From: Alkaliphilus pronyensis
Lineage (GTDB): Bacteria > Bacillota > Clostridia > Peptostreptococcales > Natronincolaceae
Length of the DNA stretch: 64,000 bases
Assembly: GCF_009017275.1 (NCBI RefSeq)
Contig: NZ_WBZC01000010.1
Location: forward strand, 62,001-126,000
Reading direction: 5' to 3'
The position numbers and the translations under genes were made by a program. Of this stretch, positions 1 through 64,000 are shown piece by piece (the stretch's first letter is position 1; the number at the start of each line of letters is the position of its first letter). A model generated the notes under the pieces. The model was not told where the DNA came from. It ran no database searches and saw nothing but the letters and a program-made list of their open reading frames with translations.

Positions 1-1
1 G

Positions 2-157
2 GAAAAGCAGACCATTATAGCCTTAGGGGCAGGTGCAGTTTCTAAAATAACCTTCCCTAAAGAGAATCGTCTTGAGCGAGTACCTAATGTTAAGGATCTA
101 CAGCAATATATTGCTAGAGTTGATGAGATGATTGAAAGGAAAAAACCATATATTTAA
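2..157 (+). CDS. hemZ: C-terminal end of HemZ-like oxygen-independent coproporphyrinogen III oxidase (partial)
   Basis: The window opens inside this gene; only the last 51 codons are present, ending with TAA. The visible peptide has the LGAGAVSK stretch followed by an NRLERVPNVKDLQQYI-type tail, which I recognise as the end of the HemZ branch of radical-SAM coproporphyrinogen dehydrogenases. In the family this enzyme acts in anaerobic haem or sirohaem precursor metabolism using S-adenosylmethionine and a 4Fe-4S cluster; the catalytic part lies outside the window. Its position just upstream of hisS-aspS is common in Clostridia and supports the call. No terminator is obvious before the next promoter about 25 bases downstream. 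Confidence 0.75.
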   Translation, partial: EKQTIIALGAGAVSKITFPKENRLERVPNVKDLQQYIARVDEMIERKKPYI

Positions 158-183
158 TTATGTTTGAAAACAGAATTTAGCTG

Positions 184-212
184 TTGACATAAATATAGAA
201 AAGCATTATAAT
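184..212 (+). promoter_or_regulatory. Sigma-A promoter of the hisS-aspS operon
   Basis: A perfect -35 TTGACA (184-189) and a perfect -10 TATAAT (207-212) are separated by 17 bases. The predicted start near 219 sits just before the T-box leader, so the leader is transcribed from here. Confidence 0.85.
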
Positions 213-221
213 ATTACCAAT

Positions 222-457
222 TATAATAAGGTTAAACACAATGATAAGGAAAAGTAGAGCTGCTATAGGTTAAAGCGAGTCGAGAATGGTGGAAGCTCGA
301 CACAGTTATACAGCTTGAAGGACACCTTTGAGTAGAGCTCTGAAGCTAGTAGGAGTTTACGTGAACCTGCGTTAAAGGTTAAAGTGGGATTATATCCAAT
401 CAGGGTGGTACCGCGGGAAATTATAACTCTCGTCCCTTTATGGGAACGGGGTTTTTT
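222..457 (+). promoter_or_regulatory. T-box riboswitch leader controlling hisS-aspS
   Basis: The conserved T-box AGGGTGGTACCGCG lies at 402-415. It is followed by a terminator-like hairpin (about 427-450) with a T-run at 452-457. The AAGTAG stem-I element is near 253-258. The specifier region reads GAAG-GACA at 317-324; aligning it with the alaS leader of this window puts the codon GAC (Asp) at 321-323. The next bases make CAC (His) at 323-325, overlapping by one base. By established T-box mechanism, uncharged tRNA pairing with specifier and T-box sequence would favour the antiterminator and switch on both synthetases. Confidence 0.9.
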
Positions 458-497
458 GCTTTTTTGCAATTTATTTAATTGAATGGAGGTAGTAATA

Positions 498-1757
498 ATG
501 AAAATTAGCACTTTGACAGTTAAGGGCACCTTTGATATTTTACCAAATGATATGACATTAAGGGAATGGATGAAAAATACCGTAACTGACATCTATAAGC
601 AGGGAGGATTCCAGCAAATAGAAACTCCTTCAATAGAAAATCTTGAATTACTTACTAAAAGTGAAGGGGGCGAAAATCTAAATCTACTCTTCAAGATACT
701 TAAAAGAGGAGAAAAGCTGGATTTAAGTAAGGACAACTTAACAGAAGATCAACTCTGTGATTTGGGTTTAAGATTCGATTTGACGTTACCATTAAGTCGC
801 TTTTATACAAATAATCGAGGAGAGCTACCTAACCCCTTTAAGGCTATACAAATAGGGTGGGTTTGGAGGGCAGAAAGACCTCAAAAAGGCAGGTTTAGAC
901 AATTTACCCAGTGCGATATAGATATTATTGGTGAAAAGACTGAAATAGCAGAAATAGATCTTATAACTACAACGGCTAAAGCACTAAAGGCATTATCCTT
1001 CAAAGATTTTACAGTGAAAATAAATGATAGAAGGATAATAAAGGGAGTAATAATGTCTGTGGGCTTTGAAGAAAAGGAAATAGAATCCATATGTATTACA
1101 CTAGATAAAATGGATAAGATAGGGGAAAATGGTGTCAAAAAAGAGCTACTATCTAAAGGGTATGAAGAGGCAAAGGTGAATCAGCTGATAAAAGCACTTG
1201 TTGAGCTTAAAGCCCTAGATAAAGAAGCTTTGTTAAAGCTTAATGTCGATGAAGAGGTAATAGAATCCCTAAAACAGGTTATAGATGTAGTTAATAAGCA
1301 GTCAAGGGGTGAGTACAGCATCGAATTTGATATTACTTTAATAAGAGGGATGGGCTACTATACAGGACAAATCTTTGAAGTGGTAAGTAATGAGTTTGGC
1401 AGCTCAATAGCTGGTGGTGGAAGATATGATAAAATGATTGGGAGATTTCAAAAGGAAGATGTTCCTGCAGTAGGCTTTTCAATTGGGTTTGAAAGGATTT
1501 TTACTATTCTTAAGGAAAGAAATTTTGAAATACCAACAAACAGTACTAAAATTGCATTAATATATAGCTGTAATGAAGACGTAAATTCAGTATTTAACTG
1601 GGCTAATAAACTTAGGGAAGAAGGTAATATTGTAAGTGTATTTCCTAAGAATAAGAAGTTTTCTAAACAGCTAAGCAATCTTAAAAAGCAGGATTTCAAA
1701 TATTTTGGTGTCTATAGCAAGGGTGAAGAAGAAAAGCTACAATTATTAGAAGATTAA
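498..1757 (+). CDS. hisS: Histidyl-tRNA synthetase
   Basis: Class II aminoacyl-tRNA synthetase of 419 residues that charges tRNA-His with histidine in the cytoplasm. The motif-2 region carries RAERPQKGRFRQFTQ, and later GMGYYTGQIFE and AGGGRYDKMI, the histidine-binding signatures of HisRS. The C-terminal part (after about residue 330) is the anticodon-binding fold. An in-frame ATG at 483 overlaps the ribosome-binding site, so I start at 498, where GGAGGT lies eight bases upstream. It is the first gene after the T-box leader and is followed 31 bases later by aspS, so the two form an operon. HisZ, the non-catalytic paralogue, is unlikely because the catalytic motifs are present and no his biosynthesis genes are adjacent. 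Confidence 0.95.
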   Translation: MKISTLTVKGTFDILPNDMTLREWMKNTVTDIYKQGGFQQIETPSIENLELLTKSEGGENLNLLFKILKRGEKLDLSKDNLTEDQLCDLGLRFDLTLPLSRFYTNNRGELPNPFKAIQIGWVWRAERPQKGRFRQFTQCDIDIIGEKTEIAEIDLITTTAKALKALSFKDFTVKINDRRIIKGVIMSVGFEEKEIESICITLDKMDKIGENGVKKELLSKGYEEAKVNQLIKALVELKALDKEALLKLNVDEEVIESLKQVIDVVNKQSRGEYSIEFDITLIRGMGYYTGQIFEVVSNEFGSSIAGGGRYDKMIGRFQKEDVPAVGFSIGFERIFTILKERNFEIPTNSTKIALIYSCNEDVNSVFNWANKLREEGNIVSVFPKNKKFSKQLSNLKKQDFKYFGVYSKGEEEKLQLLED

Positions 1758-1788
1758 TAGCTTTTATCCATCAAAGGGAGGTATTAAA

Positions 1789-3558
1789 ATGACAGAGAAG
1801 CTTAAACGAAGTCACATGTGTGGTACTTTAACTGGAGGAAATGTTGACAGTACAGTTACATTAATGGGATGGGTTCAAAAAAGAAGAGATTTAGGAGGAC
1901 TTATCTTTGTAGACTTAAGGGATAGAACAGGTATTATGCAGATAGTTTTTGATAAAGACATATCTGAAGAAGCCTTTAAGAGGGCTGAGGAGCTTGGGTC
2001 TGAGTATGTAATAGCTATAAGAGGTAAAGTATATGTTAGACAATCAATAAACCCAAATATCCCAACCGGTGAAATAGAAGTTTTTGCAGAGTGCTTAGAG
2101 ATACTGAATAAGTCTGAAACTCCACCTATTTATATTAAGGATGATGATGATGTCTCAGAAAATCTTAGATTAAAGTATAGGTATCTTGACTTAAGAAAAC
2201 CATCAATGCAAAAAAACCTTATGATACGCCATGAAACAACCAACGCTGTTAGAAGCTTTTTAGCAGAAGAGGGATTTATAGAAATGGAAACTCCAGTTTT
2301 ATCTAAAACCACCCCTGAGGGTGCCAGGGACTATCTAGTGCCAAGTAGAGTGAATCCAGGTAAGTTCTATGCTCTACCTCAATCACCACAGCTTTTTAAG
2401 CAATTACTTATGGTATCAGGAATGGATAGATATTTCCAAATAGTAAAGTGCTTTAGAGATGAGGATTTAAGAGCTGACAGACAGCCAGAGTTCACACAAA
2501 TAGACTGTGAAATGTCTTTTGTCGATGTAGAGGATGTTATAGAGGTTAATGAGAGATTATTAAAAAAGGTGTTTAAGGATGTTTTAAATATCGATTTACA
2601 GCTGCCACTACAGCAAATAACCTATAAAGAAGCAATGGAGAGATTTGGATCAGATAAACCAGATTTAAGATTTGGATTTGAGCTGTTTGATGTTTCTGCA
2701 GCTGTTAAGGACTCACAGTTTAAGGTATTTAGCTCAACTGTAGAAAAAGGTGGTTCTGTAAGGGGTATTAATGCTAGTGGTTACGGAGATAGCTTTAGCC
2801 GTAAGGACATTACTTCCCTAGAGGAGTTTGCAAAAACCTATGGAGCTAAGGGATTGGCTTGGATAAAGGTTACTGAAGAGGGAGTAACATCGCCAATAGC
2901 TAAGTTTTTAAGTGAAGAAGAATTGAATGAAATTCTTAAGATTGGGAAGGCTAAAAAGGGAGATTTATTGCTATTTGTTGCAGATGAAAACAACGTAGTG
3001 TTTGATTCACTAGGGCATTTAAGAGTGGAAATAGCAAAAAGGCTTGAAATACTTAATAAAGATGAATACAAGGCTCTGTGGGTAACTGAGTTTCCACTGC
3101 TTGAATACGACCAAGAGGAAAACAGGTATTTTGCCAAGCATCATCCATTTACCTCACCAATGGATCAAGATATACCATTGCTAGACACTAACCCAGAACT
3201 GGTAAGAGCAAAAGCATATGATGTTGTAATTAATGGTTATGAGATTGGTGGTGGAAGCATAAGAATACATTCCTCTCAGCTACAGGAAAAAGTGTTTGAG
3301 GTTCTTGGCTTCAGTAAGGAAGAAGCATGGGATAAGTTTGGGTTCCTGTTGGATGCCTTTAAATATGGTACCCCACCCCACGGTGGTATTGCTTTAGGAT
3401 TAGATAGATTAGTAATGCTTTTGGTAAAGGAAGATAACATAAGACAAGTAATTGCCTTTCCTAAAACCCAAAACGCCACCTGTCCATTGACTAATGCACC
3501 ATCAGAGGCAGATGCTGAACAATTGGAAGAACTAAGCATAGATATCAAAGTAGAGTAA
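1789..3558 (+). CDS. aspS: Aspartyl-tRNA synthetase
   Basis: Bacterial-type AspRS of 589 residues that charges tRNA-Asp. The N-terminal OB-fold anticodon domain (about 1-110) contains GWVQKRRDLGGLIFVDLRD. The class II core shows FRDEDLRADRQPEFTQID (motif 2) and GLDRLVMLL (motif 3) near the C terminus, with the bacterial GAD insertion between them. Length is typical of the family. AGGGAGG precedes the ATG. It is cotranscribed with hisS under the T-box. A 6S RNA gene follows, as in Bacillus subtilis. No cysteine desulfurase or Asp/Asn adaptor genes are adjacent, so the sequence does not show whether it also charges tRNA-Asn. Confidence 0.96.
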   Translation: MTEKLKRSHMCGTLTGGNVDSTVTLMGWVQKRRDLGGLIFVDLRDRTGIMQIVFDKDISEEAFKRAEELGSEYVIAIRGKVYVRQSINPNIPTGEIEVFAECLEILNKSETPPIYIKDDDDVSENLRLKYRYLDLRKPSMQKNLMIRHETTNAVRSFLAEEGFIEMETPVLSKTTPEGARDYLVPSRVNPGKFYALPQSPQLFKQLLMVSGMDRYFQIVKCFRDEDLRADRQPEFTQIDCEMSFVDVEDVIEVNERLLKKVFKDVLNIDLQLPLQQITYKEAMERFGSDKPDLRFGFELFDVSAAVKDSQFKVFSSTVEKGGSVRGINASGYGDSFSRKDITSLEEFAKTYGAKGLAWIKVTEEGVTSPIAKFLSEEELNEILKIGKAKKGDLLLFVADENNVVFDSLGHLRVEIAKRLEILNKDEYKALWVTEFPLLEYDQEENRYFAKHHPFTSPMDQDIPLLDTNPELVRAKAYDVVINGYEIGGGSIRIHSSQLQEKVFEVLGFSKEEAWDKFGFLLDAFKYGTPPHGGIALGLDRLVMLLVKEDNIRQVIAFPKTQNATCPLTNAPSEADAEQLEELSIDIKVE

Positions 3559-3583
3559 ATCACACAATTTCCAATAATTTAAA

Positions 3584-3612
3584 TTGATTATATACAGTGA
3601 TTATGTTATTAT
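3584..3612 (+). promoter_or_regulatory. Probable sigma-A promoter of the 6S RNA gene
   Basis: TTGATT (3584-3589) and TATTAT (3607-3612) are spaced by 17 bases, each one mismatch or so from consensus. A start at about 3619-3622 would coincide with the 5' strand of the 6S closing stem. Confidence 0.6.
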
Positions 3613-3619
3613 AAATATA

Positions 3620-3840
3620 AGAAATCCTGCTGTGTGCGTTTATTCGATCTCGTTTTGAGCCAACATTTCGACATTGGGAATCTGGGTTTGTTGGTGGATG
3701 AAAAGCCTCCAATAGAGAGGACTTCAAAAGTCAGTAACAGGATACCCACCTGCTAGAGGCAGGTTTCAAAACAATCGATATACGGCATGGCGGGACACTA
3801 GCATTAAGTTTTAGCTTCCTTGTTAATAAGGAAGCTATAA
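3620..3840 (+). ncRNA. ssrS: 6S RNA (SsrS/BsrA type)
   Basis: The non-coding gap after aspS holds a structured segment. The 5' strand ATCCTGCTGTGTGCG (from about 3626) can pair with GGCATGGCGGGACA near 3783-3796, forming the long closing stem of 6S RNA, with a G-rich, mostly unpaired interior. A hairpin (TAGCTTCCTT...AAGGAAGCTA, about 3812-3838) at the 3' end may be the terminator. 6S RNA binds the sigma-A RNA polymerase holoenzyme as a promoter mimic. Its place between aspS and the tcdA/yrvM homologue matches the known bsrA locus of Bacillus subtilis. Ends are approximate; a covariance-model search would settle them. Confidence 0.8.
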
Positions 3841-4016
3841 TTGATTAAAAGCCCTATTTTCTTATTACTTTAAAATCCTAGCACTCTTTTGTAACTTAGA
3901 GGCACCTTCTAGCCTCCCAAGTATACGCTGCAATCGCTAGTTTTTTTTTGTGCAACGAAAATATAACTTTTTGAGTAGTCTACCATTATGAAGACTTTGT
4001 CTATAATTTAGATATT

Positions 4017-4080
4017 ATAAAGAAAACCTAGTTTAGACGGAGTTTTTACTCCACCTGAACTTTAGTTTCGCGTACTTTTA
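4017..4080 (+). repeat. Dispersed hairpin repeat, partial copy A
   Basis: This resembles the left half of the repeat seen in full at 49561-49684: an ATAAAGAAAAC lead-in, then a stem with arms GTTTAGACGGAGT and ACTCCACCTGAAC (4031-4060). The right-hand GC-rich hairpin is missing. The rest of the gap back to the 6S RNA (3841-4016) is A+T-rich with a T9 run near 3942 and shows no gene. Confidence 0.7.
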
Positions 4081-4130
4081 TGCTAAAATTAAGTAATATT
4101 AGCTTTAGTCAACAGTTAAGGAGGATTATT

Positions 4131-4895
4131 ATGGCATTACATGGGTTTTCAAGAAGTGAGCTTCTATTGGGAACAGATGGATTAGATAAGTTAGCCAAAA
4201 GCAAAGTAGCTATTTTTGGAGTTGGTGGTGTAGGTACATTTGCAGTAGAAGCCTTAGCTCGTTCAGCGGTGGGTAGCTTTGTACTGGTGGATGATGATGA
4301 TATATGCTTAACAAATTTAAACAGACAAATTCATGCTACGATAAAAACTATTGGAAAACCCAAGGTTGAAGCTATGAAGGAAAGAATTTTAGATATTAAT
4401 CCTAAGGCTGAAGTTATTACCTTTAAAAAGCTATACAATAGTGAAAGTGCAGATACACTTTTATCAAGTGATTATGACTATGTTATTGATGCAATTGATA
4501 TGGTAAGTGCAAAGCTTGACCTAATAGAAAGATGTAAAAACCAATTAAATATCCCCATTATAAGTAGTATGGGGGCAGGAAACAAGCTTGATCCATCACT
4601 TTTCGAGGTAACAGACATATATAGCACCAGTATTTGTCCGTTGGCTAAGGTAATGAGAAAGGAATTAAAAAAGAGAGGGGTTAAGGAGTTAAAGGTAGTA
4701 TATTCAAAGGAAGAGCCTATAAAACCTCTCAAACTAAATAGTGACTGTAAAGTAGATTGTATATGCCCCAACAAAGATAGAACTTGTACAGTAAGACACC
4801 AAATACCCGGTAGCGTATCTTTTGTACCCTCAGCTGTAGGTTTAATTATTGCTTCTGTTGTGGTTAGAGATTTATTGGGTATATATATAAAATGA
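4131..4895 (+). CDS. tcdA: tRNA threonylcarbamoyladenosine dehydratase (TcdA/YrvM family)
   Basis: E1-like (ThiF/MoeB/HesA) ATP-dependent enzyme of 254 residues. TcdA cyclises t6A at position 37 of ANN-decoding tRNAs to the ct6A hydantoin. The nucleotide-binding GVGGVG lies at about residues 30-35, followed by VDDDDICLTNLNRQIHA, the acidic and Arg motif of the E1 fold. The C-terminal third holds a cysteine-rich stretch (CKVDCICPNKDRTC). The start is 4131, where AAGGAGG lies seven bases upstream; an in-frame ATG at 4080 lies within a repeat and has no such site. The 6S RNA-tcdA neighbourhood matches Bacillus subtilis bsrA-yrvM. Other E1-like proteins such as ThiF are less likely because no thiamine or molybdopterin genes are nearby. 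Confidence 0.85.
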   Translation: MALHGFSRSELLLGTDGLDKLAKSKVAIFGVGGVGTFAVEALARSAVGSFVLVDDDDICLTNLNRQIHATIKTIGKPKVEAMKERILDINPKAEVITFKKLYNSESADTLLSSDYDYVIDAIDMVSAKLDLIERCKNQLNIPIISSMGAGNKLDPSLFEVTDIYSTSICPLAKVMRKELKKRGVKELKVVYSKEEPIKPLKLNSDCKVDCICPNKDRTCTVRHQIPGSVSFVPSAVGLIIASVVVRDLLGIYIK

Positions 4896-5250
4896 AAAAT
4901 GAAAAATTAAAAGTGAAAAGTGAAAAATTAAGACAAAAAAAATTAAAAATTAAAAACACAAACCAAGTTGAAAATTGAAAATGGAAAGCTACAAAAGCAA
5001 GTAATAAGGAATAGGTAATAAGGAATAAGTAAAGATCAAAACCATAAAACAAGATCAACAATAAAAATTAAGAATTAAGAGTGAAAAATTAAGAGATAAG
5101 AGATAAGAGTTAAGAGTTAAAAGCCATAAAAGAAAATGGAAAATTGAAAATGGAAAATGGAAAATGGAAAATTGAAAACAAGAAGACATAATTAAAAATT
5201 AAAAGTTAAGAGTTAAAAGTGAAAAATTAATAGTTAAAAGACAAAACAAT
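4896..5250 (+). repeat. Degenerate heptanucleotide tandem-repeat block
   Basis: About 350 bases without a gene, almost devoid of C on this strand, built from short runs of 7-base units. Examples are AAGGAAT/AGGTAAT alternating (about 4999-5030), AAGAGAT/AAGAGTT (about 5090-5120), and GAAAATG/GAAAATT repeated (about 5133-5177). It follows tcdA directly and ends just before the ribosome-binding site of the next gene. I see no conserved RNA or open frame in it. Confidence 0.75.
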
Positions 5251-5312
5251 AGTATTGAGTAAAAGGATAAAATCTAAAGACCACTACAAGTTGATTTTAA
5301 GGAGGGAATGCA

Positions 5313-5747
5313 ATGAGACAATGTGGAAGGGTTACTGAGGTTAATGGTAATATGGCTAGGGTTGTAATGGAAAGGCACGCCAGCTGTGAAAATTGTACAG
5401 CATGCAGAATGGGAAGTGAAGAATCGAAGCTAGAAATAGAGGCTATAAATGATGCCAATGCTCAAAAAGGTCAATGGGTATCGGTAGACATGGAGCATCA
5501 AGACGTTTTAACTGCCGCACTAATTGTATATGTTATTCCATTAATTGCATTAGTTTCTGGCATCATTATTGGTACATTCCTTATTCCAGACAGTTTACAG
5601 TATAAGGATATTGCATCTGCAGCAGTAGGATTTTTATTCTTGGCAATTAGCTTTTTAATGATTAAGGGTAATGAAAAGAATATAAAAGGTAGTAGAAAAT
5701 ACATGCCAGTAATAACAGCCGCCTTTGATGAGAGGCAAGATGTATAA
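5313..5747 (+). CDS. RseC/MucC family (SoxR-reducing system) membrane protein
   Basis: Protein of 144 residues with the RseC family layout. An N-terminal cytoplasmic part carries a cysteine cluster (CGRV at residue 4, then CENCTACR near 27-34), and two membrane segments follow (about 70-90 and 98-115). Family members sit with Rnf or SoxR-reducing complexes and are thought to help electron transfer to redox-sensing Fe-S proteins; in Clostridia they are often single genes, and no rnf genes are seen here. AAGGAGGG precedes the ATG. It is followed by a shared hairpin terminator with the convergent exporter genes. Family assignment is good; the role is inferred. Confidence 0.75.
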   Translation: MRQCGRVTEVNGNMARVVMERHASCENCTACRMGSEESKLEIEAINDANAQKGQWVSVDMEHQDVLTAALIVYVIPLIALVSGIIIGTFLIPDSLQYKDIASAAVGFLFLAISFLMIKGNEKNIKGSRKYMPVITAAFDERQDV

Positions 5748-5751
5748 AGAA

Positions 5752-5785
5752 AACCTATTTAATTTTAATAGGTTGCTTTTTTTTT
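5752..5785. terminator. Bidirectional terminator between the RseC-like gene and ThrE genes
   Basis: AACCTATT (5752-5759) pairs with AATAGGTT (5767-5774), followed by GC and a run of nine T on the plus strand. The TAG stop of the convergent minus-strand gene lies inside the hairpin. Confidence 0.75.
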
Positions 5786-6201
5786 CTATAGGAATTTAAG
5801 GTTAAAACTATAGTTAATGCTCCTGCAATAGAAATAGAGATTAAAAGGGCTTCACTGCCATACTGAGCAGCTTTAGTATAGTTTTTTTCTAATATTGAAA
5901 GCATAGTAAAGTATATCCCAAAGCCTGGAACTAAAGGGACTATGCCAGGAATTATAAAAACAGTTATAGGCTTTTTATTTGTAATTGCAAAAATTTCACC
6001 TATCAGTGCTATAAAAAATGATGCTATGAAGGTGGCTAACACTATATTATCTGATTTAAAATTTATAAAGCTATAAAGTAACCAGCCCACAGCTCCACCA
6101 AAGCCCGCCTTAAGTAAAGCAGATTTAGGTGTATTAAATAGAATTGCAAAGCCTATAGTAGCTACATATGCAAATATAAAGTTTTGAATATAGGTTACCA
6201 T
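5755..6201 (-). CDS. Small membrane subunit of a split ThrE-type threonine/serine exporter (ThrE_2)
   Basis: Membrane protein of 148 residues with four to five hydrophobic segments and the glycine- and proline-rich IIPGIVPLVPGFGIY core typical of the C-terminal half of ThrE (ThrE_2/DUF3815). In many Firmicutes the ten-helix exporter is encoded as two proteins, and this is the smaller one. The start at 6201 is chosen because GGGAGG lies nine bases upstream; a longer in-frame ATG at 6231 lies within the partner gene. Its start overlaps the 3' end of the larger subunit by seven bases, so the pair is translationally coupled. Substrate is family knowledge, not visible here. Confidence 0.8.
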   Translation of the reverse strand: MVTYIQNFIFAYVATIGFAILFNTPKSALLKAGFGGAVGWLLYSFINFKSDNIVLATFIASFFIALIGEIFAITNKKPITVFIIPGIVPLVPGFGIYFTMLSILEKNYTKAAQYGSEALLISISIAGALTIVLTLNSYRKKKQPIKIK

Positions 6202-6989
6202 GGAAGAATACCTCCCTTTAAGAAAATCCATCCTTGTAATATAAAGCCTACACCAAAGGCTATTGAAATAGCTATTAACAATGCCTCGGCACCTCTTGCT
6301 AAGCCAGAAACTAAATCACCAGCAATAGAGTCTCTAATGGCATTTGTCATTGCTACACCAGGTACCATAACCATTATTGCCCCAATAATTACTTTGTCTA
6401 AGTTTACACTGGCATGTAAGCTACTTAAAACTATTGCAGAAAAGGCTGCAAGACCTCCGCCAGCTATGTTAGTTATAAACAGGTTAAAGTCTGCTTGCTT
6501 TAGCTTGTGAATTGAATAAGTAACCAATATGCTAGTAAATAAAGCAGCAAAAAACTCTAATACATTTGCCCCTAAAAGAAGAGAGAAGCAGCCACTAGCT
6601 AACCCTCCAAAAACAGCCTGTAATGTAATGGAATAGGGCAAGGTAGTATCTATAGCTTTTAGTACAGCCATAGCTTCATCTATAGGCATTCTTGACTCAA
6701 CAAATCTTCTTGAAAAGTCATTGACCTCAGCAACCTTATTTAAGTTTATAACACGCTTATTTATTCTTTTTACATATGTAATCATATCATTAAGATCTTC
6801 TCCATCTGTATCAACTGAAATAAAAATTCCAGTTAAGGTTACGTAGGACTCAACGTATGGGAAGTCTCTTGATCTACATATTCGATTAATTGTATCTTCA
6901 ACCCTATAGGTCTCAGCACCATTTTTCAGCATGATTTCTGCAGCATATATTGCCATTACTAATAGCTTTTTTTGATTTACCTTGCTCAT
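6195..6989 (-). CDS. Large subunit of a split ThrE-type threonine/serine exporter (DUF1212)
   Basis: Protein of 264 residues. The N-terminal soluble part (about 1-115) contains the conserved GAETYRVEDTINRIC motif, an amphipathic region with residues essential in ThrE. Five membrane helices follow, including MVMVPGVAMTNAIRD, the counterpart of the PG-rich motif in the partner. RBS AGAGGTG lies upstream of the ATG on the minus strand. It is transcribed first, with the small subunit overlapping its end. Upstream, 6990-7140 is A+T-rich and divergent from glyA, and probably holds both promoters. The family exports threonine and serine; in a serine-using fermenter it could relieve amino-acid excess (inference). 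Confidence 0.82.
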   Translation of the reverse strand: MSKVNQKKLLVMAIYAAEIMLKNGAETYRVEDTINRICRSRDFPYVESYVTLTGIFISVDTDGEDLNDMITYVKRINKRVINLNKVAEVNDFSRRFVESRMPIDEAMAVLKAIDTTLPYSITLQAVFGGLASGCFSLLLGANVLEFFAALFTSILVTYSIHKLKQADFNLFITNIAGGGLAAFSAIVLSSLHASVNLDKVIIGAIMVMVPGVAMTNAIRDSIAGDLVSGLARGAEALLIAISIAFGVGFILQGWIFLKGGILPW

Positions 6990-7180
6990 TTTATATCACC
7001 TCTAAAATATTTATATTATACCAAATATATAGATATTATAATAGCAGCTATTGAAAATCTTTGTTAAAAGTAGAAAATTAGCAAATAATATATATTAATA
7101 ATTTATAACTTGTAATATTATAAGAAAAAATCTATAATAATGTTATGCCTAAAAAAGATAAGCCGAAGGGAGAAGTGGTT

Positions 7181-8413
7181 ATGAACTTTGAAAATTTGAA
7201 AAAAGCTGACCCTGAAATTTACCAAGTAATTCAGAAGGAAACGAAAAGGCAGCAGGGAAATATTGAACTAATTGCTTCCGAAAACTTTGTTACAATGGAA
7301 GTAATGGAGGCAATGGGAAGCCAATTAACTAATAAGTATGCTGAAGGTTATCCAGGAAAACGTTACTACGGTGGCTGTGAAGAGGTTGATGTAGCAGAAG
7401 ACCTTGCACGAGATCGTTTAAAAAAGCTTTTCAATGCAGATCATGCTAATGTACAGCCCCATTCGGGTGCTAATGCAAATTTAGGAGTGTATTTTGCAAT
7501 ATTAAAGCCCGGTGACACCGTTTTGGGTATGAACTTATCCCATGGAGGACACTTAACCCATGGAAGCCCTGTAAATATATCAGGTACATATTACAAGTTC
7601 GTAGATTATGGAGTTGATAAAGAAACACAGGTTATTGATTACGAAGAAGTACGAAGAATAGCAAAAGAAGTCAAACCTAAGCTAATTGTAGCTGGAGCTA
7701 GTGCTTATTCAAGAATTATAGATTTTAAGAAGTTCCGTGAAATAGCAGATGAGGTTGGAGCATATCTAATGGTTGACATGGCTCATATAGCTGGTCTAGT
7801 AGCTGCTGACCTACACCCAAACCCTTGTGAAGATGCTGACTTTGTTACAACAACAACCCATAAGACATTAAGAGGGCCAAGGGGTGGAGCAATTCTATGC
7901 AAAGAAAAGTATGCTAAAATGATTGATAAGGCAATTTTCCCAGGTCTACAGGGAGGCCCATTAATGCATGTAATTGCCGCTAAGGCAGTTGCCTTTAAAG
8001 AAGCTCTAAGTCCAGAATTTAAAGAGTATCAGCAACAGGTTATAAAAAATGCTAAGAGACTAGGTGAAGAGCTTGTTAAAAGAGGCTTTAATTTAGTATC
8101 TGGTGGTACAGATAATCATCTTTTATTAATTGATTTAAGAAACAAAAACATCACTGGAAAAGACGCAGAAAAGCTACTTGATAAGGTTGGTGTAACTGTA
8201 AATAAAAACACAATTCCTTTTGATCCACAAAGTCCATTTGTAACCAGTGGTATTAGAATAGGTACACCTGCCGTAACAACTAGAGGAATGAAGGAAGCTG
8301 ATATGGCAACAATTGCAGAGGTTATGGCAACCATTATAGACAATCCAGAAAAAGAAAAGCAAGCCTCTGAAATGGTTAAAGAGCTTTGCAGTAAATTCAA
8401 ACTATATGAATAG
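7181..8413 (+). CDS. glyA: Serine hydroxymethyltransferase
   Basis: PLP enzyme of 410 residues that interconverts serine and glycine with tetrahydrofolate, feeding one-carbon metabolism. It shows the family landmarks [30 protein letters not shown] and [12 protein letters not shown], and the PLP lysine within [14 protein letters not shown] at about residue 229. An in-frame ATG at 7145 adds 12 charged residues before the normal family start; the ATG at 7181 has GGGAGAAG upstream and gives the usual length. It is monocistronic, with a strong hairpin terminator after it. No riboswitch is visible in the short leader. Confidence 0.95.
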
Positions 8414-8441
8414 AATTAAGTAAGCTTTTAAATATTTTGTT

Positions 8442-8483
8442 AATAATAACCCTCAACTTTTATTAAGTTGAGGGTTATTATTT
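8442..8483. terminator. Strong hairpin terminator after glyA
   Basis: The arms AATAATAACCCTCAACTT and AAGTTGAGGGTTATTATT pair without mismatch around a short loop, with the A/T flanks acting as a U-tract in either direction. Confidence 0.85.
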
Positions 8484-8628
8484 ATCTAAATATTAAACAA
8501 ATATAGAAAATATGTTATCATTTGTAAACAATAGAAGGATATATTTATCATGTGTAGAAATAAAAATATATATAATTTACGTTTCTCTAACAATATCAAT
8601 ATGGTATTAATAATTAAAAATTTTCTAG

Positions 8629-8658
8629 TTGTAGTTATACTATACAAAACAGTATAAT
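8629..8658 (+). promoter_or_regulatory. Putative promoter with an overlapping dyad, upstream of the DinB-like gene
   Basis: The gap 8484-8710 is very A+T-rich and holds no gene. Within it, TTGTAG (8629-8634) and TATAAT (8653-8658) are 18 bases apart. A dyad TATACT-N9-AGTATA (8636-8656) fills the spacer and touches the -10, a natural place for a repressor. Which regulator would bind cannot be told. Confidence 0.4.
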
Positions 8659-8710
8659 TATAGCTTTTTTTAATAGTAAATATAATAAAGAAACTCAAAG
8701 GGGAAGTTAT

Positions 8711-9136
8711 ATGAGAATTATAGTTAAACATTTACATAATGCTTTTAACCTAACAATTGATTTAGTGCACGCTATTACCACAGATGATTTAAAATTACAG
8801 CTTATGGATTTGCCTTCAAACACTATCGGAGAGCAACTATGGTGCATTATAGGAGCTAGAGAAAGTTACTTAAAAGCAATAATTAACGAAGGTTGGATGG
8901 GCTTTTCATGTTCACTTGATGATACAACATCTAAAAATGAAGTTTTAAAATGCCTTAAAAATAGTGCTGATGATAGCTTAGCTTATTTGAACAATGCTGA
9001 ATTAAATGAAAAACAGACAGATTTATTGCTAGCTTTACTAGAGCATGAGATTCAGCACCATGGACAGCTTATTAGATATTTCTATGGGAATAAACTTACC
9101 TTTCCTAAAAGTTGGACTGAGAGATATACTGTTTAA
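8711..9136 (+). CDS. DinB/YfiT-like four-helix protein
   Basis: Protein of 141 residues, all helical in character. The EHEIQHHGQLIRYFYG segment near the C terminus is the last metal-ligand helix of the DinB/YfiT superfamily, and ARESYL near residue 58 is an earlier one. Members bind a divalent metal; some are thiol-dependent S-transferases (bacillithiol or mycothiol), and many have no known function. AAAGGGGAAG precedes the ATG. It stands alone between a dyad-containing promoter and a hairpin terminator. Damage inducibility is part of the family name only; no LexA-type site is seen. Confidence 0.7.
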   Translation: MRIIVKHLHNAFNLTIDLVHAITTDDLKLQLMDLPSNTIGEQLWCIIGARESYLKAIINEGWMGFSCSLDDTTSKNEVLKCLKNSADDSLAYLNNAELNEKQTDLLLALLEHEIQHHGQLIRYFYGNKLTFPKSWTERYTV

Positions 9137-9186
9137 TCTACAATTTAATATTTTAATAAAAGGATTATTAAAACAGTATACCTTTT
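9125..9186 (+). terminator. Terminator overlapping the end of the DinB-like gene
   Basis: TATACTGTTT at 9125-9134, spanning the stop codon, is perfectly complementary to AAACAGTATA at 9171-9180, which is followed by CCTTTTTT. A second, smaller pairing of AAAAGG (9158-9163) with CCTTTT (9181-9186) is an alternative. Confidence 0.55.
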
Positions 9187-9287
9187 TTGCTTATTATTGC
9201 TTAATAGGCATATAGTTGAAGCTTTGTTTATAATAAAATAACTATGAAGATATATAGTACATATTTGATTTATAAGGGGAGATTGCA

Positions 9288-9854
9288 ATGATAAATAAAT
9301 GTTTTATACCATTTCCAAAACTAGAAACTGAGAGATTATTACTAAGAGAAGTTGAAAGCACAGATGTAAATCAAGTATTTAATATACTAAGTGATCCAAA
9401 AGTAGCTGAATACGAATATTTTTATCCAGTAAAGACAAAAGAGGAAGCTAACAAGTTCATAACCAGATATAAAGCAGAATTAAAAGATAAAGAGGAGATT
9501 ACGTGGGGAACTATAGTAAAAGAGACTGATGAACTAGTTGGAATGTGTTGCATTGGAGATTTCAATGAAGGAGCAAGAAGATGTGTAATTGGTTATCAAA
9601 TTAAGCAAATAGAGTGGGGAAAAGGTTATGCTACTGAAGCAGTTGCAGCTATAATCGACTATGGGTTTAACGTTATGAACATTAATAGAATTGAAGCTGC
9701 TATAACACCAGGTAATGATGCTTCTGTAAGAGTATTAGAGAAGCTGAACTTTGTAAAAGAGGGACTACTTAGAGAGAGGGATTTGATGAAAGGAAAATTA
9801 GAGGATGGAATAATTATGTCTATGCTTAAAAGAGAGTATAAAATAGTTAAGTGA
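9288..9854 (+). CDS. GNAT N-acetyltransferase, RimJ/RimL type
   Basis: Protein of 188 residues. It opens with LETERLLLREVESTDV and carries the acetyl-CoA loop QIEWGKGYATEAVAAII at about residues 104-120. The closing part is EAAITPGNDASVRVLEKLNF, the alpha-4/beta-7 signature of the RimJ/RimL group, and EGLLRERDLMKGK follows. Relatives acetylate ribosomal-protein or peptide N-termini, or act on small molecules; the substrate cannot be read from sequence. AGGGGAGA lies upstream of the ATG. The gene is followed by a weak hairpin (arms ATAGTAG and CTACTGT, about 9876-9896) with a T-run. It is the first of four GNAT genes in this patch. Confidence 0.85.
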   Translation: MINKCFIPFPKLETERLLLREVESTDVNQVFNILSDPKVAEYEYFYPVKTKEEANKFITRYKAELKDKEEITWGTIVKETDELVGMCCIGDFNEGARRCVIGYQIKQIEWGKGYATEAVAAIIDYGFNVMNINRIEAAITPGNDASVRVLEKLNFVKEGLLRERDLMKGKLEDGIIMSMLKREYKIVK

Positions 9855-9936
9855 AGGAGTACCTTTTAATTAATAATAGTAGTATTATTCTACTGTTTTT
9901 ACAATTATTTAAAGCTTCAAAGAAGGAGAGATTTGA

Positions 9937-10590
9937 TTGCAGGGTTTAGCAATATTAGCTATTACTTATTTAACTTTTATGCTTATACTTAATTATAAGG
10001 TGTTTCATTTTATTTCAAGGTATAACAAGGGATTTAGTAACAAATTAAAGAAGTACAATACGTATATATGGCTTGGTATTATCTTAGTAATTACTATTAT
10101 TAACCTGAGTTCCTTGAATATAAGGCCACCAAAACGAACATTAACTCTATTAGAAATGCTTTTTATACTTTTAGCATTAATTCCATTTATGATTGAATCT
10201 GGATACAAGCCACAAAAAAATTTAAAGGAAATGATAAATTTTTGTTTTGTTTTTCCCATTGGAGAGGAGTTGCTTTTTAGAGGAATCATTCTGTCATTGG
10301 CTACTTACCTAGTTGGGAGTAGTGGTATCTATGTACCTATACCCATAATTAAGGGGGTTTCCTTGCAGGTGTTTTTATCTGCTATATGCTTTGGCATAAC
10401 TCATTTTCAATATTTTAGATTTAAATATGATAACACAATTATAAAAAAGGTATTGTTTGCTTTTGTGTTTGGGCTATTTGCAGGAATTGTTGTAGAGATA
10501 ACTGAATCAATATTATATGCGGTGATGTTTCATATTATTGCAAATAGTGGAGCAGCCATCTATTACATAATTAGCAACAACAATAAATAG
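9937..10590 (+). CDS. CPBP family intramembrane metalloprotease (CAAX protease/Abi)
   Basis: Membrane protein of 217 residues starting at TTG, with GAAGGAGAG seven bases upstream. About six hydrophobic segments are seen. The family motifs are present: EELLFRGII (about residues 108-116), the FGITHFQYFRF histidine motif near 150, and MFHIIANSG near the end, supplying the Glu-Glu-Arg, His and Asn-type active-site residues. Family members cleave prenylated or hydrophobic substrates or protect against bacteriocins; the role here is unknown. A degenerate fragment of this same gene is found 1.6 kb downstream (12130-12205), so the locus has been duplicated and decayed. Confidence 0.8.
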   Translation: MQGLAILAITYLTFMLILNYKVFHFISRYNKGFSNKLKKYNTYIWLGIILVITIINLSSLNIRPPKRTLTLLEMLFILLALIPFMIESGYKPQKNLKEMINFCFVFPIGEELLFRGIILSLATYLVGSSGIYVPIPIIKGVSLQVFLSAICFGITHFQYFRFKYDNTIIKKVLFAFVFGLFAGIVVEITESILYAVMFHIIANSGAAIYYIISNNNK

Positions 10591-10617
10591 TACTATTTAT
10601 GTGATTGGAGGAAGATA

Positions 10618-11141
10618 ATGAACAGATTAAAGTTAGTATTACCAACTATTGAGTATAAAGAAAAACTTATGGATTATAAAAGAGAATTTATTAATAGTGG
10701 AGATAGTATGGATGGGACTGCTGGGTTAAGAAATGCTAAACTTTTGAAGAATGGTATAGTGCATTCAAAGATAACTCGAAAGAAGAAACTGTGAGAGAAG
10801 GGCTGGTTCCTGCAACTACTTATTTAGCTATTTCTACTGACGATAGCCGTTTAGTTGGCATGCTGGATATAAGACATCGATTAAATGATTATTTAATTAA
10901 TTTTGGTGGGCATATAGGATATAGTGTTAGGAAAACAGAAAGGAATCAAGGGTATGCAACTGAAATGTTAGCTTTAGGATTATTGCAATGCAAAAAACTA
11001 GGTATAAAGAGAGTTTTAATTACTTGTAATAAAAACAACATTGCATCTGCAAAAACTATACTAAAAAATGGTGCTATGCTAGAAAATGAAGTGACTGAAG
11101 GAAATAATATTACACAAAGATATTGGATAACTTTAGATTAA
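10618..11141 (+). pseudogene. GNAT acetyltransferase broken by a one-base deletion
   Basis: The ATG at 10618 has GGAGGAAG upstream and begins a protein that reads normally for about 41 residues (MNRLKLVLPT..., SMDGTAGL). The frame is then lost at the AAA run at 10738-10740. Adding one A restores KTFEEWYSAF and a continuous frame through EGLVPATTYLAI, GGHIGYSVRKTERNQGYATE (the acetyl-CoA loop) and the stop at 11141. The downstream part alone could start at GTG 10791 but has no ribosome-binding site. With the repair the protein would be about 174 residues, normal for the family. This is either a pseudogene or a base-call error. Confidence 0.8.
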
Positions 11142-11265
11142 TTATATTTTCAATAAATATTGCATAATACTTCATTTTTCATCATTAGTGTAGCTCAGGG
11201 AGTAAATGGTTCAGAGTTAGGGAAGTAGTAGACCTGGAAATGTTAAATGGCAGGATAAAGAAGTT

Positions 11266-11379
11266 ATGCATAAGCATATTAAGAAGATATATCAAAGGGT
11301 TTTAAGTATTTGTGTTACAGTCTTATTAGTTATACTTGGTATTATTACACTAAATGTTAAAGAACTGCGCTATATATAG
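11266..11379 (+). other. Possible remnant small ORF with one membrane segment
   Basis: The gap 11142-11453 holds no clear gene. An open frame beginning at ATG 11266 encodes 37 residues: a basic start (MHKHIKKIYQR), one hydrophobic stretch (VLSICVTVLLVILGIITL) and a short tail. The frame is open for 15 codons upstream without a start or ribosome-binding site, so it looks like the end of a decayed gene rather than a functional peptide. Confidence 0.3.
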
Positions 11380-11453
11380 CATTGCTCTCTGTAGAAGTTT
11401 TGTTTATTTCTATGGCTTAATTACTACTAATTCTGTGTTTGAGGAGGATTATA

Positions 11454-12086
11454 TTGAAAATAAAATTACATAAATACTTGGTAATTATTATTGTTTGCTT
11501 TGTTGCTAATGTAGGTTGTAGCTATAAAGATGTAGATAACAAAACAATCGCTTACATTTCTTCAAATGTAGGCTCTGAGTATGAAAACACATTTAAAGAC
11601 TTAAACCTAGGTGTATTATTTGACTTTAATTTTAAGCTAAATGTAGCCGATAAAAGCTGGGTCAACATATGGGTAGAAGGCTATAGTAACGGAAAAGCTG
11701 TTACACCGTTACCTATTACACAGCTTTCTTATGGCTTAAGCCCAAATCAAGTAGAAGAAGGAAAAATGGGATTTGGAATAATAAACTCTAATAGTAATGA
11801 ACCTTTATTGTTTTTATACTCCACAGGTGTTAGCGTACTGCCACATACTGTAGATAACTACTTTTTGGATAACTCAGGTATTTATACCTGGGACTATGCA
11901 ATTGGAAGTGAAACTGTTGGAATAGAGTATGGTGAAGAAATAGTTTTGGCAGTATACAGACAAGGGAAAGATTCAATAAGGGTGGCATACAACTATCAAG
12001 ACTCAGAGTCTTTAAAACAAATGATAGAAGAAGACAGCACCGTGCTGTTACTTAAGCTTAAAATTAGAGAGGCAGACGAATCATAA
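11454..12086 (+). CDS. Hypothetical secreted lipoprotein
   Basis: Protein of 210 residues starting at TTG 11454; an upstream TTG at 11439 overlaps the GAGGAGG ribosome-binding site and is not used. The N terminus is a lipoprotein signal: KLHKYLVIIIVCFVANVGC, with the lipobox Cys at about residue 20. The mature part is rich in beta-strand-like segments with aromatic residues (SWVNIWVEGYSNGK, TWDYAIGSETVGIEYGEE) and has no motif I recognise. It may be anchored on the outer face of the membrane. It stands alone between gene debris on both sides. Confidence 0.6.
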   Translation: MKIKLHKYLVIIIVCFVANVGCSYKDVDNKTIAYISSNVGSEYENTFKDLNLGVLFDFNFKLNVADKSWVNIWVEGYSNGKAVTPLPITQLSYGLSPNQVEEGKMGFGIINSNSNEPLLFLYSTGVSVLPHTVDNYFLDNSGIYTWDYAIGSETVGIEYGEEIVLAVYRQGKDSIRVAYNYQDSESLKQMIEEDSTVLLLKLKIREADES

Positions 12087-12129
12087 GATTATATTTAATT
12101 ACTATATGATTTAAAAATATAGCAAATTA

Positions 12130-12205
12130 CAAACAAGGTGTTAAATGCTTTTGTTTTTGAGCTATTTGCAGGAAATGTTGTAGAGATTACTGAATCAATT
12201 CTGGT
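12130..12205 (+). pseudogene. Decayed duplicate fragment of the CPBP protease gene
   Basis: This stretch reads KVLNAFVFELFAGNVVEIT and then ESIL before a stop, and aligns base for base (about 80-85 percent by eye) with 10447-10520 of the CPBP gene. It lacks the start and the last helix. Together with the next entry it fills most of the 12087-12428 gap. Confidence 0.75.
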
Positions 12206-12358
12206 ATGAAGCATCATCATTTAACATTTAAAAACACCCTTAAAATTAAAGAAATTGGAGTGGAAAAATGGCTTTCTCAACAAGAAGCAGAGCATATTTG
12301 CAAATGTGGGGGAAAGAAATTATGGTTTTCTACAAAATGCAATAATAAAGAGTGTTAA
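12206..12358 (+). pseudogene. C-terminal remnant resembling a DUF3795-type zinc-ribbon protein
   Basis: A frame of 50 codons reads ...KIKEIGVEKWLSQQEAEHI, then CKCGGKKLWFSTKC, ending NNKEC. An IGVEKWLxQQ stretch followed by a short cysteine-pair ribbon resembles the end of DUF3795-like proteins. The normal N-terminal part is absent and there is no good ribosome-binding site, so I take it as a fragment fused to the CPBP debris by a rearrangement. Confidence 0.4.
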
Positions 12359-12428
12359 AATATGTAAGTATTGTAAAAAATGGTTTTCCTTATTATTAAC
12401 TGCTTTTATTATGTAGGAGGATGAAATA

Positions 12429-13343
12429 ATGTATAGTAATAATAACTTATGGAAAGAGCTACAATGCCTATTACCAGAAAAAAACAGAATAAGTGAGGCT
12501 ATTAAGCCTAAAGAAAGGTACATAGAAGCTGAGGGAATAGAAATACACATTGATGAATATGATAGCAACTCTCAAACTACCATTGTTGTTTTTCATGGAG
12601 TAGGAGGAAATGGACGCCTTATGTCTTTTTGTGCAGTACCATTAGTAGAGGCTGGATACAATGTTATTTGTCCTGACTTACCTGGCTATGGATTTACTAA
12701 ATACAGAAGAGGTATAACATATGATGATTGGATAAAGGTTGGAAATAAAATAGTTGAAAATCAGCTGTCAAAGGGAAAAAATGTATTTATTTTTGGGTTA
12801 AGTGCTGGAGGAATGTTAGCCTATAATGTTGCTTGTAACCATGATAGTCTTAAAGGATTAATTTTTACTAATGTATTAGATAATCGTGAAGAGGAAGTAA
12901 GACTGTACTCTGCTAAAAACAAGTTTCAAGCTGCACATGGATTGAGGCTTCTAAGTATGCTGCCACAGTTTATGAGAACAATTAAAGTTCCAATTAAAAT
13001 GGTAACAAACATGGAGGCGATTGTTAACAATAACGAGATGTTAGAGTTGCTATTGAAGGACAAGCATGGAGCTGGAAGCAGTGTTAGTTTAAATTTTCTA
13101 TTGTCAATGATGAACAGTACCCCAATTGTTGAGCCAGAAGATTTCAATAAGGTACCTGTTCTAATGGTTCATCCTGGAAATGATTTGTGGACACCAATAA
13201 GAATAAGTGAACTTTTTTTTGATAAAATTGCTGCCCCCAAAAGCAAAGTTATTTTAGAGAATGCAGGACATTTTCCAATTGAAGAGCCTGGTTTAACACA
13301 AATGGAAAATGCAATTAAAGATTTCTTAAGAAAATACATTTAG
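12429..13343 (+). CDS. Alpha/beta-fold hydrolase
   Basis: Cytoplasmic hydrolase of 304 residues. The oxyanion region is VVFHGVGGNGRLM (about 53-65), the nucleophile elbow is GLSAGG (Ser near 125), and the acid and base appear as HPGNDLWTP (Asp near 251) and ENAGHFPIEEPG (His near 280), completing a Ser-Asp-His triad. Substrate cannot be told; the family includes esterases, lipases and haloperoxidase-like enzymes. TAGGAGGATG precedes the ATG by six bases. No signal peptide is seen. It has no functional link to its neighbours that I can see. Confidence 0.85.
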   Translation: MYSNNNLWKELQCLLPEKNRISEAIKPKERYIEAEGIEIHIDEYDSNSQTTIVVFHGVGGNGRLMSFCAVPLVEAGYNVICPDLPGYGFTKYRRGITYDDWIKVGNKIVENQLSKGKNVFIFGLSAGGMLAYNVACNHDSLKGLIFTNVLDNREEEVRLYSAKNKFQAAHGLRLLSMLPQFMRTIKVPIKMVTNMEAIVNNNEMLELLLKDKHGAGSSVSLNFLLSMMNSTPIVEPEDFNKVPVLMVHPGNDLWTPIRISELFFDKIAAPKSKVILENAGHFPIEEPGLTQMENAIKDFLRKYI

Positions 13344-13503
13344 TAATAAATATGAGAAATAAAAACTAAAGGTAATCATATTATTAGGAAGCTTTACACT
13401 GCATACTGCATCAAATATAATAAAGAAGAGTACTGAGGAGTTAAGCTGATTAAAGAATATAGAAAAAACAAGTAGAGTAAAATGAATTACTGGGAGTGGT
13501 AAG

Positions 13504-14001
13504 ATGAAGTATTACTTTTTCTTAATCTTCTTCTCAATTACATTATTTTTTTTAGGTGGATGTACATCAACAAATAATGAAGAAATAATTATTGAAGCAG
13601 GAACATATGAGTTTAGTTATGTAGAAGTGATTTCTGGAGAAGAAAATACTTATACTAAAAAAGTGGAATCCTCTTCACTGGAAATCATCCTTAACGATTG
13701 GATATCAGATTTAGTTAAAAACAATGTTAGTTATGGCAATAACCCAGTGGGTAAAAACATACTTAAGGATTTAGAGGTAAGAGATGCTTATTTTAAAGGA
13801 AATACACTTATAATTGTGTTAAGTGAATCGTTTTTATATTTTAATGAGGGTTATACTCACCCAGTATATTTTATAAATGGTCTTAAAAGAATTTTATCAC
13901 AAGTCACTGATGTAACAGAGTTCTCTATTGAAGTACCTGGATATAAGGAAGATATTATTCACCCAGATGGGTTAAGCATAAAGAACATATACTTAATGTG
14001 A
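13504..14001 (+). CDS. Hypothetical lipoprotein, possibly GerMN-like
   Basis: Protein of 165 residues with a lipoprotein signal (MKYYFFLIFFSITLFFLGGC; lipobox Cys at about residue 20). The mature part has alternating strands, and near its end VTDVTEFSIEVPGYKED after a helix (FINGLKRILSQ), an order that recalls the GerMN sporulation/germination domain. This is a weak, pattern-based suggestion. GGGAGTGG lies upstream of the ATG. It could be a membrane-anchored extracytoplasmic protein of any function. Confidence 0.5.
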   Translation: MKYYFFLIFFSITLFFLGGCTSTNNEEIIIEAGTYEFSYVEVISGEENTYTKKVESSSLEIILNDWISDLVKNNVSYGNNPVGKNILKDLEVRDAYFKGNTLIIVLSESFLYFNEGYTHPVYFINGLKRILSQVTDVTEFSIEVPGYKEDIIHPDGLSIKNIYLM

Positions 14002-14095
14002 TGTAAAAACCAAATGGGGAGATTGTTAAAAGAGAATTAAGAAAGAACTAAAAGTGGTATATTTTTTTATTATAATTAAAGAGAGGTGCTATAAA

Positions 14096-14551
14096 GTGAA
14101 CAGATTAAATATTGTAACCTTAGGAACAAAGGACATAGTTAAAGCCTATGAATTTTATAAAAAACTAGGCTTTGATACTTCTATAAGAGGGGAAGAAGCA
14201 AATCCTGATATTATCTTTTTTAAAAATGAAGGCACAAAAATTGCCCTATTTCCATTAGAAGAACTAGCTAAAGATGTAAATAAGGAAAATCCCCCTAGTA
14301 TTAGTAACGGGTTTAGTTTTCCTGGATTTACCTTGGCATACAACGGAAAATCCAATAAAGAAGTTGATGAAATAATGAGTATGGCAGAGTCGGCAGGTGC
14401 TAAAATCGTTAAAAAACCCCAAAAAACTGACTGGGGTGGTTATAGTGGGTATTTTACAGACCTTGACGGCTATTATTGGGAAGTTGCTTATGGTGAATGC
14501 TGGGAATTCGATGACTCAAATATGTTAATAGTTAAGGATGAAGAAAAGTAG
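14096..14551 (+). CDS. VOC-family (glyoxalase/bleomycin-resistance fold) protein
   Basis: Protein of 151 residues made of two beta-alpha-beta-beta-beta halves. The first is NIVTLGTKDIVKAYEFYKKL; the second ends in GYSGYFTDLDGYYWEVAYGE, a frequent VOC ending with a Glu metal ligand. Members are lyases, dioxygenases or antibiotic-binding proteins; the substrate is unknown. I start at GTG 14096, where GAGAGGTG lies six bases upstream, rather than at the in-frame ATG 14054, which adds a hydrophobic leader untypical of the family. Confidence 0.8.
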   Translation: MNRLNIVTLGTKDIVKAYEFYKKLGFDTSIRGEEANPDIIFFKNEGTKIALFPLEELAKDVNKENPPSISNGFSFPGFTLAYNGKSNKEVDEIMSMAESAGAKIVKKPQKTDWGGYSGYFTDLDGYYWEVAYGECWEFDDSNMLIVKDEEK

Positions 14552-14565
14552 TAATTAAGAAGCTA

Positions 14566-14684
14566 TTTTACGACTAAAGAAATCACTAGCAGACTCATAT
14601 CTTGAGCAAATGAAGGTTGATAGAGATACATTAAGGGATTATTTATATGTAATTAAGGCTGCTAGACTAGGGGAATGTGGTTAG
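14566..14684 (+). other. Possible C-terminal gene remnant
   Basis: An open frame without a start reads LRLKKSLADSYLEQMKVDRD and then ends ...YVIKAARLGECG. It looks like the helical tail of a lost protein. I do not recognise the family. Confidence 0.25.
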
Positions 14685-14710
14685 AATAGGAAAAAGGAGA
14701 AACACCTATT

Positions 14711-15585
14711 ATGATAGAAACTAGACTTGCAAGAAAAGAAGATATTAAAGAGCTTTCAATCTTCATATCAAGAATGAATAGAAATGAGGAAAATCATATA
14801 GGTTTTTGTGGAACTGACAGTAAAGAGATAGAAAATTCACTAGTTGAAGATATAACAGATATACCTTTCACAGAAAGTTTTATAATTGCCATTAATGATG
14901 ATAAAATTATTGGAGCGTTAGGATTCGATGCAGATATAGAAAGCAACAATGTTGAAATATGGGGTCCATTTATTGAGAAATCAAAATGGGATACTGTATT
15001 AGATTTATGGAGCAAGATGCTAGAATTAATTCCAAATGAAATAGAAATAATGAGCATGTTCATTAATAAAGAGAATAAAAACTGTATAGAGCTAGTAAAC
15101 AGTTTGCAGTTTAAAAGAGAAAGTGATCAGACAATATTATTTTTTGAACGTAGTTTTACTCATAAGTTAGAAAATATACCTATAATTGAGCTTTCTGCTG
15201 ACTATCATAAACAAATGGAGATCTTACATGATAACACATTTTCAAATGCATATTATAGCGGTAGCAAAATAATTGAAAGACTTAACAGTTATAGAAAAGT
15301 ATTTGTAGATATTGAAAAAGCAAGTTTAACAGGTTATGTCTATGTTGAAGTTAATCCGAGATTTGGAGAAGGAAGCATAGAATTTTTTGCTGTAGATAAA
15401 TCAAAGAGAGGTAAAGGTATCGGAGTTAAACTATTAACTATGGCATTAAAATGGATATTTCTTTTAATACAGTAAGTGAAATTACACTATGTGTTAATTC
15501 AGAAAATGAACAAGCGCTTAATCTATATAAGAGAGTTGGTTTTAAGGAAAAACATCAGTTAATCTATTACACTAAAAGGTGTTAA
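14711..15585 (+). pseudogene. Two-domain GNAT acetyltransferase broken by a frameshift near its end
   Basis: The ATG at 14711 follows AAAAGGAG. The frame encodes an N-terminal degenerate GNAT half (about 1-140) and a second GNAT domain with EFFAVDKSKRGKGIGVKLL, the acetyl-CoA loop, then stops at 15475. One base after about 15448-15462 is missing: the next frame continues as SFNTVSEITLCVNSENEQAL, then NLYKRVGF, the standard end of a GNAT domain, to a stop at 15585. The uninterrupted protein would be about 290 residues. As it stands, the last two strands are lost. Confidence 0.8.
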
Positions 15586-15622
15586 TTTGACACTTTAATT
15601 TGTTCTATTGAGGGGGATAAGT

Positions 15623-16174
15623 ATGGAAAATATAATATATCGTAATCTTACCATAGAGGAATGTGTTAGAATTAAAGAAATGAATCCTTATCAGTATATT
15701 AATAGAGCTTGGAGAGAGGTGGATGGGAAGCGCCAATTAGTAGAAATAGACTATCATGATACTGACTGGCCAAATGGTTATGAACATCATTACAATGATT
15801 TGAAGCAAACTATTATGGAGGGTGGTATAGCAATAGGAGCCTTTAATGATAATAAATTAATAAGTTTTATTACATTAAATTCAACCACGTTTGGATGCAG
15901 GTATAAGCATGTACTATTAGACCAGCTATTTGTGTCTCTTGATTCCAGAGGTAAAGGAATAGGAAAGAAGCTCTTTATGCTTTCAGTAGAGGAAGCAAAA
16001 AAATGGAAGATAGATAAGCTTTATATATGTGCAGGTTCAGCTGAAGAAACTATTGCCTTTTACTTTGCATTAGGCTGTAAAGAAGCAGAAGAAATCAACA
16101 AAGAGCTGTATGAAAGTGATCCTAGAGATCTCCAGTTAGATTTTGAAATAAATAAAGCGATAAACATGAATTAA
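15623..16174 (+). CDS. GNAT acetyltransferase
   Basis: Protein of 183 residues with a single GNAT domain in its second half: LDQLFVSLDSRGKGIGKKLF (strand beta-4 and the acetyl-CoA loop, about 98-117), then KLYICAGSAEETIAFYFALG (about 134-153). The N-terminal half contains REVDGKRQLVEIDYHDTDWP, which I do not link to a known substrate class. ATG 15623 has GAGGGGG upstream; an earlier in-frame TTG at 15608 overlaps that site. It follows the broken GNAT gene by 37 bases and may share its transcript. A dispersed repeat follows the stop. Confidence 0.8.
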   Translation: MENIIYRNLTIEECVRIKEMNPYQYINRAWREVDGKRQLVEIDYHDTDWPNGYEHHYNDLKQTIMEGGIAIGAFNDNKLISFITLNSTTFGCRYKHVLLDQLFVSLDSRGKGIGKKLFMLSVEEAKKWKIDKLYICAGSAEETIAFYFALGCKEAEEINKELYESDPRDLQLDFEINKAINMN

Positions 16175-16178
16175 CTAA

Positions 16179-16312
16179 TTATCTCAGCGGCGTTACTAAC
16201 ACTCCCGCTTCTTAAGAGGGAGATAAGTGCCGCCAAGCTTCGAAATAAGTGCAACTAAAGTTCAGGTGGAGTTAAAACTCCATCTGAACTAAGTTTTCTT
16301 TATAAGCAGTAA
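16179..16312 (-). repeat. Dispersed hairpin repeat, full copy B
   Basis: Reverse complement of the full copy at 49561-49684 with only a few differences. It contains the GC-rich hairpin (GGCGGC...GCCGC outer arms, TTAAGAAGCGGGAG inner) and the second hairpin with arms GTTCAGATGGAGTT and AACTCCACCTGAAC. The rest of the gap to 16431 is A+T-rich and shows no gene. Confidence 0.85.
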
Positions 16313-16431
16313 ATCAGCATGAAATAATTGGGTAGAATGGGTGACTTTTAACCAATATCTAAATTGTATGGCATCAACTACTTATAGCATTACATATTTG
16401 TACTTATAATTAGTGAGAATAGGGGGATTTT

Positions 16432-17058
16432 ATGACTGTATTATACTTAACAAGACACGGACAAACAGAATGGAACCTTGAAGGAAGATTTCAAGGACAA
16501 AAGGATTCAAAGCTAACAGAATTAGGAGAACAACAGGCGATTTTGCTTGGAGAGCGATTAGATGATGTTGAACTTGATATTATTATCTCTAGCTCAAGCG
16601 GTAGAGCCTATAGGACAGCTGAGTTAATAAAGGGCAGAAAAAACATAGAAATATTAGCTAATGATCAATTAAAGGAAATGAATATAGGCGATTGGGAGGG
16701 TCAAATTATTAAGGAGATAGAAGAGCATTCACCAGATGAGTACCATTGCTTCTGGAATAGACCAGATTTATTTAAGCCCTGTGGTGGTGAAACATTTGGG
16801 CAGCTTTATGAAAGAGTTACGCAAGAAATAGAAAAGATTATCAAAATATATAAGGGGAAAAAAGTTCTTGTGGTTACCCATGGAGTAGTATTAAGGACCC
16901 TAATCACTTATTTTGAAAACAAAGATATTAAAGACCTATGGAATGGAACCTACATGAACTCAACCTGTTTAAATATAATTGAAATTAATAATAATGAGAG
17001 AAGGTTCATTTTGCAGGGAGATATATCCCATTGGGAGAATATAGTTAGCTGTAGCTAA
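16432..17058 (+). CDS. Histidine phosphatase (phosphoglycerate mutase-like)
   Basis: Protein of 208 residues of the histidine phosphatase superfamily. It opens with LYLTRHGQTEWNLEGRFQG, where the RHG histidine is the phospho-acceptor. It also has ISSSSGRAYRTAELI (second Arg), EMNIGDWEGQ (acid) and VVTHGVVLRTLI (second His near residue 150). Relatives include GpmB-like phosphatases, alpha-ribazole phosphatase (CobC) and broad-specificity PhoE; no cobalamin genes lie next to it. AGGGGGA precedes the ATG. It ends 40 bases before the sigma-54 regulator gene and could be cotranscribed with it. Confidence 0.85.
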   Translation: MTVLYLTRHGQTEWNLEGRFQGQKDSKLTELGEQQAILLGERLDDVELDIIISSSSGRAYRTAELIKGRKNIEILANDQLKEMNIGDWEGQIIKEIEEHSPDEYHCFWNRPDLFKPCGGETFGQLYERVTQEIEKIIKIYKGKKVLVVTHGVVLRTLITYFENKDIKDLWNGTYMNSTCLNIIEINNNERRFILQGDISHWENIVSCS

Positions 17059-17098
17059 TACTTAGTTTACTACTACATTGCATCGGGAGGTGAATGCC

Positions 17099-18502
17099 AT
17101 GAAATCTAAAAAAATGATAATGGCTATACTGCAAAAAATTTTGCAGTCAATAGATGAAGGAGTTCATGTTCTTGATAATGATGGAAAAACCATACTATAT
17201 AATGATGCAATGGCAGACCTCGAGGGTATGGATAGGAAGGATGTAATGGATAAAAGCCTATTGGAGGTTTTTACCAGCCTCAATCAGGAGACGAGCACTT
17301 TATTAAAGGTTTTAAAAACAGAGAAACCAATATATAATCAAAGTCAAACATACCTAAATAATCAAGGAAAAAAAATTACTACTATTAATACGACAATACC
17401 TCTTTATTATATGAATGAAAAAATTGGGGCTTTAGAAATAGCAAAAAATATTACCAAAATACAGATCTTATCAGAGGAAATAATAAGACTTCAACAGCAG
17501 TTAATTCCAAATAAAAGTACTAAGGGGAAAGAAATTCAAAAATACACCTTTGAAGATTTGAAGGGTAGAAGTCAGGTTTTTCTCGATGCTGTAAAAATTG
17601 CTAGAAGAGCTGCAAACACATCATCCTCAGTTTTGTTATACGGTGAAACAGGAACAGGTAAGGAGCTTTTTGCCCAAAGTATACATTATCAAAGCACTAG
17701 AAAGCATAAGCCCTTTGTGGCCCAGAACTGTGCTGCTCTGCCAGAGAGCTTGTTGGAGGGCATTCTATTTGGTACTACAAAGGGAAGTTTTACAGGTGCG
17801 ATTGATAGACCAGGCCTGTTTGAACAGGCAAATGGCGGTACAATACTTTTAGACGAGATTAACTCAATGGGCTTACTGCTTCAAGCCAAGCTATTAAGAG
17901 TATTGCAAGAGGGCTATGTAAGAAGAATAGGTGGCTTAAAGGAAATACCTATAGATGTTCGTATTATTGCTACTACAAATGAAGAGCCAATGGAAATAAT
18001 CGAAAAAGGCAAGTTACGCAAGGATTTATATTATAGAATTAATGTTGTTAATATATTTATTCCACCCTTAAGAGATAGAAGGGAAGATATAGTTCTTTTA
18101 ACAGAATTTTTTATAAATAAATTTAACAATAAACTAGATAAGGATGTTTGGATGCTTACAGAGGCTATGCAAAAACACTTTCTAAAATATAAATGGCCAG
18201 GTAATGTAAGGGAGCTAGAGAATTTAATTGAAGGTGCCATGAACATAATCCACGATGAGCATATTTTAAAGGAGGAGCATTTTCCCCATTACATTTTTGA
18301 CGAAATTAATGTTTGTGAAGGTTTAACTAACGATTTTACTAATATAGAAGCAATGGGACTTAATGATGTATTACAAGCTGTAGAACGAAAGCTTATTGAG
18401 GCTAATCTTAAAAAGTTCAATGGTAATATAAGTAAAGCAGCCAATAGCTTAAATATAAAAAGGCAAACACTTCAGCATAAATTAAAAAAATACCAGATAT
18501 AA
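17099..18502 (+). CDS. Sigma-54-dependent transcriptional activator (PAS-AAA+-Fis), likely regulator of ornithine fermentation
   Basis: Activator of 467 residues. An N-terminal PAS domain (about 10-130: ILQSIDEGVHVLDNDGKTIL) probably senses a small ligand. The AAA+ core follows, with Walker A GETGTGKE at about 182, the sigma-54 contact loop GSFTGA at about 230 (usual GAFTGA), Walker B GGTILLDEI near 250 and an RDLYYRINV arginine-finger region. A Fis-type HTH (GNISKAANSLNIKRQTLQHK) closes the protein. The start at ATG 17099 has GGGAGGTG upstream. Downstream lie twin palindromes, a sigma-54 promoter and the ornithine operon, so ornithine or a related metabolite is the likely inducer (inference). 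Confidence 0.92.
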   Translation: MKSKKMIMAILQKILQSIDEGVHVLDNDGKTILYNDAMADLEGMDRKDVMDKSLLEVFTSLNQETSTLLKVLKTEKPIYNQSQTYLNNQGKKITTINTTIPLYYMNEKIGALEIAKNITKIQILSEEIIRLQQQLIPNKSTKGKEIQKYTFEDLKGRSQVFLDAVKIARRAANTSSSVLLYGETGTGKELFAQSIHYQSTRKHKPFVAQNCAALPESLLEGILFGTTKGSFTGAIDRPGLFEQANGGTILLDEINSMGLLLQAKLLRVLQEGYVRRIGGLKEIPIDVRIIATTNEEPMEIIEKGKLRKDLYYRINVVNIFIPPLRDRREDIVLLTEFFINKFNNKLDKDVWMLTEAMQKHFLKYKWPGNVRELENLIEGAMNIIHDEHILKEEHFPHYIFDEINVCEGLTNDFTNIEAMGLNDVLQAVERKLIEANLKKFNGNISKAANSLNIKRQTLQHKLKKYQI

Positions 18503-18545
18503 CGCAAATATATTTGCATATTAAAGCAAATATATTTGCGTTTTT
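18503..18545 (+). promoter_or_regulatory. Twin 14-bp palindromes: terminator and/or activator binding sites
   Basis: The self-complementary 14-mer GCAAATATATTTGC occurs twice, at 18504-18517 and 18526-18539, with centres 22 bp apart (about two helical turns). As RNA the two copies fold into one perfect hairpin followed by TTTTT, a terminator for the regulator gene. As DNA they lie about 245-270 bp upstream of the -24 element of the ornithine promoter, a usual distance for sigma-54 enhancer sites. Confidence 0.6.
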
Positions 18546-18610
18546 GCTTGTATTTTGCTTATCTATTATACATTAGGCGTATATTCATATCATATCTATT
18601 GAAAAATAAT

Positions 18611-18690
18611 ACTTATCCCAGCGGCGTTACTAACACTCCCGCTTCTTAAGCAATAGATAAGTGCCGCCAAGCTAGAAAGTAAGTGAAACT
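18611..18690 (-). repeat. Dispersed hairpin repeat, copy C (right half)
   Basis: Reverse-strand copy of the GC-rich half of the repeat (GGCGGCAC...TTAAGAAGCGGGAGTG...ACGCCGCTGG). The inner stem is damaged: TATTG replaces the CTCCC side. It lies between the twin palindromes and the sigma-54 promoter, so it lengthens the enhancer-promoter gap. Confidence 0.8.
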
Positions 18691-18774
18691 TAGCTATTTT
18701 TATTAATACTATTTATTTTTAAAAAACTAATTATAAAGAAAACTCTGAATAATAATTCAAAATATATATTATTT

Positions 18775-18790
18775 TGGCAAGATACTTGCA
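18775..18790 (+). promoter_or_regulatory. Sigma-54 (-24/-12) promoter of the ornithine operon
   Basis: TGGCAAGATACTTGCA fits the -24 GG/-12 GC consensus with exactly ten bases between GG (18776-18777) and GC (18788-18789). A transcript would start near 18801, about 36 bases before the ord start codon. The sigma-54 activator gene directly upstream supports it. Confidence 0.85.
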
Positions 18791-18836
18791 ATAGTAATAA
18801 AAGAAATAATATCAATAAGTATTGGAGGAATATTAG

Positions 18837-19883
18837 ATGAAAAATGTAAAGGTTTCAATCTGGGGCTTTGGTGCTATGGGAAGTGGTATGGCTAAAATGC
18901 TATTGAAGAAAAAGGGTGTAGAAATAGTAGGGGTATGTGATAGAAACAAGGCTAGAGTAGGAAAAAGCATGTATGAAGTACTAGGAATAGAAAGAGAAGA
19001 TAGACCAGAGGTAATAATTAATCCTAATATTGAAGAGGTATTAACAGAGGGAAGCTGTGATGTATGTCTTTGTGCAACTGACTCCTTTACTAAAAGTGCA
19101 TTTCCACGACTTAAACTGGCATTAGAGAAAAAGGTTAATGTAATTTCTACTGCTGAAGAAATGGCATATCCTCAAGCTCAAAATCCTGATTTAGCAGCAG
19201 AATTAGATAGAATTGCAAAGGAGAATGGCGTTTCAATTCTTGGTACAGGCATTAACCCTGGATTAATAATGGATTTATTAGTTGTTTGTCTAACAGGGTG
19301 TATGGTAGATGTAGAACACATAGAAGCTAAAAGGGTAAACAGCTTATCACCATTTGGACCTGCAGTTATGGAGGAGCAAGGTGTAGGTATAACTGTAGAT
19401 GAATTTAATAAGGGTGTAGAGGAAGGCACCTTAGCTGGACACGTAGGGTTTGCTGAATCAATAGGAATGATTGCTGATGCAATTGGCTGGAAGGTCGATA
19501 AGTTTCAACAGCAAATGAAGCCGATTGTTACAACTGTTGACAGAAAATCCCCCTATGGATTTGCTGCTGCAGGGAATGTAGCCGGAGTTAACATGACAGC
19601 ACAAGGCTGGGTTGACGGTGAAGTTAAACTAGATATGATACATCCACAGCAAATTGAGCCTGAAATGGAAGGTACAGAAACTGGTGATTATATTGTAATA
19701 AAGGGTACTCCCTCTATCAACATGGCAAACAAGCCAGAGGTTGAAGGTGGACTTGGTACTATAGCTATGTGTGTTAATATGATTCCTCATGTTATAAATG
19801 CCTCTCCTGGTTTAAAAACCATGTTAGATTTGCCAGTACCAAGGGCAATAATGGGAGATATGAGAGATTTAATACAAAGGTAG
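18837..19883 (+). CDS. ord: 2,4-diaminopentanoate dehydrogenase
   Basis: Oxidoreductase of 348 residues with a DapB-like Rossmann fold (VSIWGFGAMGSGMAK at the N terminus). In ornithine fermentation it oxidatively deaminates (2R,4S)-2,4-diaminopentanoate to 2-amino-4-oxopentanoate with NAD(P)+. The body contains ILGTGINPGLIMDLL and the C-terminal half has the substrate-binding part typical of this family. GGAGG lies eight bases before the ATG. It is first in the operon behind the sigma-54 promoter; ortA follows 9 bases later. Assignment rests on family recognition and on the complete pathway downstream. Confidence 0.9.
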   Translation: MKNVKVSIWGFGAMGSGMAKMLLKKKGVEIVGVCDRNKARVGKSMYEVLGIEREDRPEVIINPNIEEVLTEGSCDVCLCATDSFTKSAFPRLKLALEKKVNVISTAEEMAYPQAQNPDLAAELDRIAKENGVSILGTGINPGLIMDLLVVCLTGCMVDVEHIEAKRVNSLSPFGPAVMEEQGVGITVDEFNKGVEEGTLAGHVGFAESIGMIADAIGWKVDKFQQQMKPIVTTVDRKSPYGFAAAGNVAGVNMTAQGWVDGEVKLDMIHPQQIEPEMEGTETGDYIVIKGTPSINMANKPEVEGGLGTIAMCVNMIPHVINASPGLKTMLDLPVPRAIMGDMRDLIQR

Positions 19884-19892
19884 GGATGTACA

Positions 19893-20201
19893 ATGAATGC
19901 TAAGAAGGGAACATGGGTACGAATCCACGATATTGTTTTAACAGCAGAAGAAAGATCTCCTAACATACCTGATGATACCAAGAAAGTACCCCTAGAAATG
20001 TGGACAAAGGGCTTTATTCTTCAAGATGCATCAATTGGAGATATTGTTGAAGTTAAAACTATTACAGGAAGAAAAGTTAAAGGAAGGCTAGTGGAAATTA
20101 ACCCATATTATAGCCACAATTTCGGAGAATTCGTGCCAGAGCTGTTGGAAATAGGGCTCCAGTTAAAGACCTTACTGTGGGAAGGTGATAAAAATGAGTA
20201 A
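19893..20201 (+). CDS. ortA: 2-amino-4-oxopentanoate thiolase, alpha subunit
   Basis: Small subunit of 102 residues. With OrtB it cleaves 2-amino-4-oxopentanoate with CoA to acetyl-CoA and D-alanine. The peptide KGTWVRIHDIVLTAEERSPN at the start and GRLVEINPYYSHNFGEFVPE near the end are recognisable OrtA features. There is no cofactor motif, consistent with PLP residing in OrtB. It overlaps the ortB start by eight bases, implying translational coupling and equal production of both subunits. Confidence 0.9.
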   Translation: MNAKKGTWVRIHDIVLTAEERSPNIPDDTKKVPLEMWTKGFILQDASIGDIVEVKTITGRKVKGRLVEINPYYSHNFGEFVPELLEIGLQLKTLLWEGDKNE

Positions 20202-21612
20202 AAATAGTTATGAAGCAGTAATGTCAAGGAAAAGTGAAATAATGAAAAAGGCTGTCGGAATTGACTTTAGTAAATTTGAACATGGTAAAATTTCCTTTGA
20301 TTATGAAAGAATGATGAGGGAAACAGGCTATTCGTTAGTTGAAATGCAAAAAATTCAAGGGGAGGCAGGAGTCGGAAACACTCCCCTATTGGAGTTAAAG
20401 AACCTTACTGCATTAGCAAGAAAGCTTGCTCCTAAAGGTAAAGGTGCCAGAATTTTTATTAAGGATGAGGCCTCCAACCCTTCTGGTAGCTTTAAGGCGC
20501 GAAGGGCAGCAAATGCTGTATACCATGCAAAAAAATTAGGTTATAGGGGTGTAATTGCTGCTACTAGTGGTAACTATGGTGCTGCAGTAGCCAGTCAAGC
20601 AGCAATACATGGTTTAAAGTGTATTATTGTTCAAGAATGCTATGACAGCTCCTTAAAGGGTCAGCCAGAAATCATTGAAAAGGCTAGAAAATGTGAAGCC
20701 TACGGTGCAGAGGTAGTACAATTAACAGTTGGCCCAGAATTATTCTATACATTCCTTAAGCTTCTTGAGGATACTGGATATTTTAACGCTTCGTTGTATA
20801 CTCCATTCGGAATAGCTGGAGTTGAAACGTTGGGTTATGAGCTAGCCACTCAGTTCAGAGAATATGTTGGTAAAGACCCAGACGTAGTTGTTTGTACAAA
20901 TGCAGGAGGCGGTAACTTAACGGGAACAGCTAGAGGTTTAATAAAGGCAGGTGCAGAAGAGGCTCAAGTTGTGGGGGCTAGTGTTAATCTTCATGGCTTA
21001 CATATGGCAAGCGATGAACAATTTAATAAAAAATCCTTTACAACTGGTCACACAGGGTTTGGAATACCCTTCACAACATGGCCAGATCGTTCAGATGTTC
21101 CCCGTTCAGCAGCAAGACCATTAAGGTATATGGATAGATACCTTTTGGTTAATCAAGGAGAAGTATTCTACATGACAGAAGCTTTAGCACAGCTGGAAGG
21201 CTTAGAAAGAGGTCCTGCTGGTAACACTTCCCTAGCAGCTGCCTTTAGCATAGCACAGGAGCTTGAGGAGGATAAAATCATTGTTTCTCAAGAAACTGAG
21301 TATACGGGAGCAGGTAAGCATATTCAGCCACAGTTATCCTTTGCTAAGGAAAACGGCATAGAGGTTAAGCTTGGTGATCCGAAGGATGAGATTCCAGGTA
21401 AAAATATTATATTACCTAAGCATCCTAAGCTAATTAAAGCAAAGGATTTAGACTTAAATAATATTAGGAAATCCTATATAAAAAATTGCTTATCAGTCAC
21501 TAAGGCAGAAGAGCTAAGCAAAGAGGACATAGAGTTTCTAGCTATAGAAACTAAAACTAATGTAGAGTATGTACAAAAGACTATAGACGAAATTAAATGT
21601 AAAAAACTATAG
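20194..21612 (+). CDS. ortB: 2-amino-4-oxopentanoate thiolase, beta subunit (PLP enzyme)
   Basis: PLP-dependent subunit of 472 residues of the threonine-synthase/tryptophan-synthase-beta fold. The PLP lysine sits in NPSGSFKARRA at about residue 98, the phosphate loop is TNAGGGNLTG, and TSGNYGAAVA is the substrate-binding turn. It works with OrtA to release D-alanine and acetyl-CoA. Start at ATG 20194 has GGGAAGG upstream; an in-frame GTG at 20185 overlaps that site. The gene is intact and of family length. A 50-base gap with AGGAGGAGG precedes oraS. Confidence 0.92.
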   Translation: MSKNSYEAVMSRKSEIMKKAVGIDFSKFEHGKISFDYERMMRETGYSLVEMQKIQGEAGVGNTPLLELKNLTALARKLAPKGKGARIFIKDEASNPSGSFKARRAANAVYHAKKLGYRGVIAATSGNYGAAVASQAAIHGLKCIIVQECYDSSLKGQPEIIEKARKCEAYGAEVVQLTVGPELFYTFLKLLEDTGYFNASLYTPFGIAGVETLGYELATQFREYVGKDPDVVVCTNAGGGNLTGTARGLIKAGAEEAQVVGASVNLHGLHMASDEQFNKKSFTTGHTGFGIPFTTWPDRSDVPRSAARPLRYMDRYLLVNQGEVFYMTEALAQLEGLERGPAGNTSLAAAFSIAQELEEDKIIVSQETEYTGAGKHIQPQLSFAKENGIEVKLGDPKDEIPGKNIILPKHPKLIKAKDLDLNNIRKSYIKNCLSVTKAEELSKEDIEFLAIETKTNVEYVQKTIDEIKCKKL

Positions 21613-21662
21613 TTATAGCACTTAAATAGTGATTTAAATAATGTTATAGGAGGAGGTACATT

Positions 21663-22040
21663 ATGAAGGGCAGCTTTAAAAGAGATGACGATTATAATGA
21701 AAGAAGAAAGCATCTAGCTAATCTTTCTGATGAGGAGTTAAAGCAAAGGTTTTGGGACTTGGCGGAAAAGGCTGTAGAACCTTTGTTAGAGTTAGCTAGA
21801 ACCCATACAACACCCTCTGTTGAGCGTTCTATTCTTTTAAGAATGGGTTTCTCAAGCTTAGAGGCTAAGCCTTTAGTTGAAGGAGCTATAGATAGAGGCT
21901 TAATTAGCAAAGGTGTAGGTCATGTTGTATATAGAATATCTAAAGAAAAGAATATCCCCCTTAGACAAGCTGGCTTAGAAATGCTTGAAGGTAAGCATTG
22001 GGAAGATGCTGTAGCAATCTTTAGAGGAGGGAATCAGTAA
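21663..22040 (+). CDS. oraS: D-ornithine 4,5-aminomutase, S subunit
   Basis: Protein of 125 residues, the small subunit of the adenosylcobalamin- and PLP-dependent aminomutase that converts D-ornithine to (2R,4S)-2,4-diaminopentanoate. The segment EPLLELARTHTTPSVERSIL and the ending GKHWEDAVAIFRGG are recognisable in OraS. AGGAGGAGG lies upstream. Its last base is shared with the first base of oraE (TAATG overlap), which couples the subunits. Confidence 0.92.
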   Translation: MKGSFKRDDDYNERRKHLANLSDEELKQRFWDLAEKAVEPLLELARTHTTPSVERSILLRMGFSSLEAKPLVEGAIDRGLISKGVGHVVYRISKEKNIPLRQAGLEMLEGKHWEDAVAIFRGGNQ

Positions 22041-24256
22041 TGAAAAAGGTAGATATAAATGAAAAAATGGATATTAGGGAAATACTAAGTGATTTAGAGA
22101 ACTATAGACCTAAAAGAAGAGGCTGGACATGGAGAAAGAAGGTAGATAACCTTACAGAAGGTCCACATACCTATTCTGATTGCTCTGAGCCATTAAAAAA
22201 TTCAATAGGTATTCCTGCTGCTGTTAGATATTTTGAAAACCTAGACCCACAGCCACAAGAAACAATTACTACAGAAATAGCTTCAGGTAGATTCGAAGAT
22301 GATATTCGTCGTATGCGTATGGCTGCGTGGCATGGTGCAGATCATGTAATGGTTATTAGAACTGCTGGACAATCCCATTATGATGGACTTATTGAAGGCT
22401 CTCCTCAAGGTATTGGAGGTATCCCTGTTACGAGAAAGCAGGTGAGGGCCCAGAGAAAAGCATTGGACTTTATTGAAGAAGAAGTTGGTAGACCAATAAA
22501 TTATCATTCCTATGTTTCAGGGGTTGCGGGACCTGATATTGCGGCTATGTTTGCAGAAGAAGGGGTCAATGGTGCCCATCAAGATCCACAATATAATGTT
22601 TTGTATAGAAATATTAACATGGTCAGATCCTTTGTTGATGCAGCTGAGTCTAAAAAGGTAATGGCATGGGCAAATATGGCACAAATTGACGGGGCCCATA
22701 ATGCAAATGCTACAGCTAGAGATGCCTGGAAGGTTATGCCTGAGCTTATGGTTCAGCACGGAATTAACTCTATTTTTTCCCATAAGGTTGGTATGAAAAA
22801 AGAAGATATTTGTCTTTCTACTGTACCACCATCAGCTGCTCCAGTACCCTGTACTAAGTATGATTTACCCTATGCAGTAGCATTAAGAGAGCTTTTCTCT
22901 GAGTACAAGATGAGGGCCCAACAAAATACTAAATATATTACATCCTCCTCAAGAGAAGCTACAGTAACCCATGTTATGAATATGATGATCTCTAAGCTTA
23001 CAAGTGCTGACATACAATCTACAATTACTCCAGATGAAGGAAGAAATGTACCGTGGCATATCTATAACATTGAAGCATGTGATACTGCAAAGCAAACTCT
23101 AGTTGGTTTAGATGGACTATTGGAAATGGTTGAGCTAAAAAAAGAAGGCTATTTACCAGATAAGGTTAGAGAGCTAAAGGAAAGGGCTGTTCTATATCTT
23201 GAGGAGCTTCTTGAGGTTGGAGGTTATTTTGAGGCAGTAGAAAAAGGATTTTTTGTTGACTCTGGAATGTATCCAGAAAGAAATGGCGATGGTATTGTAA
23301 GAAAAATAGATGCTGGAATCGGAGCAGGAAAGGTGTTTGAAAGAGATGAAGATTATATGGCACCAGTAACTGCCCACTACGGATATAATAATGTTGCTCA
23401 ATATGATGAGTCTGCTGCGGATAACCCTTCAAAGCTAATTGATGGCTCAACACTAGAAAAACCAGAGAAGATAATTTATATAGATGAGTTAGACGAAAAC
23501 GATAATGTCCAAAATCGTATGGCTGAATCAGAAAAGTATAGAAATACAAACCTTATTAAGCCTGAAGTAGAATGGCTGGCCGATGGAACTGTTCAACTAG
23601 AATTATTCCTACCAACAAGCAGAAGAGTTGCTGAATTTGCAGCTATAGAATTTGCTAAGAAAATGAATTTAGTAGACCCTGAAGTAATACACTCTGAAGT
23701 ATTGCATCCATCTGAGGGAACAAGAGTTCAGATTAAAGGCAAGGTAGAATTTGATCTTGATATTTCAACCCTAAGTATTCCTGAAGAGCCTGAAGTTATG
23801 GGGGATGAAGAGCTTTGGGAGGAAATAGAAAGAAAACCTCTAAAGGTGGTGGCTGCAACCGTTGGTGAAGATGAGCATTCTGTTGGACTTCGTGAAGTAA
23901 TAGACATAAAGCATGGTGGAATTGAAAAATGGGGTATAGAAGTAGAATATCTAGGAACCTCTTGTCCAATAGAAAAGCTAGTAGATGCTGCTATAGAATT
24001 GAAGGCAGACGCTATACTTGCATCTACTATAATAAGTCATGATGACGTACACTATAAAAACATGAAAAAGATTCATGAATATGCTATAGAAAAGGGTGTA
24101 AGAGAAAAGCTTATTATTGCTTGCGGAGGTACTCAAGTAACACCTGAAATTGCAGTGCAACAGGGTATAGATGCAGGGTTTGGAAAAACAGCTAAGGGCG
24201 TACACGTTGCTACATTTTTAGTTAAGAAAAGAAGGGAACTAGAAAATGAAAATTAA
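22040..24256 (+). CDS. oraE: D-ornithine 4,5-aminomutase, E subunit
   Basis: Catalytic subunit of 738 residues. The N-terminal TIM-barrel part (about 1-400) contains AAWHGADHVMVIRTAGQSHY and FSHKVGMKKEDICLSTVPPS, regions that bind PLP and substrate. The C-terminal Rossmann domain (about 600-738) carries GEDEHSVGLREVID, a D-x-H-x-x-G cobalamin-binding motif whose His is the lower axial ligand, followed by ASTIISHDDVHYKNM. It needs OraS. Length matches the characterised enzyme class. The next gene overlaps its end by 11 bases. Confidence 0.95.
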   Translation: MKKVDINEKMDIREILSDLENYRPKRRGWTWRKKVDNLTEGPHTYSDCSEPLKNSIGIPAAVRYFENLDPQPQETITTEIASGRFEDDIRRMRMAAWHGADHVMVIRTAGQSHYDGLIEGSPQGIGGIPVTRKQVRAQRKALDFIEEEVGRPINYHSYVSGVAGPDIAAMFAEEGVNGAHQDPQYNVLYRNINMVRSFVDAAESKKVMAWANMAQIDGAHNANATARDAWKVMPELMVQHGINSIFSHKVGMKKEDICLSTVPPSAAPVPCTKYDLPYAVALRELFSEYKMRAQQNTKYITSSSREATVTHVMNMMISKLTSADIQSTITPDEGRNVPWHIYNIEACDTAKQTLVGLDGLLEMVELKKEGYLPDKVRELKERAVLYLEELLEVGGYFEAVEKGFFVDSGMYPERNGDGIVRKIDAGIGAGKVFERDEDYMAPVTAHYGYNNVAQYDESAADNPSKLIDGSTLEKPEKIIYIDELDENDNVQNRMAESEKYRNTNLIKPEVEWLADGTVQLELFLPTSRRVAEFAAIEFAKKMNLVDPEVIHSEVLHPSEGTRVQIKGKVEFDLDISTLSIPEEPEVMGDEELWEEIERKPLKVVAATVGEDEHSVGLREVIDIKHGGIEKWGIEVEYLGTSCPIEKLVDAAIELKADAILASTIISHDDVHYKNMKKIHEYAIEKGVREKLIIACGGTQVTPEIAVQQGIDAGFGKTAKGVHVATFLVKKRRELENEN

Positions 24257-25610
24257 TGTACTGGTGGCTGAAATAGGCAGTACAACAACTGTTGTTAATG
24301 GTTTTCAAGATATTTTTACCTCCTGCCCTAAGTTTATAGGGCAGGGTCAAGCTCCTACATCTGTAGCTGAAGGTGATGTAAATATAGGCTTAAAGGCAGC
24401 TGTAGATGATTTAACTAAAAGGCTTGGGGTTACAAGTATAAAGTATGATGAAATGCTTGCAACCAGCAGTGCAGCCGGTGGCCTAAAAATGACTGTTCAT
24501 GGATTAGTTCATGATATGACTGTAAGGGCTGCTAAGGAGGCTGCCCTTGGTGCAGGGGCCATAATCCATCAAATAACAGCTGGAAGGATAAAAAGAACTG
24601 ACATAAAAAGGCTTAAGGAAATTCAACCTAATATTATTTTAATAGCAGGTGGAGTAGATTACGGTGAGAGGGATACTGCAATATACAATGCTGAAAGAAT
24701 TGCAGAATTAGATTTAAATGCTCCAGTTATATATGCAGGTAATATTGAAAATCAAGAAGAAATAAAGGAAATATTTGCAGAAAAAGCAGTTAAGCTATAT
24801 TGTGTAGAAAACGTGTATCCTAAAATTGATCAGCTAAATATTGAACCCACAAGAAAAGTTATTCAAGATGTTTTTGAAGAGCATATTATTCACGCACCAG
24901 GTATGTTAAAGGTTAGAGAAATGGTTAATGGACCTATAATTCCTACACCTGGAGCAGTAATGGAGGCTTCTAAGCTTTTGATGGAGGAAATTGGGGGTCT
25001 AATAACCTTTGATGTAGGTGGTGCAACTACAGATCTACATTCGGTAACTGAAGGTAGTGAGGAGATAAATAGGATTCTAATAAGTCCAGAGCCCGTTGCA
25101 AAAAGGACTGTTGAAGGAGATCTAGGGGTTTATGTAAATATGGAGAATATAGTTGATAGGATTGGAAAAGATCTATTAGGTAAAAAGCTTTCTAAAGACA
25201 TAGACCTTCTTATAAAGGAGCATACACCTATTCCTAAAACCCCTCAGCAAATTGAGTTTGTAGAGGCTTTAACACAGGAGGCAGTGTTAACAGCTTTAGA
25301 ACGACACGCAGGGAAGCTTAGATTTTTATATGGGGCAGGGGGAAAAACTAAGGTTGCAGAAGGTAAAGATTTATCCAGCGTAAAGTATATTATTGGAACA
25401 GGTGGTGCCTTAACAAGACTACCAAAGGGCAAGGCTATTTTAAGTAGTATTAAAGAAAAAAGCCTAATAAATATGCTTTATCCAAATAATGAGGCCACTG
25501 TATTAATAGACAACAACTATATTATGGCTTCTTTAGGGGTATTGTCAAAGCCACACCCAGAGGCTGCACTTTATCTGTTAAGGGAAAGTCTGAGAATAGA
25601 TGAGGAGTGA
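24246..25610 (+). CDS. MutL-type ASKHA protein of the ornithine operon (possible B12-aminomutase maintenance factor)
   Basis: Protein of 454 residues of the MutL family named from glutamate mutase operons, not the mismatch-repair MutL. The ATPase fold of the actin/Hsp70/sugar-kinase type is visible: VAEIGSTTTVVNGF (phosphate 1), LIAGGVDYGERDTA, GGLITFDVGGATTDLHSV (phosphate 2), and YIIGTGGALTRLP (adenosine region). Family members accompany adenosylcobalamin mutases and are thought to help reactivate or load them. It overlaps oraE by 11 bases, which supports a role with the aminomutase. The function has not been shown from sequence. Confidence 0.85.
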   Translation: MKINVLVAEIGSTTTVVNGFQDIFTSCPKFIGQGQAPTSVAEGDVNIGLKAAVDDLTKRLGVTSIKYDEMLATSSAAGGLKMTVHGLVHDMTVRAAKEAALGAGAIIHQITAGRIKRTDIKRLKEIQPNIILIAGGVDYGERDTAIYNAERIAELDLNAPVIYAGNIENQEEIKEIFAEKAVKLYCVENVYPKIDQLNIEPTRKVIQDVFEEHIIHAPGMLKVREMVNGPIIPTPGAVMEASKLLMEEIGGLITFDVGGATTDLHSVTEGSEEINRILISPEPVAKRTVEGDLGVYVNMENIVDRIGKDLLGKKLSKDIDLLIKEHTPIPKTPQQIEFVEALTQEAVLTALERHAGKLRFLYGAGGKTKVAEGKDLSSVKYIIGTGGALTRLPKGKAILSSIKEKSLINMLYPNNEATVLIDNNYIMASLGVLSKPHPEAALYLLRESLRIDEE

Positions 25611-25614
25611 AAGG

Positions 25615-26688
25615 ATGAATCCACGAATTGATATTAACTTAGCTAAGCTAAAATATAATAGTAATTTAATAGTAGAAAAAGCCAATAGGTTTTCCATAGA
25701 TGTTGCTGCTGTTACTAAGGGCTTCTGTGGAAACCCAGTAATTGCAGAAGCTATAGCAGAGGGTGGCGTAAAATATTTAGCTGATTCAAGACTTGAAAAC
25801 CTATTGAAAATGCAGCACATTAAGCTTGAAAAAATACTATTAAGGCTGCCAATGCTTAGTCAAGTAAAAGAAGTAGTAAAATATGCAGATATTAGCTTAA
25901 ATTCAGAGCTTGAAACTATAGTTGCTTTAAATGAAGCAGCTAAAGAGCAAAACAAAACCCATAAAATAATACTAATGCTAGATTTAGGTGATTTAAGGGA
26001 AGGTATTTTTGATGAAAAAGAGCTTGATGCAGTTATTAAATACCTTTTAAAGCTTAACAACATTGACCTTGTAGGCATTGGCACTAATTTAACCTGCTTT
26101 GGTGGAGTAATTCCAACAAAAGAAAACCTAGGGGAGTTAATAAACAGTGCAAAAAGGGTTGAAGAAACTATGGGAAAACCCCTAGATATTATAAGTGGTG
26201 GTAACTCCAGTAGCTTTTATTTAATTAATAATTCTGAAATACCTCCCGAAGTAAATCATCTAAGGTTTGGTGAGGCTATACTTTTAGGTACTGAAAGTAC
26301 TTATGGAAGAGATATTCCAGAAGCATATCAAGACACCTTTAAACTAGTAGCAGAAATAATTGAAATTAAAACAAAGCCCTCAGTTCCAATAGGTGAAATA
26401 GGAAGAGATGCATTTGGAAATGTGCCTACCTTTGAGGATAAGGGCTTAATGAAAAGAGCCATACTAGCAGTAGGTAAGCAGGATATATCAACCCACACCA
26501 TTATTCCCTGTGATAAAGAAGCAGAGGTACTTGGAGGCAGCAGTGATCATTTATTAATGGATTTAACCCATTGCAAAAAAGACTATAGGGTTGGAGATGA
26601 AATGATCTTTAATCTTACCTATGGTTCAATGCTGGCACTAATGACAAGTGAATATGTTCATAAAAACTATATTAATAGTATTGAGTAG
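25615..26688 (+). CDS. orr: Ornithine racemase
   Basis: PLP enzyme of 357 residues with the alanine-racemase N-terminal barrel. AAVTKGFCGNP at about residue 35 holds the PLP lysine, and GGNSSSFYL is the phosphate-binding turn. It converts L-ornithine to D-ornithine, the substrate of OraSE, the entry step of the pathway. Start at ATG 25615, with GAGGAG upstream; it follows the MutL-like gene by four bases. The yhfX-type alanine racemase family is the alternative, but operon position makes Orr very likely. An imperfect hairpin follows (26718-26754). Confidence 0.93.
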   Translation: MNPRIDINLAKLKYNSNLIVEKANRFSIDVAAVTKGFCGNPVIAEAIAEGGVKYLADSRLENLLKMQHIKLEKILLRLPMLSQVKEVVKYADISLNSELETIVALNEAAKEQNKTHKIILMLDLGDLREGIFDEKELDAVIKYLLKLNNIDLVGIGTNLTCFGGVIPTKENLGELINSAKRVEETMGKPLDIISGGNSSSFYLINNSEIPPEVNHLRFGEAILLGTESTYGRDIPEAYQDTFKLVAEIIEIKTKPSVPIGEIGRDAFGNVPTFEDKGLMKRAILAVGKQDISTHTIIPCDKEAEVLGGSSDHLLMDLTHCKKDYRVGDEMIFNLTYGSMLALMTSEYVHKNYINSIE

Positions 26689-26717
26689 TTGAGTTACTAA
26701 AAATCAACAAAATTAAA

Positions 26718-26760
26718 AGGCTAGTTGCTGGAGACTTACTTTAGCTTCTAGCCTATGTTT
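26718..26760 (+). terminator. Probable terminator of the ornithine operon
   Basis: AGGCTAG (26718-26724) pairs with CTAGCCT (26748-26754), with weaker pairing inside, followed by a short T-rich stretch. The convergent gene on the minus strand ends just after it. Confidence 0.6.
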
Positions 26761-26767
26761 TCTTACC

Positions 26768-27169
26768 TTAAATAAAGGCAAGTACAAGCATAATCATATA
26801 AAGGGTATGAATATGCTCCTGCTGCTGCTTAATTTCGATTGACAAGCTGTCTCTTTCCTTTACCAAGTTCTCTATCTTAATGTTTAATGAATCTATGTGA
26901 TCAATATCATTCTTAAACTCATTGTATTTCTGAATTTGATACTCTAATTCATCTAGCCTAGTAGTTGCTGAAAAAAGCTCAGATTCTTTTAATTCCAATT
27001 GCTGCTTAGCAAAATCCAGCTTTTCCTTAAGCTCCTCTAATTCATTTAGTAATTTTGAGTTATGTAATAGTTGTGCATTATCATCCTTTACTGAAGCAAG
27101 TGTAGAATTATTTTTTAAATCTTCAGCCTTTGGAACAAAATTATAGCTAACTTGTTGATATTTCATCAT
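26768..27169 (-). CDS. Coiled-coil protein with C-terminal hydrophobic tail, unknown function
   Basis: Protein of 133 residues. After a short polar start, residues about 35-110 form a strong predicted coiled coil (LLNELEELKEKLDFAKQQLE with heptad leucines), and the last dozen residues are hydrophobic (TLYMIMLVLAFI). It ends immediately after that stretch, like a tail-anchored protein. GGAGG lies eight bases before ATG 27169. It overlaps the 3' end of the upstream gene by 23 bases, so the two are coupled. No family recognised. Confidence 0.65.
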   Translation of the reverse strand: MMKYQQVSYNFVPKAEDLKNNSTLASVKDDNAQLLHNSKLLNELEELKEKLDFAKQQLELKESELFSATTRLDELEYQIQKYNEFKNDIDHIDSLNIKIENLVKERDSLSIEIKQQQEHIHTLYMIMLVLAFI

Positions 27170-28187
27170 CAATATCACCTCCAAGCCCTAAAAATTGAAT
27201 TGTAGGATAAAGGGTTCCATAAAAGCTATCACCAATTATTCTATTCATATTATTATTAGTTACAAACTTATATCTTTTAAAATTTACTAGCTTACTTTTT
27301 TCAATTATCTTAACAGATGACCAATTTTCTCCATAATCTTGACTTGTACATTTCACTAAATGATTATATTGATACCATATAACAAATGCTACATCATTAT
27401 AAAAAAGAATGTGGGGATAGGAGCAATTAAGCTTATTCTCTGATAGCTGTTTAGGTTCAATTAATATTTTGTTTTCCTTTAAGTCCAGCTTAGTATAATT
27501 CACAGAAAGCTGGTCTTTATCATAGTTACACCATGTTATATGTAGGCTGTTGGTATTATCTATTACACCATCTAAATATAGCTTGTTAACAGAAGTATCT
27601 GTAATTTTAAACGGTTTTTCCCACTCCTTAGTAGCTTCATTAAGCTTTACTAAGAATATTTCCTCCTTATTCTCTACTAATGAAGTAAACAAGACATAAA
27701 TACTTTTGTCTATTGAAAAAACCTTAAATGGATTAACAAAACCTTGAAAGTCAACAGATAGTACTGTAGCTTCAACTGCTTTATTTTTTTCGAATTTTAT
27801 TACCTTTAATCTACATATATTTTTTTGTAATTCTTTTTGATAAAAAAATAGGTAAGTATAGCTATCATGATAAATACAATAGGGATATAGAAGTTTTTCT
27901 TCCTTCAAACTTAAGCTTAAGGAAGCCTTTTGTAACCATTTCTTCTTTTTATAGATATAGTAATTTATCCTATTTTTATCCTCTGTATTAAAAAGATGAA
28001 TATTATCTTTAGGGTCAATTGTAGCAGCAAAGCTATGGGATGTATCTTGAGTAATTAAATGGGAGTCGGTCCATTTATTCTTAGTTGAGGATAAACACCT
28101 TATTTGGTTTTTGTCATCCATATAAATGTTAAATAAATCATTATTTGAAGAGCATAATAAAAATTCCATATTTCCTATAAAAGCCAA
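27147..28187 (-). CDS. Beta-propeller-like (sialidase-fold) protein of unknown function
   Basis: Protein of about 346 residues with repeated strand patterns spaced 45-50 residues apart. Several resemble blades of a sialidase-type propeller: SHSFAATIDPKDNIHLFNTE, NTNSLHITWCNYD, DVAFVIWYQYNH, then TSQDYGENWSSVKI, close to an Asp-box (SxDxGxxW). No signal peptide or catalytic Arg triad is evident. The TTG at 28187 is one possible start; ATG 28169 is another, and neither has a good ribosome-binding site. It is divergent from a putative spore-coat gene and coupled to the coiled-coil gene, so a spore-surface role is possible (inference). Confidence 0.6.
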   Translation of the reverse strand: MAFIGNMEFLLCSSNNDLFNIYMDDKNQIRCLSSTKNKWTDSHLITQDTSHSFAATIDPKDNIHLFNTEDKNRINYYIYKKKKWLQKASLSLSLKEEKLLYPYCIYHDSYTYLFFYQKELQKNICRLKVIKFEKNKAVEATVLSVDFQGFVNPFKVFSIDKSIYVLFTSLVENKEEIFLVKLNEATKEWEKPFKITDTSVNKLYLDGVIDNTNSLHITWCNYDKDQLSVNYTKLDLKENKILIEPKQLSENKLNCSYPHILFYNDVAFVIWYQYNHLVKCTSQDYGENWSSVKIIEKSKLVNFKRYKFVTNNNMNRIIGDSFYGTLYPTIQFLGLGGDIDDEISTS

Positions 28188-28255
28188 GCCATCACATCCA
28201 ATTCATTTTTTAGTAAAATATATGCAGAAATTAAATAAAAATTACTCAATAGTAG

Positions 28256-28284
28256 CACCTATATTCAAGGTGATACATATTTTA
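28256..28284 (+). promoter_or_regulatory. Sigma-K-like (late mother-cell) promoter
   Basis: CACC (28256-28259), 16 bases, then CATATTTTA (28276-28284) matches the sigma-K pattern mACm-N16-CATAnnnTA at every fixed position. It lies 35 bases before the start codon of the putative coat protein. Confidence 0.65.
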
Positions 28285-28319
28285 CAGTAAGGATGATAAT
28301 AAAAGAAGGAGATGATAGG

Positions 28320-29225
28320 ATGTCAAACAATATTATTGAAGCCCAATCAATAGAAGATAGATGCTGTATAGCCAACACTGGCTGTAAATTTGATGGAAAT
28401 TTACATGATGTTGTGGGAGAATGTATCTTTGTTGATAAGGTTTATGATTCAGTTACTTTTAATCTGCAAGGTCTTCAGCCTGCATCTAAAGTCCCATTTG
28501 GCACATTACCAGCTTCTAAATGTGGGCCCAAGTCAAGAATTGTGAGGGTATTAGATATTAGAGCTAGAAAATTCTTTAATCCATCAAATATAAATGATCC
28601 AAAGAACTTATCTATTACCCCTAAAACAACATTATCGGGAGCTCAATTTGTAACTGATGAAAAAGGTTGCCCAGTTACTGTTCCAGGTCCTGCAGGGATA
28701 TTGCAATACTTAATATTCACTGATACCAGTGAATGTGATGAAATAGGGGAAGGAACACCAATTTTTGGCTCCCAAGAAATAACAATAAGAGGTGCTGTAC
28801 TAGTAGAAATAGATGTAGAGTTTATTGATGGATCAGGGCACATTCATGTAGCTACCCTTAAGGGTAAAGTACCAGTGAATCAGGTTCTTACAAATTTCTT
28901 TGAATTATGTATGCCATCAGTTTTTGAAGGGGCATTCTTACCACAGTTTACAGAATTCTGTAATGCTTTATTCCTAGCTAGATTGGCAACTCAAAGTATT
29001 CAAAGGGATATACAGTTTAACCCAGTGACAGGGGAAGTATTTGTTAATTTAATAGTAGCATTATGCCTAACATGCGAAAAGAAAATTAAGGTACCTGTAC
29101 AATTATGCGTATTAAGCACAGGTTTCTGTGAGCAGGTGCCAAGGGTTAGACCTATTTGCGGAGATGAGTTCCCACCATTGTTCCCGCCACAGGTTAATGA
29201 GCCTTTTGTAAATCAAGACTGTTAG
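28320..29225 (+). CDS. Putative spore-coat/exosporium protein, ECIxVDKVY family, long form
   Basis: Protein of 301 residues without signal peptide or membrane segment. It has many cysteines and a closing CGDEFPPLFPPQ region rich in Pro. Near residue 35 it carries ECIFVDKVYDS, and near the end VALCLTCEKKIKVPVQLCVL with STGFCEQVP. The same two blocks occur in the proteins at 46241-46882 and 48938-49564. Middle segments with alternating valines suggest a beta-sandwich repeated twice. I start at ATG 28320, with AGAAGGAG upstream. A sigma-K-like promoter precedes it and a hairpin terminator follows. The spore-coat role is inferred from promoter and neighbourhood; no known coat family is identified. 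Confidence 0.65.
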   Translation: MSNNIIEAQSIEDRCCIANTGCKFDGNLHDVVGECIFVDKVYDSVTFNLQGLQPASKVPFGTLPASKCGPKSRIVRVLDIRARKFFNPSNINDPKNLSITPKTTLSGAQFVTDEKGCPVTVPGPAGILQYLIFTDTSECDEIGEGTPIFGSQEITIRGAVLVEIDVEFIDGSGHIHVATLKGKVPVNQVLTNFFELCMPSVFEGAFLPQFTEFCNALFLARLATQSIQRDIQFNPVTGEVFVNLIVALCLTCEKKIKVPVQLCVLSTGFCEQVPRVRPICGDEFPPLFPPQVNEPFVNQDC

Positions 29226-29234
29226 AATATTTTG

Positions 29235-29266
29235 ATTAAGGACTGATAGGGATATCAGTCCTTAAT
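29235..29266 (+). terminator. Hairpin terminator after the putative coat gene
   Basis: ATTAAGGACTGATA (29235-29248) pairs perfectly with TATCAGTCCTTAAT (29253-29266) around a four-base loop. Confidence 0.75.
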
Positions 29267-29337
29267 TAATGTCATCATTTTAATTTTTTAGAAAATAATT
29301 TATAATAGAAGCATAGGAAAAGGGAAGGAGAATGACA

Positions 29338-30369
29338 ATGGAATACATAGATATGAGAAGTGATACGGTGACACTGCCAGTGCCTGAAATGATGAGTGCT
29401 ATATTAGATGCAAAATTAGGGGATGATGTTTATGGAGACGATGTAACCGTAAATGATCTTGAGTCTAAGGCTGCTGCAAAAATGGGGAAAGAGGCAGCTT
29501 TATTAGTGCCTACAGGCACAATGGGTAATTTAATAGCAGTTATGGCCCATACTACACCAGGGCAAGAAGTAATTTTAGAAGAAAATTGCCATATTTATTT
29601 ATATGAGGTTGGGGGTATTGCAAGAGTTGCAGCAGTACAAGCTAAAACCCTACGGGGTGTGAATGGATTACCTACTATCAATGATATAGAGTCGTCAATA
29701 AGACAAGAGAATATCCATTTTCCAGAAACAGGTTTAATATGTATAGAGAACACCCATAACATGGCTGGTGGTATTGCAATCCCACCAAGTAAAATAAAAG
29801 AAATATATGACCTTTCAAGAGCGAAGGGCTTACCATTGCACTTAGATGGAGCAAGGGTTTTTAATGCAGCTAACTACTTAAATATAGATGTAGCTGATAT
29901 TACCTGCTATGTTGACTCTGTTATGTTTTGTCTTTCAAAGGGATTAAGCGCACCAGTAGGAAGTATATTAGCTGGAACAAAGGAGTTCATAGGACGAGCT
30001 AGAAAATATAGAAAAATGCTTGGCGGTGGTATGAGGCAAGCAGGTATAATAGCGGCAGCTGGTATTGTTGCACTGGATAAAATGACAGATAGACTTGAGG
30101 AAGATCATAGTAACGCAATGCTCCTTGCCATAGAAATGAATAAACTACAAGGAGTTTCAGTTGAGCTTGATAAAATCCATACTAATATTGTTAATATAGA
30201 CTTTTACGAAACTGGATATGACATTAATCAATTAGTTAGCAAAATGAAAGAGAAGGGTCTTTTAGTGAACCCAAGAAATGAAAGAGCCATTAGATTTGTT
30301 ACTCATATTGGAGTAAAAAGAAAGGATATTTTAAAAGCAGTAGAAATAACAGGAGATATTATTGCTTAA
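29338..30369 (+). CDS. ltaE: Low-specificity L-threonine aldolase
   Basis: PLP enzyme of 343 residues that cleaves threonine (and allo-threonine) to glycine and acetaldehyde. It opens with DMRSDTVTLPVPEM, contains GDDVYGDD near 32-39, HLDGARVFNAA near 180, and the PLP lysine in CLSKGLSAPVGS at about 201. The first ATG (29332) is only one base from the AGGAG site; ATG 29338 has correct spacing. A TATAAT at 29301-29306 could be its -10. It stands alone between two terminators and is a vegetative amino-acid catabolic gene inside the island. Confidence 0.93.
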   Translation: MEYIDMRSDTVTLPVPEMMSAILDAKLGDDVYGDDVTVNDLESKAAAKMGKEAALLVPTGTMGNLIAVMAHTTPGQEVILEENCHIYLYEVGGIARVAAVQAKTLRGVNGLPTINDIESSIRQENIHFPETGLICIENTHNMAGGIAIPPSKIKEIYDLSRAKGLPLHLDGARVFNAANYLNIDVADITCYVDSVMFCLSKGLSAPVGSILAGTKEFIGRARKYRKMLGGGMRQAGIIAAAGIVALDKMTDRLEEDHSNAMLLAIEMNKLQGVSVELDKIHTNIVNIDFYETGYDINQLVSKMKEKGLLVNPRNERAIRFVTHIGVKRKDILKAVEITGDIIA

Positions 30370-30472
30370 ACTATTAATATATCTTCTTCTGAATTATCTT
30401 AAGCTCATTCCCGTTTGGTTCTGAGCGGGTTTACGTAGTTTTGAAAATATTCAGGGTTTGTCTACAATCTTT

Positions 30473-30500
30473 AGCCACTTTAGAAAAAGTGGCTTTTTAA
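30473..30500. terminator. Hairpin terminator between threonine aldolase and phosphoesterase
   Basis: AGCCACTT (30473-30480) pairs with AAGTGGCT (30487-30494), followed by TTTTT; the A-rich other side lets it serve the convergent gene too. The stretch 30370-30472 shows nothing else. Confidence 0.7.
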
Positions 30501-30985
30501 AAGTATACAATTCTAGCCTCTATTTTATCCTTTATAGTCAATAGTCCATAGGAGAAATACCTATTACGTCTTTTATCGGTTGCAGAACCAGGATTAAACA
30601 ATAGCACCTCTCCCCTTAAGCTTATATGGGGGATGTGGCTATGACCAAATATTATACAATCTACATTATCCTCCTTAAAGGCTTCCACAGCCCTATCTAA
30701 GGTTTTACCTCTTTTTCCACCATCACCATGTATAACCCCTATTAGAAAACCATTAGCATTAATATTTAGTTTTTTTGGCAGCTTTTGCTGCAAGCTTATA
30801 TCATCAATATTACCACATACTGCATTTACTGGAGCTAAAGCCTCCAGCTCCTTAATAACAGCTTCATTACATAAATCACCAGCATGTATAATTAAATCGA
30901 CATCCTTAAAGGCTGTTAAAACCTCATGAGGTATTTTTTTTGCCCTTTTTGGCATATGTGTGTCGGAAATAATACCTATCTCCAT
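30497..30985 (-). CDS. YfcE/MJ0936-type metallophosphoesterase
   Basis: Protein of 162 residues of the calcineurin-like phosphoesterase superfamily. It has GIISDTHMPK (metal site 1), IHAGDL (site 2), CGNID (Asn/Asp), VIHGDGG and FGHSHIP (His ligands), in the order and length of the YfcE group. Relatives hydrolyse phosphodiesters with Mn2+; the physiological substrate is unknown. GGAGGAG lies upstream of the ATG on the minus strand. In Clostridia this gene often follows the rph/rdgB pair, which is not seen here. Confidence 0.85.
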   Translation of the reverse strand: MEIGIISDTHMPKRAKKIPHEVLTAFKDVDLIIHAGDLCNEAVIKELEALAPVNAVCGNIDDISLQQKLPKKLNINANGFLIGVIHGDGGKRGKTLDRAVEAFKEDNVDCIIFGHSHIPHISLRGEVLLFNPGSATDKRRNRYFSYGLLTIKDKIEARIVYF

Positions 30986-31089
30986 ATTGCTACTCCTCCT
31001 ATTGTAATGAGAACTTAACTCTATTTACTATCTTTATTCTATTACATTCTAAAATATAGTTGTATTTGTTTAATATTATATCTAATATA

Positions 31090-31118
31090 CACAAAATATT
31101 TACATTTTACATTTAATA
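31090..31118 (+). promoter_or_regulatory. Weak sigma-K-like promoter before the ATP-grasp gene
   Basis: CACA (31090-31093), 16 bases, then CATTTAATA (31110-31118), one mismatch from CATAnnnTA. It lies 45 bases before the start codon. The remaining gap from 30986 is A+T-rich and empty. Confidence 0.4.
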
Positions 31119-31163
31119 TAGTAGATAAATAACAACAGTATATAGGGTGGGAGAGTTAGATTA

Positions 31164-32426
31164 ATGTCAAAATTATATAAATTAAAGGCCTTTAAGGGCA
31201 GTAATCAAAAAAGAAAGCTTTATTTAAATATTTTTCAACTAGAACTACTAGGCTTAAAAGCCAGTAGTAAAATTATAATTCAGGTTGCTTCAGAAAAATG
31301 GAGGGTTGAAATAATACAGGAACCCTCTAATCAATCAAACAACACATTATTAGTATCAAAGGATATTTTAAAGGAAATGCCTTACTATCAAGGGGAGGCA
31401 TTAAGATTAGTTAAAAACACAAGTAAAGGAATAGTATTAGGTCCTAGTATTGGTTTAACAATATCTAATAAATCATGGAAAAGCATCCATGCTAGTGAAT
31501 CAATAAAAAAGAGAGCTAAATTTGCATTAGAGAAGGGAATACTATTCTCCTGCTTTAGCCTAAAAAGTGTAGACTGGAGCAATAACAGGGTAGAAGCATA
31601 CTGTTTAAGCCCTTTAGATTATAAAAGGATGAAGAGGGTTATTCCAGTTCCCCAGATTATACATGATAGAGGTTCACTGCCAAAAGCCAAAGGCCCAAAG
31701 GGATATAGAAGTAGAGGAAAAGTAAAAAACATTGCTTGGATTAATTCTACATTAACCTTTGGGAAGTGGGAAACCTATAAAGCCTTATGCATTAGTAATG
31801 AAACCAGTATTTATTTGCCTGAAACAGCTTTATTCAGTACATGTAAGTTAGGTGAGTATTTACAAAAATATAAATATTGCTATATAAAGCACAATATAGG
31901 AAGAAGAGGCAAGAGGGTGTATAGGGTGGAAAAGAGAGAGGACTGTTATCTTTGTAAAACTGGTGGCAGTGAGGTTAAGATATGGAGGTTTAACAGCTTA
32001 ACAGAAATAAGTCGTTTTTTAAAAACAGCAGTTGGTGATGATTTAATATTACAGCAGGGTATTTTGTTAGCAGAAATAGAGGATTCACCCTTTGATATGA
32101 GGGTGTTAGTTCAAAAAAATGGTAATAACATGTGGGTTATAACTGGAGTTAATTATAGAATTGCAAAGCCAGGGGCCATTATAACTAATTTTGCAGCAGG
32201 TGCTAGAGATATTTTTTCTGAGGTAGGAGAAGCTTTACCTCATGAGGACCTCAATTGGAGTATTCTGTCGAATATGTGCTTAGCCATAGTAAATAAAATG
32301 GAAAGCTCCTTTGGAGCATTAGGTGAAGTTGGTCTTGATATTGCATTAGACAAGAAGGGTAAGCTATGGCTAATTGAAGCCAACAGTAGACCCAGTAGCA
32401 TTGCCTATAGAAATGCTAGCCCCTAG
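31164..32426 (+). CDS. YheC/YheD-type ATP-grasp coat-associated protein, truncated by an in-frame TAG
   Basis: Protein of 420 residues. The N-terminal domain (1-130) is the YheC/D-specific part. The ATP-grasp region follows, with WINSTLTFGKWETYKAL, KHNIGRRGKRVYRV (ATP loop), DMRVLVQKNG and GEVGLDIALDKKGKLWLIEANSRPS (metal and ATP ligands). The frame ends at TAG 32424-32426 but continues open as ALKQIFGLPLDYGIYLVKE and a few more residues to TAA at 32517-32519, which looks like the normal C-terminal helix of the family. GGGAGAG precedes the ATG. In Bacillus such proteins are spore-coat associated. The truncation may spare activity. Confidence 0.8.
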   Translation: MSKLYKLKAFKGSNQKRKLYLNIFQLELLGLKASSKIIIQVASEKWRVEIIQEPSNQSNNTLLVSKDILKEMPYYQGEALRLVKNTSKGIVLGPSIGLTISNKSWKSIHASESIKKRAKFALEKGILFSCFSLKSVDWSNNRVEAYCLSPLDYKRMKRVIPVPQIIHDRGSLPKAKGPKGYRSRGKVKNIAWINSTLTFGKWETYKALCISNETSIYLPETALFSTCKLGEYLQKYKYCYIKHNIGRRGKRVYRVEKREDCYLCKTGGSEVKIWRFNSLTEISRFLKTAVGDDLILQQGILLAEIEDSPFDMRVLVQKNGNNMWVITGVNYRIAKPGAIITNFAAGARDIFSEVGEALPHEDLNWSILSNMCLAIVNKMESSFGALGEVGLDIALDKKGKLWLIEANSRPSSIAYRNASP

Positions 32427-32570
32427 GCACTTAAGCAAATATTTGGGCTACCTCTTGATTATGGCATATATTTAGTAAAGGAAAACTGTGGAGCCGAATC
32501 ACCTATGGTATTTACTTAACATAATATATGGATGAAAGAGATGAAAAGTTTTAAAGGAAGGGGTTATTTT

Positions 32571-33154
32571 ATGGATAGCTATTATGTTCATGATTCTTCA
32601 TATATAGATGAGCCTTGTAGTATTGGTGAGGGTACAAAAATTTGCACTTTACTCATATTATGAGGAATGCTGTAATAGGTAAAAATTGCAATATTGGTCA
32701 AAATGTAAATATTGCATCTGGAGCAATAATCGGAAATAACGTTAAAATACAGAATAATGTATCGGTTTATACGGGAGTAATCTGTGAGGACAATGTGTTT
32801 TTAGGTCCCTCAATGGTTTTTACCAATGTGGTGAATCCTAGAAGCTTTATTGAAAGAAAAGAAGAGTATAGAAAGACCTTAGTAGGCTTTGGTGCATCAA
32901 TAGGAGCAAATGCAACAATAGTTTGTGGCTGTAATATTGGACGTTATTCCTTTATTGGTGCTGGCTCTGTAGTTACAAAGGATGCACCAGATTTTGGACT
33001 TGTATATGGAGTTCCAGCAAAGCAAGCTGGTTGGGTATGTAAGTGTACTGAAAAATTGGATTTTAATAATGAATTTGCAATCTGTGGCGTATGCGGTTCA
33101 AGCTACAAAAAAACTAAAGATAATATCGTTACAGAGATTCAGAGGTGCTTATAA
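32571..33154 (+). pseudogene. wbpD: WbpD/WlbB-type UDP-sugar N-acetyltransferase with a one-base deletion
   Basis: Left-handed beta-helix (hexapeptide) acyltransferase. ATG 32571 with AAGGAAGGGG upstream starts MDSYYVHDSSYIDEPCSIGE; at about 32641-32646 the frame is lost. Inserting one G gives KIWHFTHIMRNAVIGKNCNI, matching the highly conserved KIWHF motif of WbpD. The rest is open to TAA 33152-33154, ending with a short CxC...CGVCG ribbon. WbpD acetylates the 3-amino group of UDP-GlcNAc(3NH2)A. It overlaps wbpB (TAATG). Without the repair, the part from ATG 32642 would lack the first helix coil. Pseudogene or sequencing error. Confidence 0.85.
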
Positions 33155-34167
33155 TGAAGATTGGCGTAGTTGGTTGTGGTAGAATCTCTAAAACACATTT
33201 TGAAGCAATTAACAAATTATCTGACATATCAATAATTGGCTGCTGTGATATAGATGAGGAAAAAGCTAAAAATGCTTCATTAAAATATTCAATTCCATTC
33301 TGGACCACTAAATATGAAGAGCTTCTTAAATTAAAGGAGGTTGAATTAGTTACAATATGTACCCCATCGGGCTTACATCCAAGTCATGGTATTATGGCTG
33401 CTGGCTATGACAAAAATGTTTTAACAGAAAAGCCAATGGCGGTAAAATTATCAGATGCAGATAAACTAATAAATGCTTGTAATGAAAATAATGTAAAGCT
33501 TTATGTGGTCTTTCAAAACCGCTTAAATCCTACGATTCAATTGGTAAAAAAAGCAATAGAGGAAGGGCGTTTTGGTAAGATATACATGCTTGTTGCCAAT
33601 GTATTTTGGACACGGCCTCAAGAATATTATGACCTTGCAGACTGGAGAGGTACCTGGAAATATGATGGAGGAGCCTTTTGTAATCAGGCCTCCCATTATG
33701 TTGACCTTATTCAATGGTTAGGTGGACCAGTTGAAGCTGTATATGCTAAAACAGAAACCTTAGCCCGTAGAATTGAAGCAGAGGATACTGGTATAGCAAT
33801 TTTAAAATTCAAGTCGGGGGCTATTGCTTCGTTAAATGTTACAATGCTAACCTATCCCCAAAACCTAGAAGGATCAATATTAATTATTGGGGAAAGGGGC
33901 ACGGTACGTGTTGGTGGAATAGCAGCTAATGAAATTTTATACTGGAGGTTTAGCCAATACCATCCAATGGACGACGAGGTTAATTCAGTAGCTACAAACC
34001 CAAAGTCTGTATATGGCTTTGGGCATATGGATTATTACAAAAATCTTATAAACACAATAAAACAGGGTAAAACACAAGCTGTAGATGGTATAGAGGGTAG
34101 AAGGTCATTAGAAATAATTGAAGCCATTTATATATCAAGCCAGCAGCAGCGTTTGGTGTTATTGTAA
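33154..34167 (+). CDS. wbpB: WbpB/WlbA-type UDP-GlcNAcA 3-dehydrogenase
   Basis: Gfo/Idh/MocA oxidoreductase of 337 residues. The Rossmann motif GVVGCGRISKTHFEA starts the protein, and LTEKPMAVKLSDA holds the catalytic EKP lysine. GGGAFCNQASHYVDLIQWLGG near 175-195 contains the active-site His. In the WlbA/WbpB group the enzyme oxidises UDP-N-acetyl-glucuronate at C3. The start at ATG 33154 shares bases with the preceding stop and has GAGGTG upstream. With wbpA, wbpE and wbpD types in the same cluster the assignment is well supported. Confidence 0.85.
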   Translation: MKIGVVGCGRISKTHFEAINKLSDISIIGCCDIDEEKAKNASLKYSIPFWTTKYEELLKLKEVELVTICTPSGLHPSHGIMAAGYDKNVLTEKPMAVKLSDADKLINACNENNVKLYVVFQNRLNPTIQLVKKAIEEGRFGKIYMLVANVFWTRPQEYYDLADWRGTWKYDGGAFCNQASHYVDLIQWLGGPVEAVYAKTETLARRIEAEDTGIAILKFKSGAIASLNVTMLTYPQNLEGSILIIGERGTVRVGGIAANEILYWRFSQYHPMDDEVNSVATNPKSVYGFGHMDYYKNLINTIKQGKTQAVDGIEGRRSLEIIEAIYISSQQQRLVLL

Positions 34168-34191
34168 TATAAATATTGGGAGGGATGAGAG

Positions 34192-35196
34192 ATAAAATCC
34201 TATAGAATTTTCTTTTTAGACCACAGAACCTATTGTATTAATAGTCTAGGGGATTCCCTGTCGCAATTGGGACACAGCCTAGCCCTTCAATCCTCATGGT
34301 CACCAGAAGAGGTTGAAGCGGGTATTAGAATATTTAAGCCCAACATTTTAATTACTGTAGGCTACAACAGACCTCTTTTTAATAGATTTTCAAGGAAGGT
34401 ACATGAACTATGTTCAAAGTATAAATTATTTCACCTATATTGGGCAACTGAGGATATTATAAACCATTTTAGTTGGTCCCTTCCTTATGTAAAAGACTCT
34501 AAACCGGATTTAGTTTGGACTATTCATAAAGATTGTATAAAAAAATATGAGGCTTTAGGTATTCCTGCTTTATACTTTAATTTTGGGCTGAATCCCCGTA
34601 TTTTTCCTGCAAAAAAAAAGAATGAAGCTGAAACATTTGATATATCATTAGTTTGTGCTACACATTTATTTAAAGAGACCTATAGATTTCAGAGCTTTCA
34701 GGATTTACTATTTCCTTTGGTGAAGGCTGGGATTGATACGAATATATGGGGCTATGGGTGGAAAAAGGATTCAAAGCTTATTAAAGAGACCTTTGGTCAT
34801 ACCATACCAAAAAAATGGCTTAGGGGACACTTATTATATGGCGAAACAGCCTCTGTTTACAGAAAATCCAAAATTGTGCTTGGGGTTCAAAATTCTGAAG
34901 AACAGGTTACCCAACGAACATTTGAAATTTTAGGATCAGGGGGATTTATGATTGCCAGCAGAACAAAAGCCCTTAGTAGTATGTTTAAGGATAAGGTTGA
35001 AATTGTTTTATCTAGCTCACCGACAGAAACAGTAGAATTAGTGAATTATTATATTAATCGGCCAGACATTAGATATGAAATAGGCTGTAATGGACGTAAA
35101 AGGGTTTTAGAGGATTATACCTACCTCAGTAATTTAAAAAGGATTTGGCCAGACACAGAGCTACTAATAGAGAAAAAACTAATGGCATTAAGCTAA
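34192..35196 (+). CDS. CgeB-like glycosyltransferase with an ATA in the start position
   Basis: Protein of 334 residues resembling CgeB, a spore-maturation glycosyltransferase-like protein. The frame is open from just after a TGA at 34186, and GGGAGGG lies seven bases before an ATA codon at 34192; from there it reads KSYRIFFLDHRTYCINSLGD, as expected of the family start. Later landmarks are LYWATEDIINHF, a DxVWTIHKD turn, LNPRIFPA, and EQVTQRTFEILGSGGFMIAS, the nucleotide-sugar part. The nearest usual start (TTG 34267) would remove 25 conserved residues and has no ribosome-binding site. ATA may be a rare start or a mutated ATG. Confidence 0.75.
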   Translation: MKSYRIFFLDHRTYCINSLGDSLSQLGHSLALQSSWSPEEVEAGIRIFKPNILITVGYNRPLFNRFSRKVHELCSKYKLFHLYWATEDIINHFSWSLPYVKDSKPDLVWTIHKDCIKKYEALGIPALYFNFGLNPRIFPAKKKNEAETFDISLVCATHLFKETYRFQSFQDLLFPLVKAGIDTNIWGYGWKKDSKLIKETFGHTIPKKWLRGHLLYGETASVYRKSKIVLGVQNSEEQVTQRTFEILGSGGFMIASRTKALSSMFKDKVEIVLSSSPTETVELVNYYINRPDIRYEIGCNGRKRVLEDYTYLSNLKRIWPDTELLIEKKLMALS

Positions 35197-35209
35197 AGGG
35201 GGATATTTA

Positions 35210-36156
35210 ATGGTAGGAAATGTATTAGTTACTGGTGGTGCAGGCTTTATTGGTTCACAGCTATTAAAAAGAATTATCCCCATCAGTAGTAATATTTATA
35301 TAATTGATGATTTATCTACAGGAAAAAGGGAGGCAATACCTAAATCACCCAAAATTACCTTTATAGAGGATACCATAACCAACAGTGTAGTACTTGAGAG
35401 GGTTATGCCGAAGGTGGAGTATGTCTTCCATTTAGCCTGTTCCAATATAATGAAGTCTATATCAGACTTTGATTTAGACTTTGAAACTAATCTATATGGA
35501 GGATTTCAGCTATTAAAGGCTGCCAGCAAATATTGTACTAATCTAAAGAGATTTGTATACGCTTCATCGACTTCTATATATGGAGCTGCAGATTACTATC
35601 CTACAGGAGAAGATTACTATAATATTTGTCTTCCTTACTCAGCAAGTAAATTTTCAGCTGAGCATTATTGTAAGGTTTATAATCACATGTATAAAATGCC
35701 TGTTTCTATTTTAAGGCTATCAAATGTTTATGGACCAGGTCAAACAACCTTAAATCCATACTGTGGAGTGGTGGCAAAATTTTTTGAAGCAATTTATAAC
35801 AATGAACCACTAATTATTTATGGTGATGGACGACAAACAAGAGATTTTACATTTATAGAAGATGCAATATCGGCATTTGTTATAGCAGCCATAAGAAAAG
35901 AAGCAATAGGGAATGTATACAATGTGGGTACTGGAATAGAGACATCAATTAATCAGCTGGCAAAGGAGATTATGGATGTTACAAAAAGTAATGATGCTCC
36001 AATTATTTATAAGAGTAAAGACCAATAGATGTGGTGGAAAGAAGAAATATTAATTCATCTAAAATTATCAAGGATTTACAATGGAATATTAAAAACTCTT
36101 TAAGGGATGGTTTGTTTAAGACTTTACAATGGTTTAAGGAGGAAAAAAGTAAATGA
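35210..36156 (+). pseudogene. NAD-dependent sugar epimerase/dehydratase with a one-base deletion near its end
   Basis: Extended short-chain dehydrogenase. LVTGGAGFIGSQLL at the N terminus binds NAD; YASSTSIYGAADYYPT and PYSASKFSAEHY hold the Ser and the Tyr-x-x-x-Lys pair; RQTRDFTFIEDAI is the nucleotide-sugar region. The family includes UDP-glucose 4-epimerases. The frame stops at 36028. Adding one A in the AAA run at 36017-36019 continues it as RPIDVVERRNINSSKIIKDL, ending in TGA 36154-36156, which overlaps the next start as ATGA. That restored overlap is good evidence for a single lost base. Active-site residues remain in the truncated form. Confidence 0.85.
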
Positions 36157-37139
36157 GGGTGTTTCATGGGATAATTGAAATAGCAGGACAAATGGGGATT
36201 TTATGTGGTGCATTAAAGAGAAAAGGACATATAGCAGTTGGATATAATACCTTTCAATCATATTTAGATTACAAGGAGCATTTGATAAATACTGATGCAT
36301 TTGAAATAAGAAAAATGCTTAAGCAAATTGTAAACTTTTTTGATATATTTCATTTTCACTATGGTGCAACTATAATGCCTAATTTTGAAGACCTGGAAAT
36401 TATAAAAAATAAAAAGAAGAAAATTATAATGCATCATTGGGGAAATGAGATTAGATTCCATGATTTAGCCATGCTTAATAATCCTTATGTTTACACTGGA
36501 GACTCCCCACCAAATAATGATATACATCAAAAGCTTTTATCAATTACAAAGTATATTGATGAGGCAATAGTCCAAGACTACGAGGTTCTGCCCCATGTAG
36601 CAAATTATTATAAAAAGGTTCATATTATGCCTATAGCAATAGATATCCGTAAATTTAAACCACATTATCCCAGTAGGGAAACTAAAAAACCCCTTATACT
36701 TCATGCTCCAACTAATCCAGATTTTAAAGGTACAGCCTATATAGAAAAGGCCATTGAAGAGCTGCGACACACCCATTTATTTGACTATAAACGTATAGAA
36801 AAGATGAGCAATGCCCATGTGGTTGAAATGTACAAAGAGGCAGATATTATTGTGGATCAAGTATGCTGTGGTTCCTATGGATTATTAAGTGTTGAATCAA
36901 TGGCATTAGGTAAGCCAGTAATTGTATATATAAGGGAGGATTTAAAGGATAGTTTTCCTTCAGGGCTACCTGTGGTTAATGGTAACCCTGATAATATTAA
37001 ACAGGCAATTAAAGATTTGATAGAAAGCCCTGAAAGACGCCATGAGTTAGGGGTAAAGGGAAGAGAGTTTGCAAAAAAATATCACTCAAGTAATGTTGTT
37101 GTAGAGAGACTATTAAATATATATTCTAAGCTTTCTTAA
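36153..37139 (+). CDS. Glycosyltransferase (GT4-like)
   Basis: Protein of 328 residues. The first half is an acceptor-binding fold with FDIFHFHYGATIM and KKIIMHHWGNEIR. The second half is a GT-B donor domain with LILHAPTNPDFKGTAYIEKA and ADIIVDQVCCGSYGLLSVES, then MALGKPVI, the E-x7-E type sugar-nucleotide site. It probably adds a sugar to a surface glycan. GGAGG lies upstream of the ATG, which overlaps the restored end of the epimerase gene. It is part of the plus-strand operon from the ATP-grasp gene onward. Confidence 0.8.
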   Translation: MRVFHGIIEIAGQMGILCGALKRKGHIAVGYNTFQSYLDYKEHLINTDAFEIRKMLKQIVNFFDIFHFHYGATIMPNFEDLEIIKNKKKKIIMHHWGNEIRFHDLAMLNNPYVYTGDSPPNNDIHQKLLSITKYIDEAIVQDYEVLPHVANYYKKVHIMPIAIDIRKFKPHYPSRETKKPLILHAPTNPDFKGTAYIEKAIEELRHTHLFDYKRIEKMSNAHVVEMYKEADIIVDQVCCGSYGLLSVESMALGKPVIVYIREDLKDSFPSGLPVVNGNPDNIKQAIKDLIESPERRHELGVKGREFAKKYHSSNVVVERLLNIYSKLS

Positions 37140-37155
37140 AGGGGGGGGAGTATAG

Positions 37156-37572
37156 TTGACTTCACTAGAAAAAAAGATGTTCTTCATACCAAAAAACTTG
37201 GCTGTAAGAAAAGATAGGTTATACATTTCATTTAATCTATCGGTTATACCTAAGGATATGAAGGTTTTATCAATTCAACTACACATACCATTTCATAATA
37301 AAAAGAAACCTAAGAAAACCTATATTAAGGAATTAACCTCAGATTGGAGCCCTAAAAAAATAAGAGATGGTATTAATCCAAATAAATCTAAAGTGTTAAT
37401 AGGCCTTCAGCAACAATTAAAGGAAAATGAATTGATTATAGACACTACATTGTTTAAAGATAAATGGAGACTAAGTAATAAAAATAATTATGGTATATAT
37501 GTTAGGATAACAAATGATAATCTAAGCTATTTAATTAATAATCCACCATATTTAGTTATAGATACAATTTAA
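37156..37572 (+). CDS. Hypothetical protein at the end of the polysaccharide operon
   Basis: Protein of 138 residues starting at TTG with GGGGGGGAG upstream. It has no signal or membrane segment. Alternating strands (RLYISFNLSVIPKDMKVLSI; ELIIDTTLFKDKWRLSNKN; NPPYLVIDTI) suggest an all-beta domain, somewhat like the DNRLRE domains found in repeat surface proteins, but this is a loose resemblance. It follows the glycosyltransferase by 16 bases and is followed by a strong terminator, so it is the last gene of the operon. A spore-surface structural role is possible. Confidence 0.6.
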   Translation: MTSLEKKMFFIPKNLAVRKDRLYISFNLSVIPKDMKVLSIQLHIPFHNKKKPKKTYIKELTSDWSPKKIRDGINPNKSKVLIGLQQQLKENELIIDTTLFKDKWRLSNKNNYGIYVRITNDNLSYLINNPPYLVIDTI

Positions 37573-37580
37573 TTAGAAAA

Positions 37581-37611
37581 AAGCAACTCAAGTATAGAGT
37601 TGCTTTTTTTG
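37581..37611. terminator. Hairpin terminator between convergent polysaccharide operons
   Basis: AAGCAACTC (37581-37589) pairs with GAGTTGCTT (37597-37605) and is followed by T7. The opposite flank is A-rich, so it can serve both strands. Confidence 0.85.
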
Positions 37612-38919
37612 CTACAATAAAATTACCTTGTTTTCTTTATCCTCTAATCCTTTAGTAGCATTTCGTGTATCAATAATTAAATTAGCTGTTTTTATAAGCC
37701 ACGAATAATCAATTATTGAATGATCTGTAGTAATTAAAACTACATCGGCAGCCTTAATAGCCTCATCGTTTAGGGATATGGAGCTAAAACTATGGGAGCC
37801 TATCTCTATTTTATTAATATAAGGATCATAGTAGCTTAATTTTATACCATCCTTCAATAGCAGTTCAGCTATACTTATGGCAGGTGATTCTCTATAGTCA
37901 CCAGTATCCTTCTTATAGGCCATTCCAATAATCAATACCTTAGAGGCTGTAGGAGTTATACCAATTTTGTTTAAGGCCCTAAGCACCTTTTCTCTAACAA
38001 ACTCAGGCATTTTTCTATTTACCTCTCCTGCTAAGGAAATAAACTTTGTCATAAAATTGTATTCTCTTGCTTTAAATTCTAAATAATGGGGGTCAATAGG
38101 TATACAGTGACCTCCTACTCCTGGACCTGGGTAAAACTCCATAATTCCAAATGGCTTTGTAAAAGCAGCCTCCAATACCTCCCATACATTTATCATCATT
38201 TTATCACATAAAACAGCTAATTCATTCACCAAAGCAATATTGATGGCCCTAAAGGTATTTTCGTGTACCTTTGACAGCTCCGCTGCCTTTACAGATGAGA
38301 CACCTACTATATTGTTAATAATCTGGCTGTAGAATATTTTACCTACTTCAAGAGAAGCAGCACCTATACCACCTATTACCTTGCTAATATTTTTAGTGGA
38401 GTAGTTTAGATTTCCAGGGTCAATTCTTTCTGGTGAATGACATAGAAGAAAATCTTCTTCTACTTTTAAACCAGAGGCTTCCAGCAATGGAAGCACTACC
38501 TCTTCAGTTGTACCAGGGTATATGGTGGATTCAATACTAATTAGCTGACCAACCCTAATATTTTTAGCAATTTCCTTAGTTACATCCTCCACATTTACAA
38601 GATCAGGAGTCAAATTTTTGGTTAAGCCTGTAGGAACACATATGATGATAATATCAGCAGTCTTCAAAAGCCTATAGTCCTTTGTTGCCTTAATTCTATC
38701 GGTTTTTACTAATTCCTTAAATTCTTCTTTTATAGCATCAATTATAATACAGTTACCACTATGAATCTCCCTTAGACGGTCTTCATTATGGTCTATACCT
38801 ATAACATTAAATCCAGCCTTAGCAGCCTCATAGGCTAGAGGTAATCCAACATATCCTAAACCAATAATAGCGATAGATGCATCCCTATTAAGGATTTTAT
38901 TCTTTAATAAATCTTTCAT
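37612..38919 (-). CDS. wbpA: UDP-N-acetylglucosamine 6-dehydrogenase (WbpA type)
   Basis: Nucleotide-sugar dehydrogenase of 435 residues, oxidising the C6 hydroxyl of UDP-GlcNAc to a carboxylate with two NAD+. IAIIGLGYVGLPLAYEAAKA binds NAD; ESTIYPGTTEE, HSPERIDPGN, AELSKVHENTFRAINIAL and GPGVGGHCIPIDP (catalytic Cys near residue 270) are the family signatures. UDP-ManNAc dehydrogenases are similar; the neighbouring wbpB and wbpE types favour UDP-GlcNAc. It is the second gene of the minus-strand pair with wbpE, 34 bases downstream of it, and stops at TAG. Confidence 0.85.
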   Translation of the reverse strand: MKDLLKNKILNRDASIAIIGLGYVGLPLAYEAAKAGFNVIGIDHNEDRLREIHSGNCIIIDAIKEEFKELVKTDRIKATKDYRLLKTADIIIICVPTGLTKNLTPDLVNVEDVTKEIAKNIRVGQLISIESTIYPGTTEEVVLPLLEASGLKVEEDFLLCHSPERIDPGNLNYSTKNISKVIGGIGAASLEVGKIFYSQIINNIVGVSSVKAAELSKVHENTFRAINIALVNELAVLCDKMMINVWEVLEAAFTKPFGIMEFYPGPGVGGHCIPIDPHYLEFKAREYNFMTKFISLAGEVNRKMPEFVREKVLRALNKIGITPTASKVLIIGMAYKKDTGDYRESPAISIAELLLKDGIKLSYYDPYINKIEIGSHSFSSISLNDEAIKAADVVLITTDHSIIDYSWLIKTANLIIDTRNATKGLEDKENKVILL

Positions 38920-38953
38920 TTTACTTCACCTCATTTTTTGTCTATATAATGTT

Positions 38954-40105
38954 TCATTGGGCATAAAAGCTTATAATACTATTAGCAACTCTAATAGCCT
39001 CATCCTCAGTTAATTCAGGAAACATGGGCAATGAAAGAACTTCATTACAAGCCCTTTCTGTTACTGGAAAATCACACAATTTATAATTAAGCTGAATATA
39101 AGCCCTTTGTAAATGAACTGGCTTTGGATAATAAATTGTTGACCCAATACCAGCCTGCTCCAAATAGCTTTTTAGCTTATTTCTATCCATAGCTTGAATT
39201 GTATACTGATGATAAACATGATATGCATTCTCTGGCTCTATGGGAAGTTGAATTGGAAGCTTCCCATCAATTATTCTTGGGTATAGCAACTCATTGTATA
39301 GTTTGGCAATATTTCTTCTTTTAACTGTCCACTGATTAAGATATTTCAATTTCACATTTAGAATAGAAGCTTGAAGCTCGTCTAACCTACTATTAAAGCC
39401 TAATATATCATGATAATACTTAATTTTAGCACCATTTGATCTTAGTAGGAGTAATTTTTCGGCTATTTTACTGTCATTAGTAACAATCATTCCACCGTCA
39501 CCAAAGGCCCCTAGGTTTTTTGTTGGGTAAAAGCTAAAGCAACCAGTATCTCCGAAGGAACCTATGCTTTTATCTTGATATTTACTACCGATAGCTTGTG
39601 CCGAGTCTTCAATAATTTTAAGCTTATACTTTTTAGCTATAGAAACAATTGAATCCATTTTACAGGGACATCCATACAAATGAACAGGCATTATAGCCTT
39701 AGTTTTTGACGTGATTTTTTCTTCAATTAATTCAGGGTTTATATTCCATGTTTTAGTGTCTATATCAACAAAAACTGGCTTAGCTCCAGCTCTAGTAATA
39801 GAGTTAGCAGTAGCAATAAAGGTAAAGGGGGTTGTAATTACCTCATCACCTGGAGCTATACCACAGCCTATTAAAGACAAATATAAAGCATCACTGCCAC
39901 TGGCGACACCTATACCATAGTCAACTTGGCATAGCTTACTAATACTGCACTCAAACTCTTTAACATTTTTATCTAAAATAAATGAACCATTACTTAATAC
40001 CTTACAATAGCAATCAGTTAATTGATTTTGCAATAATCTAATTTGACCAGTGAGATCGAAGCTTGGGATAAACTTGTTTGTTATATCTTTATTCAAATTC
40101 CTCAT
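38954..40105 (-). CDS. wbpE: DegT/DnrJ/EryC1 aminotransferase (WbpE/WlbC type)
   Basis: PLP-dependent sugar aminotransferase of 383 residues. GVASGSDALYLSLI, PGDEVITTPFTFIATANSI, EDSAQAIGSKY and the PLP lysine in FYPTKNLGAFGDGG at about residue 193 place it in the DegT family. In this cluster the likely reaction is glutamate-dependent amination at C3 of UDP-3-keto-GlcNAcA. It is the first gene of the minus-strand unit. The 110-base gap upstream (40106-40221) is A+T-rich and should hold its promoter; a CATATAATG at 40127-40135 on the minus strand resembles a sigma-K -10, but the -35 is weak. Confidence 0.83.
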   Translation of the reverse strand: MRNLNKDITNKFIPSFDLTGQIRLLQNQLTDCYCKVLSNGSFILDKNVKEFECSISKLCQVDYGIGVASGSDALYLSLIGCGIAPGDEVITTPFTFIATANSITRAGAKPVFVDIDTKTWNINPELIEEKITSKTKAIMPVHLYGCPCKMDSIVSIAKKYKLKIIEDSAQAIGSKYQDKSIGSFGDTGCFSFYPTKNLGAFGDGGMIVTNDSKIAEKLLLLRSNGAKIKYYHDILGFNSRLDELQASILNVKLKYLNQWTVKRRNIAKLYNELLYPRIIDGKLPIQLPIEPENAYHVYHQYTIQAMDRNKLKSYLEQAGIGSTIYYPKPVHLQRAYIQLNYKLCDFPVTERACNEVLSLPMFPELTEDEAIRVANSIISFYAQ

Positions 40106-40221
40106 TCCTCTCTACTAATCTCATAACATTATATGAGTGCGTAAAAAAATTGATACAGAATGAAGAAGCCATAGAAACAATGAAGAATATTGTAACTATA
40201 TGAAATACATTAGCGATTAAA

Positions 40222-40246
40222 GAAAAAAACAAGGAATTTACCTTGT
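40222..40246 (-). terminator. Terminator after the intact YheC/YheD-type gene
   Basis: On the minus strand ACAAGG and CCTTGT (40229-40234 and 40241-40246) flank a six-base loop, followed by seven T. It separates this gene from wbpE. Confidence 0.75.
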
Positions 40247-40247
40247 T

Positions 40248-41369
40248 TTACGTCTTTTTATTGTATAAATACTGTGCATAATCTAATAAATTAATATAGG
40301 ACTGATTAACTGTTTTTTCATCGTATGCCTTATGAAAAGACACCTTTAATGATCGGGAATTACACTCAATAAACCAAAGCTTACCATCCTTATCTATACC
40401 TATATCTATACCAATCTCTCCACTAGGCCCATAATACTTTTCTAAATACTGGTATGTCAATTTTAAAAAGGCTTCGATTCTATTTTTCAATAGTATAGTA
40501 TAATCACTTGAGTAATTCATTTTATTTTTGAAAAAATCCTCAAAGGTCAAGGACTTCGAATGGGTGGTAATTAGAGCGTTAAATCTACCTATACGTACTG
40601 GAATTGCAGCAACGGTGATTTCTCCATCTCCATTTTTTTGAACCTCGGCTCTTAGGTCTACAATCCTATTGTCTATAGTAATTAAATCTATGGACTCTTG
40701 AACTATAAACATCTTGTTTTTAAAAAATTTTAATACAATACTAATTAATTGCTTAAAATTGTCTGCATTATATATAGAGAGATTATTCTTATAGTGACTA
40801 CATTGATACCTATTATTAGGTAGCTTTACAACACGCATTACCAGCTTGCCTCTTCCGCTAGAACAGGCCTTTAAATATACCTTATTTTTGAGCTTAAGGA
40901 TGTTTTGTAAATCAGCAGGAGATTTGTAAATAATGGTTTTTGGTAGGTATTCGGCAAAAGCCTCCTCCTTTGATAAATGAGTATAAACCTCCCACTTATT
41001 AAATTTATTAAGATAGTTTAAAGGTTTAATGTGACTATTCTTTAGCTGCTCCTCGAACATACTTGAAGTTTTTTCATCTTTAGGAGGGCTAGTTCTTTTG
41101 TAGAATATATCTGGAAATGGAAAAATTCTTTCTTGCCAGATTTCTTTTTCTTGATTAAAAAAAATACCATTTATATTCTTATTTACAAGATTTATCCCAT
41201 TTATTGAAAAAAAATACAGTGTTAAGTCTATTGTACTATTGGCTTTCTTTAATTCCTCTATATCAGATGTTTCCTTTTGTCTTGTTAGATTTTTAATAAT
41301 ACTATTACCAACTAATACACCTACAATTGGCCTAGATTTAAAGCTTAGGCATACATTTTCCTTAGCCAA
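40248..41369 (-). CDS. YheC/YheD-type ATP-grasp coat-associated protein, intact
   Basis: Protein of 373 residues. The N-terminal domain contains RPIVGVLVGNSII, and FPDIFYKRTSPP near 100; the ATP-grasp core has LNKFNKWEVYTHLSKEEAF, KVYLKACSSGRGKLVMRVV (ATP loop), DLRAEVQKNGDGE, and GPSGEIGIDIGIDKDGKLWF followed by IECNSRS (metal ligands). This is the undamaged member of three in the island and the reference for the others. Bacillus homologues are endospore-coat-associated, with no proven reaction; ATP-grasp enzymes ligate carboxylates to amines or thiols. A CATAATATC at 41424-41432 on the minus strand, with CAAA 16 bases upstream, could be a sigma-K-type promoter. Confidence 0.8.
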   Translation of the reverse strand: MAKENVCLSFKSRPIVGVLVGNSIIKNLTRQKETSDIEELKKANSTIDLTLYFFSINGINLVNKNINGIFFNQEKEIWQERIFPFPDIFYKRTSPPKDEKTSSMFEEQLKNSHIKPLNYLNKFNKWEVYTHLSKEEAFAEYLPKTIIYKSPADLQNILKLKNKVYLKACSSGRGKLVMRVVKLPNNRYQCSHYKNNLSIYNADNFKQLISIVLKFFKNKMFIVQESIDLITIDNRIVDLRAEVQKNGDGEITVAAIPVRIGRFNALITTHSKSLTFEDFFKNKMNYSSDYTILLKNRIEAFLKLTYQYLEKYYGPSGEIGIDIGIDKDGKLWFIECNSRSLKVSFHKAYDEKTVNQSYINLLDYAQYLYNKKT

Positions 41370-41475
41370 CTTTTCTCCTCCTAATTAGTTTTTGGAAGCA
41401 AACAACGATGTATACTTTTCAATGATATTATGTTAAAGAATTTTACATTTTGTTACAATAAGATTTTTCTATATA

Positions 41476-42588
41476 CTATGTACTAGATTCATACAGATAA
41501 ATTGCATACTTAATTAAGTTATAATAAAACTTATAAATATAAGCAGCACCGTAAACCCTATCAAAGGATACCTTAGCAGAAAAGGCGTTACACTCAATAA
41601 ACCAAAGCTTACCACTATTATCTATCCCAATATCTATAGCTAGTTCACCTGTTGTTCCATAGCTTAATTCTACAGAGCTGTATAGCTTCTTAAGTAGGTC
41701 AGCTATATTAGCTTTAATTTCTATAATTTTATTATTACTATATCCTAAAAGCCTACCAAAAGCATAATCAATGCTATAGCAGTATGCATGGGTAGTAATA
41801 GGAGAGTTTTTATTACTAACACGAGCCATCATACCATTAATTATGATTTCACCATTGCCATCTCTTTGTAGCTCTCCTCTAACATCAATAACACTATCCT
41901 TTACACCTATTAGGTTAATAGAATTTTGAATAATAAAAGCCTCATTGTTGAAAAAAGCTAAAAGCTTATATATTAGGGTGTCAAAATCATCGACTCTATT
42001 AATGAAGAGCCTATTTGCAAAATATTTATATTGGTAAGAAAAATCAAGCCTTTCAACAGCTACAACACCTCTACCACCTCCACTTTGACATTTCTTTAGG
42101 TATATTTTTTTATGCTTATGAAGTATCCTTTTAATAGTATCGGGATTATCATATAAAACAGTAAAAGGAATATGGGTTCTTAAATCCTAGTACTTAATCA
42201 AATCATTATATAACTGCCATTTATCAAAGCTATTTATATAATTTAATGATTTTATACCGAGCTTTTTAATCACTTTTAAGAACACATCTGTTTTGTATGA
42301 TTTTTTAGAGGGAAAAAGCTTGTATATAATATCAGGTAGTGGGAAATCTTTTTCTAACCAGGTTTTTGAATCATCATCATAATAAATACCTAATACGTAA
42401 CCCTTATCTATTGTTATATCCGTCATGGCAAAAAAATACATTAACAGATTAAAGCTTTCATTAGCCTTTATTAAAGGTATATGCTTATGAAGTGGTTTTT
42501 GCTTTTTAATTAATCTACTTTTATGGTTTTCTTTAATTAATAAACCAATAATAGGTCTTTTAAAGAAAGCCTTATTGCTAATCTGCAT
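41476..42588 (-). pseudogene. YheC/YheD-type ATP-grasp gene interrupted by one in-frame TAG
   Basis: ATG 42588 with AGGAGGTG upstream starts MQISNKAFFKRPIIGLLIKE. The frame runs to TAG at 42187-42189, and then continues open in the same frame, without any other stop, to the end at 41476. The second part reads DLRTHIPFTVLYDNPDTIKR, IYLKKCQSGGGRGVVAVERL and GELAIDIGIDNSGKLWF, with IECNAFS. Aligned to the intact paralogue at 40248-41369 the two match residue by residue, and the amber codon sits at a Glu of the paralogue. The full product would be about 370 residues. One substitution is enough to explain it. Confidence 0.85.
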
Positions 42589-42651
42589 ATTAAAACACCT
42601 CCTAATTAACATTAATAAAGGCAAGACCATAAAGGACTTACCTAAAGTTTG

Positions 42652-42702
42652 GCTCACTTATTTTCCGCTTAAGAAGCGTGAGGGTTAGTAACACTACTAA
42701 AT
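42652..42702 (+). repeat. Dispersed hairpin repeat, degenerate copy D
   Basis: CACTTATTTTCCGCTTAAGA and then AGCGTGAGGGTTAGTAACAC match the right-hand half of the repeat at 49561-49684 with several changes; the outer GGCGGC arm is gone. It lies in the leader of the interrupted ATP-grasp gene. Confidence 0.65.
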
Positions 42703-42718
42703 TAAAAATTGGTAACTA

Positions 42719-43990
42719 TTAAGGGTACATTAGCTGGTAGATATTATCTATTTTGTTATTAGTCTTTTCGCATATATTAGATGGTATATTACTGTCATTT
42801 GATTTTTGAAGTTCATTTGGTATAGGAGGTAGTTCTTTAGCCAAAGGTTCTTTCATTTTATAATATTTAGTATTCTTAGACTTGCTATTACTATATGATA
42901 CAGGGTTTGGAGGCAAAGCTACACTACTCTTTGCTGATGGAGGCTGAAATTGATGGAAAGGACCATTACCTGGCACCCTTAAGGGATATTGTAGTCCTTG
43001 TGGTGCTTTTTTACTTCCTGCTTCATTATTTTGTTTCATATGAAGATAAACCTTTCTTTTTTTGTGCTTTTTGTGTTTTGGTTTATTTTCCTTTAAATAA
43101 CTTTTATTGCTTTCATCATCAGCTTTATTGTTGTCAATCTCAATTCTCTCACCTGCATCATTTTCTGATTCTACAAGGGTTGAGGAAGTTGTTATCTCTT
43201 CGTTACATTGTTGGGAGCTATGCTTATCACCTTCATTTAATGATAGCTTTAGTTTTTCAAGCTCTTCCTCATAGCCTATCATTTTACTCATTAAGGCTTC
43301 TAGCTCTATGTTATTACTGGTGTACAGCTTCTCCTTATAAGAGCTTATAAAATCATTGATTTTTTTCTTATCCTCTATAGAATGTTTTATACCAAGTTCG
43401 TCAATTATGCTTTTAACTAAAATCTCACCTAGGTTGGTTAAGTAATCCTCTATTAAAATATTAGAAGAAAGCTCTAATATAATTGAAGGAGTAGTATTAC
43501 CAAATAAGTATGACCAATATTTTGTGGCCTTCAGCTTTTTCCAACTATCAGCAATCCTATAAGAAAGCTGCTTTTCCCAAAATGCAAACTGCTTAATTAT
43601 GTTTCTGGTAATAAATGTACTGCTTTCCTCAATATCAAATGGTAGGTATATTGTTATATCTGTTGGCTTCTCACAGAAGTTAAACCCTATAATAATATCA
43701 GCAGCAAGGTACTCTAGTGATGCTTTATCGGCAGAACCTTCATCAATAACTATAATAGCCCCTTCCTTTTCGAGGGAAGCTTTAATAGTTTTCATTAAAG
43801 AAATAATATCTGCTTGAGGAACTAGAGTTTTTAGAATAATGGTTTTGTTGTATAGAGCAGGTGATATTATTATATTTTCAAAAACCAACTGGTAATTAAT
43901 TGACATAGAAATACAGGAAGCTATAATACTATCTCTTATACTATTATCGAAATCTATAATTGTCCTATTGTTCCATATTAAACTGCCCAT
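42719..43990 (-). CDS. Large hypothetical protein of the spore-surface island, with Lys- and Pro-rich tail
   Basis: Protein of 423 residues. Residues 1-230 look like a compact alpha/beta domain (IIISPALYNKTIILKTLVPQ; EKEGAIIVIDEGSADKASLE) that loosely recalls an amidase_3 fold but lacks its zinc ligands. A short coiled segment (about 230-255) follows, then an acidic stretch, a basic KPKHKKHKKRK patch near 312, and a Pro/Asn/Ser-rich disordered tail. GGTGGGGAAG precedes the ATG. A sigma-K-like promoter almost identical to that of the gene at 48938 lies 30-60 bases upstream. I know no family; a coat-morphogenesis protein is a reasonable guess. Confidence 0.6.
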   Translation of the reverse strand: MGSLIWNNRTIIDFDNSIRDSIIASCISMSINYQLVFENIIISPALYNKTIILKTLVPQADIISLMKTIKASLEKEGAIIVIDEGSADKASLEYLAADIIIGFNFCEKPTDITIYLPFDIEESSTFITRNIIKQFAFWEKQLSYRIADSWKKLKATKYWSYLFGNTTPSIILELSSNILIEDYLTNLGEILVKSIIDELGIKHSIEDKKKINDFISSYKEKLYTSNNIELEALMSKMIGYEEELEKLKLSLNEGDKHSSQQCNEEITTSSTLVESENDAGERIEIDNNKADDESNKSYLKENKPKHKKHKKRKVYLHMKQNNEAGSKKAPQGLQYPLRVPGNGPFHQFQPPSAKSSVALPPNPVSYSNSKSKNTKYYKMKEPLAKELPPIPNELQKSNDSNIPSNICEKTNNKIDNIYQLMYP

Positions 43991-44019
43991 GACTTCCCCA
44001 CCTTAAAAAGATTTTTATA

Positions 44020-44048
44020 CCATATTATGCAGCAGTTAAAAAAATGTG
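44020..44048 (-). promoter_or_regulatory. Sigma-K-like promoter of the 423-residue protein
   Basis: On the minus strand CACA (44048-44045), 15 bases, then CATAATATGGTAT (44029 downward). The -10 and its flanks (GCWGCATAWTATGGTATWA) are almost the same as those at 48868-48885. Confidence 0.6.
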
Positions 44049-44115
44049 TAAAAAAAAAGAATTAATTATAGAAAATATCATAATTAATTCTTTATATCAT
44101 CTATTGTAATATATA

Positions 44116-44874
44116 TCATCTAATAAAAAGCTGAGTTACAACAACCCCATACTTGTCCTTCACTATTCCAAGACCAATGTGTGTGAAGTTAGGATTTAAT
44201 ATGTTAGCCCTATGACCTGTGCTTGCCATTAGAAGGACATGGGCCTTTTTCACATCTCTAGCCTTAGCGAGGTTTTCACCAACTTGAGTAAAGGATATAC
44301 CTGCATCATAAACCATTTGATAAAAGGATCCATATGTAGGTGAGGTGTGGGAAAAATAATTGTTTTCTACTATATCTACACTTTTTTTATGGGCTACATT
44401 TGTAAGCTCTTGGTGTAATTCTAACTCATTTAATCCATTTTTCACTCTTTCTTGATTTACTAGCTCTAGCATTAATTCAACTGAAGAGCTATAGTTTTCT
44501 ATAGTAGAAGAGCTATTCTCATTATTAGCTGGTTCCTCTGCTTCCTTTTCTATTGGTTTTGTGTCTATAGGTGTATCAGTAGATTGATCTCCCTGTTTGT
44601 TTTCTACATAATTGCTCCTTAAGCTACGAATTAAATCGGCAGTTGATGAAAATCCCTTAGAATTTGAAGGCGTTTTTACTGTGGTAGAAGGATTATAAGT
44701 AGAGCTATTAGGTGGAGTGGTGTCTTTAGGCGAAGTGGTATTTACTGGATTAGCTTCACCTCTGTTATTTAAGTATTTTTGGAGTCCCCACGAGGCATAT
44801 ACCATACAGCTAGACTGAATAACAATAGTCGAAATGATGGCTAAACTAATGGTTTTCTTAAGTGTCTTTTTCAA
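44116..44874 (-). CDS. CAP-domain (SCP/PR-1-like, YkwD-type) secreted protein
   Basis: Protein of 252 residues. An N-terminal signal (KKTISLAIISTIVIQSSCMVYA) leads to a low-complexity Thr/Ser/Pro and Glu-rich linker (about 35-125). The CAP domain occupies the last 125 residues: LELVNQERVKNGLNELELHQ, KSVDIVENNYFSHTSPTYGS, QVGENLAKARD, TGHRANILNPNFTHIGLGIV, with the conserved His and Glu residues. Bacterial CAP proteins of this kind occur on spore coats (SafA-linked YkwD relatives) and cell surfaces, with no settled activity. It has a vegetative-type promoter rather than a sigma-K one. A second CAP protein lies at 49726-50553. Confidence 0.85.
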   Translation of the reverse strand: MKKTLKKTISLAIISTIVIQSSCMVYASWGLQKYLNNRGEANPVNTTSPKDTTPPNSSTYNPSTTVKTPSNSKGFSSTADLIRSLRSNYVENKQGDQSTDTPIDTKPIEKEAEEPANNENSSSTIENYSSSVELMLELVNQERVKNGLNELELHQELTNVAHKKSVDIVENNYFSHTSPTYGSFYQMVYDAGISFTQVGENLAKARDVKKAHVLLMASTGHRANILNPNFTHIGLGIVKDKYGVVVTQLFIR

Positions 44875-44921
44875 GTCAGTTTCCTCCCCTGAATGAATGG
44901 AATTTTTAATTACATAAATTT

Positions 44922-44950
44922 ATTATACTATACATAATATAGCAAAGCAA
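44922..44950 (-). promoter_or_regulatory. Sigma-A-like promoter of the CAP gene
   Basis: On the minus strand TTGCTT (44950-44945) and TATAAT (44927-44922) are 17 bases apart. This suggests vegetative or early expression, unlike the sigma-K-like genes around it. Confidence 0.5.
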
Positions 44951-45092
44951 AAGGTTAAATATGGTTATATCAACACATAAAGAGAAACAAAGTTTACATA
45001 AAGAAAGCTGTTTTTTTATAGAACTACTGTAACCTATTTATTTAGAAATAATATACTGGAGTATAAATGTTTTTTTATTGGGAGGGAATAAT

Positions 45093-45362
45093 TTGAAGCC
45101 AAAAACTAAAATGTATATTGATGCAAGAAACGAAAAAATTCATATGAATGAAACTAAGCAAATAGCCTATAAGATTAACGGTGCCGATGGTGATGAGATT
45201 AAGCAAAAAATTTTTGACTCTGTTGGACTACATTCCATAAAGATAGAAATAATTCCAAAAACAGAAAAGGTAATTATAACCTATAATGAAAACTATATTA
45301 GTCCCTCATACATGGAATACAAGTTTAATCATAAAGGACTTACCTTTAAGAGAGTAGAGTAG
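45093..45362 (+). CDS. Small HMA-fold-like protein 1 (no metal-binding cysteines)
   Basis: Protein of 89 residues starting at TTG 45093, with GGGAGGG seven bases upstream; ATG 45111 is an alternative. The pattern is beta-alpha-beta-beta-alpha: KQIAYKINGADGDEIKQKIF, SVGLHSIKIEIIPKTEKVII, then EYKFNHKGLTFKRVE. It is like a heavy-metal-associated (HMA/ferredoxin-like) domain, but the CxxC loop is absent. It is first of three adjacent genes with the same layout. Function unknown. Confidence 0.6.
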   Translation: MKPKTKMYIDARNEKIHMNETKQIAYKINGADGDEIKQKIFDSVGLHSIKIEIIPKTEKVIITYNENYISPSYMEYKFNHKGLTFKRVE

Positions 45363-45389
45363 AATTAACAATAATTGGAGGAACACTAC

Positions 45390-45686
45390 ATGTCAATTTA
45401 TAATGTAAATAGATTGTATGATAAAAAACAAGCAATTAATCTAAGACTTACTATAAAAAATATGTTATCACACAATGACTATAATATTATTGTAAAGGAG
45501 CTAAAAAAAGTAACAGGAATAAAAGAAATAGCTCCATATAACAATAGCAAGATTCTAAGTATTTCATATTGGCCATCAAGATTAATTTTTGAAAACATAT
45601 ATTATACAATAGGAATACTTGGATATAGAATAGATGCTCCTAAAGCTAAGCTAAACATAAATAATAATAACGTAAAGGGTGGCTGA
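45390..45686 (+). CDS. Small HMA-fold-like protein 2 (no metal-binding cysteines)
   Basis: Protein of 98 residues from ATG 45390, with GGAGG seven bases upstream. The core INLRLTIKNMLSHNDYNIIV, then ELKKVTGIKEIAPYNNSKIL and SISYWPSRLIFENIYYTIG, ends LGYRI, giving the repeated GI-x-x-I and GY-x-I marks of HMA domains without cysteines. It follows the first gene by 27 bases and precedes the third by 59, so they are likely an operon. Confidence 0.6.
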   Translation: MSIYNVNRLYDKKQAINLRLTIKNMLSHNDYNIIVKELKKVTGIKEIAPYNNSKILSISYWPSRLIFENIYYTIGILGYRIDAPKAKLNINNNNVKGG

Positions 45687-45745
45687 TGTGTAAAAAGAAA
45701 ATAATCAGACAGGCTGTCTGAATAATCAGTAATAGGAGTGATGAA

Positions 45746-46081
45746 ATGAGCTTATATGAAAAAAGAATTAATAGGGTGTCAGCTAAAATAGATGAATACA
45801 GTAAGTCATATGTGCCACCCAGGTATAAGGAGTTACTAGATAAATACATTAAAGAAAGTAGCCACAGTACTGTTACTATGAATATTATGATAACAGATTT
45901 ATTAACTGAGGAGGATCATTTTGCTATAACATCTGGCCTTAAAGAGTTAAAGGGTATTGATGGTATTGGGGAATTTCAACCTAAAAAGCTAACTGTCAGC
46001 TATAATCAAAATGAAACTAGCCTTGAGCATATTGTATTTAAGATTACTCAGCTTGGCTATAGGTATATTAATAGATTCTGA
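45746..46081 (+). CDS. Small HMA-fold-like protein 3 (no metal-binding cysteines)
   Basis: Protein of 111 residues from ATG 45746. An N-terminal basic helix (residues 1-37) precedes the same core: TVTMNIMITDLLTEEDHFAI, LKELKGIDGIGEFQPKKLTV, then HIVFKITQLGYRYINRF. The alignment with protein 2 is clear over the last 70 residues. No cysteine is present at all. With a putative coat gene next (46241), a structural role in the spore is possible but not shown. Confidence 0.6.
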   Translation: MSLYEKRINRVSAKIDEYSKSYVPPRYKELLDKYIKESSHSTVTMNIMITDLLTEEDHFAITSGLKELKGIDGIGEFQPKKLTVSYNQNETSLEHIVFKITQLGYRYINRF

Positions 46082-46240
46082 AAAAAGTGCTAAGGGCCAG
46101 TATGGCTACAAAAATTTAGTTTTTAACAAAATCTAAAGATTAATATGTTTGTTGTAACACATAGCTAAGGCAATTAATACAATGAAGTAGAAGTAAAAAC
46201 ATAAGCTTGAATTTCTATAAAATGAAAAGGAGGATATTAT

Positions 46241-46882
46241 ATGTCTGAAGTAAGTAAAAGTCAAGTACAACCAGGCCAATGTCCTGTTGTTGAAGGTGTA
46301 CCAGTTTGTCCACCACCAGATAGAGTTGAATGTATAGTTGTGGATAAGGTATATGATAGCTGTTTCCAAATTGATGACAGAACAAGGGAAATATTTACAG
46401 ATTCAGAGGAATTTGGAGTAGGACTTGAGCTAGGTAGACCAATTCGTTGTTCTTTAACAAGAGGAGAAGAAATATCGTGTACAGAGATTAGTCGTAGGCC
46501 AATTGGTGATGGCTTCTTTACAATAGTGCTTTCTGTAAATGTTCCTATTACATTAATTAATCCAGAAGCTACTAATGGTGAAGAAGGGAGAATCGACAGA
46601 ATATTTACATTTAGTAAAACCGTAACCTTATGTGCCCCTGAAGGTGTTGAAATCGACTGTAGTGAAAGTACAATATTATCCTGCAACTGTGTAGTAACTG
46701 ACATCGATGATAATGAAGAAGAAATAGAGTTCTTTATAACATGCGATATTCAGGTTTGTATAGTAGTAAAAGCTATTCTTAGGGTTCAACTATTAGTACC
46801 TAGCTATGGTTTCTGTGTACCCGCACCCTGTGTAACAATTCCGGGTGTTTGCCCTCCATTACCACCAGATCAGTGCTTCTAG
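46241..46882 (+). CDS. Putative spore-coat protein, ECIxVDKVY family, Cys-rich short form
   Basis: Protein of 213 residues and 17 or so cysteines, with no signal peptide. VECIVVDKVYDSCFQIDDRT lies near residue 27; the end carries CDIQVCIVVKAILRVQLLVP and SYGFCVPAPCVTIPG, and closes CPPLPPDQCF. These blocks match the proteins at 28320-29225 and 48938-49564. The Cys content and Pro-rich ends fit a cross-linked outer spore layer. AAAAGGAGG precedes the ATG. I could not find a convincing sigma-K promoter in the 159-base gap upstream. A hairpin terminator follows. Confidence 0.65.
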   Translation: MSEVSKSQVQPGQCPVVEGVPVCPPPDRVECIVVDKVYDSCFQIDDRTREIFTDSEEFGVGLELGRPIRCSLTRGEEISCTEISRRPIGDGFFTIVLSVNVPITLINPEATNGEEGRIDRIFTFSKTVTLCAPEGVEIDCSESTILSCNCVVTDIDDNEEEIEFFITCDIQVCIVVKAILRVQLLVPSYGFCVPAPCVTIPGVCPPLPPDQCF

Positions 46883-46897
46883 CATAGCTTTTTAGTT

Positions 46898-46930
46898 AAG
46901 AGTCATCTAGTGTATGGCTCTTTTTCTTTT
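46898..46930 (+). terminator. Hairpin terminator after the Cys-rich coat-like gene
   Basis: AAGAGTCAT (46898-46906) pairs with ATGGCTCTT (46914-46922; one G-T pair) and is followed by a T-rich run. Confidence 0.75.
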
Positions 46931-47052
46931 TTACAGGTATGATTTTCATTATTGTAACTGCTTCTTTTGTACTTTAATAAATTACTATAATAACTTATAA
47001 TAAAAACATAATAAAAATGCTTTAATAACGTCTTTTTGAGGAGTGAAATATA

Positions 47053-48375
47053 ATGGATCTATTTGATATAGTAAAGGATAAAGCGCTGGAAGCTCAAGGA
47101 CCCTTAGCAGATAAAATGAGACCTAAAAAAATGAGTGAAATAATTGGACAAGAGCATTTGCTGGAAAAGGGAAGATGTTTACATAGGTGTTTAACTGCAA
47201 AGCGTTTACCCTCAATAATTCTATGGGGGCCTCCTGGAACAGGGAAAACTACTATTGCTAGGGTTATAGCAAAGGAAGTTGAGGCTGCCTTTTATCAGCT
47301 TAATGCAGTAACCTCTGGTGTTAAGGAAATTAGGGAGGTTATTGAGAAAGCAAATAATAACATAGGAATGTATAACAAGAAAAGTATTTTATTTATAGAT
47401 GAAATACATCGCTTTTCTAAAAACCAACAGGATGCACTATTACCCCATGTTGAAAACGGGTTAATAATATTGATAGGCGCAACCACTGAAAACCCATATT
47501 TCCAAGTGAATAGTGCATTAATATCCCGTACCACAGTTTTAAAGCTAGAGCTTCTAAAATCACTAGATATAATACTACTATTGAGGAGGGCACTTAAAGA
47601 CAAAGAATTTGGATTAGGAGATTTGAATGTAGAGATTACTGATGAGGCAATAGAGCATATAGCTACAATTTCAGGTGGTGATGCAAGAAGAGCTTTAAAC
47701 GCCTTAGAAATATCTGTACTAAGCACTCCCTTAGATAAGGATATGAAGATATATATTGACTTAAATACTGCACAGGAATCAATTCAGAAAAGGGCTGTTC
47801 TATATGATAAGGACGGTGATCAGCATTACGATGTTATATCGGCCTTTATTAAAAGTATTCGTGGTAGTGATCCCGACGCAGCTCTCCACTATTTAGCCAA
47901 GATGCTTTATGGAGGAGAAGATCCAGAGTTCATAGCAAGAAGACTTATAATTTCTGCCTCTGAAGACATTGGCAATGCTGACCCAAATGCTTTACAGGTT
48001 GCCATATCCGCCCACGAGGCCTTTAAAATTATTGGTATGCCTGAAGGTAGAATACCCCTAGCTCAAGCTACTACATATTTAGCAACTGCTCCTAAAAGTA
48101 ATGCTGCTTATTTAGGAATTAACATGGCACTACAGGATGTAGAAAAAACACAAACAACCGTACCTATCCATTTAAGAGATTCTAGCTATAGGGGAGCTAA
48201 AGCCTTTGGACATGGTGATGGATATAAGTATCCCCATAGCTATCCAAATAACTATATAAATCAGCAATATCAACCCGACAAGCTACTGGGAAAAGTATAC
48301 TATATTCCATCTGCTAATGGCTATGAGGAAAAAATAATAAGGCATATGGAGTATATTAAAGAGGAAAATGAGTAG
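47053..48375 (+). CDS. rarA: Replication-associated recombination protein A (RarA/MgsA AAA+ ATPase)
   Basis: AAA+ ATPase of 440 residues of the clamp-loader clade that acts at stalled replication forks. Walker A GPPGTGKTTIAR is at about residues 56-67, Walker B LFIDEIHRFSK at about 115, sensor 1 GATTENPYF near 143, and SGGDARRALNALE (sensor 2) near 215. The tetramerisation region follows with GSDPDAALHYLAKMLYGGED and AYLGINMALQDVE. Length is normal. GAGGAG lies upstream of the ATG. It is an intact core gene inside the spore-surface island, often found near the Rrf2-iscS genes in Clostridia. Confidence 0.93.
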   Translation: MDLFDIVKDKALEAQGPLADKMRPKKMSEIIGQEHLLEKGRCLHRCLTAKRLPSIILWGPPGTGKTTIARVIAKEVEAAFYQLNAVTSGVKEIREVIEKANNNIGMYNKKSILFIDEIHRFSKNQQDALLPHVENGLIILIGATTENPYFQVNSALISRTTVLKLELLKSLDIILLLRRALKDKEFGLGDLNVEITDEAIEHIATISGGDARRALNALEISVLSTPLDKDMKIYIDLNTAQESIQKRAVLYDKDGDQHYDVISAFIKSIRGSDPDAALHYLAKMLYGGEDPEFIARRLIISASEDIGNADPNALQVAISAHEAFKIIGMPEGRIPLAQATTYLATAPKSNAAYLGINMALQDVEKTQTTVPIHLRDSSYRGAKAFGHGDGYKYPHSYPNNYINQQYQPDKLLGKVYYIPSANGYEEKIIRHMEYIKEENE

Positions 48376-48437
48376 TGTTTCTAACGTAACCTATTGATTT
48401 TAATTTCATATATTATACTAAGAAATCAATAGGAGGA

Positions 48438-48728
48438 ATGACCGTGGTTAATATTAAAAATACCCTGTATTATATTGCAGTTTTCGAATCAAGAAATCAT
48501 GCAATATACTTATATCAACATATTAAACGCAATGGAATACATGAATATGAATTAGTATCTACACCATGCCAAATAAAATCTGGTTGTAGCTACTCCTTAA
48601 AGTTTAAGAATCTAGAGGATTATAAGTTAGTTCAAGAGGAAGCTCAAAAAATTAAGTGTAAAATTTTATCTGTTTATTCAGTTGAGAAGCTTAAGGGTAA
48701 AAGAATACTAAAAAAACTAGCTATTTAA
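48438..48728 (+). CDS. DUF3343-type small protein
   Basis: Protein of 96 residues from ATG 48438 (TAGGAGG upstream). YYIAVFESRNHAIYLYQHIK, then LVSTPCQIKSGCSYSLKF matches the DUF3343 pattern, with two cysteines in a PC-x5-C arrangement. The family has been proposed to carry sulfur or selenium, which is not established. It follows rarA by 62 bases and may be independent of it. Confidence 0.75.
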   Translation: MTVVNIKNTLYYIAVFESRNHAIYLYQHIKRNGIHEYELVSTPCQIKSGCSYSLKFKNLEDYKLVQEEAQKIKCKILSVYSVEKLKGKRILKKLAI

Positions 48729-48850
48729 GATATTTGCATATTGTTAACAAGCTCTTAAAGAGTAGCCTCCATATAATTGATATTTACATGTGTAAATAGT
48801 ATTAATGTAGAGGATTTAACTTGAAAGAACTTGTTTTTTTTTATTTTTGT

Positions 48851-48879
48851 CACCATATCCCTTTCGGCAGCATATTATG
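48851..48879 (+). promoter_or_regulatory. Sigma-K-like promoter of the third coat-like paralogue
   Basis: CACC (48851-48854), 16 bases, then CATATTATGG (48871-48880), preceded by G, fits the sigma-K -10 GCATAnnnTa except its last base. It is nearly identical to the promoter at 44020-44048. The start codon lies about 60 bases downstream. Confidence 0.6.
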
Positions 48880-48937
48880 GTATTAGTATGAGTTTTGATA
48901 CATTTTTGAGTACAATCATTAAAAGGGAGGGAAGTAG

Positions 48938-49564
48938 ATGTCAGATATAGATGTTGAACAAATAGCTTTTCCAGATTTTAAATCAGAATGTATTATTGCA
49001 GATAAAATATATGCCCATTGCCAATTGAGGGAGTGCTTTGAAAAGGCTGTAATTGAACTACCTAAGGAGGGTTTATTTGAATTCATAGAAATAAGATTTA
49101 TGCCTGGAGAATTAGTATTAGGAACACTATTTATTTCTCCCATTGTTAATAGACCAAATTTTAGACGTGTCAGCTTTAGAGTCCTTATACCCTTTGTAGT
49201 AAAAGTTAGAAATACTGAAACTAATGAAATAATAGTGTTAAGCAATGAATTACCCGAAATACATAAAGATTTAGTATTATTTATGCCTAAGGCCAGGGAC
49301 GAATTTAAGTTTGAAATTAAATTAGAAACAGCATCTCAGCTTTTAACAGATGTAACTAAAGAAGGAAATAGCCTAGTATGTGCTATTGGTGTTTTCATAG
49401 TTGTTAAGGTAGTAGGTAGGGTACAATTATTAATACCAGTGTTTCAATTTTGTCCTGAACCATCTGAATGTGAAGAGTTTATAGAAGATGAAACAAGCTT
49501 TTTGTTTGATACAGCACCATTTCCAGAGCTTTTTCCAAGCCAACTAGAAGATTTTAGATTATAA
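48938..49564 (+). CDS. Putative spore-coat protein, ECIxxDKxY family, third paralogue
   Basis: Protein of 208 residues. Near residue 17 it has SECIIADKIYAHCQLRECFE; near the end AIGVFIVVKVVGRVQLLIPV with FQFCPEPSEC. Between them lie strand-rich segments (FRRVSFRVLIPFVVKVRNTE) like a beta-sandwich. It has fewer cysteines than its paralogue at 46241 and ends in an acidic/aromatic tail. AAGGGAGGG precedes the ATG. A sigma-K-like promoter lies upstream, and a full copy of the dispersed repeat begins at the stop codon. A link to the SPOCS-type (SipL) domain is possible but I cannot confirm it. Confidence 0.65.
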   Translation: MSDIDVEQIAFPDFKSECIIADKIYAHCQLRECFEKAVIELPKEGLFEFIEIRFMPGELVLGTLFISPIVNRPNFRRVSFRVLIPFVVKVRNTETNEIIVLSNELPEIHKDLVLFMPKARDEFKFEIKLETASQLLTDVTKEGNSLVCAIGVFIVVKVVGRVQLLIPVFQFCPEPSECEEFIEDETSFLFDTAPFPELFPSQLEDFRL

Positions 49565-49684
49565 AGAAAACTTAGTTCAGATGGAGTTTTAACTCCACCT
49601 GAACTCTAGTTGCACTTATTTCGAAGCTTGGCGGCACTTATCTCCCGCTTAAGAAGCGGGAGTGTTAGTAACGCCGCTGAGATA
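49561..49684 (+). repeat. Dispersed hairpin repeat, full copy E (reference copy)
   Basis: About 124 bases in two hairpins. The left one has arms GTTCAGATGGAGTT and AACTCCACCTGAAC around TT. The right one has inner arms CTCCCGCTT and AAGCGGGAG with outer GCGGC and GCCGC. The same sequence occurs at 16179-16312 (inverted, nearly identical), and partly at 18611-18690, 42652-42702 and 4017-4080. No transposase is linked. Confidence 0.88.
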
Positions 49685-49687
49685 AAA

Positions 49688-49713
49688 AAAACTGCCGACT
49701 GGCAGTTTTTTTT
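49688..49713. terminator. Hairpin terminator between the coat-like gene and the CAP gene
   Basis: AACTGCC (49690-49696) pairs with GGCAGTT (49701-49707); A7 and T8 flanks make it usable in both directions. Confidence 0.85.
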
Positions 49714-49725
49714 ATAGCAACTTAT

Positions 49726-50553
49726 TTACTTTGTTATAAACATTTGTGTGTAGTATCCATTATGAATACCTATTCCAATATGAGTAAAGCTTGGGTTAAG
49801 AATATTTTTTCTATGACCATCAGAGTTCATTAATGCATTGTGAGCTGATTCTACACTACTATGCATTGCAATATTCTCTCCTGCTCCTCTAAACTGTATT
49901 CCAAAGTCACGCATCATATCAAATGGAGAACCATAGGTTGGTGATTGATGGGAGAAATATTTGTTATCGTGCATGTCTTTAGACTTAACTCTAGCAACAT
50001 AAGACAAATCTACATCTATTTTCAGTGGCGTTACTCCTGCCTTTTCTCTTTCAGAATTAACTAATTCTATCATCTTGATTTCATTAGCAGTTAATGAATG
50101 TCTTTCATTTTCCACTGGCTCCTCTGGTGTTGGAGCAGGTGCTGGCTCTGGTGTTGGAGCAGGTGCTGGCTCTGGTGTTGGAGCTGGTGCTGGCTCTGGT
50201 GTTGGAGCTGGTGTTGGCTCTGGTGCTGGAGCTGGTGTTGGCTCTGGTGCTGGAGCCGGTGTTGGCTCTGGCGTTGGAGCAGGTGCTGGTGTAGGTGTTG
50301 GTTCTGGTTGGGGCATTGGAGTTACTGGTTGAAATTTTCCCCACCTATTAATTACATTATTAAATCTAGTATTAATATTTAATCCTCTCATATTAAAACT
50401 AAATACAGTTCTTAGGTTACCTACACTTATAAATCTTACTTGATTACACTCCTTATAATCTGAAGCTCCACTGACAGGTAGTGTTGCTGTTAGGAACAGG
50501 GCGATAACTAGGGCCATGATTAATAGTTTCTTAGAAAATATATTCTTTAACAT
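49726..50553 (-). CDS. CAP-domain secreted protein with a Pro-rich repeat linker
   Basis: Protein of 275 residues. An N-terminal signal peptide ([23 protein letters not shown]) is followed by a short domain (about 30-90), then a TPEPAPAP repeat linker (about 95-147), then a CAP domain: [78 protein letters not shown]. It is likely exported and set away from the surface by the linker. AAAGGAGGATG lies upstream. The promoter region carries a perfect GTTACA dyad. It resembles the protein at 44116-44874 in its CAP part but not in the linker. Confidence 0.88.
50129..50292 (+). repeat. 24-bp tandem repeat inside the CAP gene
   Basis: About 6.8 units of 24 bases (GTTGGAGCAGGTGCTGGCTC plus TGGT and variants), in frame with the minus-strand gene, each encoding eight residues of Pro/Ala/Thr/Glu. 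The first two units are identical, and the copy number may vary between strains. Confidence 0.88.
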
Positions 50554-50587
50554 AAAATCATCCTCCTTTTTTAAACTTGTATACTAT

Positions 50588-50603
50588 GTTACAGGTTTGT
50601 AAC
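50588..50603. promoter_or_regulatory. Perfect dyad (possible operator) upstream of the CAP gene
   Basis: GTTACAGGTTTGTAAC has perfect 6-bp arms around GGTT. On the minus strand it lies between a TTGCTT and a TAGTAT element that may be the promoter. The regulator is unknown. The remaining gap to 50801 is A+T-rich and empty. Confidence 0.4.
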
Positions 50604-50801
50604 AAAGCAATCAATCCACAATATATGGCTTAGGATATAGATAACGGAAAGAGGGGAAAAGGTTGGATAGCAGAAGTGGATTCAGGATTTCTATTTCTAA
50701 AAATTTAGGCATATAATAGTTTAATAAGAACTTGTAGCTATAGTATTAGCCAATTATTTCTATTGATATTATTTTTAATATAAGCAATGGGGGGAAGTAA
50801 A

Positions 50802-51635
50802 GTGAAGATTTGTATTATAGGTGGTACTGGTCAACTTGGCTATGAATTAAATAAAGTGTTTAAAGATAAAGATATAATTAGTATAGGAAAAAAGAATTTA
50901 GATATTACAAATAAAGCTGAAACTGTAAAGCTTATAAAGGATATTAACCCACAATGGGTAATACATGCAGCCGCATTTACAAATGTCGATAAGTGTGAGG
51001 AAAGACAAGAAATAGCCTTTCAAGTAAATACAATAGGTACAGAAAATGTAGTAAAGGCTGTGAATAATATAAAGAGCAATTTAATATACATCAGCTCAGA
51101 TTATGTATTTGATGGTAATAAGGGTAGACCCTACGATGAAAAAGACCAACAAAATCCAGTAAACATATATGGAAAATCTAAATATTTAGGAGAACTTGAG
51201 GTTATAAACAATCTAAATAGCTACTATATAGTTAGAACCTCATGGTTATATGGCTATAAAGGAAATAATTATGTTCAAACTATTCTAAATCTAACAAATC
51301 ATAATACTATAATTAATGCTGTTGATGATCAAATAGGCTGTCCAACCTTTACTTTAGACCTAGCAAATGCAATAAAAGCATTAATTGATAGTGAAGGAGA
51401 GTTTGGCATTTATCATTTAACTAACGATGGTAGCTGTACCTGGTATGAGTTTGCAGAGGAGATATGTAAGCTAAGAAATATAAATGCTAGAATTATTCCT
51501 ATTAAAACTGATGAATTAAGACGTAAAGCTCCAAGACCTAAAAACTCGTCCCTAAAAAACAACTCTTCAATTAAGCTAAGACATTGGAAGGAGGCACTAA
51601 ACCAGTTTTTAGTAAGTATAAATAATAATAAGTAA
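50802..51635 (+). CDS. rfbD: dTDP-4-dehydrorhamnose reductase (RfbD family)
   Basis: Short-chain dehydrogenase of 277 residues. ICIIGGTGQLGYELNKVF binds NAD(P)H; HAAAFTNVDKCEE, YISSDYVFDGNKGRPYDEKD and NIYGKSKYLGE (Tyr-x-x-x-Lys) are RfbD signatures, with VRTSWLYG and a C-terminal KAPRPKNSSL. The enzyme makes dTDP-L-rhamnose in the last step. I start at GTG 50802 with GGGGGGAAG upstream; an in-frame ATG at 50787 overlaps it. The other rhamnose genes (rfbA, B, C) are not in the window, so they must be elsewhere or this is a relative with another sugar. Confidence 0.85.
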   Translation: MKICIIGGTGQLGYELNKVFKDKDIISIGKKNLDITNKAETVKLIKDINPQWVIHAAAFTNVDKCEERQEIAFQVNTIGTENVVKAVNNIKSNLIYISSDYVFDGNKGRPYDEKDQQNPVNIYGKSKYLGELEVINNLNSYYIVRTSWLYGYKGNNYVQTILNLTNHNTIINAVDDQIGCPTFTLDLANAIKALIDSEGEFGIYHLTNDGSCTWYEFAEEICKLRNINARIIPIKTDELRRKAPRPKNSSLKNNSSIKLRHWKEALNQFLVSINNNK

Positions 51636-51670
51636 TTAGTATATTGAATAGTAAGTTGATATAATAGATG

Positions 51671-51697
51671 GGTCAGTTGAATTATAGCTGGCCTTTT
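51671..51697 (+). terminator. Hairpin terminator after rfbD
   Basis: GGTCAG (51671-51676) pairs with CTGGCC (51688-51693), followed by T5. Confidence 0.75.
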
Positions 51698-51765
51698 TAT
51701 ATTACTCAAATATGATTATGTTAAGAAAGTAAAAAAGTTAAATAATAATTAAAATAATTGTAATG

Positions 51766-51825
51766 TTGACAAGATTAGTAGGGTATAATATACTTAAAAT
51801 AATCCCAATCAATCTACTAGGGATT
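51766..51825 (+). promoter_or_regulatory. Promoter and possible Rrf2 operator of the Fe-S cluster genes
   Basis: TTGACA (51766-51771) and TATACT (51789-51794) are 17 bases apart. A dyad AATCCC-N13-GGGATT (51801-51825) covers the start point, and TTAGTAGGG/CTACTAGGG direct elements lie in and after the promoter. Autorepression by the Rrf2 protein is likely. Confidence 0.6.
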
Positions 51826-51839
51826 AAAGGAGTGAAAAA

Positions 51840-52289
51840 ATGAAGCTTTCAACAAAAGGTAGATACGGTCTTAAAGCAATGTATGATTTAGCTATTAATT
51901 ATGGAGAGGGTCCTATTACATTAAAAAACATTGCAGAGCGACAGCGAATATCAGATCACTATCTTGAGCAGCTAATAGCAACATTGAGGAAGGCTGGCCT
52001 AGTAAAAAGCGTCAGAGGAGCCCATGGTGGATATATGCTGGCTTCATCACCTGATAAGATTACTGTCGGAGAAATCATTAGAACTCTAGAGGGTCCCCTT
52101 GGTCCTTCTGAATGTGTTTTAGAAGGAGATCCAAGCTTCTGTGATAATGCAGAATGTTGTGTGACTCGGGTAGTGTGGGAAAAAATTAGAATAAGCATAA
52201 GCGAAGTTATTGACTCCATATCCCTACAGGATATGGTTAATGATTACCATAAATTAAAAGACAAAGACCATTATATGTATTACATATAA
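51840..52289 (+). CDS. Rrf2-family regulator, IscR-like with three or more cysteines
   Basis: Winged-helix regulator of 149 residues. MKLSTKGRYGLKAMYDLA opens it; the recognition helix region is ISDHYLEQLIATLRKAGLVK, and VRGAHGGYML is the wing. At about 92-107 ECVLEGDPSFCDNAECCV holds cysteines in positions like those that bind 2Fe-2S in IscR. CymR-type members lack them. It precedes cysteine desulfurase and scaffold genes, so it probably senses Fe-S status and represses this operon. Confidence 0.88.
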   Translation: MKLSTKGRYGLKAMYDLAINYGEGPITLKNIAERQRISDHYLEQLIATLRKAGLVKSVRGAHGGYMLASSPDKITVGEIIRTLEGPLGPSECVLEGDPSFCDNAECCVTRVVWEKIRISISEVIDSISLQDMVNDYHKLKDKDHYMYYI

Positions 52290-52314
52290 TCTTTATAAGT
52301 GAGGAGTGAAGGAA

Positions 52315-53493
52315 ATGAAGAAAAGGGTTTATTTAGATTATTCAGCAACAACCCCACTGAAGCAGGAGGTATTAGATGCAATGTTACCTCATTTTAATGC
52401 TAGCTTTGGTAACCCTTCAAGTATATATACCTACGGTAGAGAGAGCAAAAACGCTATAGATAATGCTAGAGATATTATTGCTAAATCTATAAATGCAAAA
52501 TCTGATGAAATATTTTTTACTGGAGGGGGCTCTGAGTCCGATAACTGGGCAATAAAAGGGATTGCTTATGGAAATAAACATAAAGGTAAGCATATTATAA
52601 CCTCAAAAATTGAGCATCATGCTGTTCTTCATACCTGTGAATACCTTGAAAAAGAAGGTTTTGAGGTGACCTATTTAAAGGTTGATGAGTATGGCTTAGT
52701 CAATCTACAGGAGCTTAAAGAAGCCATTCGTTCAGATACAATACTTATTTCCATTATGTTTGCCAATAATGAAATAGGTACAATACAGCCAATTAAAGAA
52801 ATTGCAGAAATAGCCAATTCAAAGCAAGTATACTTCCATACAGATGCTGTTCAAGCCTTTGGCAATATTAAAATTGATGTAAAGGAGCTAGGTATCGATC
52901 TTATGTCAATATCAGCCCATAAAATATATGGACCAAAGGGTACTGGTGCATTATATATTAAGAAGGGTGTTAAGCTTCATCAGCTAATTCACGGTGGTGC
53001 TCAAGAAAAAAAGCGTAGAGCTGGTACAGAGAATGTACCAGGTATTGTTGGATTCGCTAAGGCTGCTGAGTTAGCCCATGAAAATTTTGACGAGCATATT
53101 AAGCATTTAACTTCATTAAGGGATAAACTTATTGCAGGCTTAAAGGAGAAAATCGAATATATTCATTTAAATGGCCATCCAACCAAAAGGCTACCAGGAA
53201 ATGTAAATTTCAGCATAGAGTTTATAGAAGGGGAATCCCTTTTGCTTAGCCTAGATATGGTAGGTATTGCCTGCTCCAGTGGCTCGGCCTGCACATCTGG
53301 CTCTTTAGATCCTTCTCATGTTCTAATGTCCATTGGTTTAACCCATGAGCTAGCCCACGGGTCACTAAGATTAACTATTGGAGACTTTACAACAGAAGAG
53401 GATATTGAATATGTAATTAATCAGCTGCCACCAATTGTGGAGAAGTTAAGACAAATGTCTCCACTTTATGAGAAGGTAAAAGGAGGAAATTAA
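52315..53493 (+). CDS. iscS: Cysteine desulfurase (NifS/IscS family)
   Basis: PLP enzyme of 392 residues that takes sulfur from cysteine for Fe-S clusters. YLDYSATTPLKQEVLDAM opens it; the HAVLHTCEYL His stacks on PLP; SAHKIYGPKGTGALY holds the PLP lysine near 202; ACSSGSACTSGSLDPSHVL contains the catalytic cysteine near 325. The short loop is of the IscS/NifS type. ATG 52315 has GGAGTGAAGG upstream; a GTG at 52306 is inside it. The gene is 25 bases after the regulator and 3 bases before iscU. Confidence 0.93.
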   Translation: MKKRVYLDYSATTPLKQEVLDAMLPHFNASFGNPSSIYTYGRESKNAIDNARDIIAKSINAKSDEIFFTGGGSESDNWAIKGIAYGNKHKGKHIITSKIEHHAVLHTCEYLEKEGFEVTYLKVDEYGLVNLQELKEAIRSDTILISIMFANNEIGTIQPIKEIAEIANSKQVYFHTDAVQAFGNIKIDVKELGIDLMSISAHKIYGPKGTGALYIKKGVKLHQLIHGGAQEKKRRAGTENVPGIVGFAKAAELAHENFDEHIKHLTSLRDKLIAGLKEKIEYIHLNGHPTKRLPGNVNFSIEFIEGESLLLSLDMVGIACSSGSACTSGSLDPSHVLMSIGLTHELAHGSLRLTIGDFTTEEDIEYVINQLPPIVEKLRQMSPLYEKVKGGN

Positions 53494-53496
53494 AAA

Positions 53497-53937
53497 ATGT
53501 ATAGCGATAAAGTTATGGAGCATTTCATGAACCCCAGAAATGTTGGTGAAATAGAAAATCCCGATGCAGTTGGGCAAGTAGGAAACCCTAAGTGTGGAGA
53601 TATAATGAAAATGTACTTAAGGATAGAAAATGACGTAATTACAGACGTCAAATTCAAAACCTTTGGGTGTGGCTCTGCAATAGCTACCTCTAGTATGGCA
53701 ACAGAAATGATAAAAGGAAAAACAGTACAAGAGGCTTTAAATCTATCTAATAAAGCAGTTGCAGAAGCTCTTGACGGCCTACCACCTGTAAAAATGCATT
53801 GTTCTGTATTGGCAGAGCAAGCGGTTAAATCTGCTATATATGATTATGCCAAAAAAAATAATAAGCAATATGAAGGTCTTGAGGGCTTTGATCCAAATGA
53901 AGAGCATGATCATCATCATCATGGGGATGAAGAATAA
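53497..53937 (+). CDS. iscU: Fe-S cluster scaffold protein (NifU N-terminal/IscU)
   Basis: Scaffold protein of 146 residues. YSDKVMEHFMNPRNVGEIEN, GNPKCGDIMKMYL, FKTFGCGSAIATSSM and MHCSVLAEQA give the three cluster-ligand cysteines. A His-rich tail (EEHDHHHHGDEE) follows, as in several clostridial NifU-like proteins, and may bind metal. It is the third gene of the Fe-S operon and is followed by a strong terminator. The mnmA gene, often next in Clostridia, is not here. Confidence 0.93.
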   Translation: MYSDKVMEHFMNPRNVGEIENPDAVGQVGNPKCGDIMKMYLRIENDVITDVKFKTFGCGSAIATSSMATEMIKGKTVQEALNLSNKAVAEALDGLPPVKMHCSVLAEQAVKSAIYDYAKKNNKQYEGLEGFDPNEEHDHHHHGDEE

Positions 53938-53954
53938 TAAATAGTAAAAGTAAA

Positions 53955-53985
53955 AAATGCAGGTATTACCTGCATTTTTTTTATT
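53955..53985 (+). terminator. Hairpin terminator of the Fe-S operon
   Basis: AAATGCAGGT (53955-53964) pairs with ACCTGCATTT around a short AT loop and is followed by a T-run. Confidence 0.88.
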
Positions 53986-54029
53986 TAATAAAGAAAAATA
54001 TAAATAAGATAAAAAAAAGAGGGATATAT

Positions 54030-54596
54030 ATGGTAATTAATAGTGAATTAATTGGATTAGCATTATTTAATAGGGGGGATAAAAAATTAAATTATTATAT
54101 TAAAGGTAGCCTTTATAGGTCAAAACCATTAAAAATCATTGGTTTTACTTTAGATAAAAAATGCAAAGGAATGAAGGATACCTACTTTATTCCATTTAAA
54201 AAAATAACGGCCTTTGCAACCAATGGAGTTAAAATATCTTCAGAGAAGGATATAGTGCAACCAGAGCAAATACCTGATGTAGAGGCTGCAATTGAAAAAA
54301 ATCTTCAAATTATAGGTATGGAGATTAAAACTACAGAGGGTGAGCTTATAGGTATAGTCAAGGATACTGTTTTTGATAATAAAAGCGGTGATGTAATAGG
54401 ATATATTGCCAGTGAAGGAGTTTTAACTGATCTTATGGAGGGCTACAGTTATTTATCTATAAGGAATTGCAACTTAGATTTAAAGTGTAACTGCTTAATA
54501 GTTAATAAGGATTTTAAAAATGTTTTAATACATCATCCATTAGGTGGCTTGAAAAAAATACTTGGTATAGATCCATTAAATCAGCAAAAACTATAA
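54030..54596 (+). CDS. PRC-barrel domain protein
   Basis: Cytoplasmic protein of 188 residues with two PRC-barrel-like beta domains. The first ends near residue 75 (DTYFIPFKKITAFATNGVKI). The second begins IIGMEIKTTEGELIGIVKDT and continues FDNKSGDVIGYIASEGVLTD. Such proteins occur near alaS in Clostridia; their role is not known. AGAGGGATA lies upstream. The small gene that follows (27 bases) may be in the same operon. Confidence 0.8.
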   Translation: MVINSELIGLALFNRGDKKLNYYIKGSLYRSKPLKIIGFTLDKKCKGMKDTYFIPFKKITAFATNGVKISSEKDIVQPEQIPDVEAAIEKNLQIIGMEIKTTEGELIGIVKDTVFDNKSGDVIGYIASEGVLTDLMEGYSYLSIRNCNLDLKCNCLIVNKDFKNVLIHHPLGGLKKILGIDPLNQQKL

Positions 54597-54623
54597 GAGA
54601 ATAGCTGTAAAGGAGATGATAAT

Positions 54624-54782
54624 GTGAATCGCTCAATGATGATGGGTTTAATCACGGGAGGACTTTTAGGAGCTACTGTAGGAATTTACGCAGTGTCTAA
54701 TATGAGTCCTAAAGATAAAAGAAGAACTATGAAAAGAACAAAAAAAATGTTGTCTAAAGCAATGATGATGAATTTTATGTAA
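54624..54782 (+). CDS. Small glycine-rich membrane protein (52 residues)
   Basis: GTG start at 54624 with AAGGAGATGAT upstream. The sequence MMMGLITGGLLGATVGIYAV is one short membrane segment with a glycine motif, followed by a basic tail (KDKRRTMKRTKKMLSKAMMM). It is like the small YtxH or DUF3918-type proteins. It is short but has a good ribosome-binding site and its own terminator, so I think it is real. Confidence 0.65.
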   Translation: MNRSMMMGLITGGLLGATVGIYAVSNMSPKDKRRTMKRTKKMLSKAMMMNFM

Positions 54783-54783
54783 A

Positions 54784-54806
54784 AGCAGCTTTTATAAGCT
54801 GTTTTT
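54784..54806 (+). terminator. Hairpin terminator after the small membrane protein
   Basis: AGCAGCTT and TAAGCTGT (G-T end pair) flank a TTA loop and are followed by TTTTC. Confidence 0.7.
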
Positions 54807-54863
54807 CTTTTAAATTGATATAAACTTATTTCCTTGAATATATTATATTAGAGGTGATAAATA

Positions 54864-56090
54864 TTGACTCCCTTAGAGGTCTTATCCAATAGCGTTAAAA
54901 GCTTTGCAGAAAAAACCTATTTTCAAAATTTTTTTAACATATTAATGCAGCTGTTTTTATTAGTGCTTTTAGGCTTTATCATATACTTCCTTGTACATAT
55001 TGGAAATAAATACGTAGATTCAAATAAAAGAGTAGATATTAAAAGAAGACAGGTTATATACTTCACTTTTTTTATAATATTCTTAATGATTTTTGTTTTT
55101 GTGTTTCAAATACGTGGTTTTTTGATTGAGATATTGTACCCCTTCATATTGGGTATTATATTGGCTTACACCCTTAATCCTTTTGTAAAGTATTTAAGCA
55201 TAAGGGGTATAAAGAGAGTATGGGGAGTTCTGATAATATATTTATCAATATCAATAATCATTTTTTTAATTTCTATAACTATGGTTCCTAGAATTGTTTC
55301 TGAGGTAAAAAATCTATTGGAGGTACTGCCTAAATATGGTAATGAAACCTATGATTACTTCAATGATATACTTATTCACTACAACAGAAATATTGCTAAT
55401 TTACCACCTGAGTTTGATGGATTAAAAGAGATATTAGATGTAAACATAAATCGTATACAAAAGGCAACATTTAATGTATTAACCTCTATAACTAACGGGC
55501 TTTTGGGTATGTTTTCAAGGATAGTAGGTCTTATATTAATTCCCATTTTGGGCTTTTATTTCCTAAAGGATGCTGAAGACTTCAAGAAAGCGTTAGTACT
55601 ATTAATACCAAGTAAGTCGAGAAAAGCTGTATTAGTAATAATGAAGGATATTGATTTTGTACTAGGAGGCTTCATAAGAGGACAATTGATTGTAGCAGCC
55701 CTAGTGGGTTTAATGACTACATTAGTTTTAATAGTTATGGGGGTAGAGTTTGCAGTTTTAGTAGGCTTAATAGCAGGCTTAGCAAATATTATTCCTTACT
55801 TTGGCCCAATAATTGGTATTGTGCCTGCTGTAATATTTGCATTATTAGATAATCCTATGAAGGCAATCTGGGTTATAGTAGCCTTTACAATTATTCAACA
55901 GATAGAAAGTGCCATATTATCACCTAAAATAGTAGGAAAAAGTGTTGGAATACACCCCATTTGGGTTTTATTAGCCCTGTTAATTGGAGGAAGGCTATAT
56001 GGTCTTGTTGGGTTATTACTAGCTGTACCAACTGCGGGGGTATTAAAAGTATTAGCTAAACACCTAATTAACTACGTAATTAAAATGTAA
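54864..56090 (+). CDS. AI-2E/PerM-family membrane transporter
   Basis: Protein of 408 residues from TTG 54864 (GAGGTGATAA upstream). It has eight or so membrane segments. The family layout is visible: an N-terminal helix pair, PFILGIILAYTLNPFVKYLS, a long cytoplasmic region (VPRIVSEVKNLLEVLPKYG), GLILIPILGFYFLKD, and RGQLIVAALVGLMTTLVLIV with AGLANIIPYFGPIIGIVP, then ILSPKIVGKSVGIHP. The group contains putative permeases and Na+(Li+)/H+ antiporters; transport of AI-2 is shown only for some. It is upstream of the alaS leader as in other Clostridia. Confidence 0.85.
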   Translation: MTPLEVLSNSVKSFAEKTYFQNFFNILMQLFLLVLLGFIIYFLVHIGNKYVDSNKRVDIKRRQVIYFTFFIIFLMIFVFVFQIRGFLIEILYPFILGIILAYTLNPFVKYLSIRGIKRVWGVLIIYLSISIIIFLISITMVPRIVSEVKNLLEVLPKYGNETYDYFNDILIHYNRNIANLPPEFDGLKEILDVNINRIQKATFNVLTSITNGLLGMFSRIVGLILIPILGFYFLKDAEDFKKALVLLIPSKSRKAVLVIMKDIDFVLGGFIRGQLIVAALVGLMTTLVLIVMGVEFAVLVGLIAGLANIIPYFGPIIGIVPAVIFALLDNPMKAIWVIVAFTIIQQIESAILSPKIVGKSVGIHPIWVLLALLIGGRLYGLVGLLLAVPTAGVLKVLAKHLINYVIKM

Positions 56091-56147
56091 TTAAAGAAAT
56101 TCTTATTAAACGATTAAGCTTTATAGAAAAAGTTGTAATTTAGAATA

Positions 56148-56176
56148 TTGACAAAATATGTGAAACCTATTATAAT
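56148..56176 (+). promoter_or_regulatory. Sigma-A promoter of alaS
   Basis: TTGACA (56148-56153) and TATAAT (56171-56176) are spaced by exactly 17 bases, identical in layout to the hisS promoter. Confidence 0.88.
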
Positions 56177-56194
56177 TGCTTGTAAATTAATAAA

Positions 56195-56412
56195 TATAAT
56201 GGAATAAGAGAAATAGTAATATGATTGATTTCTTATAGAGAGGGGGCTCTAGGCTGTGAAGCCCCTAGATAAGTCATATGAAGCTGTCTCGGAGGGGTAA
56301 CTACTATCCTCATTTCCTTATAATTGAGTTTAAAGCGACCTTTATGGTAATTAGGGTGGTACCGCGGGTGTTATCTCGTCCCTAAAATATTATGATGGTG
56401 GCTTTTTTGCAT
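56195..56412 (+). promoter_or_regulatory. T-box riboswitch leader controlling alaS
   Basis: The T-box AGGGTGGTACCGCG is at 56353-56366. The specifier region GAAGCTG at 56280-56286 holds GCT (Ala) at 56283-56285, which agrees with the gene. Stem I starts at about 56200 with AGAAATAGTAA. The terminator after CGTCCC has only a weak stem (GTCCC with GGTGGC) before T6. Uncharged tRNA-Ala should raise alaS expression. Confidence 0.9.
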
Positions 56413-56446
56413 TATATTACTATTAAAACCGAAGGAGGATTTTAAG

Positions 56447-59083
56447 ATGAAGAAGCTAGGTGTAAATGAGATTAGAAGCCTTTTTTTAGATTTTTTCAAA
56501 GAAAAGGATCATCTAATTGTTTCAAGCTATCCACTTGTACCTGAAAATGACAAAAGCCTGCTTTTAATAAACGCTGGAATGGCACCATTAAAGCCATATT
56601 TTGCAGGTCTTGAGGAACCACCAAATAAAAGAATGGCCACCTGTCAAAAGTGTATAAGAACTGGTGACATAGAGAATGTTGGTAAAACTGCAAGACATGC
56701 TACTTTTTTTGAGATGCTGGGGAATTTTTCTTTTGGAGATTACTTTAAAACAGAATCTATATTATGGGGCTGGGAATTTGCAACAGAATACTTAAAAATG
56801 CCTATTGATAAGCTTTGGGCAAGTGTATACCATGAGGATGACGAAGCCTATGATATATGGAACAAAAAGGTAGGTCTACCACCAGAAAAAATAGTACGAC
56901 TTGGTAAAGAGGATAATTTTTGGGAAATAGGCTTAGGACCCTGTGGTCCCTGCTCAGAAATTTATTATGATAGAGGGGAAAAATACGGATGTGACTCTGC
57001 TGACTGTAAACCAGGCTGTGAATGTGACCGATATATTGAGTTTTGGAATCATGTATTTACTCAATTCGACAAGGATGAAGCTGGTAATTATAACCTGCTA
57101 CCTAATCCCAATATTGATACTGGTATGGGCTTAGAAAGGGTTGCATGCATTATGCAGGATGTTGATTCAATTTATGATATTGATACAATGTCCTATATAC
57201 TAAAAAAGGTATGTGAAGAATTAGGGATAAAATATAAAGAAAATGTAAAAAATGATATATCTATATGTATAATAACAGATCATATTCGCTCTATATCATT
57301 TTTAATAAGCGATGGAGTTATACCAAGTAATGAGGGTAGGGGCTATGTATTAAGAAGATTACTAAGGAGAGCAGCAAGACATGGAAAGCTTCTAGGAAAA
57401 AATGACCTCTTCCTGTATAAATTAGTTGATGCTGTTATTGATATGTTTGGAGATGCTTATGAAGAGCTTAAGGAAAAGAAAAGCTATATTAAAAAGGTTA
57501 TTGAGGTTGAAGAAGAGCGTTTCCAAGAAACAATTAATCAAGGTTTAGAAATTCTAAATGGCTATATTTTAGATATGGAGAAATCAGATGAGATAAACCT
57601 ATCAGGAGAAAAAGCCTTTAAGCTTTATGATACCTTTGGATTCCCACTAGAGCTAACAAAGGAAATATTACAGGAAAAAGGTATGGACTTAAAAGAAGAT
57701 AGCTTTCAAGAGGAGATGGCAAAGCAGAGAAGTAGAGCTCGAAGTGCTAGAACAGATGTAGATACAAAAGGATGGAAGGAAGATGTACTTGCTTCTATTA
57801 ATAAAGACCTTCAATCTAATTTTATTGGTTACGAAGAAACAGAAACCAAAACTACAGTTATAGCAATTATTAAAGATAACAAGCTAGTTGAGGAGGCCAC
57901 ATCAGAGGAAGAAGTAATAGTTATTTTAGAAGATACACCCTTTTATGGAGAAGGTGGAGGACAGGTAGGAGATTGTGGAGAGTTAATTAATGATTCTTTT
58001 ACAGGGCTAGTAGCTACAGCAAAGAAGGCTGCTAATGATACTGTACTACACTATGTTAAAGTAACAGACGGTGCTCTGAAAAATGGTGAGGTTGTAAGGG
58101 CAAGGGTATCTAAGGAGCAAAGACATAACACTGCTAGAAATCACACAGCCACACATTTACTTCACAGGGCTTTAAAGTCTTTAATTGGAGATCACATTCA
58201 GCAGGCAGGTTCATTAGTTACACCAGATAGATTACGCTTTGACTTTACACATTTTGAGCCACTAAAAACAGAGGAGCTTAAAGCCATAGAAAAAGAAATA
58301 AATGATAGAATTATGGAGGCTCTAAAGGTTAAGGTTTTTCAAGACACATTACAGGAGGCAAAAAAGCAAGGAGCAGAAGCGCTATTTGGTGAAAAGTATG
58401 GGGACCTTGTTAGGGTAGTTAAAACTGGTGACTACAGCACTGAGCTTTGTGGTGGTACCCATGTAAATAATACAAGTGAAATTGGATTATTTGTGTTGAT
58501 CAGCGAAGGGGGAATAGCTGCAGGAGTTAGAAGGATAGAGGCAATAACAGGTAAAGAGGCATACAAATACTTTAAAGAGCAACAAAACACCTTAAATACA
58601 GTATCGGAGCTAATTAAGGCTCAACAGGGTCAAGTATTGAATAGAATAGAAGCATTAGTAAATGATTTAAGGGAAAAGGATAGAGAAATAAGCAAATTAA
58701 AGGATCAGCTGGCTAATTCCTCAATAGATGAAATACTATCAAATTCTATAGTTATTAATGATAAGACAATTTTTATTAATAATGTTGGAGATGCTAGTAT
58801 GGATGATTTAAGAAAGCTAACGGATTCTTTAAAGGAAAGGCTTGAGAGTGGTGTTATTATTTTATCTGCTGTAAAGGATGGGAAGGTAAGCTTTGTTGCA
58901 TCCGTTACAAAGGATTTGATTTCTAAAGGTATAAAAGCTGGTAATCTTGTTAAAGAGGCTGCAAAAATAACTGGTGGCGGCGGTGGTGGTCGTCCAGATA
59001 TGGCTCAAGCAGGTGGTAAAGACACTAGTAAAGTAAATGAAGCTTTGGCTACCGTAAAAAAGCTGCTGCAAGAGTTACTATAA
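56447..59083 (+). CDS. alaS: Alanyl-tRNA synthetase
   Basis: Class II synthetase of 878 residues. The N-terminal catalytic domain has EIRSLFLDFFKEKDHLIVSS, NAGMAPLKPYF and GNFSFGDYFK. The middle has the tRNA recognition part. The editing domain contains HTATHLLHRAL and CGGTHV, the zinc-binding His and Cys set. The C-terminal C-Ala/DHHA1 domain ends in GGGGGGRPDMAQAGG. AGGAGG lies upstream. It is intact, of normal length, and regulated by the T-box. Confidence 0.97.
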   Translation: MKKLGVNEIRSLFLDFFKEKDHLIVSSYPLVPENDKSLLLINAGMAPLKPYFAGLEEPPNKRMATCQKCIRTGDIENVGKTARHATFFEMLGNFSFGDYFKTESILWGWEFATEYLKMPIDKLWASVYHEDDEAYDIWNKKVGLPPEKIVRLGKEDNFWEIGLGPCGPCSEIYYDRGEKYGCDSADCKPGCECDRYIEFWNHVFTQFDKDEAGNYNLLPNPNIDTGMGLERVACIMQDVDSIYDIDTMSYILKKVCEELGIKYKENVKNDISICIITDHIRSISFLISDGVIPSNEGRGYVLRRLLRRAARHGKLLGKNDLFLYKLVDAVIDMFGDAYEELKEKKSYIKKVIEVEEERFQETINQGLEILNGYILDMEKSDEINLSGEKAFKLYDTFGFPLELTKEILQEKGMDLKEDSFQEEMAKQRSRARSARTDVDTKGWKEDVLASINKDLQSNFIGYEETETKTTVIAIIKDNKLVEEATSEEEVIVILEDTPFYGEGGGQVGDCGELINDSFTGLVATAKKAANDTVLHYVKVTDGALKNGEVVRARVSKEQRHNTARNHTATHLLHRALKSLIGDHIQQAGSLVTPDRLRFDFTHFEPLKTEELKAIEKEINDRIMEALKVKVFQDTLQEAKKQGAEALFGEKYGDLVRVVKTGDYSTELCGGTHVNNTSEIGLFVLISEGGIAAGVRRIEAITGKEAYKYFKEQQNTLNTVSELIKAQQGQVLNRIEALVNDLREKDREISKLKDQLANSSIDEILSNSIVINDKTIFINNVGDASMDDLRKLTDSLKERLESGVIILSAVKDGKVSFVASVTKDLISKGIKAGNLVKEAAKITGGGGGGRPDMAQAGGKDTSKVNEALATVKKLLQELL

Positions 59084-59092
59084 TACTAATCT

Positions 59093-59126
59093 AAGGAGTA
59101 TGCTTGCAAAAAACATACTCCTTTAA
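59093..59126 (+). terminator. Hairpin terminator after alaS
   Basis: AAGGAGTATG (59093-59102) pairs perfectly with CATACTCCTT (59114-59123). The T-tract is short, so some read-through to ireB is possible. Confidence 0.75.
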
Positions 59127-59201
59127 ATTATATTAAAATTGAGACATAAGGATATAATATGGTAAAATAATAATATCTTAAGAAGAAGGGAGAATAATAA
59201 G

Positions 59202-59456
59202 ATGACGGATAAAATGAATTTTACAATGAAGTTCAATTTGGATAAAGAAAAGGAAAAAAAAGCTAGAGAGATCATAACAGTAGTATATAAAGCACTTGAG
59301 GAAAAGGGCTATAATCCAGTAAACCAATTTATAGGTTATATTCTATCGGGAGACCCTACATATATAACAAATCATAATGATGCAAGAAGTATTATTAGAA
59401 AAATAGAAAGAGACGAGCTACTAGAGGAGCTGTTAAGATCTTATTTAGACAAATAG
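59202..59456 (+). CDS. ireB: IreB family regulatory phosphoprotein (UPF0297)
   Basis: Protein of 84 residues. [40 protein letters not shown] and [20 protein letters not shown] are the full signature of the family. In Enterococcus IreB is phosphorylated by the IreK kinase and affects cephalosporin resistance. GAAGGGAGA precedes the ATG. The order alaS-ireB-ruvX-DUF1292 is conserved in Firmicutes; here two additional genes lie between ireB and ruvX. Confidence 0.93.
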
Positions 59457-59470
59457 GAGAGAGATAGGAT

Positions 59471-61642
59471 TTGAAGACTTTTAAGGTTCTACTATGTACA
59501 GTTTTACTTATGGTATTTACATTTACCAGTATAAGTAATGGAGCTTCTTCACAGGTAGTTGATAAGGTTGTTATGGTTATATTAAACAGATGTAGCCTTC
59601 AGCAGCTTGAATCAATGCCTCAAATAAAGCATATGATTGATAATGGATATATTGGACTTATGAATACACGGGTATCAGGAAGGAACAGTGAAGCCAAAGG
59701 ATATGCAACTATTGGCTGGGGTACCCGTGCAGAGGCATCACAGGATACATCTATCTTTCACAATATAGATGATAATGCTTCTAAAATATATACCAGAAGA
59801 ACAGGGGATATATTACCAGAAGAAGGTATTGTGAATATTGATATTAATATGCTTAAGGAGTTAAATAGTAGAGGTGATTTTAATCCAGCTGTTGGCTCAT
59901 TAGGACATCAGCTAAAAGAAAGCAGTCTTAAAACTGCCCTTATAGGAAACAGTGATACCGATGAAAGAAAAAACAGAGCAGCAGGCTATATTGCTATGGA
60001 TAATAAAGGGTATATTGACATGGGGGCTACAGATGAAGGTGCAACGGTAAAGGATATTAACAGACCCTATGGAGTAAAGACTGATTTTAATGGGATCCTT
60101 TCAATTTATGATAAGGTTCAAGATAAGGCAAGCTTTATTGTAATTGAAACTGGTGATACCAACAGACTAGAGGACTATAAGAAAAACTTAACACCAAAAG
60201 CCTACAATGGCTTAAGTGAAATAACACTTAACGAAATAGATAATTTCGTAAAAGAGCTTGTAAATACAATAGATTTTAATAAAACTATGATTATGCTAGT
60301 AACTCCATATCCTTCTGATAAATCAGCAGAAAAGGGTGATCGGCTTACACCTGTTGTTTTTTATTTTGGTGGCGATGAAGGTGGACTGCTAACCTCAAAT
60401 ACAACTAGACGAAAGGGCATAATCGCCAATATCGATATTGCCCCCAGTGTTTTAAGCTACTTAAATAATAATCCAATAAAAAACATGACAGGTAGAGAGG
60501 TAGAGCTAATTACTAGCACTGACAACTTAGAATATATTAAAAATTTGAATAATAGAGTTGTTAATACTTCAGTTCAGAGATATAGAGTATTATATACCTT
60601 TGCTATTTACCAAATGCTTGCTTCAGTATTGGCACTTTTAGCTATAATATTCCGTAAAAAGATATGTAATTCAAAAAGAGAGCTTATATCTCTTATTTTA
60701 TTGGGAACAATTATAGCCCCCTTAGTCTTTTTGATAATGCCAATATTTGGATCAAACCATATTTTAGTTACATATTTGCTTCTGGTGACAATTTCTACTT
60801 TTATGGTTTTAGCTATAAGCAATCTGTTTAAAAATTCCCCCATAAGCATAATTGCTTTTACTACAGCCATAACCTTATTTGCTTTATTGGTGGATATATT
60901 CTTGGGTCAAGCCTTAATAAAAAACTCAATTATGGGCTATGACCCCATAATAGGAGCAAGATATTATGGTATTGGTAACGAGTACGCAGGCATACTAATT
61001 GGTTGCAGTCTAATTTTTACAACTGCATTAATTCAAAAAAATTCTTCATACAAAAGGCTTGTACCCATACTATATTTTATAATAGTTATAGCTATTGGGT
61101 TACCTTTATTTGGAGCAAATGTTGGAGCAACAATAACTGCTACAGCATCCTTTCTATTTGTAGGCTACAGAGTGTTTACAAATAAATGTAAGATAAAAAA
61201 CTTAGCATTTATAGGTGTGTTTGTAGTCCTTGTTGTTACAATTATGGCACTTATAGACTTGTTTCTGTTGGAGAGTAAGTCCCATTTAGCAGAAGCTATT
61301 AAGCAAATACTTAATGGTGGGCCAATTGTAATACTTGATATTATAACAAGGAAAATAGCAATGAATATTAGAGTTATGGGGGTTACAATTTGGAGTAGGG
61401 TTTTATTAATTGCAGTGGCAATACTTGGAGTGTTGTTTTATAAACCAATAGGATTATTTAAGAGAATAGCAGCCTTATATCCCCAGCTAGCAAAGGGCTG
61501 GAGTGGTATTATACTGGCTTGTGGAATAGGATTTTTAGTAAATGATTCTGGAGTTGTGACAGCAGCAATGTCTATAATTTACTTAACCACTACAATTCTT
61601 TATCTATTATTAAACGACATTAAGGCAAAGGATATTATTTAA
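59471..61642 (+). CDS. Membrane protein with alkaline-phosphatase-like N-terminal domain
   Basis: Protein of 723 residues from TTG 59471 (GGAGAGAGA upstream). A signal-like helix (residues 1-25) leads to an extracytoplasmic domain of about 350 residues. This has VVMVILNRCSLQQLESMPQI, YATIGWGTRAEASQDT, IVIETGDTNRLEDY and LTPVVFYFGGDEGG, with NIDIAPSVLSYLNN, an arrangement like the alkaline phosphatase/phosphopentomutase superfamily. The last 330 residues hold about nine membrane helices. It could be a phosphotransferase or a hydrolase acting on a surface polymer; no close relative is known to me. It follows ireB by 14 bases. Confidence 0.7.
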   Translation: MKTFKVLLCTVLLMVFTFTSISNGASSQVVDKVVMVILNRCSLQQLESMPQIKHMIDNGYIGLMNTRVSGRNSEAKGYATIGWGTRAEASQDTSIFHNIDDNASKIYTRRTGDILPEEGIVNIDINMLKELNSRGDFNPAVGSLGHQLKESSLKTALIGNSDTDERKNRAAGYIAMDNKGYIDMGATDEGATVKDINRPYGVKTDFNGILSIYDKVQDKASFIVIETGDTNRLEDYKKNLTPKAYNGLSEITLNEIDNFVKELVNTIDFNKTMIMLVTPYPSDKSAEKGDRLTPVVFYFGGDEGGLLTSNTTRRKGIIANIDIAPSVLSYLNNNPIKNMTGREVELITSTDNLEYIKNLNNRVVNTSVQRYRVLYTFAIYQMLASVLALLAIIFRKKICNSKRELISLILLGTIIAPLVFLIMPIFGSNHILVTYLLLVTISTFMVLAISNLFKNSPISIIAFTTAITLFALLVDIFLGQALIKNSIMGYDPIIGARYYGIGNEYAGILIGCSLIFTTALIQKNSSYKRLVPILYFIIVIAIGLPLFGANVGATITATASFLFVGYRVFTNKCKIKNLAFIGVFVVLVVTIMALIDLFLLESKSHLAEAIKQILNGGPIVILDIITRKIAMNIRVMGVTIWSRVLLIAVAILGVLFYKPIGLFKRIAALYPQLAKGWSGIILACGIGFLVNDSGVVTAAMSIIYLTTTILYLLLNDIKAKDII

Positions 61643-61674
61643 TACATTTATCTCATTATTCTGGGGTGATTTAT

Positions 61675-62622
61675 TTGAAAAAGAAATTACTAGGCAATAC
61701 AGGTTTGTTAGTTTCTAATATATGCTTTGGAAGCTTAACTATGGGACCACTTCAAAAGAACTTAAGCCCACAGAAGGGATGTCAGCTACTTAAGTATGGC
61801 TTTGATAGGGGAATTAACTTTATAGATACAGCTGAATTGTATGAAACCTACCCACATATAACCTTGGCCTTAAAGGGTTATAATAGAAATAATATTGTTA
61901 TAGGGACTAAATCCTATGCATATTCTAAGGATTCTGCTGAAAAAAGCTTAAGAAAAGCACTAGAGGAAATGGAGCTAGACTATATTGATATTTTTCTTTT
62001 ACATGAACAGGAGAATGAGCATACATTAAAAGGACACTATGAGGCCCTTGAATATTTTGTCAAAATGAAGGAAAAGGGTTATATAAAAGCTATTGGTATT
62101 TCTACACATCATATAGCAGCTATAAAGGCTAGTCTTTCTATAAAGGAAATTGAGGTGCTTCATCCAATAGTTAATATATCAGGCTTAGGAATTCAAGATG
62201 GGACAATAGAAGAAATGCTTCTAGCCTTAGAGTCTGCAAAAAAAGCAGGTAAGGGCATATATGGAATGAAACCCCTTGGTGGAGGAAATCTACTAAAAAG
62301 CTTTAAAGAGTGCTTTAAGTTTGTACTTCAGTTAAAATCCTTAGATTCAATAGCTATTGGTATGCAAAGTATTGAAGAAATTGATATGAATGTTACGATA
62401 GTTAATGAAGGGTTAGAAGCTTTAGCAGATATTGAAATTAATTTTGATAATAAAAGACTCAATATTGCCTATTGGTGTGAAGGCTGCGGTAAGTGTATAG
62501 AGGGTTGTAGTCACAGTGCATTAAGCTTAACTAATAATCAGCTTATCATAAATCATACTAAATGTGTTCTATGTGGTTATTGTTCTAAGCATTGCCCTCA
62601 GTTCTGCATTAAAGTTGTCTAA
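61675..62622 (+). CDS. Aldo/keto reductase with C-terminal 2[4Fe-4S] ferredoxin domain
   Basis: Protein of 315 residues. The AKR barrel has NFIDTAELYETYP (catalytic Asp and Tyr), VIGTKSYAYS (Lys) and IFLLHEQENEH (His). After about residue 262 comes CEGCGKCIEGC and then CVLCGYCSKHC, two CxxCxxCxxxC sets that bind 4Fe-4S clusters. Such fusions occur in anaerobes and suggest that electrons pass via ferredoxin rather than NADPH only. TTG 61675 has GGGGTGAT upstream; GTG 61666 lies in that site. It ends 14 bases before ruvX and is likely cotranscribed. Confidence 0.88.
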   Translation: MKKKLLGNTGLLVSNICFGSLTMGPLQKNLSPQKGCQLLKYGFDRGINFIDTAELYETYPHITLALKGYNRNNIVIGTKSYAYSKDSAEKSLRKALEEMELDYIDIFLLHEQENEHTLKGHYEALEYFVKMKEKGYIKAIGISTHHIAAIKASLSIKEIEVLHPIVNISGLGIQDGTIEEMLLALESAKKAGKGIYGMKPLGGGNLLKSFKECFKFVLQLKSLDSIAIGMQSIEEIDMNVTIVNEGLEALADIEINFDNKRLNIAYWCEGCGKCIEGCSHSALSLTNNQLIINHTKCVLCGYCSKHCPQFCIKVV

Positions 62623-62636
62623 AGAGGAGGATTTAA

Positions 62637-63050
62637 ATGACTAGAGTAATGGGATTAGATGTAGGGGATAAAACTATTGGTGTTGCGGTCAGCGATCCTT
62701 TAGGGTGGACAGCTCAAGGAATAGAAACAATTCAAAGGATAGGAATAAAAAAGGATCTTCAACGATTAGAGGAAGTAATTAAAGGGTATGAGGTTAATGT
62801 AATAGTTGTTGGACTACCTAAAAATATGAATGGAAGTATTGGTCCTCAAGGTGAGAAGGTATTAGAATTTACTGAAAGACTAAAAAAAAGATTTAATATA
62901 GAAGTAATGCTATGGGATGAGAGACTAACTACTGTTGCTGCAGAAAGAGCCTTGATTAAAGCTGATGTAAGTAGAAAAAAAAGAAAAAAAGTAATTGATA
63001 AAATGGCAGCTGTTTATATTTTACAAGGATACCTAGATAGCAAAAAATAA
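62637..63050 (+). CDS. ruvX: Holliday junction resolvase-like RuvX/YqgF
   Basis: RNase H-fold protein of 137 residues. [20 protein letters not shown] (first catalytic Asp), [20 protein letters not shown] and [16 protein letters not shown] (second acidic site), ending in [14 protein letters not shown]. It acts in 16S rRNA 5'-end processing in E. coli and is essential in many bacteria. AGAGGAGG precedes the ATG. Confidence 0.93.
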
Positions 63051-63134
63051 ATAATATTAAGTAAATAGTATTTTTTTAATCATTATTAGTATATAATACA
63101 AATGTGTGAATTCAATAAGGAAAGGAGTAATAAA

Positions 63135-63401
63135 ATGGAAGAGCGAGATAATATAATTTCTTTAGTTGATGAAGAAGGTAATGAAGAGGATTTTGAGGTG
63201 TTAATGACCCTTGAAGTGGAGGATAGTGAATACGCAATTTTAATGGCCCTTGAATCCAATGAAGATGATGAGGCATACATATTTAAGATATTAAATGAAG
63301 AAAACGATGAATATACATTAGTTGCAATTGAAGATGATGAAGAATACGAGAATGTAATAGCTGCTTATGAAGCTATTATTGATGAAGAAGGGGAAGAGTA
63401 A
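63135..63401 (+). CDS. DUF1292 family acidic protein (YrzB-like)
   Basis: Protein of 88 residues and very acidic. NIISLVDEEGNEEDFEVLMT, EVEDSEYAILMALESN and EEAYEAIIDEE-type ends match the DUF1292 family that always lies after ruvX in Firmicutes. The role is unknown. I start at ATG 63135, with AAAGGAG upstream; an in-frame ATG at 63102 adds residues foreign to the family. It ends in a strong terminator. Confidence 0.88.
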   Translation: MEERDNIISLVDEEGNEEDFEVLMTLEVEDSEYAILMALESNEDDEAYIFKILNEENDEYTLVAIEDDEEYENVIAAYEAIIDEEGEE

Positions 63402-63429
63402 AACAAAACCCTTAAAAGGGTTTTGTTAT
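63402..63429 (+). terminator. Hairpin terminator after the DUF1292 gene
   Basis: AACAAAACCCTT pairs with AAGGGTTTTGTT around AA. It also separates the convergent membrane-protein gene. Confidence 0.85.
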
Positions 63430-63442
63430 AGGAGGTGGACCT

Positions 63443-63895
63443 TTACCAAGTCCATCTTTTCTTTTTATTAATTGAAAAACTAGAAATAAAAGCAATTACA
63501 AAAGTTATTGTAATAAAAAAACTAAAGAGATAAGTAGCAAGCTGAGTATCTAAGCCAGATAATCCTATACCCTCCTTAAAAATAATAGGTGGTAAGCTAA
63601 TTAATCTGTCTATACCTATAAAATATACTAATATAGAAGATAATAGTATAGGTGTTAAGATAACGGCAGCAGTAGAAAACATAAAGGATAAGAACCTTAC
63701 CTTGTCTTTATATCCTCTAACAAAACCAATTATACCTCCTAATAAAGCTAAAACAAGAAAAGCATAGGATGGATTAAATAGTGCTTCAATATCAGGGTAT
63801 AATTCATTTAATAAAATGGTTAAGGTAATACCTAGTATAAATCCTAAAAACAAACCATGAATAGTATGAAGAAAAAGAACCTTAGTTGTTTTCAT
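63443..63895 (-). CDS. Four-helix membrane protein of unknown function
   Basis: Protein of 150 residues and four membrane segments: HGLFLGFILGITLTILL (about 13-29), AFLVLALLGGIIGFV (about 45-59), MFSTAAVILTPILLSSILVY (about 72-91) and LATYLFSFFITITFVIAFIS near the end, with a basic terminus (NKKKRW). AGGGGGG lies upstream of the ATG. No family is recognised and there is no link to the neighbours. Confidence 0.6.
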   Translation of the reverse strand: MKTTKVLFLHTIHGLFLGFILGITLTILLNELYPDIEALFNPSYAFLVLALLGGIIGFVRGYKDKVRFLSFMFSTAAVILTPILLSSILVYFIGIDRLISLPPIIFKEGIGLSGLDTQLATYLFSFFITITFVIAFISSFSINKKKRWTW

Positions 63896-63950
63896 TACAA
63901 CCCCCCTCGTTTAACTTATAATCTTATTATAACATAAGTAGGTGAAATTT

Positions 63951-64000
63951 ATGAAAATATTTGTTGAAGGTGATCTACTGGAAGGGTATTTTGTAAGGCG
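63951..64000 (+). CDS. Start of an unidentified gene (partial)
   Basis: ATG 63951 with TAGGTGAAA upstream; the frame reads MKIFVEGDLLEGYFVRR and runs off the window. Sixteen residues are too few to identify a family. Confidence 0.4.
   Translation, partial: MKIFVEGDLLEGYFVR

Follow-up and report, generated by a model that had tools for sequence, protein, structure and literature searches.

Two palindromes between ordR and the ornithine operon of Alkaliphilus pronyensis as a probable OrdR enhancer overlapping a predicted ordR terminator

Two identical palindromes separate the regulatory gene ordR from the ornithine operon of Alkaliphilus pronyensis. On the comparisons presented here, they most probably constitute the enhancer (UAS) through which OrdR would drive the sigma-54 promoter of ord, with the same DNA acting as the ordR terminator and a further site inside ordR allowing the regulator to restrain itself. 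The window, i.e. the whole stretch of 64,000 nucleotides that was analysed and to which all positions refer, belongs to a genome of 3.06 Mb in 94 contigs; in the nearest relative compared, a member of the same genus, ord is 96% identical.

A preliminary description of this DNA had proposed a gene for a PAS-AAA+-Fis activator, followed by a -24/-12 promoter and then by the whole ornithine operon. Profile searches agreed on both sets of genes. Specifically, PAS, AAA+ and Fis-type HTH domains were found in the product of 17099-18502, and ord-ortA-ortB-oraS-oraE-or4-orr were recognised by NCBIfam or Pfam scores downstream of the -24/-12 element, up to position 26688. The NCBIfam cut-offs were exceeded by ord, ortA, ortB, oraE, or-4 and orr, while the NCBIfam profile search gave no match for oraS. 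The genes are the following:

17099..18502, plus strand: ordR, with PAS, sigma-54 activator AAA+ and Fis-type HTH domains (Pfam PF00158 at 212 bits, HTH_8, PAS)
18837..19883, plus strand: ord, 2,4-diaminopentanoate dehydrogenase (NF040740, 545.8 bits, cut-off 400)
19893..20201, plus strand: ortA, 2-amino-4-oxopentanoate thiolase subunit (NF040739)
20185..21612, plus strand: ortB, 2-amino-4-oxopentanoate thiolase subunit (NF040741)
21663..22040, plus strand: oraS, D-ornithine 4,5-aminomutase small subunit (PF16552, 180.8 bits, above the Pfam cut-off)
22040..24256, plus strand: oraE, D-ornithine 4,5-aminomutase large subunit (NF040743)
24246..25610, plus strand: or-4, GlmL-related ornithine degradation protein (NF040744)
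25600..26688, plus strand: orr, ornithine racemase (NF040742)

The operon probably ends at orr, because two overlapping open reading frames on the opposite strand (26768-28187, minus strand) come next in the list of ORFs. No nhaC-like gene was noticed in that list directly after orr, unlike in the operon named in the accessible text of PMC6615313. As for the regulator, its likely start is the ATG at 17099, the listed ORF beginning earlier, at a TTG (17078), and its TAA stop codon occupies 18500-18502. OrdR of the window carries the Walker A sequence GETGTGKE and the loop motif GSFTGA, a variant of GAFTGA. Among 55 OrdR-like proteins, the loop reads GSFTGA in 29, GGFTGA in 20, GAFTGA in 3 and GAFTGS in 1, and no such motif was found in the remaining 2. 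The genome contains rpoN, and 17 places in it match the sigma-54 activator domain.

The palindromes and the promoter element of the ordR-ord gap are the following:

18504..18517, no strand assigned: palindrome 1, GCAAATATATTTGC, probable OrdR enhancer site, predicted from sequence and conservation
18526..18539, no strand assigned: palindrome 2, GCAAATATATTTGC, probable OrdR enhancer site, predicted from sequence and conservation
18774..18790, plus strand: -24/-12 (sigma-54) promoter TTGGCAAGATACTTGCA, predicted from sequence and shared by 57 of 58 loci that have OrdR in view

Palindrome 1 starts one base past the ordR TAA. The preliminary description, which had reported two identical 14-bp palindromes with centres 22 bp apart, was exact to the base, and its -24/-12 element with 10-base GG-GC spacing was verified at 18774-18790. 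In particular, TTGGCAAGATACTTGCA has its GG at 18776-18777 and its GC at 18788-18789, with 10 bases between them.

Throughout the 3.06-Mb genome, the exact 14-mer GCAAATATATTTGC occurs three times, namely in the pair and once on another contig (C8), and the palindrome doublet occurs only once. The form GCAAAWWWWTTTGC has five copies (the pair, the C8 copy, one internal to ordR at 17131-17144 and one on contig C49), against none for the reversed control. According to our reading of the ORFs, the C8 copy sits in a small zinc-ribbon-like frame. We considered it as a second OrdR target and rejected the idea, because the site stands alone and the surrounding 8 kb contain no match to ord or OrdR.

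To follow the palindrome in relatives, 114 ord loci were collected; four (L001-L003 and L034) were excluded, leaving 110, and merging of near-identical upstream regions left 103 distinct ones, in which we counted occurrences of GCAAANNNNTTTGC with at most one mismatch. An OrdR-like gene was in view in 58 distinct loci, of which 57 contain at least one site, 54 at least two, and 57 a good -24/-12 element; the sites total 132, against 3.95 in shuffled sequences. Thus conservation of the palindrome in front of ord orthologues, one of the two points on which the preliminary description had staked its reading, is borne out. The 45 loci without OrdR in view, some of which are short contigs, contain 41 sites against 2.85 in shuffles, with at least one site in 18 loci and at least two in 16.

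Joint occurrence of palindrome and promoter was scored in the 101 regions of at least 300 nt, two shorter ones being left out of the 103. Both elements were found in 70 regions, neither in 26, the promoter only in one (L075) and the site only in four. The 26 regions with neither indicate that ord by itself does not bring the palindrome motif, and the co-occurrence supports the sigma-54 circuit that had been proposed for this locus. In L075, OrdR, the -24/-12 element and ord are all present and the spacer is without a site; another inverted repeat follows ordR, and the site within the ordR gene is exact.

The 167 sites hardly vary in the five outer bases of either side, and A or T predominates at the four central positions. 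Neighbouring sites are spaced by 20-24 bp in 59 of 66 pairs. The distance from site to promoter, 243 bp in the window, has a median of 129 and a range of 46-348 over 71 loci.

A blind search for the doublet in 297 genomes of the order found it in 108, and its reversed control in none; among the matches listed, two genomes have two copies and all others one. At all 30 of the places whose genomic context was examined, a subset of those found, ord starts no more than about 520 bp downstream. Within the order, the doublet is a marker of a single operon. Together with the counts given above, this means that the conserved putative sites are tied to ord and to its predicted -24/-12 promoter. As a separate observation, four of the ord loci (L080, L082, L098 and L099) come from metagenome bins labelled Spirochaetes, and in three of them (L082, L098 and L099) ord is accompanied by an OrdR-like gene, sites and a -24/-12 element. 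This points either to transfer of the module between phyla or to mislabelled bins.

The predicted circuit of the window is already known in print, and the Alkaliphilus locus is a further case of it, since OrdR, sigma-54 and ord are connected in the accessible text of both PMC6615313 and PMC7438776, the only relevant papers returned by word searches of the open-access literature on OrdR. In the former, control of the ord operon by sigma-54 and OrdR is predicted in five Clostridiales species, and the UAS motif of OrdR is described as distinct from those of other groups. One of these five species, Geosporobacter ferrireducens, was among our loci; its promoter is present, together with two exact sites. 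In the consulted part of PMC7438776, OrdR is named and a -24/-12 promoter is mapped upstream of ord in C. difficile; in its table, the ord entry for the sigL mutant reads 'NR', and identical -24/-12 letters are given for hadA and ord.

These published promoter letters match in 5 of 393 genomes of the order. In three of the five, all of one genus (G100, G105 and G117), they lie 62 bp upstream of ord, and ord is absent from the other two matching loci. In the three genomes, a single full site, contained in AAAGAGCAAAATATTTTGCTC (with GT for AT in the middle in one of them), precedes the promoter by 119-120 bp, and AAAGAGCAAAATATTTTGCTC ends with a run of eight T in two genomes and of seven in the third. 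Such a single site in AAAGAGCAAAATATTTTGCTC can, by its predicted pairing, fold as its own terminator. The promoter letters were observed once in each of these genomes (L197, L198 and L199), upstream of ord; as they occur once per genome and at ord, the hadA entry in that table may be a copying slip.

The window thus shares with the OrdR/sigma-54 regulon of both papers a Fis-type sigma-54 activator encoded beside ord, upstream sites, and a -24/-12 element driving the ornithine oxidation operon, but neither the enhancer-terminator overlap nor the site within ordR seen here appears in the accessible text of those papers. Among named NCBIfam models, the best for OrdR is that of PrdR, the sigma-54 activator of proline reductase, which has a similar domain plan; however, the regulator of the window scores far under the PrdR cut-off (403.8 vs 795 bits), and PrdR sites, according to the accessible part of PMC6615313, are of the TGT-N10-12-ACA type, whereas those described here are GCAAA-N4-TTTGC.

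We then turn to the structure that the two palindromes can form at the end of ordR:

18501..18547, plus strand: terminator-like hairpin of ordR formed by both palindromes, with a 17-bp stem and an 8-base loop, followed by a T-rich stretch (folding, terminator scan, covariation)

The 66-nt stretch containing the pair has a minimum free energy of -22.3 kcal/mol (z -5.2), and none of 200 shuffles was as good. A terminator scan of 16900-19000 returned two sites on both strands together, 1.1 being expected, and this hairpin was the sole one on the plus strand. Like ordinary intrinsic terminators, it follows a stop codon and consists of a stem, a short loop and a T-rich tail, but it differs from them in its few GC pairs (5 of 17) and in arms whose letters do not change from genus to genus, as would be expected of a sequence recognised by a protein. 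By itself, the hairpin is no proof, because any two palindromes in tandem will fold onto one another.

More informative are the bases flanking the sites, which were compared in 66 pairs of adjacent sites with a spacing of 18-30 bp; as control, partners were exchanged at random among loci. Outside the sites, the flanks pair on average over 3.5 bases in a row, compared with 1.0 in shuffles (sd 0.18, highest 1.8 of 2000); with one pair kept per ord cluster at 80% (16 pairs), the values are 2.88 and 0.84 (sd 0.33, highest 2.19 of 5000). For flank bases 1, 2 and 3, Watson-Crick pairing across the hairpin was found in 45, 48 and 39 of the 66 pairs, against 16, 21 and 20 within site 1 and 21, 26 and 37 within site 2. 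At bases 1 and 2, this excess of cross-hairpin over within-site pairing argues that the flanks are not simply part of a longer protein site; at base 3, pairing within site 2 nearly equals that across the hairpin. The site middles are exact reverse complements of each other in 36 of 66 pairs, compared with 9.3 in shuffles (highest 19): 20 are self-palindromic and 16 inverted only, with 5 direct only and 25 neither.

Covariation was assayed on a 20-bp helix in the 22 ungapped pairs spaced by exactly 22 bp. Paired cells amount to 92%, against 78% in shuffles, and 54 cells have changed on both sides, against 18. The covariation score is 0.319, compared with 0.091 (sd 0.016) in shuffles, which ignore relatedness, and with at most 0.085 in slid versions of the helix, which keep it. 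Outside the sites, the compensatory column pairs 5/44 (AU, CG and GC) and 6/43 (CG, AU and UA) stand out; covariation of the middle columns is partly due to both sites being palindromes. In L051, one conserved base has been lost from each site and the pairing of those bases is retained. Altogether, constraint on the pairing of the predicted hairpin is well supported by these comparisons.

Whether this pairing goes with the end of a gene was assessed in two ways. Among 48 loci, chosen for an OrdR match that extends to residue 460 at most 700 bp from ord, 44 contain a terminator-like structure in the ordR-ord spacer. One or more full sites are part of the strongest structure in 36 loci, and both sites are in 26 (these three counts being without shuffle control); 12 loci have no terminator-like structure with a full site, and a site-free structure occurs in 13. 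Lone sites are often lengthened into a hairpin of their own followed by a T run, as in L055, L067 and L068. The second assay covered 59 loci whose last pair is spaced by 18-25 bp, the preceding gene being taken as the longest nearby ORF, so that single assignments may be wrong, as that of L083 probably is. An outer stem with a T run was present in 31 of the 42 pairs lying at most 60 bp after the end of a same-strand gene, against 3 of the 17 others (p 0.0001, with thresholds of our own choosing). In 7 of the 42 the preceding gene is other than ordR, and stem and T run are present in 6 of these. Because the loci are related, the test was thinned: random subsets with ord below 90, 85 and 80% identity gave median p values of 0.008, 0.19 and 0.58. 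In four loci (L014, L016, L099 and L102) the pair lies close behind ordR and itself has no terminator features.

Termination is the natural reading of what this predicted pairing serves, and the proposal that one sequence may act as both enhancer and terminator gains from flank pairing and covariation, the gene-end tie weakening on thinning. We consider it unlikely that the enhancer reading is right and the outer pairing stems from an inverted duplication that took in the flanks, or from some DNA structure, instead of from selection for termination. The loss of significance of the gene-end tie under strong thinning fits such an origin, as does the readiness of tandem palindromes to fold on each other; yet the flank pairs of columns 5/44 and 6/43 switch among AU, CG, GC and UA and stay paired, the single-site loci just named extend their site into its own hairpin and T run, and stem and T run are found in 6 of 7 cases in which a gene other than ordR ends at most 60 bp before the pair.

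A third palindrome was found within the regulatory gene, 32 bases into it:

17131..17144, no strand assigned: GCAAAAAATTTTGC, inside ordR at codons 11-16, probable autoregulatory OrdR site (predicted; sequence and synonymous resampling)

We compared 29 ordR genes, those in which the match begins no later than residue 17, with synonymous resamplings of the same proteins. An exact site lies at the same place in 11 of the 29, with 0.15 expected, and a site with at most one mismatch in 13, with 1.31 expected; it is absent from 18 of the genes. The peptides encoded over it differ (LQKILQ, MQNILH, VQSILP, AQNILR and MQIILQ). After thinning by ord at 80, 85 and 90% identity, 3, 7 and 8 of the 11 sites are left. 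Over 55 ordR coding regions, exact sites were seen 11 times at the codons 11-16 place (0.12 expected) and 9 times around residue 407 (3.3 expected); elsewhere in these regions none was seen and none was expected. In L083 and L103, an exact site lies 80 and 39 bases, respectively, before the place aligned on residue 1 of the 474-residue frame. The site around residue 407 was observed in L037-L040, L015, L019, L022, L025 and L029, in most of them about 207 bp upstream of the enhancer pair; the peptide AKxFA explains part of it, and we regard this second in-gene site as weak. In conclusion, the putative site at codons 11-16 is kept beyond the need of the protein sequence and, because it exceeds the synonymous expectation, OrdR probably regulates its own gene through it.

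It appears quite improbable to us that the palindromes are bound by a protein other than OrdR, be it a repressor of the ord operon or a global regulator acting on it. With 17 places in the genome matching the sigma-54 activator domain, similar proteins do exist; but the motif tracks ord with a sigma-54 promoter and not ord generally, 26 of 101 regions being without both, the doublet is single here and in nearly all other genomes having it, a further copy lies within ordR itself, and a distinct UAS motif is assigned to OrdR in the accessible part of PMC6615313. Very improbable indeed is a pair that is the ordR terminator only, with palindromic arms as a by-product of hairpin selection and OrdR binding elsewhere: the hairpin does covary and both sites make up the strongest structure in 26 of 48 loci, but a terminator does not need identical arm letters, of which the outer five bases are nearly invariant over 167 sites, and sites are kept where no such terminator forms (L014, L016, L099 and L102), where the preceding gene is on the other strand (L044, L049, L050, L053, L054, L070 and L074), and inside ordR.

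Returning to the reading of the pair as OrdR enhancer and ordR terminator, we infer that OrdR is the binding protein and ornithine or a product the signal, and likewise looping, termination, insulation and autoregulation. OrdR dimers would occupy both sites as neighbours on the same face of the helix, and would assemble into an active ATPase, the PAS domain presumably sensing ornithine or a product of it. Looping of the DNA over about 243 bp would bring OrdR to the sigma-54 polymerase at 18774-18790, leading to promoter opening and switching ornithine oxidation on. The end of the ordR message would fold as its terminator on the gene's own enhancer, and ordR ending there would limit stray sigma-A transcription into ord. 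Through the site at codons 11-16, OrdR would restrain its own synthesis.

A more elaborate version of this scheme is conceivable, and we advance it tentatively, judging it unlikely: the fused element would be a regulatory device, in which bound OrdR alters the termination of ordR (e.g. as a roadblock) and the in-gene site throttles synthesis, so that OrdR abundance is felt at both ends of the gene. If true, enhancer, terminator and feedback point would be united in one motif that is kept across many genera.

The gap between pair and promoter contains one more element:

18613..18690, plus strand: shortened copy (78 bases) of a dispersed repeat (repeat search)

The repeat family is about 130 nt long with two hairpin-like parts (36 copies aligned), and the genome contains at least 40 copies (40 or 41 matches among 40 scored; 97 to 162 candidates). 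Other copies within the window lie at 16176-16256 (plus strand), 49608-49685 (minus strand) and, more weakly matched, 42646-42692 (minus strand). Searches of 19 other genomes of the family gave no match in 18 and two weak matches in one (G008), and the repeat is absent from the aligned ordR-ord gap of two near relatives. The preliminary description had it that a dispersed repeat entered the gap; its presence holds, and its entry is only partly shown. The gap of 337 bp exceeds those of the two near relatives (329 and 317) by only 8-20 bp, which does not bear out a clean insertion. An Rfam search of 15000-20000 returned four matches, all under the gathering score and all to eukaryotic families. 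We also considered the repeat as the ends of a TnpB element and dropped the idea, since the 3.2-kb locus of the sole PF07282 match in the genome gave repeat matches of 8-17 bases, i.e. at chance level.

What goes beyond ordinary annotation here is the putative fused enhancer-terminator together with the site in ordR, found across the family. Word searches of open-access papers returned nothing apt on either an enhancer overlapping a terminator or in-gene autoregulation, which falls short of proving their absence from print. The locus offers a clean case of a protein-binding sequence and an RNA hairpin seemingly selected together in the same DNA, and related genomes seem to have retained these letters as a stop signal for the preceding gene. 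As changes to the outer stem can leave the sites intact, and changes to the sites can spare the stem, the putative enhancer and terminator roles would be separable at the bench. Ornithine oxidation is, according to the accessible text of PMC8803604, an energy route of amino-acid-fermenting Clostridia, gut species included. For this route, our analysis provides explicit letters, GCAAA-N4-TTTGC, as a pair or single, for likely OrdR sites in many genera, and with these letters known the OrdR regulon would be readable from sequence alone.
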